From Candidatus Peribacteria bacterium (GTDB lineage Bacteria; Patescibacteriota; Gracilibacteria; UBA1369; 2-02-FULL-48-14): a DNA stretch of 64,000 nucleotides. Shown piece by piece: positions 1 to 64,000 of the stretch. The stretch's first letter is position 1; every line of letters begins with the position of its first letter. The stretch lies in contig CALQZQ010000002.1 in the NCBI GenBank assembly GCA_943349825.1, positions 62,001 through 126,000 of the forward strand, read 5' to 3'. The notes below the pieces were generated by a model that was given only the letters and a program-made list of their open reading frames with translations, was not told the origin of the DNA and ran no database searches. A program made the position numbers and the translations under genes.

Positions 1-663
1 CCTAACTTCTCAAAGGCTGACACCCCACAGGACGGAAAACTCAGAGAAGAAGACGAAGCCATGCTCGCTAGTCCCGCGGGAGCCCTTTATGAAACTTTCC
101 TTCGTAGATCCGCTTGGGAACACGGTTTCTCGAACCAACCCTCTTGGACGCAAGAAGCCTTTGTGGATGAGAATAGATACAATAAATATACTGGCAACCC
201 GCACAATTTAGACAACAGAGTGCAAATAGAATATGCCCTCAGTAAGGTGGAAGATTGGCAGCGCCAAGGCCTGGTGGACAAAGAAGGGAAGCTCACTGCA
301 CCTGAGCTTGCTAAAGCCCTTAAGACTTTGCCTGTGCAAATAATGTTAGGAACGGTGGACGAAGGTGTGACTGAGTTGAAAAGGATATGCAATGAAATCA
401 ATACGGAAAGCGGGGTGGACGTCAGTGCTCTGACCCCAGAAGAGTGGGTAGTTTTTTACGAACAACACTTGAAAAAGCACATAGGATCCTACTCGGAACC
501 TGTGCAAATAGACCTAGGCGCGGTGCAGGTATTTGGGAAAGATACAGGGGGAAAGGGAAAGACCTCAAGCAGACCAGTTCATATCACTGCGGTTCCTGTA
601 ACAGTAGAAGGAAGAGAAAAAAAAGTGGTTCCTTATAGTAGACGCAAACAACTTGTGGCTTGA
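1..663 (+). CDS. hypothetical protein, 5'-truncated by window edge
   Basis: Frame is open from base 1 to TGA at 661-663; listed ORF starts at 61 but no stop lies upstream in frame. No family recognised. Confidence 0.5.
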   Translation, partial: PNFSKADTPQDGKLREEDEAMLASPAGALYETFLRRSAWEHGFSNQPSWTQEAFVDENRYNKYTGNPHNLDNRVQIEYALSKVEDWQRQGLVDKEGKLTAPELAKALKTLPVQIMLGTVDEGVTELKRICNEINTESGVDVSALTPEEWVVFYEQHLKKHIGSYSEPVQIDLGAVQVFGKDTGGKGKTSSRPVHITAVPVTVEGREKKVVPYSRRKQLVA

Positions 664-726
664 ATCGGAAGCAATGGCTAGAACTTTGAAAGATATTGCT
701 GCTCAAGCAAAAAAAGTCTTAGGCCT

Positions 727-2088
727 CTAAAACGCAATTTCCCCAGGCGTATAAGTGTCCAAGTTTTCCTTGCCGATGAGTTTGGTCACTTCTTTCACCA
801 CGTCCTTCATGGGGACAGCGCGTTGTTGGCCTTTGCTCATGTCGCGCACAATCACCACCCCTTCGCGCACCTCCGTAGCGCCCATGATGAGACAGTAAGG
901 AACGGCAAATTTATCAGCGAGACGCATTTGCGCCTTCATGCTGCCTTTGCCGAGCGCACCCACGGTGCGAATACCCGCATCGCGAAGTTGGTCGATCAGC
1001 GGTAAGCATTTTTTCTTGGCCTCGTCTCCGAGCTGTGCCACAAAAATGTGCACTTCATCTTTGGAAGGAACAATCACGCCAGCTTCCTTCATTTGATTGA
1101 TAACACGCTCGATTCCCAGAGCAAAGCCCACGGCCGGAGTAGCCGGTCCGCCCATCAATTCCACGAGTCCATCGTAACGGCCTCCTCCTCCGATTGCATT
1201 TTGTGAACCGGTGCTTTTGTCCCAGAATTCGAACACGGTCTGGGTGTAGTAATCCAAGCCGCGGACGAGTTGAGGATTTTCGGTATAAGTGATGCCGAGC
1301 TCATCCAAAAATTCCTTCACCAAACGGTGGAAATCTTGATCTTCCGGCGTACGATATTGTTCAAACTTAGGAGCGAGTTGCGCCAAAATCCGGCAATCCT
1401 CATTCTTACAATCCAGGAGTCGCAGCGGATTGGAGTGCATGCGTCGTTGGCAGTCTTCGCACAAGGAACGTTCCTTGCCGGTGTAGTAATTCACCAAAGC
1501 TTCCTTATATTTTTCGCGGCTCTTTTGAGACCCAATATTATTGATTTGCAAATCAATACGCTCGGCAATTCCCAAATCTCTAAGCATTTTGTAGACGAGG
1601 AAAATACACTGCACGTCCAGCGCAGGATCGCTTTCTCCAATGATCTCCGCCCCAATCTGCCAGAACATACGGTAGCGGCCTTTTTGAGGACGATCATAAC
1701 GGAAGTGAGGTTCTATGTAGTAGAGCTCCACGGGCTGAGGCAGCTCCTTCATTCCATGTTGAATATAAGCACGCACCGCTCCCGCTGTTCCTTCCGGCTT
1801 CAACGTGAGGCTGCGCCCGCTACGGTCTTCAAACGTGTACATTTCTTTGGAAACGACATCCGTATCTTCTCCCACGGCTCGCTTGAACACTTCGGTGTAC
1901 TCCAAAATGGGAGTGGTGATGCGCCTAAAACCCGCTTGCCTAAAACGGTGACGCGCCACTTTTTTGATGAACGTGAAATACTCGTGATCCTTGGGCAGGA
2001 TGTCGTGAATCCCCATGGGGCTTTGCATTTTGAGCACTTTTGAATTTCCCTCCGCGGGGAGGACGTCATCTTGGGTCGAGTCAGACAT
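727..2088 (-). CDS. hisS: histidyl-tRNA synthetase
   Basis: Class II HisRS motifs: MGIHDILPKDHEYF, TLKPEGTAGAVRAYIQHGM, FRYDRPQKGRYRMFWQIGAE, GGGGRYDGLVELMGG. ATG at 2088 preferred over the upstream GTG at 2124, which overlaps a -10-like TATAGT. Confidence 0.96.
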   Translation of the reverse strand: MSDSTQDDVLPAEGNSKVLKMQSPMGIHDILPKDHEYFTFIKKVARHRFRQAGFRRITTPILEYTEVFKRAVGEDTDVVSKEMYTFEDRSGRSLTLKPEGTAGAVRAYIQHGMKELPQPVELYYIEPHFRYDRPQKGRYRMFWQIGAEIIGESDPALDVQCIFLVYKMLRDLGIAERIDLQINNIGSQKSREKYKEALVNYYTGKERSLCEDCQRRMHSNPLRLLDCKNEDCRILAQLAPKFEQYRTPEDQDFHRLVKEFLDELGITYTENPQLVRGLDYYTQTVFEFWDKSTGSQNAIGGGGRYDGLVELMGGPATPAVGFALGIERVINQMKEAGVIVPSKDEVHIFVAQLGDEAKKKCLPLIDQLRDAGIRTVGALGKGSMKAQMRLADKFAVPYCLIMGATEVREGVVIVRDMSKGQQRAVPMKDVVKEVTKLIGKENLDTYTPGEIAF

Positions 2089-2153
2089 AGGCAAAATTAA
2101 GGAATAGAAGAGATTGACTTCCACTATACCACCATTTCAGGTTGAAGCAAGTT

Positions 2154-2381
2154 TTATTGAAAAACCCAACCTGAGCAGTACATGACCGGTTCCGGCCTGG
2201 GCTGATGCCCGGGCTTCCCGGGCTTATTCTGGGGGCGGCTAGGATCGTTGATCCTCAAAGGCCCACGATCTCTAGGATCTGGCCTCGGTCTGGGACTTTC
2301 TATCACCGTGTCATCCTGTATTTCAGGACGATCCTGAACGTCAAAACCCTCGATCATAAGAATGGGGTTAGGAACAACCAA
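2154..2381 (-). CDS. small Pro/Arg/Asp-rich hypothetical protein (doubtful; alternative ATG near 2357)
   Basis: 75-aa ORF lying just downstream of a good sigma70-like promoter; no recognised homology. Confidence 0.3.
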   Translation of the reverse strand: MVVPNPILMIEGFDVQDRPEIQDDTVIESPRPRPDPRDRGPLRINDPSRPQNKPGKPGHQPRPEPVMYCSGWVFQ

Positions 2382-2383
2382 GA

Positions 2384-2412
2384 ATTGTAGAACAATAGCT
2401 TGCTTAAGTCAA
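2384..2412 (-). promoter_or_regulatory. sigma70-type promoter TTGACT-N17-TACAAT
   Basis: Reverse complement of 2384-2412 reads TTGACT TAAGCAAGCTATTGTTC TACAAT. Confidence 0.6.
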
Positions 2413-2555
2413 ATTCAGCGCACGTGAATCTTGAAACCCCAAACCCAAGAATAGAAGTGTGTGCACCTTCTGCTCAGCATGGAGCGCTCAGAGAAAGTTC
2501 ATGAACTTTCTCTCCGCTTCCTTTTATGGAGTTTCAAACTCTCTTTCCGCCGTTT

Positions 2556-2653
2556 GGGCGTCCTTGTTTTCTGAAGCATAAACCTTAAGGAAGAAGCCAT
2601 GAGGATCATGCATCCGAGTGGCTTCGCTCCCGCTTCAGAAAACAAGGATGCCC
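2556..2653 (-). repeat. long inverted repeat / hairpin (22-nt arms, one G-U-type mismatch, 54-nt loop)
   Basis: GGGCGTCCTTGTTTTCTGAAGC (2556-2577) versus GCTTCAGAAAACAAGGATGCCC (2632-2653), directly 3' of tsaD. Confidence 0.7.
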
Positions 2654-2654
2654 C

Positions 2655-3614
2655 TTAGAGCGACTCAAAGTAGCCCGCCGCCCCAATCATGGCAGCGTTG
2701 TCTGTGCAATATTCCATCTTTTGCGGAAAGCGGAACAGCGGCGCATTCACCACCCGCGACAACTCCTCTTCAATGCGTCCGCGCAAAAAGCGATTCGCAG
2801 ACACTCCACCGGACAAATGCACTTCCTTCACGCCCAACTCGCGCACTGCCTGCAGCAATTTTTCCACCAAAGCGGTCACCGCTGCTTCCTGGAAAGAAGC
2901 CGCCACATCGTTCACAAAAGTTTCCTCGCTCAGCCGCGCGGCATTTTCTTTCAAATAGTAAAACACGGAAGTCTTGAGCCCCGAAAAGCTGAAGTTTTTC
3001 TCTTTGCGCAGTGCCACCGGAAAGTCCACCGCTTTGGGATTCCCACTCTTCGCACGTTCCTCAATCGCCGGTCCACCCGGGTAGCCAAGGCCCAGTAGGC
3101 GAGCCACTTTATCGAAGGCTTCACCGGCGCTGTCGTCCACCGTTTCTGCCAAGATTTCAAAATCTCCATGGCCACGCATCAGCACCAGTTCGTTGTGCCC
3201 GCCGGACACTGTCAAAATCAAAACAGGGAACTCGGGCTCGGGCCCGTCACCCAGCCAATTCGCATACATGTGCCCGTGCACATGGTTCACTTCGAGCAGA
3301 GCTTTATTCATGGCGAAAGCCAAAGCCGCCGCGGTCATCCGCCCGACTACGAGCGAACCCACAAGTCCTGGCTCTTTGGTAACTGCAATGGCATCGATTT
3401 CCGCCCAAGTCACACCTGCTTCGTCGAGCGCTTGCTTCAAAACCGGCATCATTGCCGCAATGTGTTCACGCGCCGCCACTTCCGGCACAACGCCGCCCGT
3501 TTGAGCGTGTTTGGCAATCTGGGAAGCGATCACGTTGGACAGCACTTTTCGTCCATCCTCCACCACGGCCACAGAGGTTTCGTCGCAAGAAGTTTCAATA
3601 GCAAGCAAGCGCAT
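2655..3614 (-). CDS. tsaD: tRNA N6-adenosine threonylcarbamoyltransferase TsaD
   Basis: MRLLAIETSCDETSVAVVEDGRKVLSNVIASQ, HVHGHMYANW, LTVSGGHNELVLM, SGGVSANRFLR motifs. Confidence 0.96.
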   Translation of the reverse strand: MRLLAIETSCDETSVAVVEDGRKVLSNVIASQIAKHAQTGGVVPEVAAREHIAAMMPVLKQALDEAGVTWAEIDAIAVTKEPGLVGSLVVGRMTAAALAFAMNKALLEVNHVHGHMYANWLGDGPEPEFPVLILTVSGGHNELVLMRGHGDFEILAETVDDSAGEAFDKVARLLGLGYPGGPAIEERAKSGNPKAVDFPVALRKEKNFSFSGLKTSVFYYLKENAARLSEETFVNDVAASFQEAAVTALVEKLLQAVRELGVKEVHLSGGVSANRFLRGRIEEELSRVVNAPLFRFPQKMEYCTDNAAMIGAAGYFESL

Positions 3615-3677
3615 AAACTTGAATTAGAACACAAAAATGATAACATGACCTCTTGTTAATTCATAACTACAAGAACT

Positions 3678-4007
3678 ATGGCACTCGAGGAATCAGAAAG
3701 ACCGTCAAGAACGGAAAGGCTCATAGAAGCTGTACTCTCTGAAGGAGCAGGCATTTACGATGGAGTGGAACTGGCGCCTGGCATTAAAAAGGCTCTGAGA
3801 AGAGTATCACATTTGGTGCACGGAAAGAGAGAACCGGCTGCCACTCCAGCCGAAACGGCAGATGAGGACACCGGCGCCATGTTTTTGGGTGGCATTGAAG
3901 TGCTTGGCCATGTTGTAGTCGGAGCCAAGGAACGAATCAAAAATGTACTTGGCCTCCGTGCACCAGAAAACCGGCCCAGACCTTACAATCGCGGGCAGGA
4001 CTGCTAA
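3678..4007 (+). CDS. hypothetical protein
   Basis: 109-aa ORF in an intergenic gap with upstream promoter-like TTGAAT/TAACAT. Confidence 0.55.
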   Translation: MALEESERPSRTERLIEAVLSEGAGIYDGVELAPGIKKALRRVSHLVHGKREPAATPAETADEDTGAMFLGGIEVLGHVVVGAKERIKNVLGLRAPENRPRPYNRGQDC

Positions 4008-4041
4008 TTGACGAAAATCCAAAAAATGGTAGAATAGAAGT

Positions 4042-4755
4042 ATGGGCGAAATACCTGCATGGTTTGAAGCAGCTTACCAAGATCTCGCCACGGTGAGAGC
4101 CGGGGAGCTACTGGAGGAACCTATCCCCAGTTTGGAGGATAGCTTTGCTGAATTCAGCAAAAAAGTGGGAGTAATTCTGCCCAATGTGTTGGCTTACGGT
4201 GGCACGCCCATAGAAAGTGACGAACAAGTGCCCACTCCAGTTTGGGTTTGCAATCTGCTTGGAGACCACGCTTCCCGATTTTCCACCCTGCCCGCCCGTG
4301 CTGCGAAAGCTTTGGAAGACAACTTGGCAAATCGAAGAGCTCAACAGAAACAAAGGAATACAAGTCTGGCCGGAATAGGGCTACCAGCTGTAGTGCAAGA
4401 CACGAAGTGGCTGTTGAATGCGACCATGACCAATTTCGCCAATAATTTTAATCCGGAAGTTTTGGATCAGACGCAAGCTGCCTTCGCTACCGATTACTTT
4501 GCTTGGAAACTCCCCATAGCAAGTTCCCTCAGTTCCTGGCCGCTGCAAGTGAGAACCAATGCCGATGTGCACCGAGATTTCCAAGGCTCTCTCCAAGAGC
4601 TGGGCTTACAGGAGGCATTTGAAGCGCTCACACGAATGACGTTCCCGAACGAGCTGGGCTCAAACTTCAATAACGGGGCTCAGGCCACGCTTTTCCCTGT
4701 GATGCTCAACATGCTGCGCAAAGGTTACAGCTTGTACCCTACCTTGACGGCCTAG
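4042..4755 (+). CDS. hypothetical protein
   Basis: 237-aa ORF; -10-like TAGAAT ends 6 nt before the ATG. Confidence 0.7.
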   Translation: MGEIPAWFEAAYQDLATVRAGELLEEPIPSLEDSFAEFSKKVGVILPNVLAYGGTPIESDEQVPTPVWVCNLLGDHASRFSTLPARAAKALEDNLANRRAQQKQRNTSLAGIGLPAVVQDTKWLLNATMTNFANNFNPEVLDQTQAAFATDYFAWKLPIASSLSSWPLQVRTNADVHRDFQGSLQELGLQEAFEALTRMTFPNELGSNFNNGAQATLFPVMLNMLRKGYSLYPTLTA

Positions 4756-4780
4756 AAACGAAGCGTGCTAGAATCAGCTC

Positions 4781-6094
4781 GTGATTGGAATCGCCAAACA
4801 GATTGTTAGAACCCTCACCGAGGCCGGTCATAAGGCCTACTTTGCGGGTGGTTGCGTGCGCGACATGCTGATGGACCGCGAACCCAAAGATTTCGACATC
4901 GCCACCAGCGCGCTGCCCGAGCAAATTGAAAAACTCTTCAGCCAAACTTACGCAGTGGGGAAGGCTTTTGGAGTGATGCACGTGGTGGAAGAAGGCCACA
5001 CGTTCGAAATCGCCACCTTCCGCAGCGACTCCGGGTACAGCGATGGCCGCCGCCCCGACGCCGTGATTTTCACGCATGCGGAAGACGATGCCCAGCGCCG
5101 CGACTTCACCATCAACGGGCTTTTTTACGACCCACTCGCGGACGAAATTCTGGATTTTATCGGTGGCCGCGACGACCTCAGCAACAAACTCATTCGTTTT
5201 ATTGGGGATCCGCACCAGCGCATTTTGGAAGATCATTTGCGCATCATCCGCGCCATTCGTTTTAAAAACACGCTCGGCTTTGGTTATCATCCAGACACCT
5301 ACGCCGCGCTCAAAAAGCACGCACCTCTCGCCGACAAAGTGAGTTGGGAACGCGTGCGCGACGAACTCAATAAAATCATCATGGCGCGCCGTGCAGAGGT
5401 CGCTTTTGAAGACATGCAAGACACCGGCGTTTTGCCCTACGTGCTGCCGGAACTCGAAGCGTGCAAGGGCGTGGCTCAACCCCCCGAATACCACCACGAA
5501 GGCGACGTGTGGACTCACCTCATGCAAGCCCTCACCTCGCTACCCGAGGACGCCACACTCAACCAGCACTGGGCCGTGATTTTGCACGACATCGGCAAGC
5601 CGGAAACCTTTAAAATTGCCGAGCGCATTCGCTTTGATCGTCACAGTGAAGTCTCCGCCGAACTCGGCGAAAAAATCCTGCGCCGCCTGTGTTTTTCACG
5701 TAAAGACATCGATGAAATCACCTGGGCCGTCCGCCACCACTTCATGATGACAGAGCTACTCAATATGGAAATTGGCAAACAGCGCCAATGGTTCCTGGAC
5801 CCACGTTTCCCCACGCTCATGCAACTTTTTTACGCCGACGCCATGGGCACCACACCTTCGAGTTTGCATCTCTACAATCAAGTCAAAGCGGCTCAAGAAG
5901 ACTGCCTCCGCCGTTTCCCCGAACTTCCCAAACCGCTACTCACCGGCGAAGACGTGATGAAAAACCTGGGGCTAAAAGCCGGCCCACGTGTAGGCGAAAT
6001 CCTGCAGGAAGCATTCGTCAAACAACTCGGCCACGAACTTCAAACGCGAGAAGAAGCGCTGGAGTGGTTGAGCACCGTCACACACTCCACGTGA
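4781..6094 (+). CDS. cca: CCA tRNA nucleotidyltransferase / poly(A) polymerase family with HD domain
   Basis: GHKAYFAGGCVRDMLMDREPKDFDIATSA, RRDFTINGLFYDP, RILEDHLRIIRAIRF, HDIGKPETF. Confidence 0.93.
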   Translation: MIGIAKQIVRTLTEAGHKAYFAGGCVRDMLMDREPKDFDIATSALPEQIEKLFSQTYAVGKAFGVMHVVEEGHTFEIATFRSDSGYSDGRRPDAVIFTHAEDDAQRRDFTINGLFYDPLADEILDFIGGRDDLSNKLIRFIGDPHQRILEDHLRIIRAIRFKNTLGFGYHPDTYAALKKHAPLADKVSWERVRDELNKIIMARRAEVAFEDMQDTGVLPYVLPELEACKGVAQPPEYHHEGDVWTHLMQALTSLPEDATLNQHWAVILHDIGKPETFKIAERIRFDRHSEVSAELGEKILRRLCFSRKDIDEITWAVRHHFMMTELLNMEIGKQRQWFLDPRFPTLMQLFYADAMGTTPSSLHLYNQVKAAQEDCLRRFPELPKPLLTGEDVMKNLGLKAGPRVGEILQEAFVKQLGHELQTREEALEWLSTVTHST

Positions 6095-7434
6095 TGGGTT
6101 TGTGGGAACATGTCCACGGGCTGCACACTTTCCGTGACATAACCCAGTGTCGCGAACTGTTTTAAATCCCGTGCCATGGTCGTGGGATTGCAAGACACGT
6201 AAACGATTTTCGCCGCACCAAATGCTGCCGTAGTTTCCACCACTTTTTCGCCGAGTCCAGCGCGGGGCGGATCCACAATCACCACGTCGGGTTTTTGCGT
6301 CAAAGTCGCGAGTCGCGCTTCCACACTACCCAAATTGAAACTCACATTTGTGATGCCATTGCGCCGTGCATTGCCGCGCGCACTTTCCACCGCAGATTCA
6401 TTGATTTCAATGCCCACCACTTCCTTGGCTTTGTGCGCACAAAACAGCCCGATGGTTCCGGTACCGCAGTACAAATCAAACACCACTTCTTCACCGCTTA
6501 AACCCGCTGCTTCCACGGCGAGCGAATAGAGTTTTTGAGCCTGCAAAGTGTTGGTTTGGAAGAAGGCCTGAGGCAAAATATCGAACTCCAAGCGGCGGCC
6601 GTCTTCCAGCAACAAAACTTCGGTCAAACTTTCCTTGCCCAACAACAAATTTTCTTCGGTCCACGTGGGTTGCCCCTGCACTTGGTACACGCTATTCCAA
6701 TACACGGACGTGATGCGTGGATCGTCGGAAAACAAGCTTTTGAATTCCTCCACATAATCAAAAATACCGGTCGACGTCGTCAAAATAATCATGACTTCGC
6801 TGGTGTTTTTTCCTTCGCGAATCGTCAGCGTTTTTAGCAGCCCTTCATGCGTGTCCGAATGGTAAAAAGGAATCTTTTTTTCGTTCACAAAATCGCGCAC
6901 TTTTTTTACAATTTCCACGAGCAATTCCGATTGCAAAAAACACGCGTTCAAATCAAAAACTTCAAAGTGATATCCGGGCGGATAAAAGCCCAGCATCACG
7001 GTATCATCCGGGCCGGGGCCAAAGGACAATTCCATTTTATTGCGGTAGTACCACGGACTTTCATTGCCCACGATGGGCCGCACCAATTCCGGATCCAAGC
7101 CTCCCAGTCTTTCAATACTGTCGCGCACTTGTTGTTCTTTCACACGCAGCTGTTCTTCGTAAGAAAGGAACTGCCACTTGCAACCGCCACACACGGAAAA
7201 ATGAGGACAACGCGCTTCCACGCGCAGCTCCGAGGGCTGCACCAGTTCCACGACTTTTGCCTCGCCATAACCCGACTTCACTTTGCTCATTCGGGCGCGC
7301 ACGGTGTCCCCGGGCGCCACATCTTCCACAAAAATTTTAAATCCATCAAAACTCGCCAGTCCGCTCCCACCATAAACTAGACTATCGATTTTCAGCTCCA
7401 GCTCCTCGCCTTTTTTGGGTTTCATAGACCGCAC
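6040..7434 (-). CDS. rlmD: TRAM-domain class I SAM-dependent RNA methyltransferase (RlmD/TrmA family)
   Basis: TRAM-like N-terminus, CPHFSVCGGCKWQ cluster, FDLYCGTGTIGLF, VIVDPPRAGLG, YVSCNPTTMARDL. Internal ATG at 7425 is the more likely start. Confidence 0.88.
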   Translation of the reverse strand: MRSMKPKKGEELELKIDSLVYGGSGLASFDGFKIFVEDVAPGDTVRARMSKVKSGYGEAKVVELVQPSELRVEARCPHFSVCGGCKWQFLSYEEQLRVKEQQVRDSIERLGGLDPELVRPIVGNESPWYYRNKMELSFGPGPDDTVMLGFYPPGYHFEVFDLNACFLQSELLVEIVKKVRDFVNEKKIPFYHSDTHEGLLKTLTIREGKNTSEVMIILTTSTGIFDYVEEFKSLFSDDPRITSVYWNSVYQVQGQPTWTEENLLLGKESLTEVLLLEDGRRLEFDILPQAFFQTNTLQAQKLYSLAVEAAGLSGEEVVFDLYCGTGTIGLFCAHKAKEVVGIEINESAVESARGNARRNGITNVSFNLGSVEARLATLTQKPDVVIVDPPRAGLGEKVVETTAAFGAAKIVYVSCNPTTMARDLKQFATLGYVTESVQPVDMFPQTHHVECVTVLNHSSASSRV

Positions 7435-7443
7435 TGTAACACA

Positions 7444-7968
7444 CTACTTGGCCTCTGCCACGTCGCCACGCACGTGCTTTTGCATACAAGCCAAAACAGC
7501 ATCACGCGACTTACCTCTAGGCAAAGCCTCTTTTAAAGCCGGACACGGAGCTTTTCCAGGAATGGACATGCCGGTAGCCAAAATAAAGACTTGAGCATGC
7601 GGATCGTCGTGAGTCTCCAAAGCAGTGGCGAAGCGAGCGCCCAAACCTTCGGGGATCGTGTTCAAGGCAACGACTAAATCGCCAACATTTCCACTCCATC
7701 CTGTTTTTACCGGAGCAGTGCTCACGGGGGTGCTAGCAGTAACACTTTCAAGGGCTCCTTTGGCAGCCTCAAACAAAGCGATCGTTTCATTCCTAGAAAA
7801 CCCTGCAAAAGGCTGAATAACAGCACCTTCATCCAGCAATGCATCCGCAAGAAGCCCGGCATTTCCCTTGAGAGCTCTCACTCTAGGGGCCATCCTCCCT
7901 TTGTCCTTAAGAGGTAAAGCCGCTACAATGCCTTCAATGAACTGTCTTTCGGTGTCAGCAGTAAACAT
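7444..7968 (-). CDS. hypothetical protein
   Basis: 174-aa ORF filling the gap between neighbours. Confidence 0.65.
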   Translation of the reverse strand: MFTADTERQFIEGIVAALPLKDKGRMAPRVRALKGNAGLLADALLDEGAVIQPFAGFSRNETIALFEAAKGALESVTASTPVSTAPVKTGWSGNVGDLVVALNTIPEGLGARFATALETHDDPHAQVFILATGMSIPGKAPCPALKEALPRGKSRDAVLACMQKHVRGDVAEAK

Positions 7969-8024
7969 AGTGTTGAGTCAAAAACCGTCCCATTTAAGCC
8001 ATAAGCCAGTGATTAGTCAATAAA

Positions 8025-8438
8025 ATGCTCAAAGTCCAAATCCTACAAATCGGTGAAACCAAGGATTCCAACCTGCGCGCGCTCGAGCAAGAATTCGAAA
8101 AACGCCTGAAACCCTACTTCAAACTCGAAACCCTCACCGTCAAAAATCTTGAGTCAAAACTCGACTCGGACGCCTTTGTGATCGCCCTCGACGAACGTGG
8201 TAAGCACTTCACCAGCGAAGAATTTGCGGCCCAAATCGGCACCCTCAAAGACCGAGGCACACCCATCCAATTCGTGATTGGTGATTTCGCAGGCCTTCCG
8301 CCAGAAATCCGCGACCGAGCACAACTCACCCTCGCGCTCTCCAAAATGACTTTCACTCACGAGATGGTTCGCGTATTTTTAAAGGAGCAACTCTACCGCG
8401 CCTGCATGATTCTTGCCGGCAAACCCTATCATAAATGA
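8025..8438 (+). CDS. rlmH: 23S rRNA (pseudouridine1915-N3)-methyltransferase RlmH
   Basis: ALDERGKHFTSEEFA, FVIGDFAGLP, LALSKMTFTHEMVRVFLKEQLYRA motifs. Confidence 0.93.
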   Translation: MLKVQILQIGETKDSNLRALEQEFEKRLKPYFKLETLTVKNLESKLDSDAFVIALDERGKHFTSEEFAAQIGTLKDRGTPIQFVIGDFAGLPPEIRDRAQLTLALSKMTFTHEMVRVFLKEQLYRACMILAGKPYHK

Positions 8439-9439
8439 AGCACTTTTGGACCCTTCTACTCCTCCTCACCATCCCTTTTTCTGTGTGGAGTGCATCTGCA
8501 TCAGCAAGCGGGGAAGGAGCTGCGCCTCTAATGGAAGGCTGGGTGAGCAAAACACCGGCCGAAAAAAACGAAATCAACCTGCTGATGACCGGCGACGTGA
8601 TGCTGGATCGCTACATCGACACGCTGCGCAGCCGTGCCCTGGCCGACCAAGATTCTGCCAACGATCAATTCCCTTTCACCCACATGCCGGAAGTCATCCA
8701 GGCGGTGAAGGATAAGCTGCAAACAGACACTCTCGATTTTGTGATGGCCAATTTAGAAGGACCCATTACGGATTCCAGCTACGTGAACAATGGCACGGCC
8801 ATGATTTTCAACTTCAAGCCCACGGTGGTGGATCTACTCAAAAACGCAGGCTTCACTACTTTCAACATGGCCAACAATCACGAGCTGGACATGGGAGCCT
8901 CCGGCCCCCAGAAAACCCACGATTACCTGGCTGCCGCCGGAATGGACGCATTTGGTCACCCGGACACGCCGAACGGGCCTTACAGTTTTATTTCCTACGA
9001 AGTGAATGGCATCAAAATCGGGTTGCTCGGTTTCAACGACGCCGTCCTACACCTGGACGTGCCCGCCGCTGTTGCCAAAATCAAAGAAGTGGATCCACAG
9101 GTAGACGTGCTCTTGCTCGCCATCCACTGGGGCATTGAATACGAACCCACCGCTCGCGACTCCGTTGTAGAAAAAGCTCACCAATTTATCGATGCCGGTG
9201 TGGACTTCATTTGGGGAACTCATCCGCACGTGGTCCAAAATAACGAACTCTACAACGACAAATGGGTTTACTATTCTCTCGGCAACTTTGTCTTCGACCA
9301 ATACTGGTCTGAAGAAACGCAAAAAGGCCTGGTCCTAGGCCTCAAAATCCAGAAACAAGAAGACGGCAGCCTCCTCTACACTCCAGCCGAAGTCCCAGTA
9401 GACCTCATCGACGGGGGAGAGCCTAAGCCTCAGCTTTAG
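8435..9439 (+). CDS. CapA family protein (poly-gamma-glutamate-synthesis-like metallophosphatase)
   Basis: NLLMTGDVMLDRYID, NLEGPITDS, MANNHELDMGASG, HWGIEYEP, WGTHPHVVQ; signal peptide; ATGA overlap with rlmH. Confidence 0.9.
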   Translation: MKHFWTLLLLLTIPFSVWSASASASGEGAAPLMEGWVSKTPAEKNEINLLMTGDVMLDRYIDTLRSRALADQDSANDQFPFTHMPEVIQAVKDKLQTDTLDFVMANLEGPITDSSYVNNGTAMIFNFKPTVVDLLKNAGFTTFNMANNHELDMGASGPQKTHDYLAAAGMDAFGHPDTPNGPYSFISYEVNGIKIGLLGFNDAVLHLDVPAAVAKIKEVDPQVDVLLLAIHWGIEYEPTARDSVVEKAHQFIDAGVDFIWGTHPHVVQNNELYNDKWVYYSLGNFVFDQYWSEETQKGLVLGLKIQKQEDGSLLYTPAEVPVDLIDGGEPKPQL

Positions 9440-9875
9440 GGTTTTCTGTTCGGAAATAAACAGCCGTGCATCCGGCTTGTTCAGAGACACTGCAAGTCCA
9501 TCGCCCCGCCGGTAGTTCGCCTGCTCTGCTTGTATTGTCCAAAGCCGCCTGAGCAAGGAGACGGATGTCAGACTGACGACCTCGAACTTGAGTTTGATTT
9601 CCCTGAGTGTCCAGAAGAAGCCCAGCAGCCTCCATTGAAGCCCTGAGTTTTTTTGCAAAAGCTTTATTTTCGGCAAAATCAGCCCCAAAATAGGTCCAAA
9701 TCACTCCCAAATCTTCGAGATGACCTGCATCCGGGATCATTCGCCCTAAAACTTCCTCGGGAAGGGGTTGAAGTGCACTGGTATCGACACTCTCTTCTCC
9801 AGTAGGTATGCATGCTCCAAGTGGTAGGAGCATGGCACCACAGAGCAGGTCACGGCGACTTAGATTTGAATCCAT
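9423..9875 (-). CDS. hypothetical lipoprotein with twin-arginine-like signal
   Basis: N-terminus MDSNLSRRDLLCGAMLLPLGAC (RR motif followed by lipobox LGAC). Confidence 0.65.
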   Translation of the reverse strand: MDSNLSRRDLLCGAMLLPLGACIPTGEESVDTSALQPLPEEVLGRMIPDAGHLEDLGVIWTYFGADFAENKAFAKKLRASMEAAGLLLDTQGNQTQVRGRQSDIRLLAQAALDNTSRAGELPAGRWTCSVSEQAGCTAVYFRTENPKAEA

Positions 9876-9883
9876 AAATAAAG

Positions 9884-10330
9884 TTAATATCTAAAATCAG
9901 TGATTTGAGCCGTGACAGGGCCGTTGGGGTCAAATCCAGGCCAGCTAAAACTAGCCTCGTGGCGGCTCACAGTGACATCCAACAAGTGATTAGCGGTAGC
10001 TCGAGTCACGGAAGGATTGTTGAGGAGAAAAGCCAACATCTTATGAAGCACCTCTCTTACCGGCTCTGTAAAAGGCCCATCACCTCGAGAATACAAGTCG
10101 TACTGAGGAGCACTGGGATCTACTAATCTGCCTTCCACCACCAAGTAGTAGCGATCTTTTACCCGTTGAGATATTTCACCTGGAGTGTAGGCCATTACGG
10201 GATGAGCCCTAAAAACAACCCGTCGAGGGGGTTCTAAGGGCGGGGGGGTGCCATTAAAATGAGGTCCAGAGCTTTGAGTGCGACCTCTTGCCTGATCGTC
10301 GATGAAATCATCCAGAGCGGTACGGCCCAT
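9884..10330 (-). CDS. hypothetical protein
   Basis: 148-aa ORF immediately upstream of the 9423-9875 gene on the same strand. Confidence 0.6.
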   Translation of the reverse strand: MGRTALDDFIDDQARGRTQSSGPHFNGTPPPLEPPRRVVFRAHPVMAYTPGEISQRVKDRYYLVVEGRLVDPSAPQYDLYSRGDGPFTEPVREVLHKMLAFLLNNPSVTRATANHLLDVTVSRHEASFSWPGFDPNGPVTAQITDFRY

Positions 10331-10392
10331 AACCTTATTGTTAAAAAACCTGTTAAGTGATATAATTTAGAGAATAATTCACACAATTTCAA

Positions 10393-11796
10393 ATGAAACT
10401 GCATTTCTACGGTGCGGATAGGGAAGTTACAGGGTCACGTCATCTCCTGGAGGTGAACGGCAAAAAGATCCTGCTCGACTGCGGAATGTTCCAAGGCCGA
10501 CGTACCGAAGAGCGCGACAAGAATCGCGATTTTGTTTTTGATGTGAAAACCGTAGACGCTGTGATTGTTTCCCATGCGCACATCGACCACTCCGGGAACC
10601 TTCCCAACCTGGTAAAACAAGGTTTCAACGGGCCTATTTACTGCACGCATCCCACCACCGATTTGCTCGATTTCATGCTCATGGACAGTGGCTTCATTCA
10701 AGAAAAAGAAGTCGAATACATCAATGAAAAAAAGAAACTCTCCGGAGAAGAACTCGTGGAGCCCGTCTACACCACGGAAGACGTGAAAAAAGTACTACCG
10801 ATGATCAAGGGTCTTGCTTACGAGGAAGAATTCAAACTCTTCGGTACCGACGACATCATCGTGAAACTCCATGAAGCCGGACATATTTTAGGATCCGCCA
10901 TCATCGAGCTCATCATCAAAGACCAAGACGACGGCAAAACCAAGCGCTTCGCCTTCACCGGAGATCTCGGACGTAAATTCATGCCGCTGATCAAAGATCC
11001 CGTGCAAATTGAAGACGTAGACACGCTCGTGATGGAATCCACTTACGGAAATCGTCTGCACGATTCTTTGGAGGAAGCGGAAGCCAAGCTTGCGGAAATC
11101 ATCAAAACCACGGCCGCACGTGGAGGAAAAATCCTCATTCCCGCTTTCTCACTCGGACGCACTCAAGAAATCATCTACTCCATCCATGAACTCATGGACA
11201 AGAACATGATCCCTTCGCTTCCCGTTTATGTGGATTCTCCCCTGTCCGTGAACCTCACCGATGTGTTCCGCCGCAATCTGTCGGAAATGGATGAAGACAC
11301 AGCCAAAGCCTTCCTCAACGAACACGAAGATCCGTTCCGTTTTGAACAGCTCAAATACATTTCTTCCGTGGACGAATCCAAGGCGCTCAACAATCACAAC
11401 GGCCCTTGCATCATCATTTCTTCCTCAGGAATGTGTGAACACGGTCGCATTTTGCACCACATCAAAAATTCCATCGAAGATCACCGCAACACGCTGCTCA
11501 TCGTCGGCTTCCAGGCTCAAAACACCCTCGGTCGCAAACTCGTAGAAAAGATGAATCCGGTGAACGTTTTCGGAAAGCCTTACGAAGTGCGCTTCGAAAT
11601 CAAAATCATGAACGCGTACTCCGCGCATGCCGATCGCACGGATCTCATTGAATACGCTACCAAGGCCAAAGTGAAGGGCAAAATCATCCTGGTGCACGGC
11701 GAAGAACAAGCCGCACTGGACCTACAAAAGTCTCTGCAAGACGCAGGCATTAAGGATGTGCTGGTCCCTTCATTTGGAGAAACCGTTGAGCTCTAA
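10393..11796 (+). CDS. MBL-fold / beta-CASP RNA-processing exonuclease (CPSF-like)
   Basis: VSHAHIDHSGNLPNLVKQGF, MESTYGNRLH, FSLGRTQEIIY, SSSGMCEHGRILHH, YSAHADR. Confidence 0.95.
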   Translation: MKLHFYGADREVTGSRHLLEVNGKKILLDCGMFQGRRTEERDKNRDFVFDVKTVDAVIVSHAHIDHSGNLPNLVKQGFNGPIYCTHPTTDLLDFMLMDSGFIQEKEVEYINEKKKLSGEELVEPVYTTEDVKKVLPMIKGLAYEEEFKLFGTDDIIVKLHEAGHILGSAIIELIIKDQDDGKTKRFAFTGDLGRKFMPLIKDPVQIEDVDTLVMESTYGNRLHDSLEEAEAKLAEIIKTTAARGGKILIPAFSLGRTQEIIYSIHELMDKNMIPSLPVYVDSPLSVNLTDVFRRNLSEMDEDTAKAFLNEHEDPFRFEQLKYISSVDESKALNNHNGPCIIISSSGMCEHGRILHHIKNSIEDHRNTLLIVGFQAQNTLGRKLVEKMNPVNVFGKPYEVRFEIKIMNAYSAHADRTDLIEYATKAKVKGKIILVHGEEQAALDLQKSLQDAGIKDVLVPSFGETVEL

Positions 11797-12319
11797 GCAG
11801 CCCAATCACACTCAGTGCATCGTGGACCTTTCCTTCGTCCACCAGTTTTAGCGCTTCTTCAAAAGGCACCCACATCACGTCCAGGTTTTCGTCCACGTCG
11901 GGGGCGTTTTCTCCTACAGTCAAACCCTGCGCCAGGAATACATAACTTTCCTGCGTGCTCTTCGAACATTCGATCAAATATTTCCCCAGCGGAGTCCATT
12001 CAGTAGCGCTCGCTCCTGCTTCTTCCATCAGCTCGCGTTTGCCCGTCACCAGCGGATCTTCGCCTTCCTCGCGCGTACCGGCGGGGAGCTCCCACGTGAA
12101 CATTTTAACGGGATAACGCCACTGGCCCACCAGCGCCACTTCGCCCTTGTCGTTGAGCGCCACCATCGCCACACCGCTCGCCACATCCGTGTAACTGTAG
12201 TCTTTTTCAATGCCATTCACTTGCACTGTGTCACGGTAAAAATTCACATACAAACGTGAATGCATGAGCTCGTGCGTCAGCGTGGTGAAGGGATTTTTTC
12301 CGCTAGGAAGCTCCATCAT
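11750..12319 (-). CDS. NUDIX hydrolase
   Basis: Nudix box ELPAGTREEGEDPLVTGKRELMEEAG. Confidence 0.93.
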   Translation of the reverse strand: MMELPSGKNPFTTLTHELMHSRLYVNFYRDTVQVNGIEKDYSYTDVASGVAMVALNDKGEVALVGQWRYPVKMFTWELPAGTREEGEDPLVTGKRELMEEAGASATEWTPLGKYLIECSKSTQESYVFLAQGLTVGENAPDVDENLDVMWVPFEEALKLVDEGKVHDALSVIGLLRAQRFLQMKGPAHP

Positions 12320-13740
12320 TTGAGAGTGAGAGTGCGTGTGATTCCTATTTTACTCACAAAATAGCTGTCATGGGAAATGATCACCATCGCTACGTCTTGT
12401 TCCAGCAAAAATCGTTCCAAATCTTCACGCAAGAAAATATCGAGGTGATTCGTAGGCTCATCGAGCAAGAGCAAGTCCGGTTTATTCGTGAGCAAAATCG
12501 CAAATTCCAAACGACGTTGTTGCCCGTAACTCAGCTTCTTTATTTTCTCGTCGATCAGCTCAGCAGGGAAGAGATAGCCCGCCAAAATATTGCGCGTGTG
12601 AGTGTGATCAAAAATCGTCCAGCGCCCGAATTCTTCGAGCACCGTGGCCTCCGGATTGAGCTGAGAAAATTGTTTCAAATAACCCACTTTCACTTTTTCG
12701 CGCGCCTGCCGTGTGCCCACAAAATCTTTGTCTTCACCGCACAAAATCTGCAGCAGCGTGGTTTTTCCGCTGCCGTTTGGTCCACGCAAAAGCACACGTT
12801 CTCCGCTCGCAATTTTCAAATCCACGCCCTCCAGCAAATGCTTCTCACCAAAACTTTTGCGCTCAATTTTCAGGTTCAAAACCGTTCCTGCCTGCGCCGA
12901 AGCGAGGTCGCGCATCCGCACACGCGGGTCGGGCACGGGCTCGGGCGGCGCTTTCTTTTCCAAACGCTCCAGCGCCTTTTTCTTCTGCGCCACGGTCGCC
13001 GTAAATTTGTATTTAGGATGGTTCGCATTCTCGGCCAGCCACTCTTCCAGCTCCGTCACTTCACGCTGGCTAAACTCGTGCGCCGCCAACATTTTCTGGT
13101 ACCGATCGTAACGCTCCACCAAGAATTGATCGTACTTGCAGCCATAAATTTCAATGCTGTGCCGGGGCGTGATCTCCCAAATTTGGTTCGCCACCGCATT
13201 GATGAAATGCCGATCATGGGACACAAAGGCCACCGTCCCGTTGAAGCCCGTGATGAAGCCCTGTAGCCACGCGATACTTTCTTGATCCAAATGATTCGTG
13301 GGCTCATCCAAGAGTAAAATCGTAGGGTCCTGCAGCAAAAGTTCCGCGAGCCCAATTCTCACTCGCTGGCCTCCGCTCAGTTTATTCAGTTCCACCAAAG
13401 CGATCTCCGGCGCGAGCCCCAACTCTTCGTACACCATGTCGATTTTATAACTCATCCATTCTTCTTCGAGTTTGCTCTCCAAATACGCACCCACCAGCAT
13501 CGTTTCATCCGGAAAATTAATGTCCTGGTGCAAATGCGAGATCACTTCGTGCGAACAATTCACTGCTCCAGCCGAAGGCTCCAACTCGCCCTTCAAAAGC
13601 TTAATGAGCGTGGACTTCCCACACCCATTTTTACCCACAATCGCCACACGCTTCTTCGCGCTGCTGTCCAGCGACAGATCCACGTTTTCAAACAGTGTGC
13701 CACTGGGGCCTTCGTAACCGAGTTGTCGAGTGATGAGCAT
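12316..13740 (-). CDS. ABC-F family ATP-binding protein
   Basis: Two ABC cassettes (GKNGCGKST, GPNGSGKTT; LSGGQRVRIGLAELL, LSYGQQRRLEFA) separated by a charged linker. Confidence 0.94.
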   Translation of the reverse strand: MLITRQLGYEGPSGTLFENVDLSLDSSAKKRVAIVGKNGCGKSTLIKLLKGELEPSAGAVNCSHEVISHLHQDINFPDETMLVGAYLESKLEEEWMSYKIDMVYEELGLAPEIALVELNKLSGGQRVRIGLAELLLQDPTILLLDEPTNHLDQESIAWLQGFITGFNGTVAFVSHDRHFINAVANQIWEITPRHSIEIYGCKYDQFLVERYDRYQKMLAAHEFSQREVTELEEWLAENANHPKYKFTATVAQKKKALERLEKKAPPEPVPDPRVRMRDLASAQAGTVLNLKIERKSFGEKHLLEGVDLKIASGERVLLRGPNGSGKTTLLQILCGEDKDFVGTRQAREKVKVGYLKQFSQLNPEATVLEEFGRWTIFDHTHTRNILAGYLFPAELIDEKIKKLSYGQQRRLEFAILLTNKPDLLLLDEPTNHLDIFLREDLERFLLEQDVAMVIISHDSYFVSKIGITRTLTLK

Positions 13741-13791
13741 AAAAGTGGAAAATTTTCCCAGAGTGTACTATACTTTCCCTCTTTAACGAAT

Positions 13792-14595
13792 ATGGAAAAC
13801 CCAATACTGGATCAACTCTGGGAAGAAGCCTTGAAAAGGGGTCAATACCTCGATGAAGTCAACATCTTAAGGGCCCAGGGGCGAAAACCGGCTCTCAACC
13901 CACACCCGTTGTGGCTGGAAGTCCGCGCAGCCGCACTGAAAGAAAGGAGAGAGGGGCTGAGTGAGGAACACGAAGTTCATGCCAAGGTCCTTGAGACATT
14001 GGGTACTCTTTTGACGGGCAGAAAGCTCACGGATCTTTTCTCAGGAGAATCCTTAGTGCCATTGGCTCTCCTGATGGATGGAAAAATCGACCGGGTGAAC
14101 CTTCTGGACAGCGGGGAAAGCAACGCCCCTCAAATCGCCCAGCACCTCATTCAAAAGTTCAAATTGACCGGCGCTACCCTAGACAAAACAAAAGTTCCAT
14201 CCCTAGATTTACGCCCATTCCTCCGCAAATCATCTCAAGTCACCATCATCAATTCAGGTTTGGTGCTTCCTCCAGAGCTCCGCAGACCCGACTTAGCCAC
14301 GATGAGTCCCCAAGAACAAAATAACCCGCGCCTATTTCGAGCCCGCCATTTAACAGTTGCTCCCACCAGTCCCATCCACCGGTGGAGCGGGGTGCTGAAT
14401 GGACTGGACGATTGCCGTGCGGGGACCGTACTTCACGCTTTTGACGCGCCCTTTCATCCGGCAGACGACAAAGCGCTTCACGACTACTTAGCGGCAGAAA
14501 CCAAACAAGCGCGAGGTGGCTGGGAAATCGTGCAAGAAAGGAAAATAGAAGAAGAGTTAAACCTCTGGCACTTCCAGTTGGAAAAGAGGAATTGA
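13792..14595 (+). CDS. hypothetical protein
   Basis: ORF 13528-14595 trimmed to the ATG at 13792 (MENPILDQLWEEALKRGQYLD), which removes overlap with the ABC-F gene; TATACT upstream. Confidence 0.65.
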   Translation: MENPILDQLWEEALKRGQYLDEVNILRAQGRKPALNPHPLWLEVRAAALKERREGLSEEHEVHAKVLETLGTLLTGRKLTDLFSGESLVPLALLMDGKIDRVNLLDSGESNAPQIAQHLIQKFKLTGATLDKTKVPSLDLRPFLRKSSQVTIINSGLVLPPELRRPDLATMSPQEQNNPRLFRARHLTVAPTSPIHRWSGVLNGLDDCRAGTVLHAFDAPFHPADDKALHDYLAAETKQARGGWEIVQERKIEEELNLWHFQLEKRN

Positions 14596-14599
14596 GTAC

Positions 14600-14628
14600 T
14601 TGCACAAAACAACGAATCATGCTACAAT
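14600..14628 (+). promoter_or_regulatory. sigma70-type promoter TTGCAC-N17-TACAAT driving the tandem RNA repeats
   Basis: TTGCAC at 14600-14605, TACAAT at 14623-14628, spacer exactly 17. Confidence 0.7.
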
Positions 14629-14660
14629 AGTATGATGTTCGTTGAAAATACGTCTGATCC

Positions 14661-14995
14661 CGCTAGAAACTTGGTGTCAACCGGGTCGTAAGAAGCCACG
14701 CCGTCTCACGACGCTCCCTGACTCTTTACTGCCCAATACGCCCCAAGTTTCATAGCCCAAGTAAGCCTGCTTCCTTACACCACCTAGAGTGTATCGGGGC
14801 ACTATCACCTCATTTTTTCCCTTGGTACGTACTTCGGTACGTTGTGGAAAGAAAAAAGGAATAGACAGATCGCGAAAAGAAAAATCACGCTTCGGTGTGG
14901 TTCTCCTTCTAGCAAGAGACACCTCCAGTGATGGATATGTATTCAACTCTAAACTCTTATCTGATGCTGAACGGACTATGGAACATTAGGGCGTT
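14661..14995 (+). ncRNA. candidate structured non-coding RNA, copy 1 of tandem pair
   Basis: About 340-nt unit repeated at 15016. Shared blocks CGCTAGAAACTTGGTGTCAACCGGGTCGTAA, CGCCCCAAGTTTCATAGCCC, TAGACAGATCGCGAAAAGAAAAATCA, AACATTAGGGCGTT. Long-range helix GCTAGAAACTTGG/CCAAGTTTCATAGC; UUCG hairpin at 14883-14902. Confidence 0.7.
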
Positions 14996-15015
14996 ATCCG
15001 CCCCTTGAAATCTCA

Positions 15016-15360
15016 CGCTAGAAACTTGGTGTCAACCGGGTCGTAAAGATCTGGAAACGCTGGTCCCGCAAGGGCACGTCGTTCCCACGCCTTCTTTATT
15101 GCCCAATTACGCCCCAAGTTTCATAGCCCCAGTAAGCCTGGTTTACACGTCTTCCCAAAGCAGTGTGGGCCACTAGGACCTCGTTTTTCTTCAGGGACTG
15201 AGAGAAGAAAGAAAAAGGCTTAGACAGATCGCGAAAAGAAAAATCATGCTTCGGTGTGATTCTCCTTCTAGCAAGAGACATTTCCAGTGATGGTATGTAC
15301 TTCAACTTTAAACTCTTATCTGATGCTGAACCGACTATGAAACATTAGGGCGTTTTTTTT
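15016..15360 (+). ncRNA. candidate structured non-coding RNA, copy 2 of tandem pair, ending in T8
   Basis: Homologous to 14661-14995 with variable hairpin tips; ends AACATTAGGGCGTTTTTTTT. Confidence 0.7.
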
Positions 15361-15364
15361 GTGC

Positions 15365-16303
15365 TCAAGCTTTAGATAGAGCGGCCTCTCTTTTGATGTG
15401 AGCCTTTGATTTCCAGTAGAACAGAACCACTATCGCAAAGGTGACAACCGGAGAGAACCATTCAGGGATATGTAAGCCGAAGGCGTGTCCAATCATCACA
15501 CTTCCAAGCACCAGAATGGAATACATCGCACCATTTTTTAGATAGAGGTATTTTTTGATTCGTTCCACGTTCCCAACAGTGATTTGGCGCACCACAATGG
15601 CTCCCAGCCCATTTCCAAGCAAGATCAGCGGGACAGACAAAGTGAATGCAAATGCTCCCAGCACTCCATCAATAGAGAAGGTCGCGTCGATCACCTCCAG
15701 GTACATGATTTTGCTCAGATCACTCATGCCACTGGCTCCGGAAAGCATTTGTGACTCGGCTTTCTCGGCATTTTCTTTGAACCCATGAGTAATGAAAAAA
15801 GCGGTGGATCCAATCACGGCTCCAAAAGCCATAACGGGATTTTCTTTAAGGGCAAACCACACCAGCACGCTCAGCACAATGGACACCACGGCGTAAAACC
15901 AAACCCCTTGTGCATGGAAAAATTTCTCCCCTTTGATCCCATAGTTTTTGGGTTCCAAAAAGAGCCAATGGAAGAACAAAAATACAAGAAAAGTACCTCC
16001 TCCGGCCATCAAGATAGGAGCCGCGGTTTCAATAGCGGTGATGACCGCGGGGTCACTACTGAAGGTAGCGGTCAGCGAACCGATGAAACCCAGCGAAGGC
16101 ACGGTGGCCCAAACAATCACCCACGGCAACAGTCCACGAACCATAAAAACGGCGATCAAAATTCCCCAGAACAAAAACCAGCGACGAGCCTTGGCACTCA
16201 TGGTGTGCAAGACTTCCGCATTGATGATGGCGTTGTCGATGCTGCTGATCGTCTCAAAGAGACAGAGGCCTGCGACCGTCAGAAATATTGTAAACCAATC
16301 CAT
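15365..16303 (-). CDS. DUF475 / TerC-like integral membrane protein
   Basis: Multiple TM helices; LFETISSIDNAIINAEVL, MYLEVIDATFSIDGVLGAFAFT motifs. Confidence 0.88.
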   Translation of the reverse strand: MDWFTIFLTVAGLCLFETISSIDNAIINAEVLHTMSAKARRWFLFWGILIAVFMVRGLLPWVIVWATVPSLGFIGSLTATFSSDPAVITAIETAAPILMAGGGTFLVFLFFHWLFLEPKNYGIKGEKFFHAQGVWFYAVVSIVLSVLVWFALKENPVMAFGAVIGSTAFFITHGFKENAEKAESQMLSGASGMSDLSKIMYLEVIDATFSIDGVLGAFAFTLSVPLILLGNGLGAIVVRQITVGNVERIKKYLYLKNGAMYSILVLGSVMIGHAFGLHIPEWFSPVVTFAIVVLFYWKSKAHIKREAALSKA

Positions 16304-16348
16304 GGCGACAATTTAGCACCCTATTCAGAGGGATGTAAAACAAAAAAA

Positions 16349-17023
16349 TTATTTTTTTGCCCACAAAAATCCCATTCGCTTGTCATACTTCGACGGCATG
16401 AGTTTTACCGTGTAGCCCTGACGCTCAAACAAATTTTTTAAATTCACAGCGCGCATGTCCGGCCCGTATTCATGGTATTCCAAAAAATATTCCGGCACCT
16501 CCCACGCAAGTGGCCCGGCCGCCGCTAAAATCTGAAACTCGGCCCCCTCCACATCCATTTTTATCAAATCACAACCGCCCATTTTTTGCAGCACTTTTCC
16601 CAGGGTCGTCGCACTGACTTTTTGCCGCTTCATCATGCCTGGATCCACCACCAGAGAGTGGTTGTGCGAATCTTCGCTCACATTCAAAACCACGGTGCCC
16701 TCAGCACCTGCAAGCGCCGCGTTCTTCGCCGTCACCCCCTCCACACGATTCACCGCCACATGCTCTTTGAGCGCTCGAAAATTCTGCTCCTCGGGCTCGT
16801 AGGCATAAATGGGCACACTCGCATTGAGCGCCCGCGCATACAAAACGAAGTAGCCTTTGTGAGCCCCCACGTCCAAAATCCCGCGCTTTGAATTTTTAAT
16901 GGTCGGCTCCACCGGCGCATATTCCCTCAGCGAAAAAATCTCCGCAAACACCGACTGATCGGCGTCCCCACGGACGTCGATTTGGTACTTAGAGTTGAGA
17001 AAGGGGACGTGTCGCATAGGCAC
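16349..17023 (-). CDS. FkbM family methyltransferase
   Basis: ILDVGAHKGYFVLYA, YAYEPEEQNFRALKEHV, DLIKMDVEGAEFQIL. Confidence 0.9.
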   Translation of the reverse strand: MPMRHVPFLNSKYQIDVRGDADQSVFAEIFSLREYAPVEPTIKNSKRGILDVGAHKGYFVLYARALNASVPIYAYEPEEQNFRALKEHVAVNRVEGVTAKNAALAGAEGTVVLNVSEDSHNHSLVVDPGMMKRQKVSATTLGKVLQKMGGCDLIKMDVEGAEFQILAAAGPLAWEVPEYFLEYHEYGPDMRAVNLKNLFERQGYTVKLMPSKYDKRMGFLWAKK

Positions 17024-17491
17024 TCAGTCTACATCCAAAGGAGTGGAACTCAACCAAGGAGTTCCAACGCTATTGCGAACATAGTGATAAGTCATTTTGA
17101 GAGGCTGGGCCCCGGCAAAGCTGGAACGAACCGCCCTCGCTAAAAAGCTCTCGAGTGGAATCAAGTAAGACTGCGCGGTATTGGCAGAAACCGGGCGTTC
17201 AAAGACCATGGTCACTGCACAAACAGCCTCTTCTAGATGTTGGCTCTTTGCTTCCCATCCTTCAAGAGTCTTAGCCACGGCTAAAAGTAAAGCCCGAGCC
17301 AAGGCCGCAGTAGTGCAGGCGCCCAGCTCTTCAGTCGCCCGTTCAGACATCACTCTAAATTCAGTCCCATTGCATTTTTCGTGGCCCAATAAGGGTGTAA
17401 AATCCACCTTCACCTCACACCTGGAAATATTTTCTTGATGGTCCATAAAAAAACAAGACCTCAATCTAAACACATTTGATGGATAGGGCAA
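17024..17491 (-). CDS. hypothetical protein
   Basis: 155-aa ORF adjacent to the FkbM gene. Confidence 0.55.
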   Translation of the reverse strand: MPYPSNVFRLRSCFFMDHQENISRCEVKVDFTPLLGHEKCNGTEFRVMSERATEELGACTTAALARALLLAVAKTLEGWEAKSQHLEEAVCAVTMVFERPVSANTAQSYLIPLESFLARAVRSSFAGAQPLKMTYHYVRNSVGTPWLSSTPLDVD

Positions 17492-17519
17492 GGCACATTG
17501 AATGCACTCAGCACGTAAA

Positions 17520-18728
17520 TTAAAACGGCTCCGGACTATGAGGGTCCACTCGTAGTTTCCACGCCATTTTAGTAATTTCGGCGCGAGTCACAGGAAGATC
17601 GGGCCTGAATTCAGAATCGGAATACCCATTCGCCACATTGTGTAGATCAGCGAAGTGGATATAGAAGCGTTGCCAGTCTTCAGTCACATCAGAGAATCCC
17701 AGGCTCAGGTTTCCTTCGCTGGCCACTGCATAGCCTTGTGCTAGATAAGCCGCCCAAAATTCACCGTCATTTTCCACAGGGTCACTCGAATACCTGTCGT
17801 AGTTTGGATAATAGTCATCGATTCCATGGTAATCGCCACAGGCAAAGTAGGTTTCTAAAAGGATGGATAAAGCTTCTGCTCTGGTCACCGCTTGGTCAGG
17901 TCTGAAACTATCATCTTCATAGCCCGAGAGAACTCCCGCCTCAGTAGCGGCTTCTATATAAGAAAACCCCCAATGAGAAGAACTTACATCTGTGTAGCTG
18001 GCGGAGTAATCCTTTTCCAGATCAAAATCATAGGCGCAGCTGTCATTCTCTGAGTAAGGATCCATCAGTGCATTGAGAGCGATCACCAGGATTTCTGCAC
18101 GCGAAATATTTTGATCGGGCCTAAACGTGCTATCTCCATATCCCGAAACGTCTCCGAGCGTAGCCAAGGAATTGATGTAATTCTCAGCCCAATGTCCATT
18201 AACATCGGTGAAAGGTTCGTCGAGCTCATCAAATTCAATGGTGAATTCCCCCACAACCGGCTCAAAATCGACCACCGCAGAGACTTCATCCGTGGTGAGC
18301 AGCGTGAATTGATACCAATAATGAGCGCCGTCTTTAATGAAGTCTTGTCCACCCAGGCTGATCCCTCCACTATAAACTTCTCCCTGACTGATCAAATATT
18401 CCCATCCGAGCGTGGACTCAGTACAATCCCCTCCACTTTCATAAACCACTTCGTAATTGTCTCCGGAAGGATCTTCGTCCGTGATGAGCAACTCGTGTCC
18501 ACAGTTGTAATCGGGCCCCCAATACACTTCATCCTCAGAGTCTGTACTGATCGTATAAGTTCCACTCAAGCCTCCGGATCTACCCTCAGCCAAGTTTTCC
18601 TCGTAAGCCATTGAAAAATCCATTTGAATATCATAGTCAGCAAGAGAATAAGGCTCCAAAGCCGCACTGCTGAGTGGAGAAGAAACAAAAAGCGCTAAAA
18701 GGGACAAGAGAAGTAAGCGAGCTTTCAT
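17520..18728 (-). CDS. secreted S-layer homology (SLH) domain protein
   Basis: Signal peptide; repeats FTDVNGHWAENYINSLATLGDVSGYGDSTFRPDQNISRAEIL and related SLH motifs. Confidence 0.92.
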   Translation of the reverse strand: MKARLLLLSLLALFVSSPLSSAALEPYSLADYDIQMDFSMAYEENLAEGRSGGLSGTYTISTDSEDEVYWGPDYNCGHELLITDEDPSGDNYEVVYESGGDCTESTLGWEYLISQGEVYSGGISLGGQDFIKDGAHYWYQFTLLTTDEVSAVVDFEPVVGEFTIEFDELDEPFTDVNGHWAENYINSLATLGDVSGYGDSTFRPDQNISRAEILVIALNALMDPYSENDSCAYDFDLEKDYSASYTDVSSSHWGFSYIEAATEAGVLSGYEDDSFRPDQAVTRAEALSILLETYFACGDYHGIDDYYPNYDRYSSDPVENDGEFWAAYLAQGYAVASEGNLSLGFSDVTEDWQRFYIHFADLHNVANGYSDSEFRPDLPVTRAEITKMAWKLRVDPHSPEPF

Positions 18729-18831
18729 AATTCAGAGGTAAGTCGCACTTACCCTATCACAGGGAGCGGGTGAGGGGAATATCCTCAAAAGTCGAGCAGT
18801 TGTGCTACACTGCACTCCCATTTCTCATTCA

Positions 18832-20175
18832 ATGACCATAGAACTCAACGAACAATTTGAAGCCGCGCTGCGCTGTATGAATTCTAGCAACCGGTCGATT
18901 TTTATCACCGGCAATGCGGGGACGGGGAAGTCGACGCTACTCACTCATTTTCGCGAAACAACAAAGAAGAAAGTGGTGGTTTTAGCGCCCACCGGAGTTT
19001 CCGCACTCAATGTAAATGGGCAAACCATTCATTCTTTTTTTGGTTTTCCTCCCAGCATCACGCCGGAAAAAGTACACTTGGAAAAAGGATCGCAAACCCT
19101 ACTCAAAATTCTCACACATTTGGATGTCATGGTGATCGACGAAGTTTCTATGGTGCGCGCCGATCTCATGGATTGCATCGATGAAGCCCTCCGACATTTC
19201 CTCAAAACGTCGGAGCCATTCGGCGGCATTCAAATGGTTTTTATCGGAGATCTTCATCAATTGCCACCTGTTGTGGTAGGGCCGGAAGAGCAGGAGCGTT
19301 TCAAAACGGAGTACGCCAGCCCTTATTTTTTCGACGCAAAAGTTTTCCAAAACACGCGCTTCGATTTCCTCACGCTCGAAAAAATCTATCGCCAAAAAGA
19401 CCGTGCCTTCATCAGTCTGCTCAATAAAGTAAGGAGCAATACCGTAAATCCTTGGGACTTGGACAGTTTGAACGCTCGCATTTTGGCGGATCCCGCAGCT
19501 TTCCATAGCACCGATCATTCCTACATCACACTCACGAGCACCAACAAAGCGGCGGATGAAATCAACGCCCTCCGTTTAGCACGTTTGATTGAGTCCACGA
19601 AAGTTTATACAGCCGAATGGACGGGAGAATTTGAAACCAGAAATCACCCCACGCTCGCCAATTTGGAGTTAAAAAAAGGCGCACAGGTGATGATGCTCAA
19701 CAACGACATGGAAGGGCGCTGGGTCAACGGAAGTATTGGCAAAATCATGGAAATCGAATTCGACTTGGGTGCCGGTGAAGACGTGTTGCACGTTCAATTG
19801 GAAGGCGAAACGGAACCCCTCATTGTGGAGCCCTATACCTGGGAACTTCACAAATACCATTGGGATAGCGAAAAGAATGAACTGGAAATGGACACGATAG
19901 GAACTTTTAGACAGTATCCGCTCAAATTGGCGTGGGCCATCACGATTCACAAAAGCCAAGGCAAAACCTTCGATAAAGTGGTTGTGGACATTGGCAATGG
20001 TGCCTTTGCCCACGGCCAAGTTTACGTGGCGTTGAGCCGTTGCCGCAGCATGGAAGGCCTAGTCCTCCAACGTCCCATTTTGCCCAGCCACATCTGGAGC
20101 AACCGCCGTATCGACCTCTTCCACGCCAAAATGCTGAGAGACAATACGAATCCCCACCAAGTCGTATTTCCTTGA
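18832..20175 (+). CDS. PIF1/RecD-like AAA helicase
   Basis: FITGNAGTGKSTLL, LAPTGVSALNVNGQTIHSFF, VIDEVSMVRADLMD, AITIHKSQGKTFDKVVVD, YVALSRCRSMEGL. ORF begins 18802; ATG at 18832 preferred. Confidence 0.93.
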   Translation: MTIELNEQFEAALRCMNSSNRSIFITGNAGTGKSTLLTHFRETTKKKVVVLAPTGVSALNVNGQTIHSFFGFPPSITPEKVHLEKGSQTLLKILTHLDVMVIDEVSMVRADLMDCIDEALRHFLKTSEPFGGIQMVFIGDLHQLPPVVVGPEEQERFKTEYASPYFFDAKVFQNTRFDFLTLEKIYRQKDRAFISLLNKVRSNTVNPWDLDSLNARILADPAAFHSTDHSYITLTSTNKAADEINALRLARLIESTKVYTAEWTGEFETRNHPTLANLELKKGAQVMMLNNDMEGRWVNGSIGKIMEIEFDLGAGEDVLHVQLEGETEPLIVEPYTWELHKYHWDSEKNELEMDTIGTFRQYPLKLAWAITIHKSQGKTFDKVVVDIGNGAFAHGQVYVALSRCRSMEGLVLQRPILPSHIWSNRRIDLFHAKMLRDNTNPHQVVFP

Positions 20176-20262
20176 TGGAGAGACGCAAGCATTGCCACAG
20201 CAAAAATGGCGATGCCCTTGATGCAAAGATTTGAACCCGTATTGAGTAGACTTTTGTCCAGG

Positions 20263-20278
20263 CTTTGCCCGGGCAAAG
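20263..20278. repeat. perfect palindrome CTTTGCCCGGGCAAAG
   Basis: 16-bp self-complementary; related palindrome at 42301-42318. Confidence 0.7.
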
Positions 20279-20344
20279 ATCTCACTCACTTCGCTCGAGC
20301 TTCGAACCCTCCGGGTTCGCTTCCCTCTACCATTCAAAAGAAAA

Positions 20345-20366
20345 CAAAAATACCCCATTCGGGGCA
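20345..20366 (-). terminator. rho-independent terminator after tRNA-Gly
   Basis: Minus strand ATGCCCCGAATGGGGTATTTTT. Confidence 0.75.
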
Positions 20367-20378
20367 TCTTAGTTTTCT

Positions 20379-20453
20379 TGGAGCGGGTGAGGGGAATCGA
20401 ACCCCTCTCAACAGCTTGGAAGGCTGTGGTAATAGCCACTATACGACACCCGC
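20379..20453 (-). tRNA. tRNA-Gly(UCC), CCA encoded
   Basis: Minus strand GCGGGTGTCGTATAGTGGCTATTACCACAGCCTTCCAAGCTGTTGAGAGGGGTTCGATTCCCCTCACCCGCTCCA; anticodon loop CTTCCAA. Confidence 0.95.
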
Positions 20454-20533
20454 ATCGTCGGCTGGCCCATCTTAGGCCACGAAACGGCTTTTTTCAAGTG
20501 GAATTTGGAGCCTGATCGGGTAGACTGAACCCG

Positions 20534-20974
20534 ATGAGAATCAAGATTTACACTGACGGCAGCTGTCTGGGAAATCCCGGACCCGGAGGCTGGGCCTACC
20601 TGATTGAAGCTGAAGGTGAAAAAATCCGCGGCCAAGGAGGCGAACCGGGCACCACCAACAACCGCATGGAAATGCTGGCGGCCATTGAAGGGCTCAAAAC
20701 TGCCGCAGAAAAATTCCCGGAGGCCCCCATCGACCTCTACAGTGATTCCTCGCTCCTCATCAACACGATGAGCAAGAACTGGAAGCGCAAAAAGAACACC
20801 GACCTGTGGGACGAACTCATCCCTTTAGTCATGCACAAAAAGATCACCTGGAACTGGGTGAGAGGTCACAACGGGCATCCTCAAAACGAAGATTGCGACG
20901 TGCGCGCGCAAAGAGAAGCCGGCAGACAACCAAAAACCCTGCCAAGCGCACCCAGCAGGGGATTTTTCGACTGA
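20534..20974 (+). CDS. rnhA: ribonuclease HI
   Basis: IYTDGSCLGNPGPGGWAYL, NNRMEMLAAIEGL, YSDSSLLIN, NWVRGHNGHPQNEDCD. Confidence 0.95.
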   Translation: MRIKIYTDGSCLGNPGPGGWAYLIEAEGEKIRGQGGEPGTTNNRMEMLAAIEGLKTAAEKFPEAPIDLYSDSSLLINTMSKNWKRKKNTDLWDELIPLVMHKKITWNWVRGHNGHPQNEDCDVRAQREAGRQPKTLPSAPSRGFFD

Positions 20975-20975
20975 A

Positions 20976-21296
20976 CTAAGCGATCAGCGCGTCCAATTTC
21001 TCCTGGAGGGTTTCTTTAGGCATGCCACCCGTGATGCTGTCCACCACCTTACCATCCTTGAAGGAGAGGAAGGTGGGAATGCTCATGATTCCATACTCTT
21101 GAGCGCTGTCCATGGCTTCGTCCACGTTCAGTTTCACCACCAAGACTTTGCCATCGTATTTCTCTGCAAATTCATCGATAAAAGGAGCCATCATCTTGCA
21201 AGGCCCGCACCATTCGGCGTAAAAATCGACAAAAACAGGGATTTTAGACTCGAGAACGGTCTTCTTGAAATCAGCGTCTGTAACATGTGCGGTCAT
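20976..21296 (-). CDS. trxA: thioredoxin
   Basis: FVDFYAEWCGPCKMMAPFIDEFA; cis-Pro region MSIPTFLSFKDGK. Confidence 0.95.
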   Translation of the reverse strand: MTAHVTDADFKKTVLESKIPVFVDFYAEWCGPCKMMAPFIDEFAEKYDGKVLVVKLNVDEAMDSAQEYGIMSIPTFLSFKDGKVVDSITGGMPKETLQEKLDALIA

Positions 21297-21394
21297 AGCT
21301 TGTTTTAGAAAGGGGTAAGTAGGACAATACTAACACGCTATTGAGGCTTCCGAAAAGCCACAATATAGAGTATAATAGAAGGATTAAATCACGC

Positions 21395-24300
21395 ATGGCA
21401 TTCATGGCTTTCCCTCGCAAACTTTTGGCACTTGTCGTTCCGCTGCTCTTGCTACCCTGCTTTGTCGGCACTCCCACCACAGCCACGCACCTGGAAATAG
21501 GCGATTTCGTGATCCTGGAAGCAGAGGCTTCGGCTTCCGCCACTCCACTTGCACCCAGCTACAAATCGACCCGCATGTTCCTTTCCGAAATCTATGAAGC
21601 CCAGGCGCCTTTTCAATTGATTGGGCTCGACTGGCAACAGGCTTTGCCCACAGGAACCGCAGCTGCCTTGGAAATCCGCTTCCGTGATATGGAGGGCAAT
21701 TGGGGAGCTTGGCAACCCGTGACCCCCAACGACGACGATGCTCCGGACAATGCGACCACCACGGTCACCACCGGTTACGACCAAAACCTGTGGAGTTATG
21801 TGATGACCGAAACGGCGGACGCCTTCCAATACCGCGCCAACCTTTCCACGCAAAACAGCAACGTCACTCCCAAACTGTCTGAACTCAGTTTCGATACTGT
21901 GAACGGGGGAGAGCCCTCCATGGTGAATCAACTCGAAAAACTGGTTTTCGACACGGACACCACGGTGATCAGCCGCGACGAATGGGGCGCCGACGAAAAT
22001 TTGCGTCTCTCCAAAACCTACAACATAGAAGACAACGATAGCTTTGAATCCGAACTAGACACCAGCGACACAGCCACCGATCCGGAGATGGAAATTGTGA
22101 AACGAGTGAACGCCGATGACAACGGCAATTCGCTGCTCTGGCCCCTGGAATATCCGGCCGACGTTCAAAAAATCATCATCCATCACACGGCGAGCAGCGG
22201 CAGTTTCGACGATCCGGAAGCTTCGATTCGCGCCATCTACTATTACCACGCCGTGACTCGCGGTTGGGGAGACATTGGTTACAACTACATTGTGGCTCCC
22301 GACGGCCAAGTTTTTGAAGGACGCGCCGGAGGCGATGGCGTAGTAGCCGGTCATGCGCAGGGCTACAACACGGGCTCCGTGGGAATTGCTCTACTCGGGA
22401 ATTATGAAGAAACTCCCGTTCCAGCTCCGCTCATGAAATCCCTGGAAGGGCTCATCTATCAAAAAGCAGAACTGTGGAACATCGATCCCGACGCCGCCGG
22501 CAAATTCCGTGGCAGTGTGATCGACAATATCTTGGGTCATAGCGATGTGGGCTCCACGGCTTGTCCCGGGGACTACACCTATGACTATCTCGATGAAATC
22601 CGTGAAATGGTGGGCCTCGCTTTCGACACGCGCCGCCACACCAACGACAGCACGGAGTACGCCTATGAAGAATCCAACGACCGTGAACTCGTTACGCTCG
22701 ACCCCAATGGCAACGCCACTGTGAGTGTGAAAATCAAAAACACCGGCTCCAAAACCTGGGATAAAAACACGTTCTTGACCGTAAACGCCAACAGCGAAGC
22801 CGATTCCGTGATCTCAGTTCCTAAGGACACTCAAAAGCGTACGGCCCTGATGAAAGAAAGCTCGGTGGCACCGGGTAAAACCGCCACCTTCAGCTTCAAA
22901 GTGAGCTCTAAAATGAGCGGAGGGCTCGCCTCCTTCGACATGGCGCCGGTCTTCAACGGCAGCAAAAAAACCACGCATTACATGGATCTCGGTTTCTACG
23001 TGGAACTCCCGACCCTCGACTTCACAGTAGCCAGCTCAGACGCACCCACCACTCTCAAACCTGGTGAAAGCAAAACCGTCACTGTGAAGATCAAAAACAC
23101 CGGAAATCTGACTTGGGAAAAAACCGGTGACTACGCCGTGAAACTCACTAAATCCGGCAGTAGCAGTTTGAGCAACGACAGTACGCTGGCCTCTTTGGCG
23201 GAAAGCTCCGTGGCTCCAGGCAGTTCGGGAACTTTTAGCTTCAACATCAAAGCGCCCACCACTGCCGGCACTTACACGCTCTACTTCAGCCCGAACATGA
23301 GCAATTCCAACGCCATTGTAACCGGCTCGGGACAAATCTCCCTCCGCGTGAGTGAAACCACCGAAGACGCTCTGGTGTCCTCTACTTCAAGCGACTGGGA
23401 TTTTGTCGCAGGTGAAACGAAATCCGTTTGGCTACAAATCAAAAACACCAGCTCCAGCAAGTGGAGCAGCAGCGGAGACAAGGCCTTCAAAGTAGTCTTC
23501 ACTAAGCCCAATGGCTTCACCGTGAGTACACCCAAAATTGGATTCAAAACTTTGAGCGCGGGCACCTCCACCAAAATCTATTTCACGGTGACCGCACCGG
23601 AAACCGCCGGCACTTACACACTCACCGTGCGCCCGCGCCTCGGCACTACCAATCTCACCAAAACCGGCTACGACATCAAAGTGACCGTGGATGACAGCAC
23701 GGGCTCACAAACGCAGACCAGCTACGAAGATCCCATTCGCGTCAAACTCACTCCCGACAACGGAGTAGGCACGCCGATCCTCACATCCACCTCCGGCTTC
23801 GCAGCCTACGACGACACCAAGCTTCTCAAAGTCTTCAGTGCCAACAGCCGCGTACGCGTCACAGACACGAACGGCAGCTTCACTCTCACTTCGGGTTCCG
23901 GTTCTTGGACCGCCAGCACCAACGTACGCTTTCAAGCAGAAGACGAAGGCATCCTGACGATTTCCACCATGTCGCAACCGTCTTCCTGGGACAGCACCAA
24001 AAACGACAATTCCTTCCGCGGCACCATTGAAGTGGACGACATCGACGGCAGCCCCATCCTCATCAACGAATTGGAAATCGAAGACTATCTCAAAGGCCTC
24101 GGCGAAGAACCCAACAGCGCCCCCATCGAAAAAATAAAAACCATTATGGTGCTCGCTCGTACCTACGCCGTTCATTACACAAGCGAGGGAAATGTGAAAT
24201 TTCCAGGCATGCCTTATGACTTGGAAGACGACCCCGCCACCAGCCAAAAATACCTCGGTTACGGCTACGAATCCCGCGCGCCCAATGTGGTGAAAGCAGC

Positions 24301-24592
24301 AGAAGCCACGGCCGGCCAAGTGGTCACCTACAAAGGCAAAGTCGTCATCACACCTTACTTCAGCCAGTCGGATGGCGTGGCCACCAAGAGCGCCAAATCC
24401 GTATGGGGCTGGACCACCACGCCCTGGCTCGTTTCCGTATCGGACACGCAGTGCACGGACACCGACGGAACCTTCGCCGGCCACGGGGTGGGACTCTCCG
24501 GTTGTGGCGCCAATGCCCTGGCCGAAGACGGCAAAACGTTTGAACAGATCATCAAGACCTACTACACTGGGGTGGAAATTACCAAGCTCTAG
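21395..24592 (+). CDS. multidomain secreted protein: PGRP-type amidase, Ig-like repeats, SpoIID/LytB-like domain
   Basis: Signal peptide; amidase region IIIHHTASSG...GWGDIGYNYIVAPDGQVFEGRAGG...GHSDVGSTACPGD; three KIKNTGS.TW-type Ig-like repeats; C-terminal INELEIEDYLKGLGEEPNSAPIEKIKTIMVLARTYAVHY. Confidence 0.9.
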   Translation: MAFMAFPRKLLALVVPLLLLPCFVGTPTTATHLEIGDFVILEAEASASATPLAPSYKSTRMFLSEIYEAQAPFQLIGLDWQQALPTGTAAALEIRFRDMEGNWGAWQPVTPNDDDAPDNATTTVTTGYDQNLWSYVMTETADAFQYRANLSTQNSNVTPKLSELSFDTVNGGEPSMVNQLEKLVFDTDTTVISRDEWGADENLRLSKTYNIEDNDSFESELDTSDTATDPEMEIVKRVNADDNGNSLLWPLEYPADVQKIIIHHTASSGSFDDPEASIRAIYYYHAVTRGWGDIGYNYIVAPDGQVFEGRAGGDGVVAGHAQGYNTGSVGIALLGNYEETPVPAPLMKSLEGLIYQKAELWNIDPDAAGKFRGSVIDNILGHSDVGSTACPGDYTYDYLDEIREMVGLAFDTRRHTNDSTEYAYEESNDRELVTLDPNGNATVSVKIKNTGSKTWDKNTFLTVNANSEADSVISVPKDTQKRTALMKESSVAPGKTATFSFKVSSKMSGGLASFDMAPVFNGSKKTTHYMDLGFYVELPTLDFTVASSDAPTTLKPGESKTVTVKIKNTGNLTWEKTGDYAVKLTKSGSSSLSNDSTLASLAESSVAPGSSGTFSFNIKAPTTAGTYTLYFSPNMSNSNAIVTGSGQISLRVSETTEDALVSSTSSDWDFVAGETKSVWLQIKNTSSSKWSSSGDKAFKVVFTKPNGFTVSTPKIGFKTLSAGTSTKIYFTVTAPETAGTYTLTVRPRLGTTNLTKTGYDIKVTVDDSTGSQTQTSYEDPIRVKLTPDNGVGTPILTSTSGFAAYDDTKLLKVFSANSRVRVTDTNGSFTLTSGSGSWTASTNVRFQAEDEGILTISTMSQPSSWDSTKNDNSFRGTIEVDDIDGSPILINELEIEDYLKGLGEEPNSAPIEKIKTIMVLARTYAVHYTSEGNVKFPGMPYDLEDDPATSQKYLGYGYESRAPNVVKAAEATAGQVVTYKGKVVITPYFSQSDGVATKSAKSVWGWTTTPWLVSVSDTQCTDTDGTFAGHGVGLSGCGANALAEDGKTFEQIIKTYYTGVEITKL

Positions 24593-25248
24593 TGCTCTTA
24601 GCCCTGAACACGGCCCAGAACGTCCACGAACTCGCTCTTTTGAACGGCGACAAACTTTTGTGCGAGCGCCGCTGGACTAACGCCAAGGAAGATGTGGAAA
24701 AACTCGTTCCGACCTTGCAAGAAATGCTGGATGAAGCGGGCGCCACCAAACAAGACCTCAAGGAACTCCTCGTGATCCGAGGTCCGGGCTCTTTCACTTC
24801 GGTACGCGTCGGCATCGCCTTCATGAACGCCCTGGCCGAAGGCCTGCACGCCAAGCTCTACACCCTCGACACCTTTGAACTCTTCACCCGCAAAGCCGCG
24901 ACCGCCGATCCCGTGCTCGTGGTGCTCACTGCCGGGGGACTGGACGTGGGCATTCACTACCAGGGCGAAACCAAAGTTGGCCCACTCGCCTCGCTGCTCG
25001 CCGCCATACCCCACAACCCTTCCATGAAAGTCGCCGCAGAACTTCCCGAAACTCTCAACGACGAACTCCTTTCCATCGCACGCGAAAAATCCTGGCACAT
25101 CCTAGAAGCCCACGAACTCCAAACCTTAGGCGAAAGCCTGGCCACTCTCGGCCTCTCCGGCCTCACCCCCGTCACCACCGCGCTACCCCTCTACTTGAAA
25201 GACGCCCACATCACGGTCTCGAAAGATCCGTGGAAACAAGCTCGATGA
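24592..25248 (+). CDS. tsaB: tRNA threonylcarbamoyladenosine biosynthesis protein TsaB
   Basis: LALNTAQNVHELALL, VIRGPGSFTSVRVGIAFMNALAEG. Confidence 0.88.
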   Translation: MLLALNTAQNVHELALLNGDKLLCERRWTNAKEDVEKLVPTLQEMLDEAGATKQDLKELLVIRGPGSFTSVRVGIAFMNALAEGLHAKLYTLDTFELFTRKAATADPVLVVLTAGGLDVGIHYQGETKVGPLASLLAAIPHNPSMKVAAELPETLNDELLSIAREKSWHILEAHELQTLGESLATLGLSGLTPVTTALPLYLKDAHITVSKDPWKQAR

Positions 25249-25266
25249 TTAGGTTATAATCCCCCC

Positions 25267-25953
25267 ATGAGCCTCTACATCGTCGCCACTCCCATCGGAA
25301 ATTTGGAAGACATCACCTTCCGCGCAGTCCGCATCCTCAAAGAAGTGGACCTCATCGCCGCCGAAGACACGCGCCATTCCGGCATTTTGCTCAAGCACTA
25401 CGGCATCACGACCCCGAGCACGAGTTTTCACAGCCACAGCACCGATGCCAAAGCCCGCGCCCTGGCGGAAGAAATGCGCAACGGAAAATCCATGGCCCTT
25501 ATCACAGACGCCGGCACACCCGGCATTTCTGATCCCGCCTGGACCTTGATCCAAGCCGCCCTCGCCGTGGATGTGCCCGTGATCCCGATTCCTGGCCCCG
25601 CTGCGTTACTCGCCGCCCTCATGGGCAGCGGCCTCCCCATGAACGAATTCGTGTACCTCGGTTTCATCCCCGCGAAGAAAGGCCGCCAAACCCTCTTCGA
25701 ATCTGTGCGCGACGAAACCCGCACCACGGTGCTTTACGAATCGCCCCACCGCCTCACCAAAACCTTGTCCCAAATGGAACCCATCCTGGGCCCGGACCGC
25801 ATCATTGTGCTGGCCCGCGAACTCACCAAAATGCACGAAACCTTTCACCGCGGCACGCTCGGCGCGCTTCTGGCTCAAGCCAAAAAACAGCCCTTCAAAG
25901 GCGAAATGGTTCTCGTCGTCGCGCCTGAAAACTTCAAATTGAATGACTATTAA
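25267..25953 (+). CDS. rsmI: 16S rRNA (cytidine1402-2'-O)-methyltransferase
   Basis: LYIVATPIGNLEDITFRAVRILKEVDLIAAEDTRHSGILLKHYGI, ALITDAGTPGISDP, IPGPAALLAAL. Confidence 0.96.
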   Translation: MSLYIVATPIGNLEDITFRAVRILKEVDLIAAEDTRHSGILLKHYGITTPSTSFHSHSTDAKARALAEEMRNGKSMALITDAGTPGISDPAWTLIQAALAVDVPVIPIPGPAALLAALMGSGLPMNEFVYLGFIPAKKGRQTLFESVRDETRTTVLYESPHRLTKTLSQMEPILGPDRIIVLARELTKMHETFHRGTLGALLAQAKKQPFKGEMVLVVAPENFKLNDY

Positions 25954-26854
25954 CCCTCCCTCCATGGAAAACTCTACTCCGCTCCCTTCCGTCTGGCGCT
26001 CGCTCAAAAACTCCTTTTACAATCCGGACTTCTACAAACAAGTCCCTAGATTTCCCTTCGGCAAAGTCATGGCTTATTTGCTGCTGATCACCACCATTTC
26101 TTATATTTCTTTCCTGGGAACCGGAGCCATTCAGCTCTGGCAAGATCGTGAAGAAATTCAGCAAGAAGTTGGAAAAATCCTCGACAGTTACCCAGAAGGC
26201 TTGGAACTCACCTTCACCGACGGACATTTGACGAGCAACGTACAGGAGCCCTATTTCTTCCCGGAAGAGGGAATTGAAAAAGCCTTTGAGGGGCATGCGG
26301 AAGTCACCATAGAAGACAATGCGCCGACCTATTTTGTCGTGATCGACACGCAAACTCCCTTCAGCGTCGAGCAGTTTCAAACCTACGATTCGGTCATCTG
26401 GCTCACCGGTGATGTGGCCTATATGCAAGGAGAAAACACGGACATGAGCCTCTATCCCTACGACAAAGATTTGAACCAAGTGGTGAATCGCCAAACCGTA
26501 GAAGAGACCATTCAGGACCTACTCATAAAGCTCAAAACACCACTCATTGTGGCCGGCTCAGTGCTCTTGGTCTTGGGAGATTTCATACTCTTTCTCTACT
26601 ACTTTGCCTACTTGGCTTTCGCCGCGCTCATCTACTACATTTTTTCACAGGCTTCCGGCAAAAAACACGAATACCCCGATTGTTACCGCATAGCGACCTA
26701 CGCTCTCACGCCGGCCTGGGCCATCAATTTGCTCATTCAACTGCTCAACTTAGTGGTGCCCATCTCGATGCCTCCCTTCCTTTTCACCGCAGTCCTTCTG
26801 CTCACCGTTTTCTTCAATGTGCACCACAAAGACGCTGCTAGTAAGAAGGAATAG
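25943..26854 (+). CDS. DUF1189-like membrane protein
   Basis: SFYNPDFYKQVPRFPFGKVMAYLLLI N-terminus; TM helices; CYRIATYALTPAWAINLL. Confidence 0.75.
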   Translation: MTINPPSMENSTPLPSVWRSLKNSFYNPDFYKQVPRFPFGKVMAYLLLITTISYISFLGTGAIQLWQDREEIQQEVGKILDSYPEGLELTFTDGHLTSNVQEPYFFPEEGIEKAFEGHAEVTIEDNAPTYFVVIDTQTPFSVEQFQTYDSVIWLTGDVAYMQGENTDMSLYPYDKDLNQVVNRQTVEETIQDLLIKLKTPLIVAGSVLLVLGDFILFLYYFAYLAFAALIYYIFSQASGKKHEYPDCYRIATYALTPAWAINLLIQLLNLVVPISMPPFLFTAVLLLTVFFNVHHKDAASKKE

Positions 26855-27881
26855 CAGCGTAAACACCTGTAGAAACCGTGCGCTGAATCGTGATGGAAGG
26901 CACGTCACCCAGTAATCCTTCACTGTAATCGCTGCTCAAGGTCACTGTAAGAATGATAGTGACTTGAGGCTGCACTTGTTCGTCGATTTCAGCAAAAGCA
27001 CGATAGGGATCTTCAGAAGGGCTGATCACGATTTGAAAAGCTTCAATGCTCAGAATATCCGGGGTCAAGGCCACAAAATCATCTGCATCGGTAGGGATGG
27101 GATCTCCGGCGGCATTGGTGTCCGTACAAAGACTGGAGTAATGCGCACTGCAAGCCCACAGATCTACAACGCCGTCGTTGGTGGTGTCGGTCGCGGTCAG
27201 TCCCATTTTTCCGATGTAGTATTCCGTGCCACTTGTACCCAAGGGCTTCAGCGCATACACCGTGCGAGTGTCTCCATCCCCATTCACCAAAATCAATTCT
27301 TCGTGCACGGCGTAAGCGGGATCAGTGCAATCCGTGCTGCCATCGTCAGATTCACAAAAAGCATTCATGTAGCTGTCGTCGTAAACATAACCACTATAGT
27401 CCTCGATTCTGGGGAAAGGGTGAGATCCGTAGTCGTGGTCTTCGTGAGCAGACACCGCAGTCTCAGTAGGGCATTCGGAGGGCCAGCTGCTGGTCAAATC
27501 AGAGCACTCGATCCCATAAAGCGTGCCGTCTCCAGAACTATCTACACCCGAGTAAGGTCCATCCGTCCAACCGTCCGTCCCCGGGTCATAAAACGTCTTC
27601 GCATAATCGCCATAATCAGGAGTATCCCAACCGGAATTGCCTTGCACATCGCGCGCATAATAAGCTTCGTAATCCACGGCGTTGCGTTCCACGTCGCGAG
27701 CCATTTGATCCATCAATGCCTGCGCTTCACTGTACAACAGCACTTGCGCTTGAATTTTCCGCGCCGAACGCAGCCCCGTCACCAGCAGCGACACAGAAAG
27801 CATGGACACCACAGCGAAAAGAGTCAGAGTGATGAGCATTTCTACGAGAGTGAACGCGCGTTTTTTAGTAGACATTGGCAA
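26838..27881 (-). CDS. type IV pilin-like protein (prepilin N-terminal methylation motif, PilW-like)
   Basis: KKRAFTLVEMLITLTLFAVVSMLSVSLLVTGL. Confidence 0.88.
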   Translation of the reverse strand: MPMSTKKRAFTLVEMLITLTLFAVVSMLSVSLLVTGLRSARKIQAQVLLYSEAQALMDQMARDVERNAVDYEAYYARDVQGNSGWDTPDYGDYAKTFYDPGTDGWTDGPYSGVDSSGDGTLYGIECSDLTSSWPSECPTETAVSAHEDHDYGSHPFPRIEDYSGYVYDDSYMNAFCESDDGSTDCTDPAYAVHEELILVNGDGDTRTVYALKPLGTSGTEYYIGKMGLTATDTTNDGVVDLWACSAHYSSLCTDTNAAGDPIPTDADDFVALTPDILSIEAFQIVISPSEDPYRAFAEIDEQVQPQVTIILTVTLSSDYSEGLLGDVPSITIQRTVSTGVYAAIPSY

Positions 27882-28518
27882 TCGTGCGAGTGAGAGAAAT
27901 AGTGTGAGTCACGCCACGTTGGGTCCAAGAAACGGTCACGGTGGCGTCGTAAGAAGCATCATCATTGTCGTTGCTACCATCTACATTGGTATCGTTGTAC
28001 TCAATAAGCACCGTACGTTTAAAAGCCTGCGTTTCTTGAGTGGAAAATCCACTTTCAGTGACATTGGCTTGAGCGTAGAGGTCCATGTCCGAATTTCCAT
28101 CGCCGTCCAGGTCCAAGCCGTACAAGGTTAAGTAACCCTGAGTGTTTGTGTTAGTCACGCGAGTTAGCCCCCAATCCAAAGCAGTACTGCCACTGAAATC
28201 ACGGTAGTAAAAATAGGTCCGATTATTCTGCAAGGGAGTTCCATCCCCACAAGCCGCAGTGGTTCCTCCAAAGGTATACCAACAAGTGTCTGCATCGGCA
28301 GGGAAGCGCAAATAGTTGGTGTCGCGGATATTTTTGAGCGCGTCCAATCCTTCCACCGCCAAATTGATCGCCACTACTTTTTGGCCTACCAGTTCATTGC
28401 CATCCAAGGAAGTGCGAAGCATGGACAAGGCCGCCGCCGTACCCATAATAATCACCGTAATAGCAATAATGGTTTCAATGAGGGTCTCGGCGGGAGTCGA
28501 ACGGAAGGCGTGGCGCAT
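27865..28518 (-). CDS. type IV pilus minor pilin-like protein (PilV-like)
   Basis: STPAETLIETIIAITVIIMGTAAALSMLRTSL hydrophobic N-terminus; overlaps the next pilin gene. Confidence 0.75.
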   Translation of the reverse strand: MRHAFRSTPAETLIETIIAITVIIMGTAAALSMLRTSLDGNELVGQKVVAINLAVEGLDALKNIRDTNYLRFPADADTCWYTFGGTTAACGDGTPLQNNRTYFYYRDFSGSTALDWGLTRVTNTNTQGYLTLYGLDLDGDGNSDMDLYAQANVTESGFSTQETQAFKRTVLIEYNDTNVDGSNDNDDASYDATVTVSWTQRGVTHTISLTRTIANVY

Positions 28519-28568
28519 GTTCCAATCATAACGCTGACACTCAAAAAATTCTATGCTAAAGTGCCTTC

Positions 28569-29063
28569 ATGAAACTTCGCGCCAAAGCATTCACGCTCGT
28601 CGAGCTGCTCATCGTCATTGTGATTCTGGCGGTACTATGCGTTTTGCTCGCCACCTCCTACATTAAGTTGGCTAGCGCGGCGCGTTTCAATAACGCAAAA
28701 ACAGACATTGTGAACATGATCCAAAAAGCTCGCAGTCTAGCCCTCAGCAATATTCTTATCAACGATGATCCCGATTATCCAACTGAATACTACGTGCTCA
28801 CCCTCGAGGCAGATGAGGTGACCATTGACGCCTATGCTTCCGATGGCACTCACGAAAGCCTCGAAACGCTCACCCTCGACAGCAGCTTCAGATTCAGTAG
28901 CCCCATTGAGGCGTACTATTTCCCGCCCTATGGAGCTGTGTGTTTCAATGGTGAGACTTGTGCCGACACCTCGACCAGCAAGACCACCACCCTCACCGAC
29001 ACCTATAGTCACACCGCCACCTTCACCATCGATGTGAATGGCGGCTACGTGGAAGTGAATTAA
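28569..29063 (+). CDS. type IV pilin / pseudopilin-like protein
   Basis: KAFTLVELLIVIVILAVLCVLLATSYIKL. Confidence 0.88.
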   Translation: MKLRAKAFTLVELLIVIVILAVLCVLLATSYIKLASAARFNNAKTDIVNMIQKARSLALSNILINDDPDYPTEYYVLTLEADEVTIDAYASDGTHESLETLTLDSSFRFSSPIEAYYFPPYGAVCFNGETCADTSTSKTTTLTDTYSHTATFTIDVNGGYVEVN

Positions 29064-29072
29064 CTGTTTAGC

Positions 29073-30161
29073 ATGAAAAAACTCCTACTTTTTTTAATAC
29101 TGCTCACGGGCTGTGACAGTGGGACTGCGGAAACAAGCACGGAAAATGTCGAAATCAGTTTTGCTGAACCTGTGGGGCAGTTGATCAACGACCGGTATGC
29201 TAGCGTCAATTTGTCGAGTAGCGCAGAAGAATCGGTCACCGAATACTTCGAAGCCTTAGGCGCTGAAAAAAACGATTATCACTGCACAAACTACTTATAT
29301 GGCTATGACCAGCAATATTATTACTCCTGGGTGCTGTGCAGCGATTTTTCTATTGTAGACAATGAACTGGTGGAAGAGCCCGATTTAAGTAGTCCGGTCC
29401 GTCTGACTTATAACCATGAGGATGGAATTCAAATCAGCGTTCACGAGCTGCCTGTAGAAGGAGAGAATTATGACGCTAGTCTTCGCGCCCTTTTCCCTGA
29501 AAAAATTTATAACACAATGCAGTTGACCGAAGATGAAATGGTCGAGCTGAAAGAACAATTATGGAGCGATCCCAGTAAAAATTTAGCCATCAAAAAAGAA
29601 GCAGATCAGGGGAACGAAGTCATGGATTCTTGGGATTTTGACGTTCCTCTTTCTCAAAATGCTCTAATGCAAGTGGAAGACGAAAATGGACACAGTTACC
29701 TGACTTTCGATCCGGAGTACTGGGCCGCAGTGCCGGGCACTAATTTTTCCGGATTTTTAAGTTCTAATGCTAAGTACATCATCTACCGAGATGGTTTTAC
29801 TCTCCACGAATATCACATGGATTCGGGGGAAGACGAAACGCTCATGACTTTTTTTGATACCACAGCTTCGATAGACATCAAAATCAGCCCGGACGCGTTG
29901 AAGGTAGCCGCTGTGGCTTTCAACATGGAGGATGAAAGCTACAGAGAGAGTTCAGGCACAAAGCTTTTCCTCTTCACCATGGATGAAAGCGGCAATCAAC
30001 TAAAAAGAGACACTTATGCCGTGGCCATCAACGGAACGATGTCCAACGAAGGCTTTTATTCCAGCAGTTGGTATTTTTATTTCAATGAAAACAACGATTT
30101 TGTTTATTTGAGCTATTCCAGCGACATCGACGGGGACGTAAAGAGGACTCTTGATCTTTAG
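29073..30161 (+). CDS. hypothetical lipoprotein
   Basis: Signal/lipobox MKKLLLFLILLTGCDSG. Confidence 0.75.
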   Translation: MKKLLLFLILLTGCDSGTAETSTENVEISFAEPVGQLINDRYASVNLSSSAEESVTEYFEALGAEKNDYHCTNYLYGYDQQYYYSWVLCSDFSIVDNELVEEPDLSSPVRLTYNHEDGIQISVHELPVEGENYDASLRALFPEKIYNTMQLTEDEMVELKEQLWSDPSKNLAIKKEADQGNEVMDSWDFDVPLSQNALMQVEDENGHSYLTFDPEYWAAVPGTNFSGFLSSNAKYIIYRDGFTLHEYHMDSGEDETLMTFFDTTASIDIKISPDALKVAAVAFNMEDESYRESSGTKLFLFTMDESGNQLKRDTYAVAINGTMSNEGFYSSSWYFYFNENNDFVYLSYSSDIDGDVKRTLDL

Positions 30162-32590
30162 GCTTTCACCACAAACCCAATGATCTTTCCTGGCACGAAG
30201 ATTTCTTTCACGATGCCCGCTTCCAAATATTTAGCCACATTTTCCACAGCGCGCGCGGCGGCCAGCGCGTCTTCTTTGCTCGCGTCAGCAGCCAGCTCCA
30301 CCGTGCCACGCAGCTTTCCGTTCACTTGCACTCCGTAAGTCACGCTCGTCTGCACGAGGAATTTTGGATCCGCCTTCGGCCAGCTCTCATTGAACACGCT
30401 TTCTTTGTGCCCGAGCTTCTCCCAGACTTCTTCCGCGAGGTGCGGAGCCAGGGGAGCAATCAAGCGCACGATCATTTCTTTCTGCGCCCCGTTCAATGGT
30501 TTCTGCAGGGCTTCATTGGTGAGTTCCATCAGCGCGGCAATCGCCACATTGAAATTCATTTTGTCGATCGCTTCACTCGCACGTGCCACCGTTTGGTGAA
30601 CCAGTCCGTCCATTCCTTCACCCACTCCGCGAAGCGGAGCTGCCCCTGCTGCCTGTTTTTCATCCTGTGTCATCATCCTATAAAAACGCTCCACAAAACG
30701 AGCCACGCCCGTGATTCCACGGTCGCTCCAGTCGCCGCCTTCCGTGAACGGACCCATGAACATCAAGTACATGCGGAACACATCGCTGCCGTACTTGGCC
30801 ACAAAACTGTCCGGGCTCACCACGTTCCCGCGGGACTTGCTCATCTTCGCGCCGTCCTTGGTCACCATGCCTTGGTGCACGAGTTTCTTAAAGGGTTCTT
30901 TTGCCGAAACGTGGCCCAAATCATGCATCACGCGATGAATGAATCGCGCGTACAAAAGATGCATGCACGCGTGCTCCGGTCCGCCGATGTACATGTCCAC
31001 GGGCATCCACGTGTCCACACGTTTCTTGTCCCACGCTGCCTCAGTATTGCCCGCATCCGGATAGCGTAAAAAGTACCAGCTCGAGCACACAAAGGTATCC
31101 ATGGTGTCCACTTCACGTTTCGCTGCGCCGCCACAAGTAGGGCACGCGGTGTTCACAAAAGCTTCGCTCGTCGCCAGCGGGGAAGTTCCCTTAGGGACAT
31201 AATCCTCGATGTGCGGATGCACCACCGGCAAATCTTTTTCCGGCACCGGCACCTCGCCACATTTTTCACAATTGATGATCGGAATCGGCGCTCCCCAATA
31301 GCGTTGGCGTGACACCAGCCAATCGCGGAGACGGAAATTCACCACACGTTTCCCAAATCCACGAGACTCCATATAGTCCATCATTTTGGAAATGGCCTCA
31401 CGCGGTTTCAGCCCATTCAAAATTTCTGAGTTGATGATTTCCCCCTCGTCTTCCTGCACTTGCTCGGCCTTGGTGATCGCATCCATTTCACCATTCGGCC
31501 CTTTGATCACACGAATGATTTCAATATTTCCCATCGCTTCCGCGAATTCAAAATCACGCAGATCGTGCCCGGGCACACCCACTACGATTCCCGTCCCAAA
31601 GCCCATCAGTACATAGTCCGCCACATAAATGGGCATTTCATAACCGGTCAAATCGTTGATCGCGTAGCTGCCCGTGAAAACGCCGGTTTTTTTGCGATCG
31701 GTCATTTGGCGTTCGAGCTCAGATTTTTTTTTCGTCTCTTTTAAGTAATCATCCACGGCCTGTTTGTGCTCCGCCGTCGTGAGTGCCGCTACTTGCGCAT
31801 GCTCCGGTGAAATCACCACAAAAGTCGCTCCAAAATTCGTTTCAGGACGAGTCGTAAACACCACCACGCCCATGTCTTTGCCCTTCACTTTATAGTCGAT
31901 GTTGATCCCTTCTTTGCGGCCAATCCAGTGCTGTTGCATGAGCACCGTTTTCTCCGGCCAATCTAAGCCTTCGTAATCCAGCAATTGGTCCGCATATTTC
32001 GTAATCGCAAAAAACCACTGACGCAGATTTTTTTGGACCACTTCCGTTTTGCAGCGTTCGCATTTCCCATCTTCCACTTGCTCGTTCGCCAGCACGGTTT
32101 GATCGGTGGGGCACCAATTCACCGGCGCTTCTTTACGATAAGCCAAGCCTTTTTTGTAGAGTTGCAAAAACACCCACTGCGTCCATTTGTAGTATTCCGG
32201 CGAAGACGTCTCCACATTCAACGAGAGGTCAAACATGCCCCCAATCGCCGCAATCTGCTCCTTCATCTTGTCGATGTTGGCACGCGTGGTTTCCGCCGGG
32301 TGCACTCCCGTTTTGATCGCATAATTTTCCGCAGGCAGACCAAAGGAATCAAAACCCATCGGCTGAAAAACCTCAAAACCTCTCATGCGCATCACGCGTC
32401 CCCAGGTGTCCACAGGGGAGTAGTTATACCAATGCCCCACGTGCAAAGCGTCACCGCTGGGGTAGGGGAACATGGTTACATTGTAGTATTTCGGTCGCGC
32501 GGGCTGGGCCAAATTCGTTTCATAAAGCTTCTGCTCTTTCCAACGAGCTTGCCACTTTTTCTCCGTTTCTGAACCGTTGTAGTCTGGCAT
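30158..32590 (-). CDS. leuS: leucyl-tRNA synthetase
   Basis: MFPYPSGDALHVGHWYNYSPVD, CSSWYFLRYPD, MSKSRGNVV. Confidence 0.97.
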   Translation of the reverse strand: MPDYNGSETEKKWQARWKEQKLYETNLAQPARPKYYNVTMFPYPSGDALHVGHWYNYSPVDTWGRVMRMRGFEVFQPMGFDSFGLPAENYAIKTGVHPAETTRANIDKMKEQIAAIGGMFDLSLNVETSSPEYYKWTQWVFLQLYKKGLAYRKEAPVNWCPTDQTVLANEQVEDGKCERCKTEVVQKNLRQWFFAITKYADQLLDYEGLDWPEKTVLMQQHWIGRKEGINIDYKVKGKDMGVVVFTTRPETNFGATFVVISPEHAQVAALTTAEHKQAVDDYLKETKKKSELERQMTDRKKTGVFTGSYAINDLTGYEMPIYVADYVLMGFGTGIVVGVPGHDLRDFEFAEAMGNIEIIRVIKGPNGEMDAITKAEQVQEDEGEIINSEILNGLKPREAISKMMDYMESRGFGKRVVNFRLRDWLVSRQRYWGAPIPIINCEKCGEVPVPEKDLPVVHPHIEDYVPKGTSPLATSEAFVNTACPTCGGAAKREVDTMDTFVCSSWYFLRYPDAGNTEAAWDKKRVDTWMPVDMYIGGPEHACMHLLYARFIHRVMHDLGHVSAKEPFKKLVHQGMVTKDGAKMSKSRGNVVSPDSFVAKYGSDVFRMYLMFMGPFTEGGDWSDRGITGVARFVERFYRMMTQDEKQAAGAAPLRGVGEGMDGLVHQTVARASEAIDKMNFNVAIAALMELTNEALQKPLNGAQKEMIVRLIAPLAPHLAEEVWEKLGHKESVFNESWPKADPKFLVQTSVTYGVQVNGKLRGTVELAADASKEDALAAARAVENVAKYLEAGIVKEIFVPGKIIGFVVKA

Positions 32591-32627
32591 AAGGTAGGCG
32601 AATCATACCTTCTGCCTCGGCCTAAAA

Positions 32628-32822
32628 TCAATGCCCCTCTTCAGGCTGAACATAGAGCATATCCGCTTTCGAGCTGTCTGAAGCTTGATCGATCAAGGAA
32701 TTTTCTTGCATGAGGCCGTTGGAACCAAACACCAGAATCCCAATCGAGAGCGTGACCAGAAAGAGGCTGCTCGCCACGATCATGAGCTTAGTGCGGATGG
32801 AGAGGCTTTTGAAGATGTCCAT
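32628..32822 (-). CDS. small single-TM protein
   Basis: 64-aa ORF with TM segment LMIVASSLFLVTLSIGILVFG. Confidence 0.45.
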   Translation of the reverse strand: MDIFKSLSIRTKLMIVASSLFLVTLSIGILVFGSNGLMQENSLIDQASDSSKADMLYVQPEEGH

Positions 32823-32908
32823 AAAGGGCTTAAGAATGAGGATTTCATGTAATTATGACATAAATAAAAAGGCGCGTCAAGGCTTATCGACTGCGCGACT
32901 CGGAAAGT

Positions 32909-33721
32909 TCACCCACGCAGCTCCCTATAACTCACGTCCGCAAGGTGCGCGAGTTGGTGATGCTCCCGGCAGAGAGGGGCCAGGTAGTGCGGATCGTGAC
33001 TTTTTGAAAGTGAAAACCTCCTGGTATGGTGGATTTCTTGGGCCTTCTTGGAGCATTCAGGAATGGAGCACTTCGTCCCATGTTCTTCGTTAAGAACGCG
33101 ACGAACGGCTACGGGAATATAACGAGAGCCGCCAACCTCGGCCAACTCACCCTTCTTCTCCTCCAATTCCGCTTCGCGGCGGTCCAAAAATTGCTCGAGC
33201 AACTCATTCACATCCACTCCTTTCTCCTGTAATCCTTCCAAGCGCCCCTTGACCGACTCCGAAAGTTGTAGTGCGGCTCTTTGCGCGCGCAAAGGTTGTT
33301 CATCCCGAACCAAGGTTTCCAATGCTTTTTGAGGTAAAACCTTAACCTGCTCTGCCCAAAAACCTTCAGACTCCACGGTAGCCACTGATTGAATGCGCAC
33401 CAATTTATGGATGCTCACTTCGCCGTTTTCCAAAACCGCCTTGAGCGCCGGCAAGCCTGCAAAACGCCTATCCAGGTTAAGGGCAGTTCTAACCTGTTGT
33501 TCGCTCAGCCCGGCCAGTTTAAAAGCAAACTCAAAAACCGATCCAAATCCGTGAGCCGCCCACAGTCCGCGTCGCTCCACCTCCGGCAGCAATCCGGTGA
33601 ATTTTCGTTTCCAGTGCAGAGCCTTTTCACCATAGTCACGGCAAAGATTAAAAAGTTGCTGATCGCTCAGGGCTTGTGGAGCAAGTAGTTCAGAAGGAGC
33701 TTCGAGAGTAGAAAAGGTCAT
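32909..33721 (-). CDS. HNH endonuclease domain protein
   Basis: C-terminal HNH-like CSIPECSKKAQEIHHTRRFSLSKSHDPHYLAPLCREHHQLAH. ORF reaches 33757; ATG at 33721 preferred. Confidence 0.85.
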   Translation of the reverse strand: MTFSTLEAPSELLAPQALSDQQLFNLCRDYGEKALHWKRKFTGLLPEVERRGLWAAHGFGSVFEFAFKLAGLSEQQVRTALNLDRRFAGLPALKAVLENGEVSIHKLVRIQSVATVESEGFWAEQVKVLPQKALETLVRDEQPLRAQRAALQLSESVKGRLEGLQEKGVDVNELLEQFLDRREAELEEKKGELAEVGGSRYIPVAVRRVLNEEHGTKCSIPECSKKAQEIHHTRRFSLSKSHDPHYLAPLCREHHQLAHLADVSYRELRG

Positions 33722-33810
33722 AAAAGTGAGGCTAGGAAATCGTCCAAAGCATAGCAAAAATACGACCCTTTTGCAGGTTTAAACGCACATTTTACCTGGA
33801 CAAAACGGTG

Positions 33811-33828
33811 GGTGAGTATATATTCACC
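33811..33828. promoter_or_regulatory. near-palindrome GGTGAGTATATATTCACC upstream of an HNH gene
   Basis: 16/18 identical to the element at 37988-38005 upstream of the paralogous HNH gene. Confidence 0.6.
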
Positions 33829-33847
33829 TTAGGCGTGACGGCCCGAC

Positions 33848-34084
33848 CTAGCGCAGCAGCCCAATGGCTTCCGCCAGCGCCTCATCTTTCTCCGTCACCC
33901 CGCCCGCCGTGTGAGTCCACAGTTCCAGCCGAACCTTATTCCATTGCACCAGAATATCGGGGTGGTGCCCACGTTCTTCCGCAAGCGCCCCCACCTTATT
34001 CACAAACGCCATCGCCTCCACAAAATCCGCAAAAACAAAGTCACGAACCAAGTGGCCCCCTTCCATGCGCCAAGCCTTATCCAT
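33848..34084 (-). CDS. phhB: 4a-hydroxytetrahydrobiopterin dehydratase (pterin-4-alpha-carbinolamine dehydratase)
   Basis: FVFADFVEAMAFVNKVGALAEERGHHPDILVQWNKVRLELWTHTAGGVTEKDEALA. Confidence 0.9.
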   Translation of the reverse strand: MDKAWRMEGGHLVRDFVFADFVEAMAFVNKVGALAEERGHHPDILVQWNKVRLELWTHTAGGVTEKDEALAEAIGLLR

Positions 34085-34904
34085 GAATAATAGAGTTAAG
34101 AAACGGCTCGCTCAGCTTCCGCAGCTGCTCAAACGAATCGATCACAAACAGTTTACCCTGCATTTGGCTGTATTCGTAGTCGGTATTCACGACCTCCGAA
34201 AGATCAAAAGGCCGCCGATCGACCTCGGCTCCCAAACAGTGTTGGATCTCCCCAAACGAAGAGAGCAAACCCGCCCCATAAATGCGCGTATCACGCCCTT
34301 CCTGAATCAACCCAAATTCAAGCGTGAACCAGTACAGCCGTTCCAATTTGACCAAATCTTCCGGCCCGGCCTTAAGCGCCGCCTGTCCGATCAATCGAGA
34401 AAAAGCCACAAAATCCGGATTCATGAACATGGGCACATGGCCAATCACTTCATGTACAACGTCGGGTTCCGGCGTGTATTCCGGCCGGGACGCGTGCCGA
34501 ATGTACTGAGTGCAGAGCATTTTTCCTTCCGCAAAAGCACCCAAAAACGTGCGCCCATCCACCAAACCCTCCACCGCGCCCACACTAAAACCTGAAAAAT
34601 CTCGAAGCGCCTGGCCCAAAGCCGCCAACTGAGGCACCTCCTCGGTGGAAATCGGCAGCAAATCACGCGCCGCCAAGTACGATTTACTCGCCAAATCCAG
34701 GTGCAGAGGCTTCAACTTGCCGAGCACCGTCTTCCACGTGGCGTCCTCCTCCCGCGTGTACGCAATCGCCGGCGGCAATTTCCCTTCCAAACGGGCCGCT
34801 AAAGTCACCGCCGCTATCTCGTCCCGCCGTGCGCGGTATGTCAAATCTTTGGCGCCGGGATGGTCGAGCGGCAGAAACGTAATGTCTTTGATGGGTGTGG
34901 TCAT
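34077..34904 (-). CDS. phhA: phenylalanine 4-monooxygenase (aromatic amino acid hydroxylase)
   Basis: PEYTPEPDVVHEVIGHVPMFMNPDFVAFS iron/pterin motif, LYWFTLEFGLIQEG, YGAGLLSSFGEIQHC. Confidence 0.93.
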   Translation of the reverse strand: MTTPIKDITFLPLDHPGAKDLTYRARRDEIAAVTLAARLEGKLPPAIAYTREEDATWKTVLGKLKPLHLDLASKSYLAARDLLPISTEEVPQLAALGQALRDFSGFSVGAVEGLVDGRTFLGAFAEGKMLCTQYIRHASRPEYTPEPDVVHEVIGHVPMFMNPDFVAFSRLIGQAALKAGPEDLVKLERLYWFTLEFGLIQEGRDTRIYGAGLLSSFGEIQHCLGAEVDRRPFDLSEVVNTDYEYSQMQGKLFVIDSFEQLRKLSEPFLNSIIHG

Positions 34905-34916
34905 AAATAAAGATTT

Positions 34917-34946
34917 AAAAAATAAAAATCCCGCTATTTCAGCGGG
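34917..34946 (-). terminator. rho-independent terminator (attenuator 3:4 stem) upstream of phhA
   Basis: Minus strand CCCGCT-GAAAT-AGCGGG followed by ATTTTTATTTTTT. Confidence 0.85.
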
Positions 34947-34978
34947 GGTATGGGAGCTTCCAGTTTCAGCTCACAAAA

Positions 34979-35038
34979 CTACCCTCCGCCGAGCGGGGGG
35001 TAATAATAAGTGGCGCTGGAAAGCCAAGAAAGCTTCAT
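34979..35038 (-). CDS. Tyr-codon leader peptide MKLSWLSSATYYYPPLGGG
   Basis: ATG at 35038, TAT TAT TAC at 35008-35000, TAG at 34981-34979, followed by competing stems and terminator. Confidence 0.8.
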   Translation of the reverse strand: MKLSWLSSATYYYPPLGGG

Positions 35039-35106
35039 GACTCCAGATTAGCCCTCCTTGTATCAAAAGTCAAAATCTGCTATACTTATATGATTAATCT
35101 GCGACG

Positions 35107-35508
35107 ATGAATCTGATTCTAACCATTCTCCGGAACATCCCGCTCTTCAAGAGCCTGACGGAGGAGGAACACAAGTCGATCATCGACCACATCACGATGC
35201 AATATTTTCCCGCGCACTACAAACTCTTTGAAAAGGGGGTTTTGGGCAACGCCATGTACATCATCAAATCGGGAGTTGTGCGCATTTACAATGAATCCGG
35301 CGACCTCGCAACCCTAAAAGACAACGATTTCTTCGGAGAAATGGCTCTGATAGAGAGCCAGCCCCGCATGGCCGGCGCAGAGACCTTGTCAGATTGTGAA
35401 ATATTTGTTTTAAATAAGGAAGACTTCGCTGCTCTCATGCAAAAAAGCCCCGACATCGCCAAAAAGGTGGAGGAGGCCTACCAGAGCCGCAAAGATCAAA
35501 ATTCCTAA
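35107..35508 (+). CDS. cyclic nucleotide-binding (CRP-like) domain protein, no HTH seen
   Basis: LFKSLTEEEHKSIIDHI, LFEKGVLGNAMYIIKSGVVRIY, LKDNDFFGEMALIESQPRMAGAETLSDCEI; promoter TTGTAT-N17-TATACT upstream. Confidence 0.9.
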   Translation: MNLILTILRNIPLFKSLTEEEHKSIIDHITMQYFPAHYKLFEKGVLGNAMYIIKSGVVRIYNESGDLATLKDNDFFGEMALIESQPRMAGAETLSDCEIFVLNKEDFAALMQKSPDIAKKVEEAYQSRKDQNS

Positions 35509-35516
35509 GCACTCGC

Positions 35517-36095
35517 ATGGTCATCCTGGAACTGGTTCTCGCTCACTTGCTCGGAGACTTCGTCTTCCAGTCCAACGACCTTATTCACCGCAAATACCAA
35601 AGCTGGATGGGCGTGGCGGAACACGTCTGCATCATCGCTTTTTTCACGGTGCTTTTCCTGTTTCCATTCTGGCAACATCAGTACATGTGGCAAGCGGCCG
35701 GAATCATTTTTGCCGTACACTTCATACAAGACCTCCTCAAGATCAAGTACGACATCAAATTCAACGCCAAAAAGAAAAGCACGGTGCCCTTCTTTCTCGA
35801 CCAAATCTTCCACCTGAGCCTCATCGCTTACCTGGCTCCGGGCTTCGAAACCCTCACGCCACTGAGCCTTCCCACGTGGCTTCAAAATCTCTACTTCAGT
35901 CAATTCCTCACCATTTATTTGATTGGTCTGATTCTCTTTTCTTTCACCTACGACATCACGGTCTACCAATTCCGACGGCAGAAAGAAAAAAAGGAAAAGG
36001 AATATATCCCTGATTTTGTGGGCATGCGAAAACGCCTGCTCCTCTACAGCGTCATCTTTGTACTAGGCCTCTTGATGCACCGCAGCCTCGTGTAG
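35517..36095 (+). CDS. DUF3307 membrane protein
   Basis: LVLAHLLGDFVFQSNDLI, QDLLKIKYDIKF, FFLDQIFHLSLI. Confidence 0.8.
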   Translation: MVILELVLAHLLGDFVFQSNDLIHRKYQSWMGVAEHVCIIAFFTVLFLFPFWQHQYMWQAAGIIFAVHFIQDLLKIKYDIKFNAKKKSTVPFFLDQIFHLSLIAYLAPGFETLTPLSLPTWLQNLYFSQFLTIYLIGLILFSFTYDITVYQFRRQKEKKEKEYIPDFVGMRKRLLLYSVIFVLGLLMHRSLV

Positions 36096-37031
36096 GTTGA
36101 TGTCGTTTTTTTCGTGAGCCGTCAATTCGAGGAAAGTGAAAGTCCACACCCCAGTCACAAACATGTGGAATATTCCCAAAAAGTAAGAAGTAAAGTAGAG
36201 CGCCACTAGAGCCAGAATTCCGCCCACGACCACGCCGATGATGGTGTAGGTCATACTGGTGAACAAGAGGAAAGGCGCGATGACTAGTGCGGGGATGACC
36301 AGCGCCACCAGCAGATTCAAAATCACACGAAGAATGATGACGCTCATCAGCAGTAGCATGAACAAGGTGTGATGCCACTGGCGCACCACCAGTCCACTGC
36401 TTTTGATCATGCTGGCCACCACTTTTTCTTGATCGATCACAATATAAAATTCGGCAAAGGTAAAAAGCAAAGTCACCGCCAGGCCCACAACAATCGCGAA
36501 CAAAAAGATCCAGCCCAAGAATGAAAACACACTCGGCCCCAGATTACGAAAGGCAAAAGCAGCATCGCCGAGCAAACTCACTAAACTGAACCCTTTGATT
36601 GCCAAGTTGTACTCAAAAAGCGGCAAAAATCGAGTAAAACCATAAGTGAAGCTTTCTACCAAAGGCAATTCTTGCCCGGCCCTCAGTCGCGCCAAAGTTT
36701 GAATCAAGGCACCCTGCGTGAACACCGGCACCATCAAATACGCAATCACAATCAGCGCAACGATGATTAGAAAAAACACCGTCATGCCGGGATTGCCCTG
36801 AAACGAAGCCACCAAAGTATTAAAAACAACAGTGAGCGCATCTTTGTCTTCCGGAATAGTCGGATTCAAGTACGGCGAGGTGTAAAAAGCCGCCACTTGA
36901 TAGGTGAGGTAGACCATGCTCACAATCGTCGTGAGCACCGCCGGCACAAACGCAAAAGCCCAAATCAGCTTCTTGTTGGTTTGGGTCATAGCCCAAGCCT
37001 CATGAATAATGGCGCGATACTTCATGGGCAT
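36063..37031 (-). CDS. hypothetical multi-pass membrane protein
   Basis: 322 aa with several TM helices. Confidence 0.75.
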   Translation of the reverse strand: MPMKYRAIIHEAWAMTQTNKKLIWAFAFVPAVLTTIVSMVYLTYQVAAFYTSPYLNPTIPEDKDALTVVFNTLVASFQGNPGMTVFFLIIVALIVIAYLMVPVFTQGALIQTLARLRAGQELPLVESFTYGFTRFLPLFEYNLAIKGFSLVSLLGDAAFAFRNLGPSVFSFLGWIFLFAIVVGLAVTLLFTFAEFYIVIDQEKVVASMIKSSGLVVRQWHHTLFMLLLMSVIILRVILNLLVALVIPALVIAPFLLFTSMTYTIIGVVVGGILALVALYFTSYFLGIFHMFVTGVWTFTFLELTAHEKNDINLHEAAVHQEA

Positions 37032-37064
37032 GACTTTAAACTGGTTTTCCCGTCACGACAATAT

Positions 37065-37950
37065 TTAAGGCGAAGAACTCACTGCATTGTGCCTGAACAG
37101 TTGCACAAACTGGTCTACATAATATTTGGGGTGATTTTTGTCCTGATTTTCTAGAACAACCCAATCCTCCGTTCGCCCCTCTTCACCCTCAATCAGCCCC
37201 AAATGAGCGATTCTTTCGTGCGCTGTACAAACGGGCTGCAGCCGAGCCGCATCGTGCACTTTTTCCAGGGCAAACCGTTGCGTGTGATGCAGCGAAGTGG
37301 CAGACCTGTGGCAAGTAGGGAAGGCACATTGGCCGCCAGTTCTCTCCAAAACCTCGCGTTTCACAGCCACAGGAATATAACGAGAACCGTTCGCAACAGC
37401 TGTAGGCACCTCCCTGGCTTCCACCGTGTCTACAAACTCCTGAAGCAGCTCTTCAAAATCCGCTCGCTTCTCAAGAACCGCCAATTTTTTCGCCAACGCA
37501 GGCCGCACCCTCCAATGCATATCCACCTTTTCAGGTCCGCTCGCCGTTTTAAAACGGCGCTCCAATCTCAAATCCCGCACGTAGGTTTCCAGCGTCGTTT
37601 TAGACATGCTGCGCGCCTTCTCCGCCCAAAAATCCTCGGTTTCCGCCGTCACCATGGTCAGAACCGGTCTCACACTTTGAAGCCCCTTTTCCTCAGCCAC
37701 TCGTTTCAATGCAGGAAACGCTTCAATTCCCCGACCAATCCGCAGCGCATCCACCACGCTATCTCGGCTCATGCCGGCTATTTTCGCCGCGTACTCAAAA
37801 AGACTCCCAAAACCCTTTTTACGCCAAACAAATCTCCGCTCAATCTCTGGAAGCAGTAGGGCACACTTTCCTCGTCCACTCCCGGGCATTTTGTCCGGCC
37901 AAGGAAAACTCTTCGTGGATTTTCTGATCTTCCGGTGAAATTTTTAGCAT
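37065..37950 (-). pseudogene. HNH endonuclease domain protein paralog, apparently frameshifted near 37866
   Basis: Frame from ATG at 37950 gives MLKISPEDQKIHEEFSLAGQNAREWTRK; homology continues in another frame as CALLLPEIERRFVWRKKGFGSLFEYAAKIAGMS (compare paralog HWKRKFTGLLPEVERRGLWAAHGFGSVFEFAFKLAGLS). Confidence 0.7.
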
Positions 37951-37987
37951 CGCACAGTGGGTTAACTAACCTGATAATAACACGAAA

Positions 37988-38005
37988 GGTGAGTATATGC
38001 TCACC
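37988..38005. promoter_or_regulatory. near-palindrome GGTGAGTATATGCTCACC upstream of an HNH paralog
   Basis: 16/18 identical to 33811-33828. Confidence 0.6.
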
Positions 38006-38089
38006 AATTCGCTTGACAAATATGCAAATCATTCTAAGACACTTGCCAGCTTCTAATAAAGTGCTACAATACCCACTAATCACAAATCT

Positions 38090-38791
38090 ATGTCTACTGA
38101 ACTCACCGCAACCCAAATCGAGGCCAAGAGAGTCCTAGCCGCCCTCGAAGCCGCAGGCGAATTTCAAGACCCTACAATCTTAGACGCGGTGGCTCGTTTT
38201 AAGGAAAGATTCACTGCCCTGGCCGCAGGCACCGAAACGCAAGAACTCACTCCGGAACGCGCAGCAACTCTGGCCGCACTGAAAGCCAACCACGAGCGCC
38301 TGGCTCATCTATCCAATGGCGTGACCTGGGCAGACGCCGAAAAAGCCCTCCGCGCGAATCCAGCCGAAATAGACAAACTCACAAAACTCCTCCAATTTCG
38401 CCCCAACAGCGACCTCACCCTTACCGGACGAGAAAATGGAGAAATCATGTTCGAAGAAGTGGCACCAGACTGTCCCGGTATCAAAAACATCACCTACGAC
38501 AAAAAAGCACAAATCCTAGCAGAAGAGAGTGGAAAACGTTGCGAAGGTAACGCCGTAGACGTGGCTGCCTCTTTTGGCACCAAACCTATGGCTTGGCACC
38601 GTTACGAAACCTTAAGAGGCAAAGTTCCCGGGCTGGACCAAAGAACCTTGGCATGGCTCTTAACAGATGTAGACACTCGAAAAACGGGCCAAGCGTCCTA
38701 TGGCGAACATGGTATTGTGGAAGAGGACCGTGCCCACGCTCGCTCTGATGATTGGGGAGTGCGCCTCGCGCTAGGGGTTAAAGAAGCTTAG
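38090..38791 (+). CDS. hypothetical protein, possibly DUF4256-like
   Basis: 234-aa ORF; promoter TTGCCA-N16-TACAAT upstream; family resemblance weak. Confidence 0.65.
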   Translation: MSTELTATQIEAKRVLAALEAAGEFQDPTILDAVARFKERFTALAAGTETQELTPERAATLAALKANHERLAHLSNGVTWADAEKALRANPAEIDKLTKLLQFRPNSDLTLTGRENGEIMFEEVAPDCPGIKNITYDKKAQILAEESGKRCEGNAVDVAASFGTKPMAWHRYETLRGKVPGLDQRTLAWLLTDVDTRKTGQASYGEHGIVEEDRAHARSDDWGVRLALGVKEA

Positions 38792-38826
38792 GCTTTAAAC
38801 CTTTTTCTTCTTTCCCTATATTCCAA

Positions 38827-39075
38827 CTACTCCCTAAAGCCGAGAATATAGTCAGTTGCATCCTGAGGGTCTTCAAAACTTTCCACTTGTTCCTCTCCAT
38901 CTTGCACCATAAAAAGAGCACGAATGCGATCCACTTCCGGTTCCACAGAAGGAGACGGTGCAGCGTCAACAGGTTTGGGAATGGATACAACGGACGATTC
39001 TTCAGGACAACCCCGGAGAAGGGCAATACCCGCTACGACTGCCCCAACCGTCAGACCTTTCTTATAGAGGTCCAT
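38827..39075 (-). CDS. small putative lipoprotein
   Basis: MDLYKKGLTVGAVVAGIALLRGCPEESS signal/lipobox-like. Confidence 0.5.
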   Translation of the reverse strand: MDLYKKGLTVGAVVAGIALLRGCPEESSVVSIPKPVDAAPSPSVEPEVDRIRALFMVQDGEEQVESFEDPQDATDYILGFRE

Positions 39076-39247
39076 GTTTATTAGGGATGGTGATTATATA
39101 ACATTATCATTATAGGATCAAGTACAATCCAATTCCCTCGAGTAGCCCCACTTCCCCTTGCCATTTTTTATCTCTTCCCCTAAAATACCCCCTGCTTATA
39201 ACACGCACGCGCCGCAAGCGCAGTGCGCCCTAAAATACTCACCACCT

Positions 39248-39511
39248 ATGAAACACGACGACAAGAAAAAGGTGTTCAAGAAGTTCGGGATTCATGAGAA
39301 GGACACAGGCAGCGCCAAGGTACAAGTCGCTCTCCTGACCACTCGAATCAACGAACTCACGGGTCACCTCAAAACCCACCCCAATGATCAGCACTCCCGC
39401 CGCGGACTGCTCCTCATGGTAGGAAAGCGTAGAAAGCACCTCCAGTACCTCGGAGGAAAAAGCAAAGAAGACTACGAGAAGCTGATCACAGATCTGGACC
39501 TTCGTAAGTAA
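39248..39511 (+). CDS. rpsO: 30S ribosomal protein S15
   Basis: [54 protein letters not shown]; start at the ATG at 39248. Confidence 0.96.
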
Positions 39512-39514
39512 ACT

Positions 39515-39540
39515 AAAGGCTCCTTCGGGAGCCTTTCTTT
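39515..39540 (+). terminator. rho-independent terminator after rpsO
   Basis: AAAGGCTCC-TTCG-GGAGCCTTTCTTT. Confidence 0.85.
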
Positions 39541-39683
39541 AAAACTGCCCATTCCACGCTAGAGACGAGATCCCAAGAGATCTCTCCCAGATGGTCGACA
39601 CACAGGAGATGTCTTGCAACCTCTTCTCAAGTGATGGATAGGCACCGTGGTGAAAACCACTCAACCTTTATCACTCAAATTAT

Positions 39684-41903
39684 ATGAATAAAATTACAGT
39701 AAACGCGGACATTGCCGGTCGTCCGCTCTCCTTTGAGACCGGTCGTTTTGCGCTCCAGGCTGATGGAGCCGTGATGATTCGCTACGGCGAAAGCATCGTT
39801 TTGTGTACAGCCATGATGTCCGAAAAAGGCAAGGAAGGAGCCGATTTCTTCCCCATGACCATCGATTACCAGGAACGTTTCTACGCTGCCGGTAAAATCA
39901 AAGGGTCTCGTTTTGTGAAGCGCGATGGACGCGCCAGCGACGAAGCCGTTTTGAAGGCTCGCGTCATCGATCGTCCCATCCGCCCCATGTTCCCCAAAGG
40001 GATCACCAATGAAGTCCAAGGAATGGCCACGGTGCTTTCCGCTGACCTCGTCAACGAATGTGGAATCCTCGCCCTCACAGGTATGTCCTGCGCCATGATG
40101 GCAGGAGGAATGCCGTTTGCAGGTCCTCTCGCCGGTGTTCGCATCGGTATGAAGGAAGGCAAACTCATCGTTTTCCCCACCATCGAAGAAACTGAAACCG
40201 GTGACCTCGACCTCGTAGTGGGTGGAACCATGGACGCCATCACGATGGTGGAAGCCGGTGCCAACGAAGTGACCGAAGAAAAAATGCTCGAAGCTTTGGA
40301 ACTCGCTCACACGGTGATCAAACAACTCTGCGCCCTGCAAATGGACCTCGTGAAACAGGTCAATCCTGTGGCTCGTACTTTTGATTACGCCAAGCCCAGC
40401 GACGAAATCCTCGCGCTCGTGGCCGGAGTGATCAGCACAGACGACCTCAACACCGTGAAAGGGAAGGGCAAGCACGCCATCAAAGAAGCGGTGCACACTC
40501 TTCAAGAAAAAGTGAAGACGCACTTTGCCGCTGAAATCGAAGCCGAAACGCAAAGCGAACGAGCCCTCAATGAAGCGCTGCAAAAGCTCATCGACGAAAA
40601 CATGCGCAAGAACATTCTCGAAAAAGGCGAACGCATCGACGGCCGCCAACTCGATGAAATTCGTCCCGTGTCTTGTGACGTGGGCCTGATCCCCAGAACT
40701 CACGGATCCGGTCTCTTCATGCGTGGAGAAACCCAAGTGCTTTCTCTCACTACCCTCGGTGCTCCCGGCGACGCTCAAGTCATCGACAGCATGGAAGTGG
40801 ACTACCAAAAACGTTACATCCATTACTATCAATTCCCTCCTTATTCCACCGGAGACATCAAGCCTCAACGCGGTCCTTCTCGCCGAGAAATCGGTCATGG
40901 AGCCCTCGCTGAACGCGCGCTCAAACCGATGCTGCCTGCAAAGGAAGATTTCCCTTACACCGTGATGGTGGTTTCCGAAACCCTGACCTGTAACGGATCC
41001 AGCTCCATGGGCTCGGTCTGTGGATCTACACTCTCCTTGATGGACGCCGGAGTACCGCTGAAAAAGCCGGTATCTGCCGTGGCCATGGGACTCGTATGCA
41101 GCGATGAATTCAAAAAGACCGGCACGGGAACTTACAAGATTCTTGCCGACATTCAATCCTTCGAAGACTTTGCCGGAGACATGGATTTCAAAGTCGCCGG
41201 AACGCGCGACGGAATCACCGCTCTGCAAATGGACATCAAAGTGAAAGGCATTACGCCCAGCATGATGATGGAAGCCATGACCAAAGGAAAAGTGGCTCGC
41301 GAATCGATTCTGAAAGACATGCTTTCTGTCCTCGCTGAACCTCGTAAAGAACTCTCCAAGTACGCGCCCATCATCGTGAAGATGCAAATCAATCCCGATT
41401 ACATCCGCGACGTGATTGGTAAAGGAGGTGAAACCATCCAAAAGATCACCGCTGAATGCAATGTGGAAATCGACATCGAACAAACGGGTCTCGTGATCAT
41501 CACGGCTCCGAACGGTGAAGCTTCTGCCAAAGCGCAAAAGTGGATCAAGGACATCACCTACGAACCGAATGTTGGCGATGAATTCGACGGAACCGTCGTC
41601 TCCATCATGGACTTTGGAGCTTTCGTAGAATTTGTTCCCGGTAAGGACGGTCTCGTGCACATCAGCATGCTGCGCCCTTACCACGTGGCCAAAGTCGGCG
41701 ACGTCGTGAAACTCGGCGATTCCGTGCATGTGAAACTCATTAAAATCGACGACCAAGGCCGCTTCAACCTCTCCATGAAGGAGTTCTATAAGGATGAAGG
41801 CGACAAACCCACTCGTATGGACACACCCGCAGCAGGCGCGCCAGCAGTGGCACCCGCTCCGGCTCCCAAGCCTTCACCAATGGGGGACGACACGATGTTC
41901 TAA
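39684..41903 (+). CDS. pnp: polyribonucleotide nucleotidyltransferase
   Basis: Two RNase PH domains, KH (IRDVIGKGGETIQKITAECNVEIDIEQTG) and S1 (VGDEFDGTVVSIMDFGAFVEFVPGKDGLVHIS). Confidence 0.97.
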   Translation: MNKITVNADIAGRPLSFETGRFALQADGAVMIRYGESIVLCTAMMSEKGKEGADFFPMTIDYQERFYAAGKIKGSRFVKRDGRASDEAVLKARVIDRPIRPMFPKGITNEVQGMATVLSADLVNECGILALTGMSCAMMAGGMPFAGPLAGVRIGMKEGKLIVFPTIEETETGDLDLVVGGTMDAITMVEAGANEVTEEKMLEALELAHTVIKQLCALQMDLVKQVNPVARTFDYAKPSDEILALVAGVISTDDLNTVKGKGKHAIKEAVHTLQEKVKTHFAAEIEAETQSERALNEALQKLIDENMRKNILEKGERIDGRQLDEIRPVSCDVGLIPRTHGSGLFMRGETQVLSLTTLGAPGDAQVIDSMEVDYQKRYIHYYQFPPYSTGDIKPQRGPSRREIGHGALAERALKPMLPAKEDFPYTVMVVSETLTCNGSSSMGSVCGSTLSLMDAGVPLKKPVSAVAMGLVCSDEFKKTGTGTYKILADIQSFEDFAGDMDFKVAGTRDGITALQMDIKVKGITPSMMMEAMTKGKVARESILKDMLSVLAEPRKELSKYAPIIVKMQINPDYIRDVIGKGGETIQKITAECNVEIDIEQTGLVIITAPNGEASAKAQKWIKDITYEPNVGDEFDGTVVSIMDFGAFVEFVPGKDGLVHISMLRPYHVAKVGDVVKLGDSVHVKLIKIDDQGRFNLSMKEFYKDEGDKPTRMDTPAAGAPAVAPAPAPKPSPMGDDTMF

Positions 41904-41920
41904 AGATTTAAATCCACGCC

Positions 41921-42154
41921 ATGGATTCTAAAATGCAGCTCCTACTTTCCGGAATCTTCCTCATCGCCTTCGGCGTTTACGCCATCCTCGTGTCACTGAG
42001 AACCTACCGCTCTAAAACAGTAGTCTTGGTCACGGGGAGGCGTCTCCATGGGAAAAGAGCCCAAATCACGAGCATTCTAGACACCGTCATCGGCGTCGTG
42101 GTGCTCGGACTGGGCCTCTTTGCCCTAATGGGTGACTTCCTCTTGCCGAATTGA
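41921..42154 (+). CDS. small membrane protein
   Basis: 77 aa with two hydrophobic segments. Confidence 0.55.
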   Translation: MDSKMQLLLSGIFLIAFGVYAILVSLRTYRSKTVVLVTGRRLHGKRAQITSILDTVIGVVVLGLGLFALMGDFLLPN

Positions 42155-42189
42155 GCCGTTTTGCTAAAGTAAATCCGCTCTTTCCAATT

Positions 42190-42264
42190 GCAGGTGTCGT
42201 ATAACGGCTATTATGCCGCCTTGCCAAGGCGGAGACGCGGGTTCGACTCCCGCTACTTGCTCCA
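42190..42264 (+). tRNA. tRNA-Gly(GCC), CCA encoded
   Basis: GCAGGTGTCGTATAACGGCTATTATGCCGCCTTGCCAAGGCGGAGACGCGGGTTCGACTCCCGCTACTTGCTCCA; anticodon loop TTGCCAA. Confidence 0.95.
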
Positions 42265-42276
42265 AGAATTGAAAAC

Positions 42277-42297
42277 GCCCCACACGGGGCTGTTTTT
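42277..42297 (+). terminator. rho-independent terminator after tRNA-Gly
   Basis: GCCCC-ACAC-GGGGC-TGTTTTT. Confidence 0.75.
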
Positions 42298-42300
42298 AAT

Positions 42301-42318
42301 TCTTTGCACGTGCAAAGA
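42301..42318. repeat. perfect palindrome TCTTTGCACGTGCAAAGA
   Basis: 18-bp self-complementary; core matches CTTTGCNCGNGCAAAG at 20263. Confidence 0.7.
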
Positions 42319-42370
42319 TTTCCGAACGAGCGCCAAGTGCTTCTGAGCGCAGCGAAGATATGCGAAGTCC

Positions 42371-43780
42371 TCACGCCCAGATACGCAGTTTTAATTGCGC
42401 GTAGCCACCTACGTTAATGATGATTTTTCGCCGAACAAGGTCCTCTCTCAGAGCTAAGAATTTTTGCTCGTAAAGAATCTTTGCTAAGACCGGATTGATT
42501 TGTTGGATGGGAGTAGCCCCGCCACTTCTTAAATAAGCTTCCATCTCCATTTTTAGCTCTTGGATCACATCTGTGGGCAGTTCGGCAACAAGCTTTTTCA
42601 ACAAGCCGCTTAGATGTTGCATGTCAGAAGTAGCAAAGCCGTAAGCAAAAAATTTCAAAACAAAAGTTCTGTCCAAGAAAACGCCCACTTCTGATCCGCT
42701 CAAATCATTCACACCCCACAGAGTCACCAAATCGCGGAGTCTGCCTTGCAACGCTGGGAGGTCGGGGGTCAAGAGAGGAGGGGGGAGCACGGCGGCGTAG
42801 CGGTCTTCAGGGAGGCCACAATCGATGCGTGCGACTCTCTGTAAAAACATATGGACGGCTTCTAGAGGAGCAGTCTGGCAGATTTCCATAGTGTGATCGA
42901 ATACGGTTTGCCCCTGTCCATCTCTAGCCGGTTCTTTCAACAAGGTCGCTTGGTATTGAGCCAAGAACATCATCTTCATCTGATTCGAAATGATCTTGGC
43001 GCACAAAAGTCTTGCAGCACTTTCTCGGCTGAAGCTGTCCTTTGCAAATTCCTCGTCGATTTCAGGACCTTCTACCGGAGGGCCAAAATTTCTAATTTTA
43101 TAGTCGGCTCGATCCATAAAAGCCTCGCTCATCGCTGGCCGAATGCCAGGGTGTTCCGACCCTATCATCACGAGGATTTTTACTCGAGTATGGGCGGAAG
43201 CCAACGCCAGCGCTTTTTGTTCTAGAAATGAAGCGATTTCAAGGTCTCGTTCATCAACCACTGTTTTGATCTTAGCTCCTCGCTCCAGTATGGAAGTAAT
43301 GAGGCCGTCTAAGGAATTATTTTCTACGGAAAAAACGGCAATGCCCTCCAGCGCGCGACGAAGAATGCTTTGTTTTTGCGCCTCGCTGGCAGAGCTTTCT
43401 GGGAAAACAGAAATAGGCACCGAGCTTGCCTTCAAAAGCCAATCGAGAAAAAATTGACTAAAAAGATTGTGCCCATGTTCTGCAGTGGGAGCGGCGGTCA
43501 AAAGCTGGAGAGCTCTTTCGTCTACAGCTCTGTTGCTAGGAACCCCTGCCATCGGCGCTGCATCCACCACAGAACCTCTTCTCGCAATGTCCAGAGTCAG
43601 CCTTTCCGCTTCAGCTCGGGTATGAGCTCCTGCATTCTCGTATAAAAGGACATTTTTTGTTCCTGCAGCAAACTCAGCTCGTACCACATTTTGATACAAA
43701 CGCAGCGTGTTGCCCAAATCGAGCACACCGTGGGGAGCCCCCACTTGGACAAGTTCAATGGCAGATTCTTTAGGCTTCAT
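42371..43780 (-). CDS. hypothetical protein
   Basis: 469-aa ORF between a tRNA gene and a lipoprotein gene; no family recognised. Confidence 0.75.
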   Translation of the reverse strand: MKPKESAIELVQVGAPHGVLDLGNTLRLYQNVVRAEFAAGTKNVLLYENAGAHTRAEAERLTLDIARRGSVVDAAPMAGVPSNRAVDERALQLLTAAPTAEHGHNLFSQFFLDWLLKASSVPISVFPESSASEAQKQSILRRALEGIAVFSVENNSLDGLITSILERGAKIKTVVDERDLEIASFLEQKALALASAHTRVKILVMIGSEHPGIRPAMSEAFMDRADYKIRNFGPPVEGPEIDEEFAKDSFSRESAARLLCAKIISNQMKMMFLAQYQATLLKEPARDGQGQTVFDHTMEICQTAPLEAVHMFLQRVARIDCGLPEDRYAAVLPPPLLTPDLPALQGRLRDLVTLWGVNDLSGSEVGVFLDRTFVLKFFAYGFATSDMQHLSGLLKKLVAELPTDVIQELKMEMEAYLRSGGATPIQQINPVLAKILYEQKFLALREDLVRRKIIINVGGYAQLKLRIWA

Positions 43781-43876
43781 GCCTTAACTGTAACATAAAA
43801 ATATAATAGGTCAACGGAGTACCTGGATTTAAAATAAGAATTTGATAAGATTGCCATCAGCATTTACCTCTCCACC

Positions 43877-45055
43877 ATGAAAAAATACCTCGCCTTACTC
43901 AGCTGCTTACTTCTATTAGCAAGCTGTTCTTCCACTCAAGAAAGCGTCGTGCAAACGGAGCTACCACAGGAAAAAGCTCAAAACGAAAGCGCTTTGCCCT
44001 CCTCGTTAGAAAACTACGAACCCTTGGAACTTGTAAAAAGCATGGAAATCACCCCTGATGAGGACTATAGCTCAGGCGCTTTTTGCCGTTTTTATTATGA
44101 TGAAAATGAGGAAGCATTTTTCACGACATTTGGAACAGGCATGGTGAACGGAGCTGCACAGCCCAAAACGCAAGATTACGTGGGAGGTGGAGAAGGTGGG
44201 CAAGGCTCTGTCTATAAATACTACTCCACAGAACTCAAGGAACTGGACAACACGGACTACTACGTTCAAGGCGGGGGAGATTTAGCAACCGTGATGGTGG
44301 GAGACATGTTTTATCATCTCACCGGTGGCCCCACAGGCTGGAGGCTTTCTAAGTACGACGTAAAAACCTGGAAAGAACTCGACCGTATTGAAATTGACCT
44401 GACTGAGAACGAAGGCGCCAACGATGAAATGTTGGCTTACGTCAACGGTATGCTCATTGCTAGCAGCGGTTATGCAGAAAACGCAAAGGGCGCAGATACT
44501 GCTGGAAACGCCGATGAAAAAAAAGATCCTTCTGTTGGCATATACACCCACCACCACGCTTTTGACTTGGATCTGAACCCACTGGATAGTTGGATCTTTG
44601 AAGACACACTTCACTCCAATGGCAGCTCCATGGTTTTTGTAGATGGAGTTTACCAGTTTGTGACCAGCACCGCTTTCTTTGGAGATTTAATGGTCATGCA
44701 ATACGATGAAGAGTGGAACTATCTTGGCTCCAAAACGCTCATCAAAGATGCACAGTGGCCACAAGGAACTGTTTATGATGAAGAGAACGAGCTCTATTAC
44801 GTCGCATATTTGGGAATTGAAGGAGGCGGACGATCCGAAGTCAGTTTGGCTGTGTTCGATAAAGAATGGACGCTGCTCAGCAACACCGTAGTGACCGATT
44901 ATGAAAAAGAATTTTTTGGAGGCCGCCCCTCACTCTTGCTGCACGAAGACCAGGTCTACGTGGTCTATGACAAAGAAACTCACAACGCCGAAACCATGGA
45001 ATGGAACAAAGATTGGCAATGTCAGATGAGTGTCTTTGCTGGCTTAAACCCCTAG
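43877..45055 (+). CDS. hypothetical lipoprotein, possible beta-propeller
   Basis: MKKYLALLSCLLLLASCSST lipobox. Confidence 0.8.
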   Translation: MKKYLALLSCLLLLASCSSTQESVVQTELPQEKAQNESALPSSLENYEPLELVKSMEITPDEDYSSGAFCRFYYDENEEAFFTTFGTGMVNGAAQPKTQDYVGGGEGGQGSVYKYYSTELKELDNTDYYVQGGGDLATVMVGDMFYHLTGGPTGWRLSKYDVKTWKELDRIEIDLTENEGANDEMLAYVNGMLIASSGYAENAKGADTAGNADEKKDPSVGIYTHHHAFDLDLNPLDSWIFEDTLHSNGSSMVFVDGVYQFVTSTAFFGDLMVMQYDEEWNYLGSKTLIKDAQWPQGTVYDEENELYYVAYLGIEGGGRSEVSLAVFDKEWTLLSNTVVTDYEKEFFGGRPSLLLHEDQVYVVYDKETHNAETMEWNKDWQCQMSVFAGLNP

Positions 45056-45892
45056 CAAATCCAAAATTTCACGTGGCCTCCTCAACGTAATAATTCGCGA
45101 GCTCGTTGCAGGACGATTCCCTTCAGCCACTTGCATATGTCGTTTCGTGACATTTGGGGGGGCAAATGCCTGAATTCTTTCAACAAGCTTGGGCTTCGCC
45201 ATTCCCCACAGAGTATGAGCTCCCGGACAACCAATATTGAGTGCATAGCCCATGTCTTTGGGCTCACTGTCTCCGGCGAACAAGGCCATCCGTTCCGCCA
45301 GTTGTGCTCGGGTCAACCCTAAGGCTTGCGCCAACTCAGAAGCAGAAAAAGGTTTCTCTTGGGTGAAGATCATGTCCGGGCGAATAGCTGGTCTCACACG
45401 TTTCGAAGGTGGCCTTCGAGACACATTGGGGCTGGCCATCCCAAAAGTGTATGAAAACCGATCGAGTATGCCCAGATCTTCCAGCCGCGCGCGTGCTTTA
45501 TGGATGGGAGCATCCGAGACTAACATGAGCTCGTGTCCCATGGACCTAATGGCAGCTAAGGTTTCATCAACCTCAGGATACAAAGCCAAGTTTTCACGTT
45601 GGACGCGCTCAAAAGTGCTCATCGCCACCCGAATGGTTTCGGCCTCATCAAAGTCACGTACGCCATTAAAAAATCCAGCCGCGTAGAGCCCTTGAACCAA
45701 GCCTTCATGCTCTATACTGCCCACTGAGCTATAAAAGGCTTTCATGGCCGGCCTCGTTTCCGGCACGGTCTTACCTGCCAGTTCAGCAATAGCTTCACTC
45801 ATGGCTTCATACGCAGGCACGGCGTAACCCAGCCAATCCCAGAGAGTATTGTCCCCATCCAAACCTACAATTTTTTTGGTGCCAGTCTCCAC
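45044..45892 (-). CDS. HAD family hydrolase
   Basis: KIVGLDGDNTLWDWLG, GHELMLVSDAPIHKARARLEDLG. Confidence 0.82.
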   Translation of the reverse strand: METGTKKIVGLDGDNTLWDWLGYAVPAYEAMSEAIAELAGKTVPETRPAMKAFYSSVGSIEHEGLVQGLYAAGFFNGVRDFDEAETIRVAMSTFERVQRENLALYPEVDETLAAIRSMGHELMLVSDAPIHKARARLEDLGILDRFSYTFGMASPNVSRRPPSKRVRPAIRPDMIFTQEKPFSASELAQALGLTRAQLAERMALFAGDSEPKDMGYALNIGCPGAHTLWGMAKPKLVERIQAFAPPNVTKRHMQVAEGNRPATSSRIITLRRPREILDLLGV

Positions 45893-45901
45893 GGGCCCAT
45901 T

Positions 45902-46885
45902 CTACTCCGGAATTCGCGTGCCGTAAGCCATAAAGTAGCTGCCGTCGTCCAGTTGAGTGATGGAAGCGTCTTTGATGTAGTCGCGTTCCATGGAGCTGGA
46001 CGGGTCCAACTTCAAAATTTCATAACCTTCATCCGTCCAAGTCAGGCCGTCCGTGCTCACAAAGGAGCGGAACCCACTTCTGAGATCAAAAGCATAGAAG
46101 CGCACTGAGCCATCGGGGAGGGATAGGGGGTTGGATAAAAACATAGGCTGATTTTTGTATTTAACATCTTCCGCCTTCACAAATTCAAAAGATTTCCCTT
46201 CATCCTTGGACTGAGCGTGAATCACCTCGGTCCCAAATCCGCTGAAGGTCAGCATGCCCCACGTGCCATTCACACGGAAAGCAGAAGAATCGATGGTCGT
46301 ATAGCCATCCGCGTAGAAAGCCTCACCTTGGTAATCAAAATTGAAACCATCCGCACTCTCCGCATAAAAGATGCTGGGGGATTTCCGGTTGGGAGTTTGT
46401 GCGGTGAAGTACATACGAGTGCTACCGTCATCCAAAAGCATCACGTCGGGATCTCCGAGGGTGGATTTGACCTCTTCAAATCCATTGATCGCTACGCGTT
46501 TGAAGGTCCAAGTGTTGCCATTGTCCTGTGAAACAGCCGCCGCAATACCTTCTTCTCTCCCGTCAAAATTCGAACCCACATAGTACAAATAAATCACCCC
46601 ATCTTTGTACGTCATGTCGGAGGCGCTGGCCTGCTCTACAATCAGTTCGTTCGTTTTTTCCCAAGTCACGCCATCCGTGGAAGTGGCGGAAAGCAGTCGC
46701 TGTTCATAAGGGCCATCGGTCGGGTGGCCACGCTCAGCTTCCGTGGGAGGAGCGAAATCATTCGCATTTAAATCAACGGAAGAAGTAACGTTTTCTTCTG
46801 CCACTTCTTCTACCGGCTCAGAAACTGGAGAGGAGCAAGCGGCGAAAACAACGAAGGAGAGAAAGAGAGGGAGGGTTTTTTTCAT
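45902..46885 (-). CDS. lipoprotein with glycosidase/sialidase-like beta-propeller repeats
   Basis: Lipobox FAACSS; repeated STDGVTWEK, SQDNGNTWTFKR, SADGFNFDYQG motifs. Confidence 0.75.
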   Translation of the reverse strand: MKKTLPLFLSFVVFAACSSPVSEPVEEVAEENVTSSVDLNANDFAPPTEAERGHPTDGPYEQRLLSATSTDGVTWEKTNELIVEQASASDMTYKDGVIYLYYVGSNFDGREEGIAAAVSQDNGNTWTFKRVAINGFEEVKSTLGDPDVMLLDDGSTRMYFTAQTPNRKSPSIFYAESADGFNFDYQGEAFYADGYTTIDSSAFRVNGTWGMLTFSGFGTEVIHAQSKDEGKSFEFVKAEDVKYKNQPMFLSNPLSLPDGSVRFYAFDLRSGFRSFVSTDGLTWTDEGYEILKLDPSSSMERDYIKDASITQLDDGSYFMAYGTRIPE

Positions 46886-46905
46886 GGGAGAAAAGGGTAA
46901 TAAAA

Positions 46906-48066
46906 TTATTCCATGCAGGCTTCATACGCAGCCATGGCCTTGGCATCGAGCACCACGGGATTGGCGTTGGTAGCATAGTGGAGTTGTGAGTCCGTTTGGA
47001 ACGCTTCGTCGGGGAAACTCACATCCACAGGATCGGAGAGCTCATAAGTTCCAGCTTGTTCATAAGCCCCAGAAATCGGAGCGGTGGCGCCAAGATGCAT
47101 ATCCTGAGCCTCACAAGTCAGATTGAAGTTCTGCCAATAAAGCCATACCGTACCATCGGCCGTGGTGGTGGCTTCGGGTACGCTGGCCTGAGTCACGACC
47201 TTTTCCAAGTCGGTCCAGTGGATCAAATCGGTGCTGGTCGTGCGGTAAATGGAGCGACCACAGAGTTCACACAAATTACCCCCGCTGCACTCTTTGGTGG
47301 GGGCGATCCCTTTCACAAACAGCACCCATGTGCCATCTGCACGGCGACCCATGGCCGTGTCACTCATCAGCAACCCGGTATTCTTTTGGTCCAAAATCAG
47401 GGTCGATGCACCGTAGTCCAGCTCAGTCGATTTTTCCACAGGCTCGTCCAAAACACAGATCGATTCCAAATCCATGGCACTGTGAGTTGCATCACTCAAG
47501 TGAGCCAAATAAATACTCCCACCGATCATGTGGAACACATAGTTCCCATCGTCTGCGGCAAAAATCTGAGAGGTTTTTCCACCGGTCAAACTCTTCGTGT
47601 CTTTACAGCCGGTTGCGGAGGAAGGCCCGATAGCAAGCACTTCGCTGTCATCCACGATGGGGCAGGAGGCTTCGTAGTAGAGCAAGTAGTTTGCCCCACG
47701 CGTATCGTTGTGACCGGTCCAAGCCGTGAGCGCCCAATTTCCATTCGAGAGGTGGCTGAATACCGGATCCCCATACACGTCGGTCACACTTTTACTCACG
47801 GTCCAAAGGACCGCATCTTGCTCAGAACTACGCACCACCAGTCCATCCGAAGAACTTCCCAGCGTCACTCCATTGTCTCCCGTTCCATTCACCATATTCC
47901 CCACGTATTGATACAAGAAGGCCATGGTGTCGTTGCTGGAATCACTGGAATCACTGGAATCTGTAGTATCGCCGATGGTTTGCGGCTCCGCCGGTACGCT
48001 ACAAGCACTCAAAAACAAAGCGAGGCAAAGGAAACCGGTCGCAGACAGAAGACGAGTTTTGGACAT
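46906..48066 (-). CDS. hypothetical lipoprotein, possible beta-propeller
   Basis: Lipobox LFLSACSVP; Ser/Asp linker; TSTDLIHWTDLEKVV motif. Confidence 0.75.
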   Translation of the reverse strand: MSKTRLLSATGFLCLALFLSACSVPAEPQTIGDTTDSSDSSDSSNDTMAFLYQYVGNMVNGTGDNGVTLGSSSDGLVVRSSEQDAVLWTVSKSVTDVYGDPVFSHLSNGNWALTAWTGHNDTRGANYLLYYEASCPIVDDSEVLAIGPSSATGCKDTKSLTGGKTSQIFAADDGNYVFHMIGGSIYLAHLSDATHSAMDLESICVLDEPVEKSTELDYGASTLILDQKNTGLLMSDTAMGRRADGTWVLFVKGIAPTKECSGGNLCELCGRSIYRTTSTDLIHWTDLEKVVTQASVPEATTTADGTVWLYWQNFNLTCEAQDMHLGATAPISGAYEQAGTYELSDPVDVSFPDEAFQTDSQLHYATNANPVVLDAKAMAAYEACME

Positions 48067-48097
48067 GGCAGCGGGCTAGGATGCCCAAATCCTACCA

Positions 48098-49222
48098 TCA
48101 AAGATATTTTTTTCCACGCACTTTCTCCGGCAGAAAATCTTCCTTGGTGTATTTTTCATAACCTTCGCCATAGCCCATTTCTTTCATGAGCTTCGTCGGC
48201 GCGTTGCGCAGCTTCAGCGGAATGGGCAAGTTGCCGTGCATGCGCACGTCGGCCATCGCCAGGCCCAGAGCATTGCACACACTGCGGTCTTTTTTGCAGT
48301 TCGACAAATACGCCACGCCGTGCGCCAAGTTCAAATTGCATTCCGGCATACCGATGATCTCCACCGCGCGGAACACTTCGTTGGCCACCACCAGCGCCGT
48401 CGGTACCGCGAGCCCAATGTCTTCGCTGGCAAAAATCACCATGCGCCGTGCAATGAATTTAGGATCTTCACCGGCCTCGATCATGCGCGCCAAATAATAC
48501 AGTGCCGCGTCCGGCTGACTGGCCCGCATGCTTTTAATAAAAGCGCTGATGATGTTGTAATGCTCTTCGCCCTTCTTATCGTAGCGCAAAAAGGTGGACT
48601 GCACGGTGTTTTGCAAACTTTCCACAGTCACTTTCCCATACAATCGCAGCGTGTTGTCCAGCACCGTGATGAGCTGCCGCGCATCGCCATCCGCCATGCG
48701 AATCAGCCACTCGCGCGCTTCCTTGTTCAGTTTGATTTTCGTACGATCCACAATCTCACTCATGTCTTCCTCCGAAAGCGGCGTCAGCGTGAACACACGG
48801 CAACGCGACAAGAGCGCCGGAATCACTTCAAAACTCGGATTCTCCGTGGTGGCGCCGATCAAAGTCAGCTCGCCTTTTTCCACATAGGGCAATAAGAAAT
48901 CCTGCTGCGCCTTGTTGAAGCGATGGATTTCATCCAAAAACAAAATCTTCGGTCTGCCCCAGTTCGGCTCTTCCAAAAGCGCCTTGATGTCCGGCTTTCC
49001 CGCCGAAACCGCAGAAAGTTCGTAGAGTTGACCTTCCAGCGCAGACGCATAGAGCTTGGCCAGAGTGGTTTTCCCCACGCCCGGCGGCCCCCACAAAAGA
49101 AAGGAAAACAAATGCTTGTCCGCAATCGCCTTATTGAGAGGTTTGCCGGCAGCCACCAAGTGCTTTTGGCCGACAAATTCCTCAAGCTTTTGAGGTCGGA
49201 GTTGAGAGGCTAGGGGTTCCAT
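48098..49222 (-). CDS. rarA: replication-associated recombination protein A (RarA/MgsA AAA ATPase)
   Basis: [68 protein letters not shown]. Confidence 0.95.
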
Positions 49223-49341
49223 AGGCTGTAGACAAATGTCGACACAGCAAATTAAACCATATCCCTACCGCTAATCAATCAGATTGAGTTGACGGTCCCA
49301 AGCCAAAAATCTAAAGTTGGACAGATTTAACTTCTATTTTT

Positions 49342-50457
49342 ATGTTTCGAAAGTCCCTCTTCACAGCGGTGACCCTGTCCTCCGTACTTTTAGCCAGTTG
49401 TGGTGGAACCGGTTCCGCAAAAACCATCACGCTCGGAGCTCTCGGTCCTTTGACCGGTGACGCTTCTTCTTATGGTATCGACATGCAAAACGCAGCTTCC
49501 CTTGCTGTAAAGGACATCAACGCCGCTTGGGCGGCGGAGGGCATGACTTTGGAGCTCCAATGGGAAAACGGAGCTTGTAACGGTAAAGATGGCGCTACTG
49601 CTGCTCAAAAACTCGTGGATGTAGATGGCGCTCAAGTCATCCTCGGAGGATTCTGTTCCAGCGAAACGCTGGCTGCAGCTCCCATCACCGAAGCCGCTAA
49701 AGTACTGCTTTTCTCTCCCGGTTCTTCCAGCCCAGACGTGACCAACGCCGGTGACTATGTTTACCGCGATTGGCCTTCCGATTCCTACCAAGGAACCAAG
49801 CTCGCTGAATTTGCCAACGAAAACGGATGGAAGACGGTAGCCATGGTTTCTGAAGAAACCGACTACGCCAAAGGAATCGCTGGTGCGTTCACTGCTCGCT
49901 TCCAAGAACTCGGTGGAACGGTGACCGAAGAAAAATACCTCTCTGAAGACACCGATTTCAAAACGCAAATCACCAAGCTCAATGCCGGGGCCCCCGACGC
50001 ATGGTTCGTGAATCCTCAAACACCGGTGAAGGCCGATGTGCTATTCAAACAGATGCAAGACCTGGGCATCGAAGGACCTTTCTTGCTCAACGATGTAGCC
50101 GGAACTTCCAACGACCTGCTCACGAATTACAAGGATTACTTGGAAGGCTCTTACACCGCCACTCTCTACATCGATGAAGAATCTGAGGGAGTGAAGGCCT
50201 TCAAAGCCAACTACGAGGCTACTTACGGCAGCCAACCCAATTACTTGGGCTACGATCTGACCACTTACGACGCGGTATGGATCCTCGCCAACGCGGTGCT
50301 TGAAGTAGGCAACAACGGGGAAGCCGTGAAAGCCTACCTCGATAGCTTCACCGGTTACGATGGACTCGCCGGACACACAGATTTCGATGCCAACGGTGAT
50401 CCTCTCGCAGGACACTCTGTCTACAAAATCGTCAGCGGAGCCATTGTGAAGCAGTAG
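49342..50457 (+). CDS. branched-chain amino acid-type ABC transporter substrate-binding lipoprotein
   Basis: Lipobox LLASCGG; TLGALGPLTGDASSYGIDMQNAASLAVKDIN; first gene of a five-gene liv-type operon. Confidence 0.9.
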   Translation: MFRKSLFTAVTLSSVLLASCGGTGSAKTITLGALGPLTGDASSYGIDMQNAASLAVKDINAAWAAEGMTLELQWENGACNGKDGATAAQKLVDVDGAQVILGGFCSSETLAAAPITEAAKVLLFSPGSSSPDVTNAGDYVYRDWPSDSYQGTKLAEFANENGWKTVAMVSEETDYAKGIAGAFTARFQELGGTVTEEKYLSEDTDFKTQITKLNAGAPDAWFVNPQTPVKADVLFKQMQDLGIEGPFLLNDVAGTSNDLLTNYKDYLEGSYTATLYIDEESEGVKAFKANYEATYGSQPNYLGYDLTTYDAVWILANAVLEVGNNGEAVKAYLDSFTGYDGLAGHTDFDANGDPLAGHSVYKIVSGAIVKQ

Positions 50458-50458
50458 G

Positions 50459-51373
50459 ATGGACATCCTCCCGCAACTCCTCATCAACGGACTCATCAGC
50501 GGCAGCACCATCGCACTCATTGCGGTGGGGCTGTCCTTGATTTTCGGCGTTCTCAAATTCATGAACTTTGCCCATGGAGAAATTGCCATGCTGGGAGCTT
50601 ATTTCTACTATTATTTTTTCATCACCCTGGGTTGGCCGGTACTGCCCAGCATGGCCATCACCGTGGCCCTCTGCGCCTTTGTGGGCTTCCTTTTCAATCG
50701 CTTCATTTTCTGGCCGCTGCGTAAGGAATCACAATGGACTTTGCTCATCGTTTCGGTAGGGGTGGGGATGCTGATCAAAAACAGCGTTCAGCTGGTGGCT
50801 AGTGGGTCCACGCGCACCTACTCCCAAGCCAACGAGCCCAGCGTCGTTCACCATTTCTTCGGTGATGCGCTCATCATCACGAGCAACCAAATCCTCATCA
50901 TTGTGTCCGCCTTTGTCCTGATGCTCGGCCTCTTTTTCTTTTTGAAGTACAGCAAGCTGGGCAAATCCATTCGCGCCCTTTCGGACAACATGAGCCTCGC
51001 CGGTGTCGTGGGCATAGATATCCGCCGCAGCGTCGATTGGATCTTCGTTCTCAGCAGCGCCATCGCGGGTTTCGCCGGCATTCTCATTGCTTACGAAGAA
51101 AGCCTTACTCCCAACATGGGTCAGCACCTATCCATTCTCGCCTTCGTCGCCGTGATTTTAGGCGGACTGGGCAGCATTCCCGGCGCTCTGGTGGGAGGGC
51201 TGCTCATTGGACTCTTGCAAGACGTGGGCACAGGCCTCACCATCGGTGGTTATTCCATTCCTTCCAGTTACAAATCACTGATCGCCTTTTCCGTTTTGAT
51301 TCTCTTTTTGCTTTTCCGCCCACGTGGACTTTTTGGCATCAGTTTGGAAGAAGATAAATCCCAAAAAGAATGA
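50459..51373 (+). CDS. livH: liv-type ABC transporter permease (LivH)
   Basis: LLINGLISGSTIALIAVGLSLIFGVLKFMNFAHGEIAMLGAY. Confidence 0.93.
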   Translation: MDILPQLLINGLISGSTIALIAVGLSLIFGVLKFMNFAHGEIAMLGAYFYYYFFITLGWPVLPSMAITVALCAFVGFLFNRFIFWPLRKESQWTLLIVSVGVGMLIKNSVQLVASGSTRTYSQANEPSVVHHFFGDALIITSNQILIIVSAFVLMLGLFFFLKYSKLGKSIRALSDNMSLAGVVGIDIRRSVDWIFVLSSAIAGFAGILIAYEESLTPNMGQHLSILAFVAVILGGLGSIPGALVGGLLIGLLQDVGTGLTIGGYSIPSSYKSLIAFSVLILFLLFRPRGLFGISLEEDKSQKE

Positions 51374-52266
51374 ACTATTTCTACCACCTTGCCACACTCA
51401 TGTGTCTCTATCTGCTCTTGGCGCAGAGCATGAACATGTACTTGGGATTCACGGGCATCCTCGCTCTCTGCCACATCGCTTTCTATGGAATTGGAGCCTA
51501 CGCCAGTGCGCTGCTCGTCATGCACGGCGCCCCCTTTGAACTGGCCTTTCTCGCCGCGGGAATTCTGCCCGCGCTGCTCAGCATACTGCTCGGCCTCACA
51601 TCGATTCGTTTGAAAGCCGACTACCTCGGAATTGCCACGCTAGGTTTCGCACAAATCGTCTCTTCGATTCTCCAAAATTGGGATTCACTCACGCGCGGTG
51701 CCCTCGGCCTCGCCGGTATTCCCAAGCCGGAAATTTTTGGCGTCACCTTCGCGGACAAAGCCTCGTTCTTTTACCTCACCGCAGGTATTACAGCCGTGCT
51801 GATGTTCGTCATGTACCGCATTCTCAAATCGCCGTTTGGTCGTGTACTGGAAACCATTCGTGACGATGAAGTGGCCGCCATGAGTTTGGGAAAAAACACC
51901 GTCGCTTACAAACTCACGGCTTTTGGAATCGGCGCGCTCGTGGCTGGTTTTGCAGGTTCACTCTTTGCTCACTTCATCACATTCATTGATCCCGCCTCCT
52001 TCGTCATCAACGACCTCTCGCTGATTTTGGTGATTACAGTTTTGGGTGGACTCGGAACTTTCCGTGGACCTTTTTTGGGAGTACTGGCCATCATGGTATT
52101 CTTCGAACCTTTGCGCTTTTTGCCACTCCCCGCTGAATATCTGGGCCCACTCCGCCTCTGGATTTACAGTCTGCTTTTCGTACTCACACTCCGCTTCGTA
52201 CCCAGTGGACTGGGAGGGCTCTGGAAACACCGCAGCCGTCGGGGACAACAATTCACTCGCTACTAA
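51370..52266 (+). CDS. livM: liv-type ABC transporter permease (LivM)
   Basis: NMYLGFTGILALCHIAFYGIGAYASALL, GLAGIPKPEIFG; overlaps livH by 4 bp. Confidence 0.93.
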   Translation: MNYFYHLATLMCLYLLLAQSMNMYLGFTGILALCHIAFYGIGAYASALLVMHGAPFELAFLAAGILPALLSILLGLTSIRLKADYLGIATLGFAQIVSSILQNWDSLTRGALGLAGIPKPEIFGVTFADKASFFYLTAGITAVLMFVMYRILKSPFGRVLETIRDDEVAAMSLGKNTVAYKLTAFGIGALVAGFAGSLFAHFITFIDPASFVINDLSLILVITVLGGLGTFRGPFLGVLAIMVFFEPLRFLPLPAEYLGPLRLWIYSLLFVLTLRFVPSGLGGLWKHRSRRGQQFTRY

Positions 52267-53022
52267 ATGGAAAACATCCTCACCATTCGCGCCGCGCACA
52301 AAGCTTTCGGTGGCCTCAAAGCCATCGATGGCTGCAGTTTTGAAGTGCGTCGGGGCAGCATCACCGGGCTCATCGGCCCCAACGGGGCAGGGAAGACCAC
52401 GGCCTTCAACCTCCTCACGGGCCTGTCCACTCCGGACTCCGGCACCGTGCATTTTGAAGGCAAAGACATCACGCGCTGGCCCACTTATAAACGCGCTCGC
52501 CTCGGCCTCACTCGCACCTTCCAAATGATTCGCATTTTCCCGGAACTCACGGTGCTCGACAATCTCAAAGTCGCACTCAAAGACAATCAGCAGGGACTGC
52601 ACCAAATTTTCCTCAACCAGAAAAAGCTGCAAGCGCGCCTCACCGAAGAAGCGCTCGAACTTCTAGACACCGTAAACTTAGCCGACAAAGCCCATCTTTT
52701 TGCAGGCCAGCTTTCTTACGGCCAACAAAAACTCCTGGAAATTCTCCGTGCCGCTGCCATGGACCCACGTATGATTTTACTCGACGAACCCGCTGCCGGG
52801 ATCAATCGCACGGCGCTCAAAACGATCACCGACTTGATTTTGCATCTACAAGCGCAAGGCAAAACCATCCTCATCATCGAGCACGACATGAACTTCATCA
52901 TGCAGCTCTGCGAAAAAGTGATCGTCATGGATTTCGGCCGCGTGATTGCGGAAGGCACTCCAGGCGACATTCAAAAAAATCCCAAAGTTTTAGAAGCTTA
53001 CCTTGGACGGACCGCAGCGTAG
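52267..53022 (+). CDS. livG: liv-type ABC transporter ATP-binding protein (LivG)
   Basis: GLIGPNGAGKTTAFNLLTG, LSYGQQKLLEILRAAAMDPRMILLDEPAAGIN. Confidence 0.94.
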   Translation: MENILTIRAAHKAFGGLKAIDGCSFEVRRGSITGLIGPNGAGKTTAFNLLTGLSTPDSGTVHFEGKDITRWPTYKRARLGLTRTFQMIRIFPELTVLDNLKVALKDNQQGLHQIFLNQKKLQARLTEEALELLDTVNLADKAHLFAGQLSYGQQKLLEILRAAAMDPRMILLDEPAAGINRTALKTITDLILHLQAQGKTILIIEHDMNFIMQLCEKVIVMDFGRVIAEGTPGDIQKNPKVLEAYLGRTAA

Positions 53023-53065
53023 CGAAGGTCTTTATTTAAAAAAGAGTCATCTACTTCACAACACT

Positions 53066-53773
53066 ATGCTTATAATTTCTCACCTCACCGCCAGCTACGG
53101 AGGACCCACGATCATCAAAGATGTGGCGCTCGAAATCAACGAAAAAGAAATCGTTACGCTTATCGGGCCAAACGGTGCCGGAAAATCCACCGTGCTCCGC
53201 AGCATTTTTGGAATCACTCAGCTCAACAAAAATTCCTCGATTCGTTTTTTCGATCAAGAACTCACCGGCCTCTCCACCCAAGAAATCGTGCAACTCGGCA
53301 TCACTTACGACCCCCAAGGCCGCACCATTTTCCCCTCGCTCACCGTGGACGAAAATTTAGACATGGGCGCCTACCTCCTCATCGATTCCAATCTGGTCCG
53401 CGAGCGCAAAGACTACGTCTACAAGGAATTCCCTCGTCTCAAAGAACGCCGCGACCAAAAGTCCAAAACACTCTCCGGCGGGGAACAACAAATGCTCGCC
53501 ATCGGGCGCTGCCTCATGCTGTCTCCCAAACTCCTGCTGCTCGATGAACCTTCCATCGGTCTCGCTCCTAAAATCATCGCAGAAGTTTTTGAAAAACTCG
53601 TCCAAATCCGTGACTCAGGCGTATCCATTCTGATGGTGGAACAAAACGCTACTCAGGCCCTCAAAATCTCCGATCGCGCTTACGTGCTCGAACTCGGCGA
53701 AAACCGCCTCACGGGCACGGGCCACGAACTGCTCAAAAATCCGGAGGTCAAGAAGCTCTACCTAGGAGCCTAA
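53066..53773 (+). CDS. livF: liv-type ABC transporter ATP-binding protein (LivF)
   Basis: LIGPNGAGKSTVLRSIFG, LSGGEQQMLAIGRCLMLSPKLLLLDEPSIGLAPKI; start trimmed to ATG at 53066. Confidence 0.94.
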   Translation: MLIISHLTASYGGPTIIKDVALEINEKEIVTLIGPNGAGKSTVLRSIFGITQLNKNSSIRFFDQELTGLSTQEIVQLGITYDPQGRTIFPSLTVDENLDMGAYLLIDSNLVRERKDYVYKEFPRLKERRDQKSKTLSGGEQQMLAIGRCLMLSPKLLLLDEPSIGLAPKIIAEVFEKLVQIRDSGVSILMVEQNATQALKISDRAYVLELGENRLTGTGHELLKNPEVKKLYLGA

Positions 53774-54501
53774 TAATCCAAGAGCTCAGCCAAATCTCCT
53801 TTGTAACTGAGTCCATCCGGCAGCAAATTGACCACTTCCTGCATGTTCCCGTAGGCAAAGATCATCGTGAGGTCGTCTTTGTTGAGCCCTGTGAGAGTAG
53901 CCACTTGGTCCACCATGTCTGGATTGCTGATCCAAATGGACCGATACCCTTCGTAAAACAGGCGATATTCGTCAGCATAAGTTTTGACGATAAAAGCCGC
54001 CTCTTCTTGGTCGGAAAGCCCAGAGGGGATGAGCCCCTTGGTGTACTCAGCATCATAATTGGTTAGGCTGTGGTAGTTGTGAAAAATCTCCACTAGACCT
54101 TTTACCTCAGGGTTGCTCGAATCCATGGTCTCCAAAATGGTTTGTAGGCCGTAAGTACCACCCATGATTTGCACATAAACCAGCTTGGAATAATCCAAGC
54201 CCAAGCGGTTCGAAATCAGATCGGCATGACCCATGTTGTGGCTACCATCAGAATCCAGGCCAGTGTCATATTCAGAAGGTTCTCCGTACTGCTTCACCGC
54301 TTCCGTGTAGCGAGCATCCAAAACTTCCTCGGGAGTGCCGCCTTGGTACTGCTCTGAAAATTCCGTATTCATATCTTCCACTTGCTGAGTGGCTTCATCC
54401 ACAGCCAAATCCAATTTTTCTGTTTCAGTGAGTTCGGGAGCGCAGCCATTCAAAGCAAGACCGGCGCTCAGGGACAATAGAAACAAAGGGGCTTTATTCA
54501 T
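53770..54501 (-). CDS. hypothetical lipoprotein
   Basis: MNKAPLFLLSLSAGLALNGCAPE lipobox. Confidence 0.75.
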   Translation of the reverse strand: MNKAPLFLLSLSAGLALNGCAPELTETEKLDLAVDEATQQVEDMNTEFSEQYQGGTPEEVLDARYTEAVKQYGEPSEYDTGLDSDGSHNMGHADLISNRLGLDYSKLVYVQIMGGTYGLQTILETMDSSNPEVKGLVEIFHNYHSLTNYDAEYTKGLIPSGLSDQEEAAFIVKTYADEYRLFYEGYRSIWISNPDMVDQVATLTGLNKDDLTMIFAYGNMQEVVNLLPDGLSYKGDLAELLDY

Positions 54502-54581
54502 TGGGTGGAGTTAATCTGCCACAAACTTACATGTTTTTTACCCGAAGTAAATAAGTTATATTGATAAGGAACCGCACGCCT

Positions 54582-55592
54582 ATGTACCATAAACTTCTCC
54601 TCACGCTCGCTCTGTTGCTCTGCTCTTTTTCTGTAGCCGCCGCCACAGAAGCACCCGAAGAAGAATTTCCTTACTACGAAGGGATTGCGGCCTTCACAGA
54701 AAACGGTGAGTCGGATGTGATCATTGCGGAATTGTTTCCCACGGACTCCATCGATGCCGAAACTCTGGCTCAGGAAATCGTAGATAACATGAATTGGGAT
54801 GAAGACAAAAGCGCCAGCCTTTTCACCATGGAAGAGTTGGGCGACAGCATCGTAGACACCAGCGAAGAATGGTTTGTTCAAGCCGGCGTCACCGACACAC
54901 AAACCGATGTCACGGTTTATCTCACTTTTCATATAGCCAGTACGGACGAAAACGAAATCCTGGATCTCGTTCAAGAAAAACTGGCGCAGGTAACGCTTGA
55001 AAACGTTTTAGAGCACCTGTCTGTTTATGAAAAAGAAACCCAAGACAGCACCGTCTACGGAAGCATCATCATCAGCGATTTCTTCGGTTCCAACGATGTC
55101 TTCGATGATGTGGACAGTGGAAATGATTACTACGATGCCATCGCCTACGTGTACGATTACGGCATTGTACAAGGTTACGATGATGGCACCTACCGCCCAG
55201 AAAACAGCATCAATCGGGCGGAATTCACCAAAATCCTTTTGGAAGCCAAGTATCCCAGTGAAATGGCCACCGCCACGGGAGAGGCATGTTTCACGGATGT
55301 TATCGCAGAACAGTGGTACGCCAAATACGTGTGCTACGCCAAAACCACGGCCATCGTGGATGGTTACGACGATGGAACTTTCAAGCCAGAAGCTGCCATC
55401 AATATTGCAGAAGCGCTCAAAATCACGCTCAATGTTTTCTTCTCAGGCATTCCGGATGCCGCCGGAGCATGGTACGAAAAATACTGGGACTACGCGGAAA
55501 CCCAAGGACTACTGCTGGACGAATGGGAAACTGCCAGCGACGAACTCACTCGCGGCGCCATGGCCGAGTTGATTTATAGGATTGAAAATTAA
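54582..55592 (+). CDS. secreted SLH domain protein
   Basis: Signal peptide; YDYGIVQGYDDGTYRPENSINRAEFTKILLEA, CYAKTTAIVDGYDDGTFKPEAAINIAEAL. Confidence 0.9.
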   Translation: MYHKLLLTLALLLCSFSVAAATEAPEEEFPYYEGIAAFTENGESDVIIAELFPTDSIDAETLAQEIVDNMNWDEDKSASLFTMEELGDSIVDTSEEWFVQAGVTDTQTDVTVYLTFHIASTDENEILDLVQEKLAQVTLENVLEHLSVYEKETQDSTVYGSIIISDFFGSNDVFDDVDSGNDYYDAIAYVYDYGIVQGYDDGTYRPENSINRAEFTKILLEAKYPSEMATATGEACFTDVIAEQWYAKYVCYAKTTAIVDGYDDGTFKPEAAINIAEALKITLNVFFSGIPDAAGAWYEKYWDYAETQGLLLDEWETASDELTRGAMAELIYRIEN

Positions 55593-55640
55593 GTGTATTT
55601 CGTGTTATAAGGCCCCTCTGCAATAAAACTTATAGCTCAA

Positions 55641-56297
55641 ATGTCCGAACATTCTACCCACCTAACAGGTCGCATCGACGGCGCACTCCGTTATGGAGAA
55701 CCCATCCCTGCACACTTTGAGCTTAGGACTTCCTCGGGCATCCAATCCTTTGCTCCACATATTTTCAGGAACCTTGGTCTGCTTTTAAAATCTCTTCGAG
55801 AGAATGATCCGCAAGGTTACATAAGGGCTCAGCTTAAACACTTGGAAGATATGGGTGCGAGTAGTGAACTCGTTCAAGCCATTCTCCATACTACTGTGAA
55901 AGTTGACCTCTCCATCCATTTTGGGGCAGGGAATCGTGAGATGGCGATGGACATTATTCGAACCCTTGAAGAGTTAAAAAGAAAGGGAGGGGAAGTCTCA
56001 ACCTATGGTGAAGAGCGAGTCATCAGCGCTGGTGCTTATATATGGATGGTTGGGAATCGTCGCTTCACCCTTCCTGGTACGATATACTTCTGGCATACGC
56101 GCAAGCCGATTCCCGGCTATGTAAGCGACGCCGATAAAGCTGAAGACTTACAAATGATGAGGGGGCCTTTTTATGGTGCATCTGAACCCTTAAGAACCCG
56201 ATTCTTGCAGGGGATCGACCAGGATGAAAACGGCTGCCATGAAATCGACACCAGGGGAGAAGTGCTTGTCCGAGCAGGTTTAGCTGAATACAAGTAG
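55641..56297 (+). CDS. hypothetical protein with ClpP/crotonase-like signature (divergent)
   Basis: AMDIIRTLEELKRKGGEVSTYGEERVISAGAYIWMVGNRRFTLPGTIYFWHTRK resembles the ClpP-fold Ser (SAG) and His (H) regions. Confidence 0.65.
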   Translation: MSEHSTHLTGRIDGALRYGEPIPAHFELRTSSGIQSFAPHIFRNLGLLLKSLRENDPQGYIRAQLKHLEDMGASSELVQAILHTTVKVDLSIHFGAGNREMAMDIIRTLEELKRKGGEVSTYGEERVISAGAYIWMVGNRRFTLPGTIYFWHTRKPIPGYVSDADKAEDLQMMRGPFYGASEPLRTRFLQGIDQDENGCHEIDTRGEVLVRAGLAEYK

Positions 56298-56304
56298 AAC
56301 TGGA

Positions 56305-56580
56305 CTAAAGCTTCTTTAGTTTTTTAAGGAAATATAAGAATCCCTTCTTTCCATATTGGAAGGCCAAAGATCCGCGCGTTACGGTAGCAATACTTACGCC
56401 CATTTTTTCTGCGATCTCACGTTGCGGAGTGCCCTTGGCAAGCTCTTGGACAATCTGCCAACGCTCCGCCAGCACCGCGCGTTCTTGTGGAGTGAGTAAG
56501 TCACTCAATAATAAGTCGGCCTCCGCTTCATTTTTAACACTGGCCACTAATACGCATAAATCTTTGTACGATTTTTTCAT
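56305..56580 (-). CDS. trpR: Trp repressor (TrpR) family protein
   Basis: LLTPQERAVLAERWQIVQELAKGTPQREIAEKMGVSIATVTRGSL; aligns by eye to E. coli TrpR, with T44, R54 and R84 equivalents conserved. Confidence 0.85.
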   Translation of the reverse strand: MKKSYKDLCVLVASVKNEAEADLLLSDLLTPQERAVLAERWQIVQELAKGTPQREIAEKMGVSIATVTRGSLAFQYGKKGFLYFLKKLKKL

Positions 56581-56622
56581 TTGACAGTGTACTATTGTAC
56601 TAGTACACTAAGCTCCAATCAA
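56581..56622. promoter_or_regulatory. divergent promoters with shared 22-bp operator GTGTACTATTGTACTAGTACAC
   Basis: Plus: TTGACA (56581-56586)-N17-TACACT (56604-56609). Minus: TTGATT (56622-56617)-N17-TACAAT (56599-56594). Operator 56587-56608 has perfect 8-bp arms GTGTACTA/TAGTACAC. Confidence 0.8.
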
Positions 56623-56626
56623 CACT

Positions 56627-56713
56627 ATGTCAATGCAACTCACTCTCACATTCCAAAGCAAATGGTGGCAAGTCCTGAAGTCAATTCAGAGGGCTTGGCG
56701 CCTGCGCGCATAA
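56627..56713 (+). CDS. Trp-codon leader peptide MSMQLTLTFQSKWWQVLKSIQRAWRLRA
   Basis: Tandem TGG TGG at 56663-56668, third TGG at 56696-56698, TAA at 56711-56713, followed by attenuator stems. Confidence 0.8.
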   Translation: MSMQLTLTFQSKWWQVLKSIQRAWRLRA

Positions 56714-56736
56714 ATTCTTCAAAACCTAAAGAACTT

Positions 56737-56764
56737 AACCCTCTGAAGAAGAGGGTTTTTATTT
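56737..56764 (+). terminator. rho-independent terminator (attenuator 3:4 stem)
   Basis: AACCCTCT-GAAGA-AGAGGGTT followed by TTTATTT. Confidence 0.85.
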
Positions 56765-56777
56765 ACAAACTTATTTT

Positions 56778-57311
56778 ATGAAAAACAATCTAATACCATT
56801 CCCAGGAAGAACAGGTGAAGATATCGATGACGCAGATGATTTCTGCGGGGCAGCAGGCTTTATGTTCGAAGGCGGAGCCTCTCCTCGTCCGACTTTGCCT
56901 CAATCTGCCGCCGACTCTATAGAACTCTATAAATTTGAGCGCCAAGTAATGGACAAGCTGAATGCCGCCCTAGGACTCGAAGGCAAGGAGCAAGCTTCCG
57001 TTGCATTCCACGTGCCTGAAGCTTTAAGAGAGGAGTTCAAACAGGTACTTCTTAAAGTGCTCACTAGAAGTAAAAAAGTGGCACATCGCAGCCGCCGTAT
57101 TTTAACGGTTTCCCACCCCGAAATGACCAGAGGGGAGCAAGTACCTTTCCTAAAAGAACTCGGTGAAGTTCCTCAGCTTACCCTGCGATCCGCAACGACC
57201 GAAGAACTCAAAATGATGCACTCACTGAGCTCAGTTTTCCCTGAACTATTGGATGCGAGGAACGCCATCCAGTCGGTGCCTCAAGAGACCGTTTCGCCTT
57301 ATTCCTTTTAA
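56778..57311 (+). CDS. hypothetical protein (contains no Trp) under Trp-type attenuator
   Basis: 177-aa ORF beginning 14 nt after the terminator U-tract. Confidence 0.8.
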   Translation: MKNNLIPFPGRTGEDIDDADDFCGAAGFMFEGGASPRPTLPQSAADSIELYKFERQVMDKLNAALGLEGKEQASVAFHVPEALREEFKQVLLKVLTRSKKVAHRSRRILTVSHPEMTRGEQVPFLKELGEVPQLTLRSATTEELKMMHSLSSVFPELLDARNAIQSVPQETVSPYSF

Positions 57312-57464
57312 AAATACTTAAATCTCCATGCTCGTGGTTCGCCGTATGCATCGCAGTGACCTTCCTCCCTTAAAAAACCCGAAGAGCTAGCCACCTATAG
57401 AAAGTTTTATGCTCCTTGATGGGGGCGAAAGAGGATGCTAGATTAAAGCTGATTTCCAACCGCT

Positions 57465-58253
57465 ATGCACCAATACCTCAGTCTCGTCCGGGAAGTCCTC
57501 GAAAAAGGGGAAAAGAAGGACGACAGAACCGGCACCGGAACCCTCTCGATCTTCGGGATGCAACGCAAATACGATCTTCGAGAGGGTTTTCCTATTCTGA
57601 CGACCAAAAAAGTCGGTTTCGACGCCGTGCTTTACGAACTGCTCTGGTTCCTCCGCGGCTCCACCAACATCAACGACGACCTCACTCAGCACACCGGCAT
57701 CTGGAATGCCTGGGCCGATGAAAACGGGGAACTCGGACCAGTCTACGGCAAACAATGGCGCGACTGGGAAAGCAAAGATGGCCGCCACATCGATCAGATT
57801 CAAAATGTGCTCGACCTCATCAAAAAAGACCCCAACTCCCGCCGCCTCATTGTGAACGCCTGGAACGTGGGCGAAATCGACAAAATGGCCCTGCCGCCCT
57901 GCCACATGTTCTTTCAATTCTACGTGGTGAACGGCCGCCTGGATTGCCAACTCTACCAACGCAGCGCCGACATCGCCCTCGGAGTGCCCTTCAACATCGC
58001 GTCCTACGCTCTCCTCATGACCATGGTCGCGCAGGAATGCGGTCTCATTCCGGGTATTTTCACTCACACCATGGGGGACGCGCACATTTACTCCAACCAC
58101 GTGGAGGGCATGGAGCTACAGCTCACGCGCACTCCGAAAAAACTCCCCACGCTTGAAATCGCCAAGAAGCCTTTCTGGGATTTGAAATTCGAAGACTTCA
58201 AGCTCGTGGGCTACGAACACGATGAGTTCATAAAATTTAAAGTCGCTGTCTAG
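57465..58253 (+). CDS. thyA: thymidylate synthase
   Basis: [63 protein letters not shown]. Confidence 0.97.
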
Positions 58254-58861
58254 TGAAATCAGCTTATCTCACCACAGAAAACGCCAAACAGAAAAAAACA
58301 GAATGGCTCGCCAAACTCAATAAAAAACACTGGAAGACCTTCGACCTCTCTAAAGCGGCACTCTTGGTGATCGATATGCAGCAGTATTTCACAGATTCAA
58401 AATCGCCCGCCTTTGTGCCATCTGCCCCGCTCGTTCAGGAAAATATTCAAAAACTCATCGCTCAATTTAAAAAAGAAAAGCGCCCGGTCATCTACACTTT
58501 TTTTGCCGTAGGATCCAAAGAAAAAGACCCTATTTTAAACTGGTGGGGAGAAACAGTGACAACGGGGAGCAAAGAGGCCCAGCTCACGCTTTCGCCAGAC
58601 CCTCACGACTTGATTCTACGTAAACCCACTTATAGCGCCTTCCATGGAACCTCGTTGCACGATTTTCTACAAGTGAATGCCGTGGAGTCCGTGCTCATCA
58701 CCGGACTGCTTTCCAACCTCTGTTGTGAAACCACTGCTCGCGACGCCTTCAATCACGGTTACGAAGTTTTCTTCGGCCTCGACAGCACCGCCGCCTACAA
58801 CGAAGACCAGCATCTCGCGACGCTCCTCAACCTCTCTCAAGGCTTTGCCACGCCGCTATGA
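58253..58861 (+). CDS. isochorismatase-family cysteine hydrolase
   Basis: ALLVIDMQQYFTD, KPTYSAFHGTSLHDFL, LITGLLSNLCCETTARDAFNHGYEV. Confidence 0.9.
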   Translation: MKSAYLTTENAKQKKTEWLAKLNKKHWKTFDLSKAALLVIDMQQYFTDSKSPAFVPSAPLVQENIQKLIAQFKKEKRPVIYTFFAVGSKEKDPILNWWGETVTTGSKEAQLTLSPDPHDLILRKPTYSAFHGTSLHDFLQVNAVESVLITGLLSNLCCETTARDAFNHGYEVFFGLDSTAAYNEDQHLATLLNLSQGFATPL

Positions 58862-59646
58862 TTTACGACTGTCTCATTGTCGGAGCCGGCCCGTCAGGAC
58901 TCAGCGCTGCTGTGCAACTCGCACGCTACGGTCATAAAATCGCGCTCTTTGAACGAAGAAAAATAGGTGGCCTGTTACTCAACGCCAACCGCGTGGAAAA
59001 CTATTTGGGCTACCAGGATTGCACGGGCAAAGAGCTGGTGAAGCACTTCAAAAAAAATCTCACAACGTCAGTCATCTACGAATCGGTCTTGGAAATCATT
59101 CAAGAAAAAATGGGCTTCACACTCCGAACCGACAAAAAAAACTACCATGGCAAAACAGTCCTAGTTGCCACCGGCACAGAGCCCATCAAACTGCCCGACC
59201 AAAACGTCCACTACGACCTCGTCGGCTTCCCCCTCCACTCCAAAAAGAAAACCGTACTCATCCTGGGTGGGGGAGACGTGGGCTTCGATTATGCACTTCA
59301 GCTCCAAAGACGTGGTTTTAAACCCACCATTTGGACCCACCGAAAAACCACCTGTTTGCCGATCCTGAAAGCGCGCGCCAAAGCCGCACGGATCCCATTC
59401 AAAGAAAACGTAACACTCTCAACCTTGGAAGACCTGCCCTTCGATCACATCCTGGTAGCCATCGGAAGGGTGAGCAGCAAGCCAAAAATACATGTTCAAA
59501 AAAAAGCGGAGGGCTTATACTTCGCCGGCGATGTCACTCACCCGGCCCTTCGACAGGTGCAAATTGCTGCTGCAGAAGGTCTTCAGGCCGCACTTGCCAT
59601 CCATAACTACCTCACGAATGCAGCTCATCCAAGAAAGCGGAAATGA
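58858..59646 (+). CDS. FAD-dependent NAD(P) oxidoreductase (thioredoxin reductase-like)
   Basis: DCLIVGAGPSGLSAAVQLARYGHKIALFE, LVATGTEP, LILGGGDVGFDYAL, GLYFAGDVTHPALRQVQIAAAEGLQAAL. Confidence 0.9.
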   Translation: MIYDCLIVGAGPSGLSAAVQLARYGHKIALFERRKIGGLLLNANRVENYLGYQDCTGKELVKHFKKNLTTSVIYESVLEIIQEKMGFTLRTDKKNYHGKTVLVATGTEPIKLPDQNVHYDLVGFPLHSKKKTVLILGGGDVGFDYALQLQRRGFKPTIWTHRKTTCLPILKARAKAARIPFKENVTLSTLEDLPFDHILVAIGRVSSKPKIHVQKKAEGLYFAGDVTHPALRQVQIAAAEGLQAALAIHNYLTNAAHPRKRK

Positions 59647-60511
59647 AGCGGTAGCCAAACTCTACGTCGCAAAACTGCGTGACTACTACATCGAATTCGT
59701 CGAATCCAAACACCCTCACTTACCACGAGAGGAAAAGTGGGTCATCGTGATTTCCTGCCTCTTAGGTTGCCCCGTGCAGTGCCTCATGTGCGACGCCGGC
59801 AAGCGCTACTGCGGAAAATTGAGCAAAGACGAAATTTTGGAACAAATCGACTACATCGTGGACAAGACCTACCCGGGCAGAGTCATCCCTGTCAAAAAAT
59901 TCAAAATCCAATTCACCCGCATGGGGGAACCTGTCTTCAACGATGCAGTACTCGACGTCCTGGAGGAACTTCCCACCCGCTACCAAGCGCCCGGCCTCAT
60001 TCCTTCAGTCTCTACCGTCGGTCCAAAAAACGCAGAAGCATTTTTCAAACGCCTTACGGAAATCAAGAAAAAAAACTACGGCCAGGGACACTTCCAAATG
60101 CAATTTTCACTTCATACCACGGACGTGGAAAAACGAGACAAACTCATTCCTACACCAAAAATGTCCTTTGACGAAATCGCAGACTTCGGTGAGCAGTTTT
60201 TCGAACCCGGCGACCGAAAAATAACCTTGAACTGCATCGTCATGGAAGACTACCCCATCGATCCAAAAGTCCTCAAAAAACACTTCAATCCTGATCTTTT
60301 CATCCTCAAATTCACTCCACTCAACCCCACGGCACGGGCACAAGAGCAGGGGCTCATCACGATTCTAAAATCGGATGACGGCAACAAAAAAGTAGAAACA
60401 TTGGTTCGGGAATGCCAGAGCTTGGGCTTCGAAACCATTGTCAGCATCGGCGAACTCGAGGAGAATGCAATCGGCAGCAACTGTGGCCAATACGTTTCCC
60501 AACTCCAATGA
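59618..60511 (+). CDS. radical SAM protein (RlmN/Cfr-like)
   Basis: ISCLLGCPVQCLMCDAG (CxxxCxxC), FTRMGEPVFNDAVL, QFSLHTTD; start trimmed to ATG at 59618. Confidence 0.87.
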   Translation: MQLIQESGNEAVAKLYVAKLRDYYIEFVESKHPHLPREEKWVIVISCLLGCPVQCLMCDAGKRYCGKLSKDEILEQIDYIVDKTYPGRVIPVKKFKIQFTRMGEPVFNDAVLDVLEELPTRYQAPGLIPSVSTVGPKNAEAFFKRLTEIKKKNYGQGHFQMQFSLHTTDVEKRDKLIPTPKMSFDEIADFGEQFFEPGDRKITLNCIVMEDYPIDPKVLKKHFNPDLFILKFTPLNPTARAQEQGLITILKSDDGNKKVETLVRECQSLGFETIVSIGELEENAIGSNCGQYVSQLQ

Positions 60512-61014
60512 ATTTTTCCATCATCTCCGCTCTCGACCAAAACCGCGGCATCGGTAAAAGCAACGGACTTCCGTGGCATCTCGCAGCAGATCTCAAACAC
60601 TTTTCCGAAACCACCAAAGGCGGCACCGTGATCATGGGGCGCAAGACCTGGGAATCCCTTCCCAAAAAATATCGCCCTCTGCCAGGCCGTCTCAACATTG
60701 TCGTGAGCCGCAATGAAATCACACTCCACGAAGGCACGCTCCTCTCGCACTCCCTCGATGAAGCGCTCACTTTGGCAGACCCCACACGCAAAGCCTTCGT
60801 CATCGGCGGAGCCACGCTCTACGCCGAAGCCATTCAGCACCCCGAGTGTAGCGAGCTCATCCTCACGGAAATCGAAGGCACTTTTGATTGCGACGCTTTT
60901 TTCCCTGAAAGTCCAGCGCGGTTCAGCCAAAAAGAAGCAGGCGACTTACAAACAGAAGGCGAATTCAAATTTCGCTTTGTGAATTACAAAAGTCCCACCA
61001 TCACAGGGATGTAG
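60508..61014 (+). CDS. folA: dihydrofolate reductase
   Basis: ISALDQNRGIGKSNGLPWHLAADLKHFSETTKGGTVIMGRKTWESLP, FVIGGATLYAEA. Confidence 0.95.
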   Translation: MNFSIISALDQNRGIGKSNGLPWHLAADLKHFSETTKGGTVIMGRKTWESLPKKYRPLPGRLNIVVSRNEITLHEGTLLSHSLDEALTLADPTRKAFVIGGATLYAEAIQHPECSELILTEIEGTFDCDAFFPESPARFSQKEAGDLQTEGEFKFRFVNYKSPTITGM

Positions 61015-61901
61015 AACAGCGCAAAAATGGTGCTCAGAAAAACAAGAGTAGCGGCCTTTTCAGGGTGAATTTTTAGCTCGGTGGCATAAGCCACGGTGTT
61101 GGCAGCCACGGGACACAGAGACAAAATCCACAAAATGGCGCGACCTTCCGCGCTGAGCCAACCACCGGATTGGGAATCGATCCACAGCACCAACGCCATC
61201 AGTAAAGGGGTGAGGGCGAACTTAGCCAAAAAGCCCAAAGTCAGGAGAGTTTTATCGAAGGAAGTCTTTTGAATGCTAGCGATGCCACAGCCGATGATCA
61301 TCATGCCCAGCACCACATAGGCTCCTTTGAAGAAAACGATGAAGTCCGTGTAAACAGTGGTATCCGTGTGTAGGCCCAGGAGGTTGAGCAATAAACCTAC
61401 TAAAACAGCATACACGGCTGGCAGGCCGAGGACCTTCTTCAGACTTTCTTTGGCTGAGTAACGCCCTCGCGCCAACAAGAAAACACCCAAGGAATTTTCA
61501 TAAAGGATGCTCCCCAGACTCGTGAGTACGGCGAGAGTGAATACGTCTTGACCGAGCAAGGATAAAATCACAGGCAGTCCAAAATAACCAGTATTGGAAT
61601 TGCCCGAAGCAAAGGCAAATAAATTTTTAGTCGAATCTTTAAAGAAAAAACGGCCTACCACAGTGCTCAAAAGCGCGACCACAGAAACCGTGGCCCAAAA
61701 AATCAAAGGCAAAACCAAAATATTGCTTTGAAGAGGAGCCGTAAAACCACTGTTAAAAACGACCACCGGCGCAATCAAAAAGATCACGGTGCGAACCAAA
61801 GAACGGGTATCTATTTCTAAGTAACGCCGCGCAATGTAGCCCAGGGCAATGAGCGCGTAGAGTGGGAAAACTTTGAGAAATAGGGGGAGAAAAACACTCA
61901 T
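60984..61901 (-). CDS. AEC family permease/transporter
   Basis: LFLKVFPLYALIALGYIARRYLEID; about 10 TM helices; GNSNTGYFGLPVILSLLG. Confidence 0.88.
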   Translation of the reverse strand: MSVFLPLFLKVFPLYALIALGYIARRYLEIDTRSLVRTVIFLIAPVVVFNSGFTAPLQSNILVLPLIFWATVSVVALLSTVVGRFFFKDSTKNLFAFASGNSNTGYFGLPVILSLLGQDVFTLAVLTSLGSILYENSLGVFLLARGRYSAKESLKKVLGLPAVYAVLVGLLLNLLGLHTDTTVYTDFIVFFKGAYVVLGMMIIGCGIASIQKTSFDKTLLTLGFLAKFALTPLLMALVLWIDSQSGGWLSAEGRAILWILSLCPVAANTVAYATELKIHPEKAATLVFLSTIFALFYIPVMVGLL

Positions 61902-62521
61902 GTTCTCACAGCGGCTAAGTGAGAGCGATAGTGGCAGTACACATCCAGCACGGCCTTAAAGAGAGCTAAAGCGCTAATAGCGGCTAAATTGGCATACAGG
62001 CCAAATTGAACCAGGACAAAGGCCACGATGAAAATGGAAAAATGCATAAATGCAACGCGACCGTAGACTTTGGTCATTTGTGTAACAGGATCTACACGCT
62101 TCCATTCGCCGCCTTCAATGAAGTTTTTTTGGAAGGAAACTCCATGCGTGAAAAACGTCATGAAAAGTGAAATGAGGAAAGAGTGGGAGGAACTCAGCAG
62201 CACCGTGAAAAAATCGGGATGCTTAAGGAAAATAAGAATATTCAGAAAAATAAAGTGACCAAACATAAACATTCCAAAATGGAAGATGAAGAAAAGTACG
62301 AGGCCCACTTTGCTTGGATTGAGCTGACCCCATTTACGACGAACAGCATCCGGAACCTTGAGCTGACCATTCGCCTTGATGATCTTAAGCACATTATAAA
62401 ATCCTAAAATAGCCGTTTCACACCAGTAAGCCAGCATCATAACGCCCACGTCCCAACCAAAAAATAAGGCCCCCACAATGGGCATCAAGTTCGAAAGAAG
62501 AAGCAGGAAAATAGTGGTCAT
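61898..62521 (-). CDS. DUF6498-like membrane protein
   Basis: LLSNLMPIVGALFFGWDVGVMMLAYWCETAILGFYNVLKI. Confidence 0.7.
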   Translation of the reverse strand: MTTIFLLLLSNLMPIVGALFFGWDVGVMMLAYWCETAILGFYNVLKIIKANGQLKVPDAVRRKWGQLNPSKVGLVLFFIFHFGMFMFGHFIFLNILIFLKHPDFFTVLLSSSHSFLISLFMTFFTHGVSFQKNFIEGGEWKRVDPVTQMTKVYGRVAFMHFSIFIVAFVLVQFGLYANLAAISALALFKAVLDVYCHYRSHLAAVRT

Positions 62522-62523
62522 CT

Positions 62524-63312
62524 TTAAGCGTTAAGTTCCAAGCCAATGGGACAATGATCACTGCCTTCCACGTCGCTCAAAATCCACGAGCGTTTCACGT
62601 ATGGCAATAATTCTTGCGGCACAAAAAAGTAATCGATCCTCCAACCAACATTTCGTTGTCGTGCGGCCGAGCGGTAGCTCCACCACGTGTAAGCCTCCGT
62701 CAGCCCCGGATTCGCATCCCGAAACGTGTCCACATAGCCGGCCGCCACAAACTTATCCAGCCACGCGCGTTCCACCGGCAAAAATCCGGTGATGCCTTCA
62801 TTGGCTTTGGGATTGGCCAGATCAATTTCCGTGTGCGCGGTATTGAAATCCCCACAAATCACCAGGTTCTTCCCAGCCTTCCGCAGCTTCTCCAAAAAAT
62901 CGAGCAGCTCGTCGTAATAATCCAATTTAAAGGCAATGCGGTGATCACCCTGCCCCCCATTGGGAATGTACAAGTTCACCACGGTCACGGTTCCACCGGG
63001 AAGCCCGGGAGCCGCAAGTTCCGTGAGCACCATTCGCCCCTCGCCATCGTGACGGCCGTTGCCCAGTTCTTTTTGCACGGTCATCGGTTTCTGCTTCGAA
63101 AAAGTCGTTACCCCACTATAACCCGGCCGCTCGGCACAAGCCCACTGGCTATAATAATCCAGCGGATTTTGTAGTTCTTGAGTGAGCTGCCCCGGCTGAA
63201 TTTTATTTTCCTGCACACACAGTACGTCCGGATTTTCTCTTTCCATGAATTCCACGAATCCCTTGTTCCACACCGCGCGGATGCCGTTCACATTGAAGCA
63301 AAGCAGTTTCAT
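62524..63312 (-). CDS. xth: exodeoxyribonuclease III / AP endonuclease
   Basis: KLLCFNVNGIRAVWNKGF, VLCVQENKIQ, VICGDFNTAHTEIDLANPK, WRIDYFFVP, GSDHCPIGLEL. Confidence 0.95.
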   Translation of the reverse strand: MKLLCFNVNGIRAVWNKGFVEFMERENPDVLCVQENKIQPGQLTQELQNPLDYYSQWACAERPGYSGVTTFSKQKPMTVQKELGNGRHDGEGRMVLTELAAPGLPGGTVTVVNLYIPNGGQGDHRIAFKLDYYDELLDFLEKLRKAGKNLVICGDFNTAHTEIDLANPKANEGITGFLPVERAWLDKFVAAGYVDTFRDANPGLTEAYTWWSYRSAARQRNVGWRIDYFFVPQELLPYVKRSWILSDVEGSDHCPIGLELNA

Positions 63313-63346
63313 GGCTATAGTTTAACCAAGCTTTATCCCACGCGCT

Positions 63347-64000
63347 ATGAAAAAAATACGCTACAACTGGCTACCCGATTTTGTTTATGGTGGCATCGAT
63401 GGGGCAGTCACCACCTTCGCCATAGTAGCAGGTGTAGTGGGAGCCAATTTATCGACTCCCGTGATCCTCATCATGGGCTTCGCCAACCTCTTTGCCGACG
63501 GCTTTTCCATGGCCACGGGAAAATACCTCAGCGACAAGGCCGAACTCGACCGCATCAATCAAATCCGTGAGTCCGAGGAACAGTCCATCATCGAAAAACC
63601 CAAAGAAGAAAAAAGTGAAATCCGTGAAATTTTGCGCAGTTTCGGTTTTAAAGGCAACGATCTGGCCCGTGCCGCCAAAGTCATCACCAGCAAACCTAAA
63701 ATCTGGGTAAAACTGATGCTCACTCACGAATTCAACGTCATCGAAGAGAACATCAACCCGGTCAGAGGAGCTTGGGCCACCTTTTTAGCCTTCAATACAG
63801 TCGGACTCATTCCACTTTTAGCCTACGTGGTTCAGGCCATCATGGGCTGGACGGACACTCGTGCGGTCTTTTGGGTCACCAGTATAGCCACTTTGGCCGC
63901 CCTCTTCCTGGTAGGAACGGTCAAAAGCCGCTTTTCCAACCGTCATTGGTTCATTGCGGGTACGGAAACAGCCGTTCTAGGGGGTTTTGCAGCCTCTACC
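63347..64000 (+). CDS. VIT1/CCC1-like transporter family, 3'-truncated by window edge
   Basis: ATG at 63347 (MKKIRYNWLPDFVYGGIDGAVTTFAIVAGVVGANLS...GFANLFADGFSMATGKYLSDKAE), open to the window end. Confidence 0.85.
   Translation, partial: MKKIRYNWLPDFVYGGIDGAVTTFAIVAGVVGANLSTPVILIMGFANLFADGFSMATGKYLSDKAELDRINQIRESEEQSIIEKPKEEKSEIREILRSFGFKGNDLARAAKVITSKPKIWVKLMLTHEFNVIEENINPVRGAWATFLAFNTVGLIPLLAYVVQAIMGWTDTRAVFWVTSIATLAALFLVGTVKSRFSNRHWFIAGTETAVLGGFAAST

Follow-up and report, generated by a model that had tools for sequence, protein, structure and literature searches.

The window analyzed here (the whole 64,000-nucleotide stretch of DNA, part of a 12-contig genome of 1.25 Mb) carries two units of about 340 nt, paralogous to each other, each of which encodes a real structured RNA on the plus strand. 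The RNA belongs to a family of ~260 to 360 nt that, among the genomes of the class and of its phylum sampled here, is confined to the Peregrinibacteria, and we are all but certain that this is a genuine structured RNA family. The family is new, being absent from Rfam 15 and from the literature found; an ornate standalone RNA of unassigned function is in itself a known kind. The reading that we favor, with a probability of roughly 0.6, is that of a standalone, trans-acting, ornate RNA that is transcribed in the style of rRNA, with its 5′ strand displaced by the 3′ end once transcription is complete.

The two aligned units lie on the plus strand at 14661-15012 and 15016-15367. The copies share 78% identity over the unit (E value of 4e-69), and their starts are 355 bp apart, which bears out a preliminary description of a unit of about 340 nt occurring twice at this spacing. 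The strands quoted in that description, GCTAGAAACTTGG (14662-14674 and 15017-15029), CCAAGTTTCATAGC, ACGCCC, and GGGCGT, are present as written. The two TTCG hairpins likewise are present, with changes between the copies that are compensating or preserve G-U pairing, and ACGTAC-TTCG-GTACGT is found in copy 1 only, as had been claimed. The promoter reported to precede the pair and the T8 said to close it are in place, the latter after copy 2 (Table 1). No third copy was found in a search of the whole 1.25-Mb genome. Copy 1 has a local hairpin, GGGCG-TTATC-CGCCC, where a terminal T tract would be expected; the other full-length members run straight into a T run. Because copy 1 ends in this hairpin and not in a T tract, the tandem pair probably is transcribed as one RNA. 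The open reading frame directly upstream of the RNA (window positions 13528-14595, 355 amino acids from the longest start) gave no Pfam match at an E value of 0.001.

Table 1. Positions of the features of the RNA locus in the window
Feature	Position	Strand	Basis
RNA promoter, TTGCAC-N17-TACAAT	14600..14628	+	Sequence; equivalents at equal distance in nearly all single-copy homologues
BoxA-like element TGTTCGTTGAAAAT, transcript 5′ end	14636..14649	+	Family conservation; the 23S leader of the same genome (L121) has TGTTCCTTGAAAAT
Copy 1 5′ domain	14662..14756	+	Folding; covariation of the equivalent hairpin in 16 relatives
Copy 1 5′ domain, 5′ strand	14662-14674	+	
Copy 1 5′ domain, inner stem	14683-14733	+	
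Copy 1 5′ domain, middle strand	14738-14756	+	
Copy 1 core, multibranch, closed by the middle strand and the 3′ strand (14976-14994)	14737..14994	+	R2 match of 142 bits; A6 covariation
Copy 1 local hairpin GGGCG-TTATC-CGCCC in place of the U tract	14989..15003	+	Sequence
Copy 2 5′ domain (5′ strand 15017-15029, inner stem, middle strand 15109-15127)	15017..15127	+	Alignment to copy 1; folding
Copy 2 core (3′ strand 15335-15353)	15108..15353	+	R2 match of 151 bits, E value of 5e-35
T8 tract, transcript end	15353..15360	+	Sequence; T run at the equivalent place in nearly all homologues

A covariance-model search, as the preliminary description had proposed, was carried out and revealed that the unit recurs in related genomes. 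A single copy, with 76% identity and a promoter and T run of its own, is present in the second species of the window's genus; it adjoins the same TerC/DUF475 gene as the window's pair, on the upstream side. The covariance model R1, built on the 133-nt 3′ domain from three sequences (the two window copies and one congener), detected the RNA in 14 of 90 genomes from the order, and almost every match was full length. The two weakest (E values of 0.03 to 0.05) were later confirmed by a second model, R2. Inspection of the flanks of the R1 matches revealed the complete common RNA, comprising promoter, 5′ element, 5′ hairpin, core, and T run. R2, a 224-nt core model built on an alignment made without structure (A5), had matches in 18 of the 361 genomes of the class, with E values (rough by construction for covariance models) down to 1e-56, and the covariance models together identified 21 full-length members; four members outside the training set of R2 (G004, G022, G042, and G233) scored 138 to 223 bits with it. 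No members were found outside the class in a 389-genome sample of the phylum, in a first look that scores few candidates per genome and so may miss weak members. When 40 of the order's negative genomes were searched with greater sensitivity, one extra, divergent member (G065; E value of 1e-4) and a doubtful match in G067 came to light. The most conserved block, a 26-nt signature, occurs in 13 named GTDB stretches, all from Candidatus Peregrinibacteria or Peribacteria except for one labeled "Patescibacteria group bacterium." Pairwise identity among the members goes down to 45%. The designation "tandem pair" is right for the two adjacent copies in the window and does not extend to the family, since the tandem is a local duplication and most genomes are single-copy. 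Two genomes of another family (G058 and G060, genus g43) carry two dispersed copies each, and every copy sits in a conserved context: one is followed by a convergent ABC-F ATPase gene, and the other lies near an EF-G (fusA) gene.

Scans against Rfam 15 agree with the earlier failure to match the locus to any known RNA family. There was no match at the locus when the whole window was scanned at the gathering threshold, and a relaxed scan of the 1.1-kb locus gave chance-level matches only (E values of 3.9 and 9.6). In relaxed scans of eight homologous loci, no family exceeded its threshold at the RNA. We also considered whether the RNA might be RNase P RNA or tmRNA in disguise. This was ruled out, since both are located elsewhere and neither model matches at the locus: the RNase P RNA (RF00010) of the window's genome is on another contig, over the cutoff at 160 bits, and its tmRNA also is on another contig. 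Each of the 15 member genomes tested had a match to tmRNA (RF00023), over the cutoff in 13; the matches below it were weak and mostly tRNA sized. Literature searches on structured or noncoding RNA in Peregrinibacteria, Peribacteria, Gracilibacteria, Patescibacteria, and the candidate phyla radiation (CPR) returned nothing relevant, the nearest paper being on a diverged RNase P RNA in CPR, a different RNA (PMC8172020).

Covariation across the homologues was strong. In A5, which was made with MAFFT without reference to structure, 44 pairs had changed on both sides, and the covariation score was 0.48, compared with 0.22 for shuffled and at most 0.13 for slid alignments. A6 has 22 rows and was fitted to the model, which makes it somewhat favorable to pairing; in it 93.3% of cells pair, two-sided changes occur in 51 of 63 pairs with all helices contributing, and the score was 0.53, compared with 0.23 shuffled and at most 0.13 slid, where the permutation and shuffle nulls remove the relatedness of the members only in part. 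Compensatory pair changes thus are observed across divergent members, as expected of a structured RNA family. The preliminary description had named a known-family match, a lack of covariation, and absence from related genomes as refuting outcomes, and on all three counts the results favored a new RNA.

The core is multibranched, with five to seven covarying helices. It is closed by H1, which is formed by the middle strand and the 3′ strand (18 pairs). The conserved loops of the core are UUCCCAAA, carried by H2; GGGCUU, on H3 and its extension; AGURAUG; and a GNRA-type loop on H4, in place of which the window's genus has TTCG or TTTT on a longer stem. H6 is formed by CAGAU/AUCUG, swapped for GCGAA/UUCGC in G042 and G043. 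An AGC strand covaries with the GCU of the conserved GAUGCUGAA block (A6 columns 32-34/253-255). A short helix, H7, emerged from an all-against-all covariation scan and was picked post hoc on that very alignment. A candidate pseudoknot between AAGCCU and the GGGCUU loop was rejected; the two are complementary in 91% of cells, and their covariation is not above that of shuffles.

Single-sequence folding energy was rejected as evidence, being unremarkable on the plus strand (z scores of -1.5 and -2.1 for the two copies) and stronger on the minus strand of copy 1 (z score of -3.9). Because the energy is uninformative, the call of the plus strand rests on the promoter, the U tract, the 5′ element, and the G-U and compensatory changes in homologues, all of which support the strand assigned originally. 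The minus strand contains frames of 89 and 69 codons over copies 1 and 2, and a protein gene there would explain why the frame is open in both copies, with products that are 64% identical. However, the equivalent frame of G001 contains several stops, the other members have no common frame, and the promoter, T run, and G-U-type changes all lie on the plus strand. A minus-strand gene is refuted by these broken frames in relatives, and we assign it a negligible probability. No reading frame is conserved across the family members.

Comparison of the members showed that the middle strand has two conserved partners. Pairing with the 5′ strand gives a long 5′ hairpin, whereas pairing with the 3′ end gives the core-closing helix of ~18 bp, which abuts the U tract. 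Two long-range helices had been described previously; both pairings are conserved, but family-wide they compete for one middle strand instead of forming side by side. In G014, for example, the 5′ strand GAACCUUGGGGCGCA pairs with the middle strand UGUGUCUCAAGCUUC and runs on into the inner stem. The resulting hairpin, of ~25 bp, has two-sided changes at 16 of 26 pairs among 16 members. The 3′ strand (e.g., GAAACUUGGGGC), nearly identical in sequence to the 5′ strand, has the same 12 middle-strand bases as its partner. In most members, about 11 of these 12 common positions are paired whichever state is adopted, more than with strands re-dealt at random among members (P ≤ 0.0005 for each pairing). 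In G069 a middle-strand A is matched by U in both the 5′ and the 3′ partner, and in the divergent G065, where the block is altered, the 5′ and 3′ strands nevertheless are both CTTAGGGAG, matching the middle CTCCCTGAG. By constrained folding, no more than a few kcal/mol separate the two states in the majority of members. The window's genus has a weaker middle/3′ pairing (8 to 9 of 12 positions); there, the 5′ strand lies mostly on the middle strand's distal half and GGGCGU on its proximal half, with an overlap of ~1 base. With the halves of the middle strand nearly separate, both helices could coexist in this genus as the pseudoknot implied by the preliminary description.

In almost every single-copy member, the gene begins with the -35/-10 pair of a sigma-70 promoter (e.g., TTGACT-N17-TATTAT), continues with the 5′ element, and closes with a T run. 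The family consensus of the 5′ element is GUUCNUUGAAAA, and the element is also present in the leaders of 23S rRNA: in the window's genome, the 23S rRNA leader has TGTTCCTTGAAAATTCG and the RNA has TGTTCGTTGAAAATACG, and close versions of the element occur in the 23S leaders of G060, G003, G069, G050, and G014. The 16S leaders have a different version. A search of ten genomes with TGWTCWTTGAAA gave mostly chance matches besides the RNA itself and one 23S leader. We propose that the 5′ element is a boxA, with putative binding of NusB/S10. A motif of the 16S leaders, CTTTGACA, was dropped as the boxA counterpart because it can pair with the trailer and because the 23S leaders match better.

The match of the 5′ element to its counterpart in the 23S leaders of these genomes, together with a closing helix that resembles the leader-trailer helix, also would suit a regulator of rRNA antitermination or ribosome assembly, in which a 23S-type boxA in the RNA titrates or recycles Nus factors or the RNA takes part in ribosome biogenesis. 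Yet a simple decoy would need no conserved multibranch core, the element may serve only the RNA's own transcription, and the RNA is missing from most relatives; we consider such a role unlikely, if worth bearing in mind.

Several features of the rRNA loci themselves were noted. In the 23S leaders, a terminator-like hairpin with a T run (e.g., GGGTGTATGGAATCCATACACCC TTTTT) directly precedes the boxA-like element or lies a short way upstream of it, ~100 to 240 nt before 23S. It was observed at L121 (the window's genome, G000:C1 upstream of 139800), L120, L122, L123, and L124. An upstream strand, ATACCCTATAG, could compete for this hairpin. The arrangement recurs in five genomes and has the look of a conserved attenuator preceding 23S rRNA. 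The 23S gene of the window's genome is ~50 kb from 16S and has its own leader, i.e., the rRNA genes are unlinked, and at the 16S loci L083 to L088, genes other than 23S lie within a few hundred bases after 16S. Unlinked rRNA genes have been reported for many CPR bacteria. At a separate locus (L114; G004:C4:112552, minus strand), a TTGACA-N17-TATAAT promoter and TGATCTTTGAAAAATAG are followed by a segment of ~100 nt with a possible long-range stem and then a strong terminator. The segment is not recognizably a member of the RNA family (10.9 bits) and is possibly a second, smaller boxA-led RNA.

The genomic context of the RNA was compared among families, and no common neighbor gene was found. 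The downstream genes vary (TerC, uracil-DNA glycosylase, EF-G, ABC-F, RecG, aspartate carbamoyltransferase, and others, as named from their sequences), and at most loci the downstream gene points the opposite way. This bears on the idea of a cis-acting attenuator or riboswitch in which the 5′/middle and middle/3′ pairings act as antiterminator and terminator to control downstream read-through, an idea that the T run after the 3′ strand and the conserved, mutually exclusive pairings would fit. However, a cis-regulatory leader should precede a conserved gene on the same strand, and here the neighbors differ between families, many of them convergent. In addition, the RNA is far larger than such a switch requires, and the greater part of its conserved structure is situated between the two switch strands. 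This explanation therefore appears improbable.

Within families, the context is better preserved. Family f1 carries the RNA in a single region of partial synteny, where a beta-CASP nuclease gene is nearby in G000, G001, and G004. The loci of genus g43 also are syntenic, with the two dispersed copies each keeping their own context. From this synteny, inheritance looks mainly vertical, with losses and duplications. Being present only sporadically (in 18 of the 361 genomes), the RNA is unlikely to have a core housekeeping role. GOLLD and ROOL often are phage borne, and the patchy distribution of the present RNA, with dispersed or tandem copies in some genomes, might likewise suggest a mobile or selfish element that is intron-like, retron-like, or carried by phage. 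But the signature block had no match in 2.9 million viral contigs, there was no blastn match in 50,697 phage records, and no adjoining gene recurs across families, while synteny is kept within g43 and f1. We regard a mobile origin as very improbable.

Our favored reading, of an ornate RNA made in rRNA style and completed by strand displacement, would proceed as follows, both the sequence of steps and the release of the 5′ strand being inferred. BoxA would render the polymerase antitermination competent, as on rRNA. The 5′ hairpin would form first, holding the middle strand occupied while the core folds. The 3′ strand, as it emerges, would pair with the exposed distal part of the middle strand, branch-migrate, and displace the 5′ strand. 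This displacement would close the core, much as the leader-trailer helix does in rRNA, aid termination, and free the 5′ strand. The closed core would be the functional part, most likely as a ribonucleoprotein (RNP) or an RNA-only scaffold. We see about even odds for a broader formulation: a new class of ornate RNA from an antiterminated, rRNA-style gene, its fold finished by exchange of the 5′ and 3′ strands over a common middle strand. In this version, either the released 5′ strand or the core, once closed, would act in trans and might serve as a ribozyme, as a scaffold for an RNP, or as a homo-oligomer with swapped strands.

New large structured RNA classes are rare in bacteria, and no paper on such a class from the Peregrinibacteria branch of the CPR was found. 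The hosts of this RNA are known here from metagenome-assembled genomes alone. Given its well-supported secondary structure, sizeable set of homologues, and precise gene ends, the RNA lends itself to immediate in vitro synthesis and probing. If the strand exchange is true, the RNA would offer a natural system in which boxA-modified polymerase guides long-range RNA folding outside rRNA.

Among known systems, tmRNA and RNase P RNA are alike in length, in being single-copy standalone genes, and in their intricate folds. The likeness to rRNA units is one of architecture: both have a promoter, a boxA-like element near the 5′ end, and a long helix joining a strand 5′ of the core to the 3′ end. In Escherichia coli, at least 17 bp of the rRNA leader-trailer helix are needed for active 30S subunits (PMC10250234). 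Unlike rRNA units, the present product has no small- or large-subunit rRNA match, and its core-closing strand has a second, upstream partner. Riboswitch and attenuator platforms share the mutually exclusive 5′/middle and middle/3′ pairing and the terminal U tract, but here there is no conserved downstream gene, and it is between the competing strands that the conserved domain lies. The closest kind is that of the ornate orphan RNAs, without detected homology: OLE, ROOL, and GOLLD likewise are standalone, large, intricately folded, and conserved, with multibranch cores, and their covariance models are absent from the Rfam matches at the locus and at the eight homologous loci. The present RNA differs from them in being smaller and restricted here to one candidate class, in having its own three-strand choice, and in that no phage link was found in the viral contigs and phage records searched. 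OLE, ROOL, and GOLLD form RNA-only homo-oligomers (PMC12286853), and the common middle strand of the present RNA would permit strand-swapped dimers as well.
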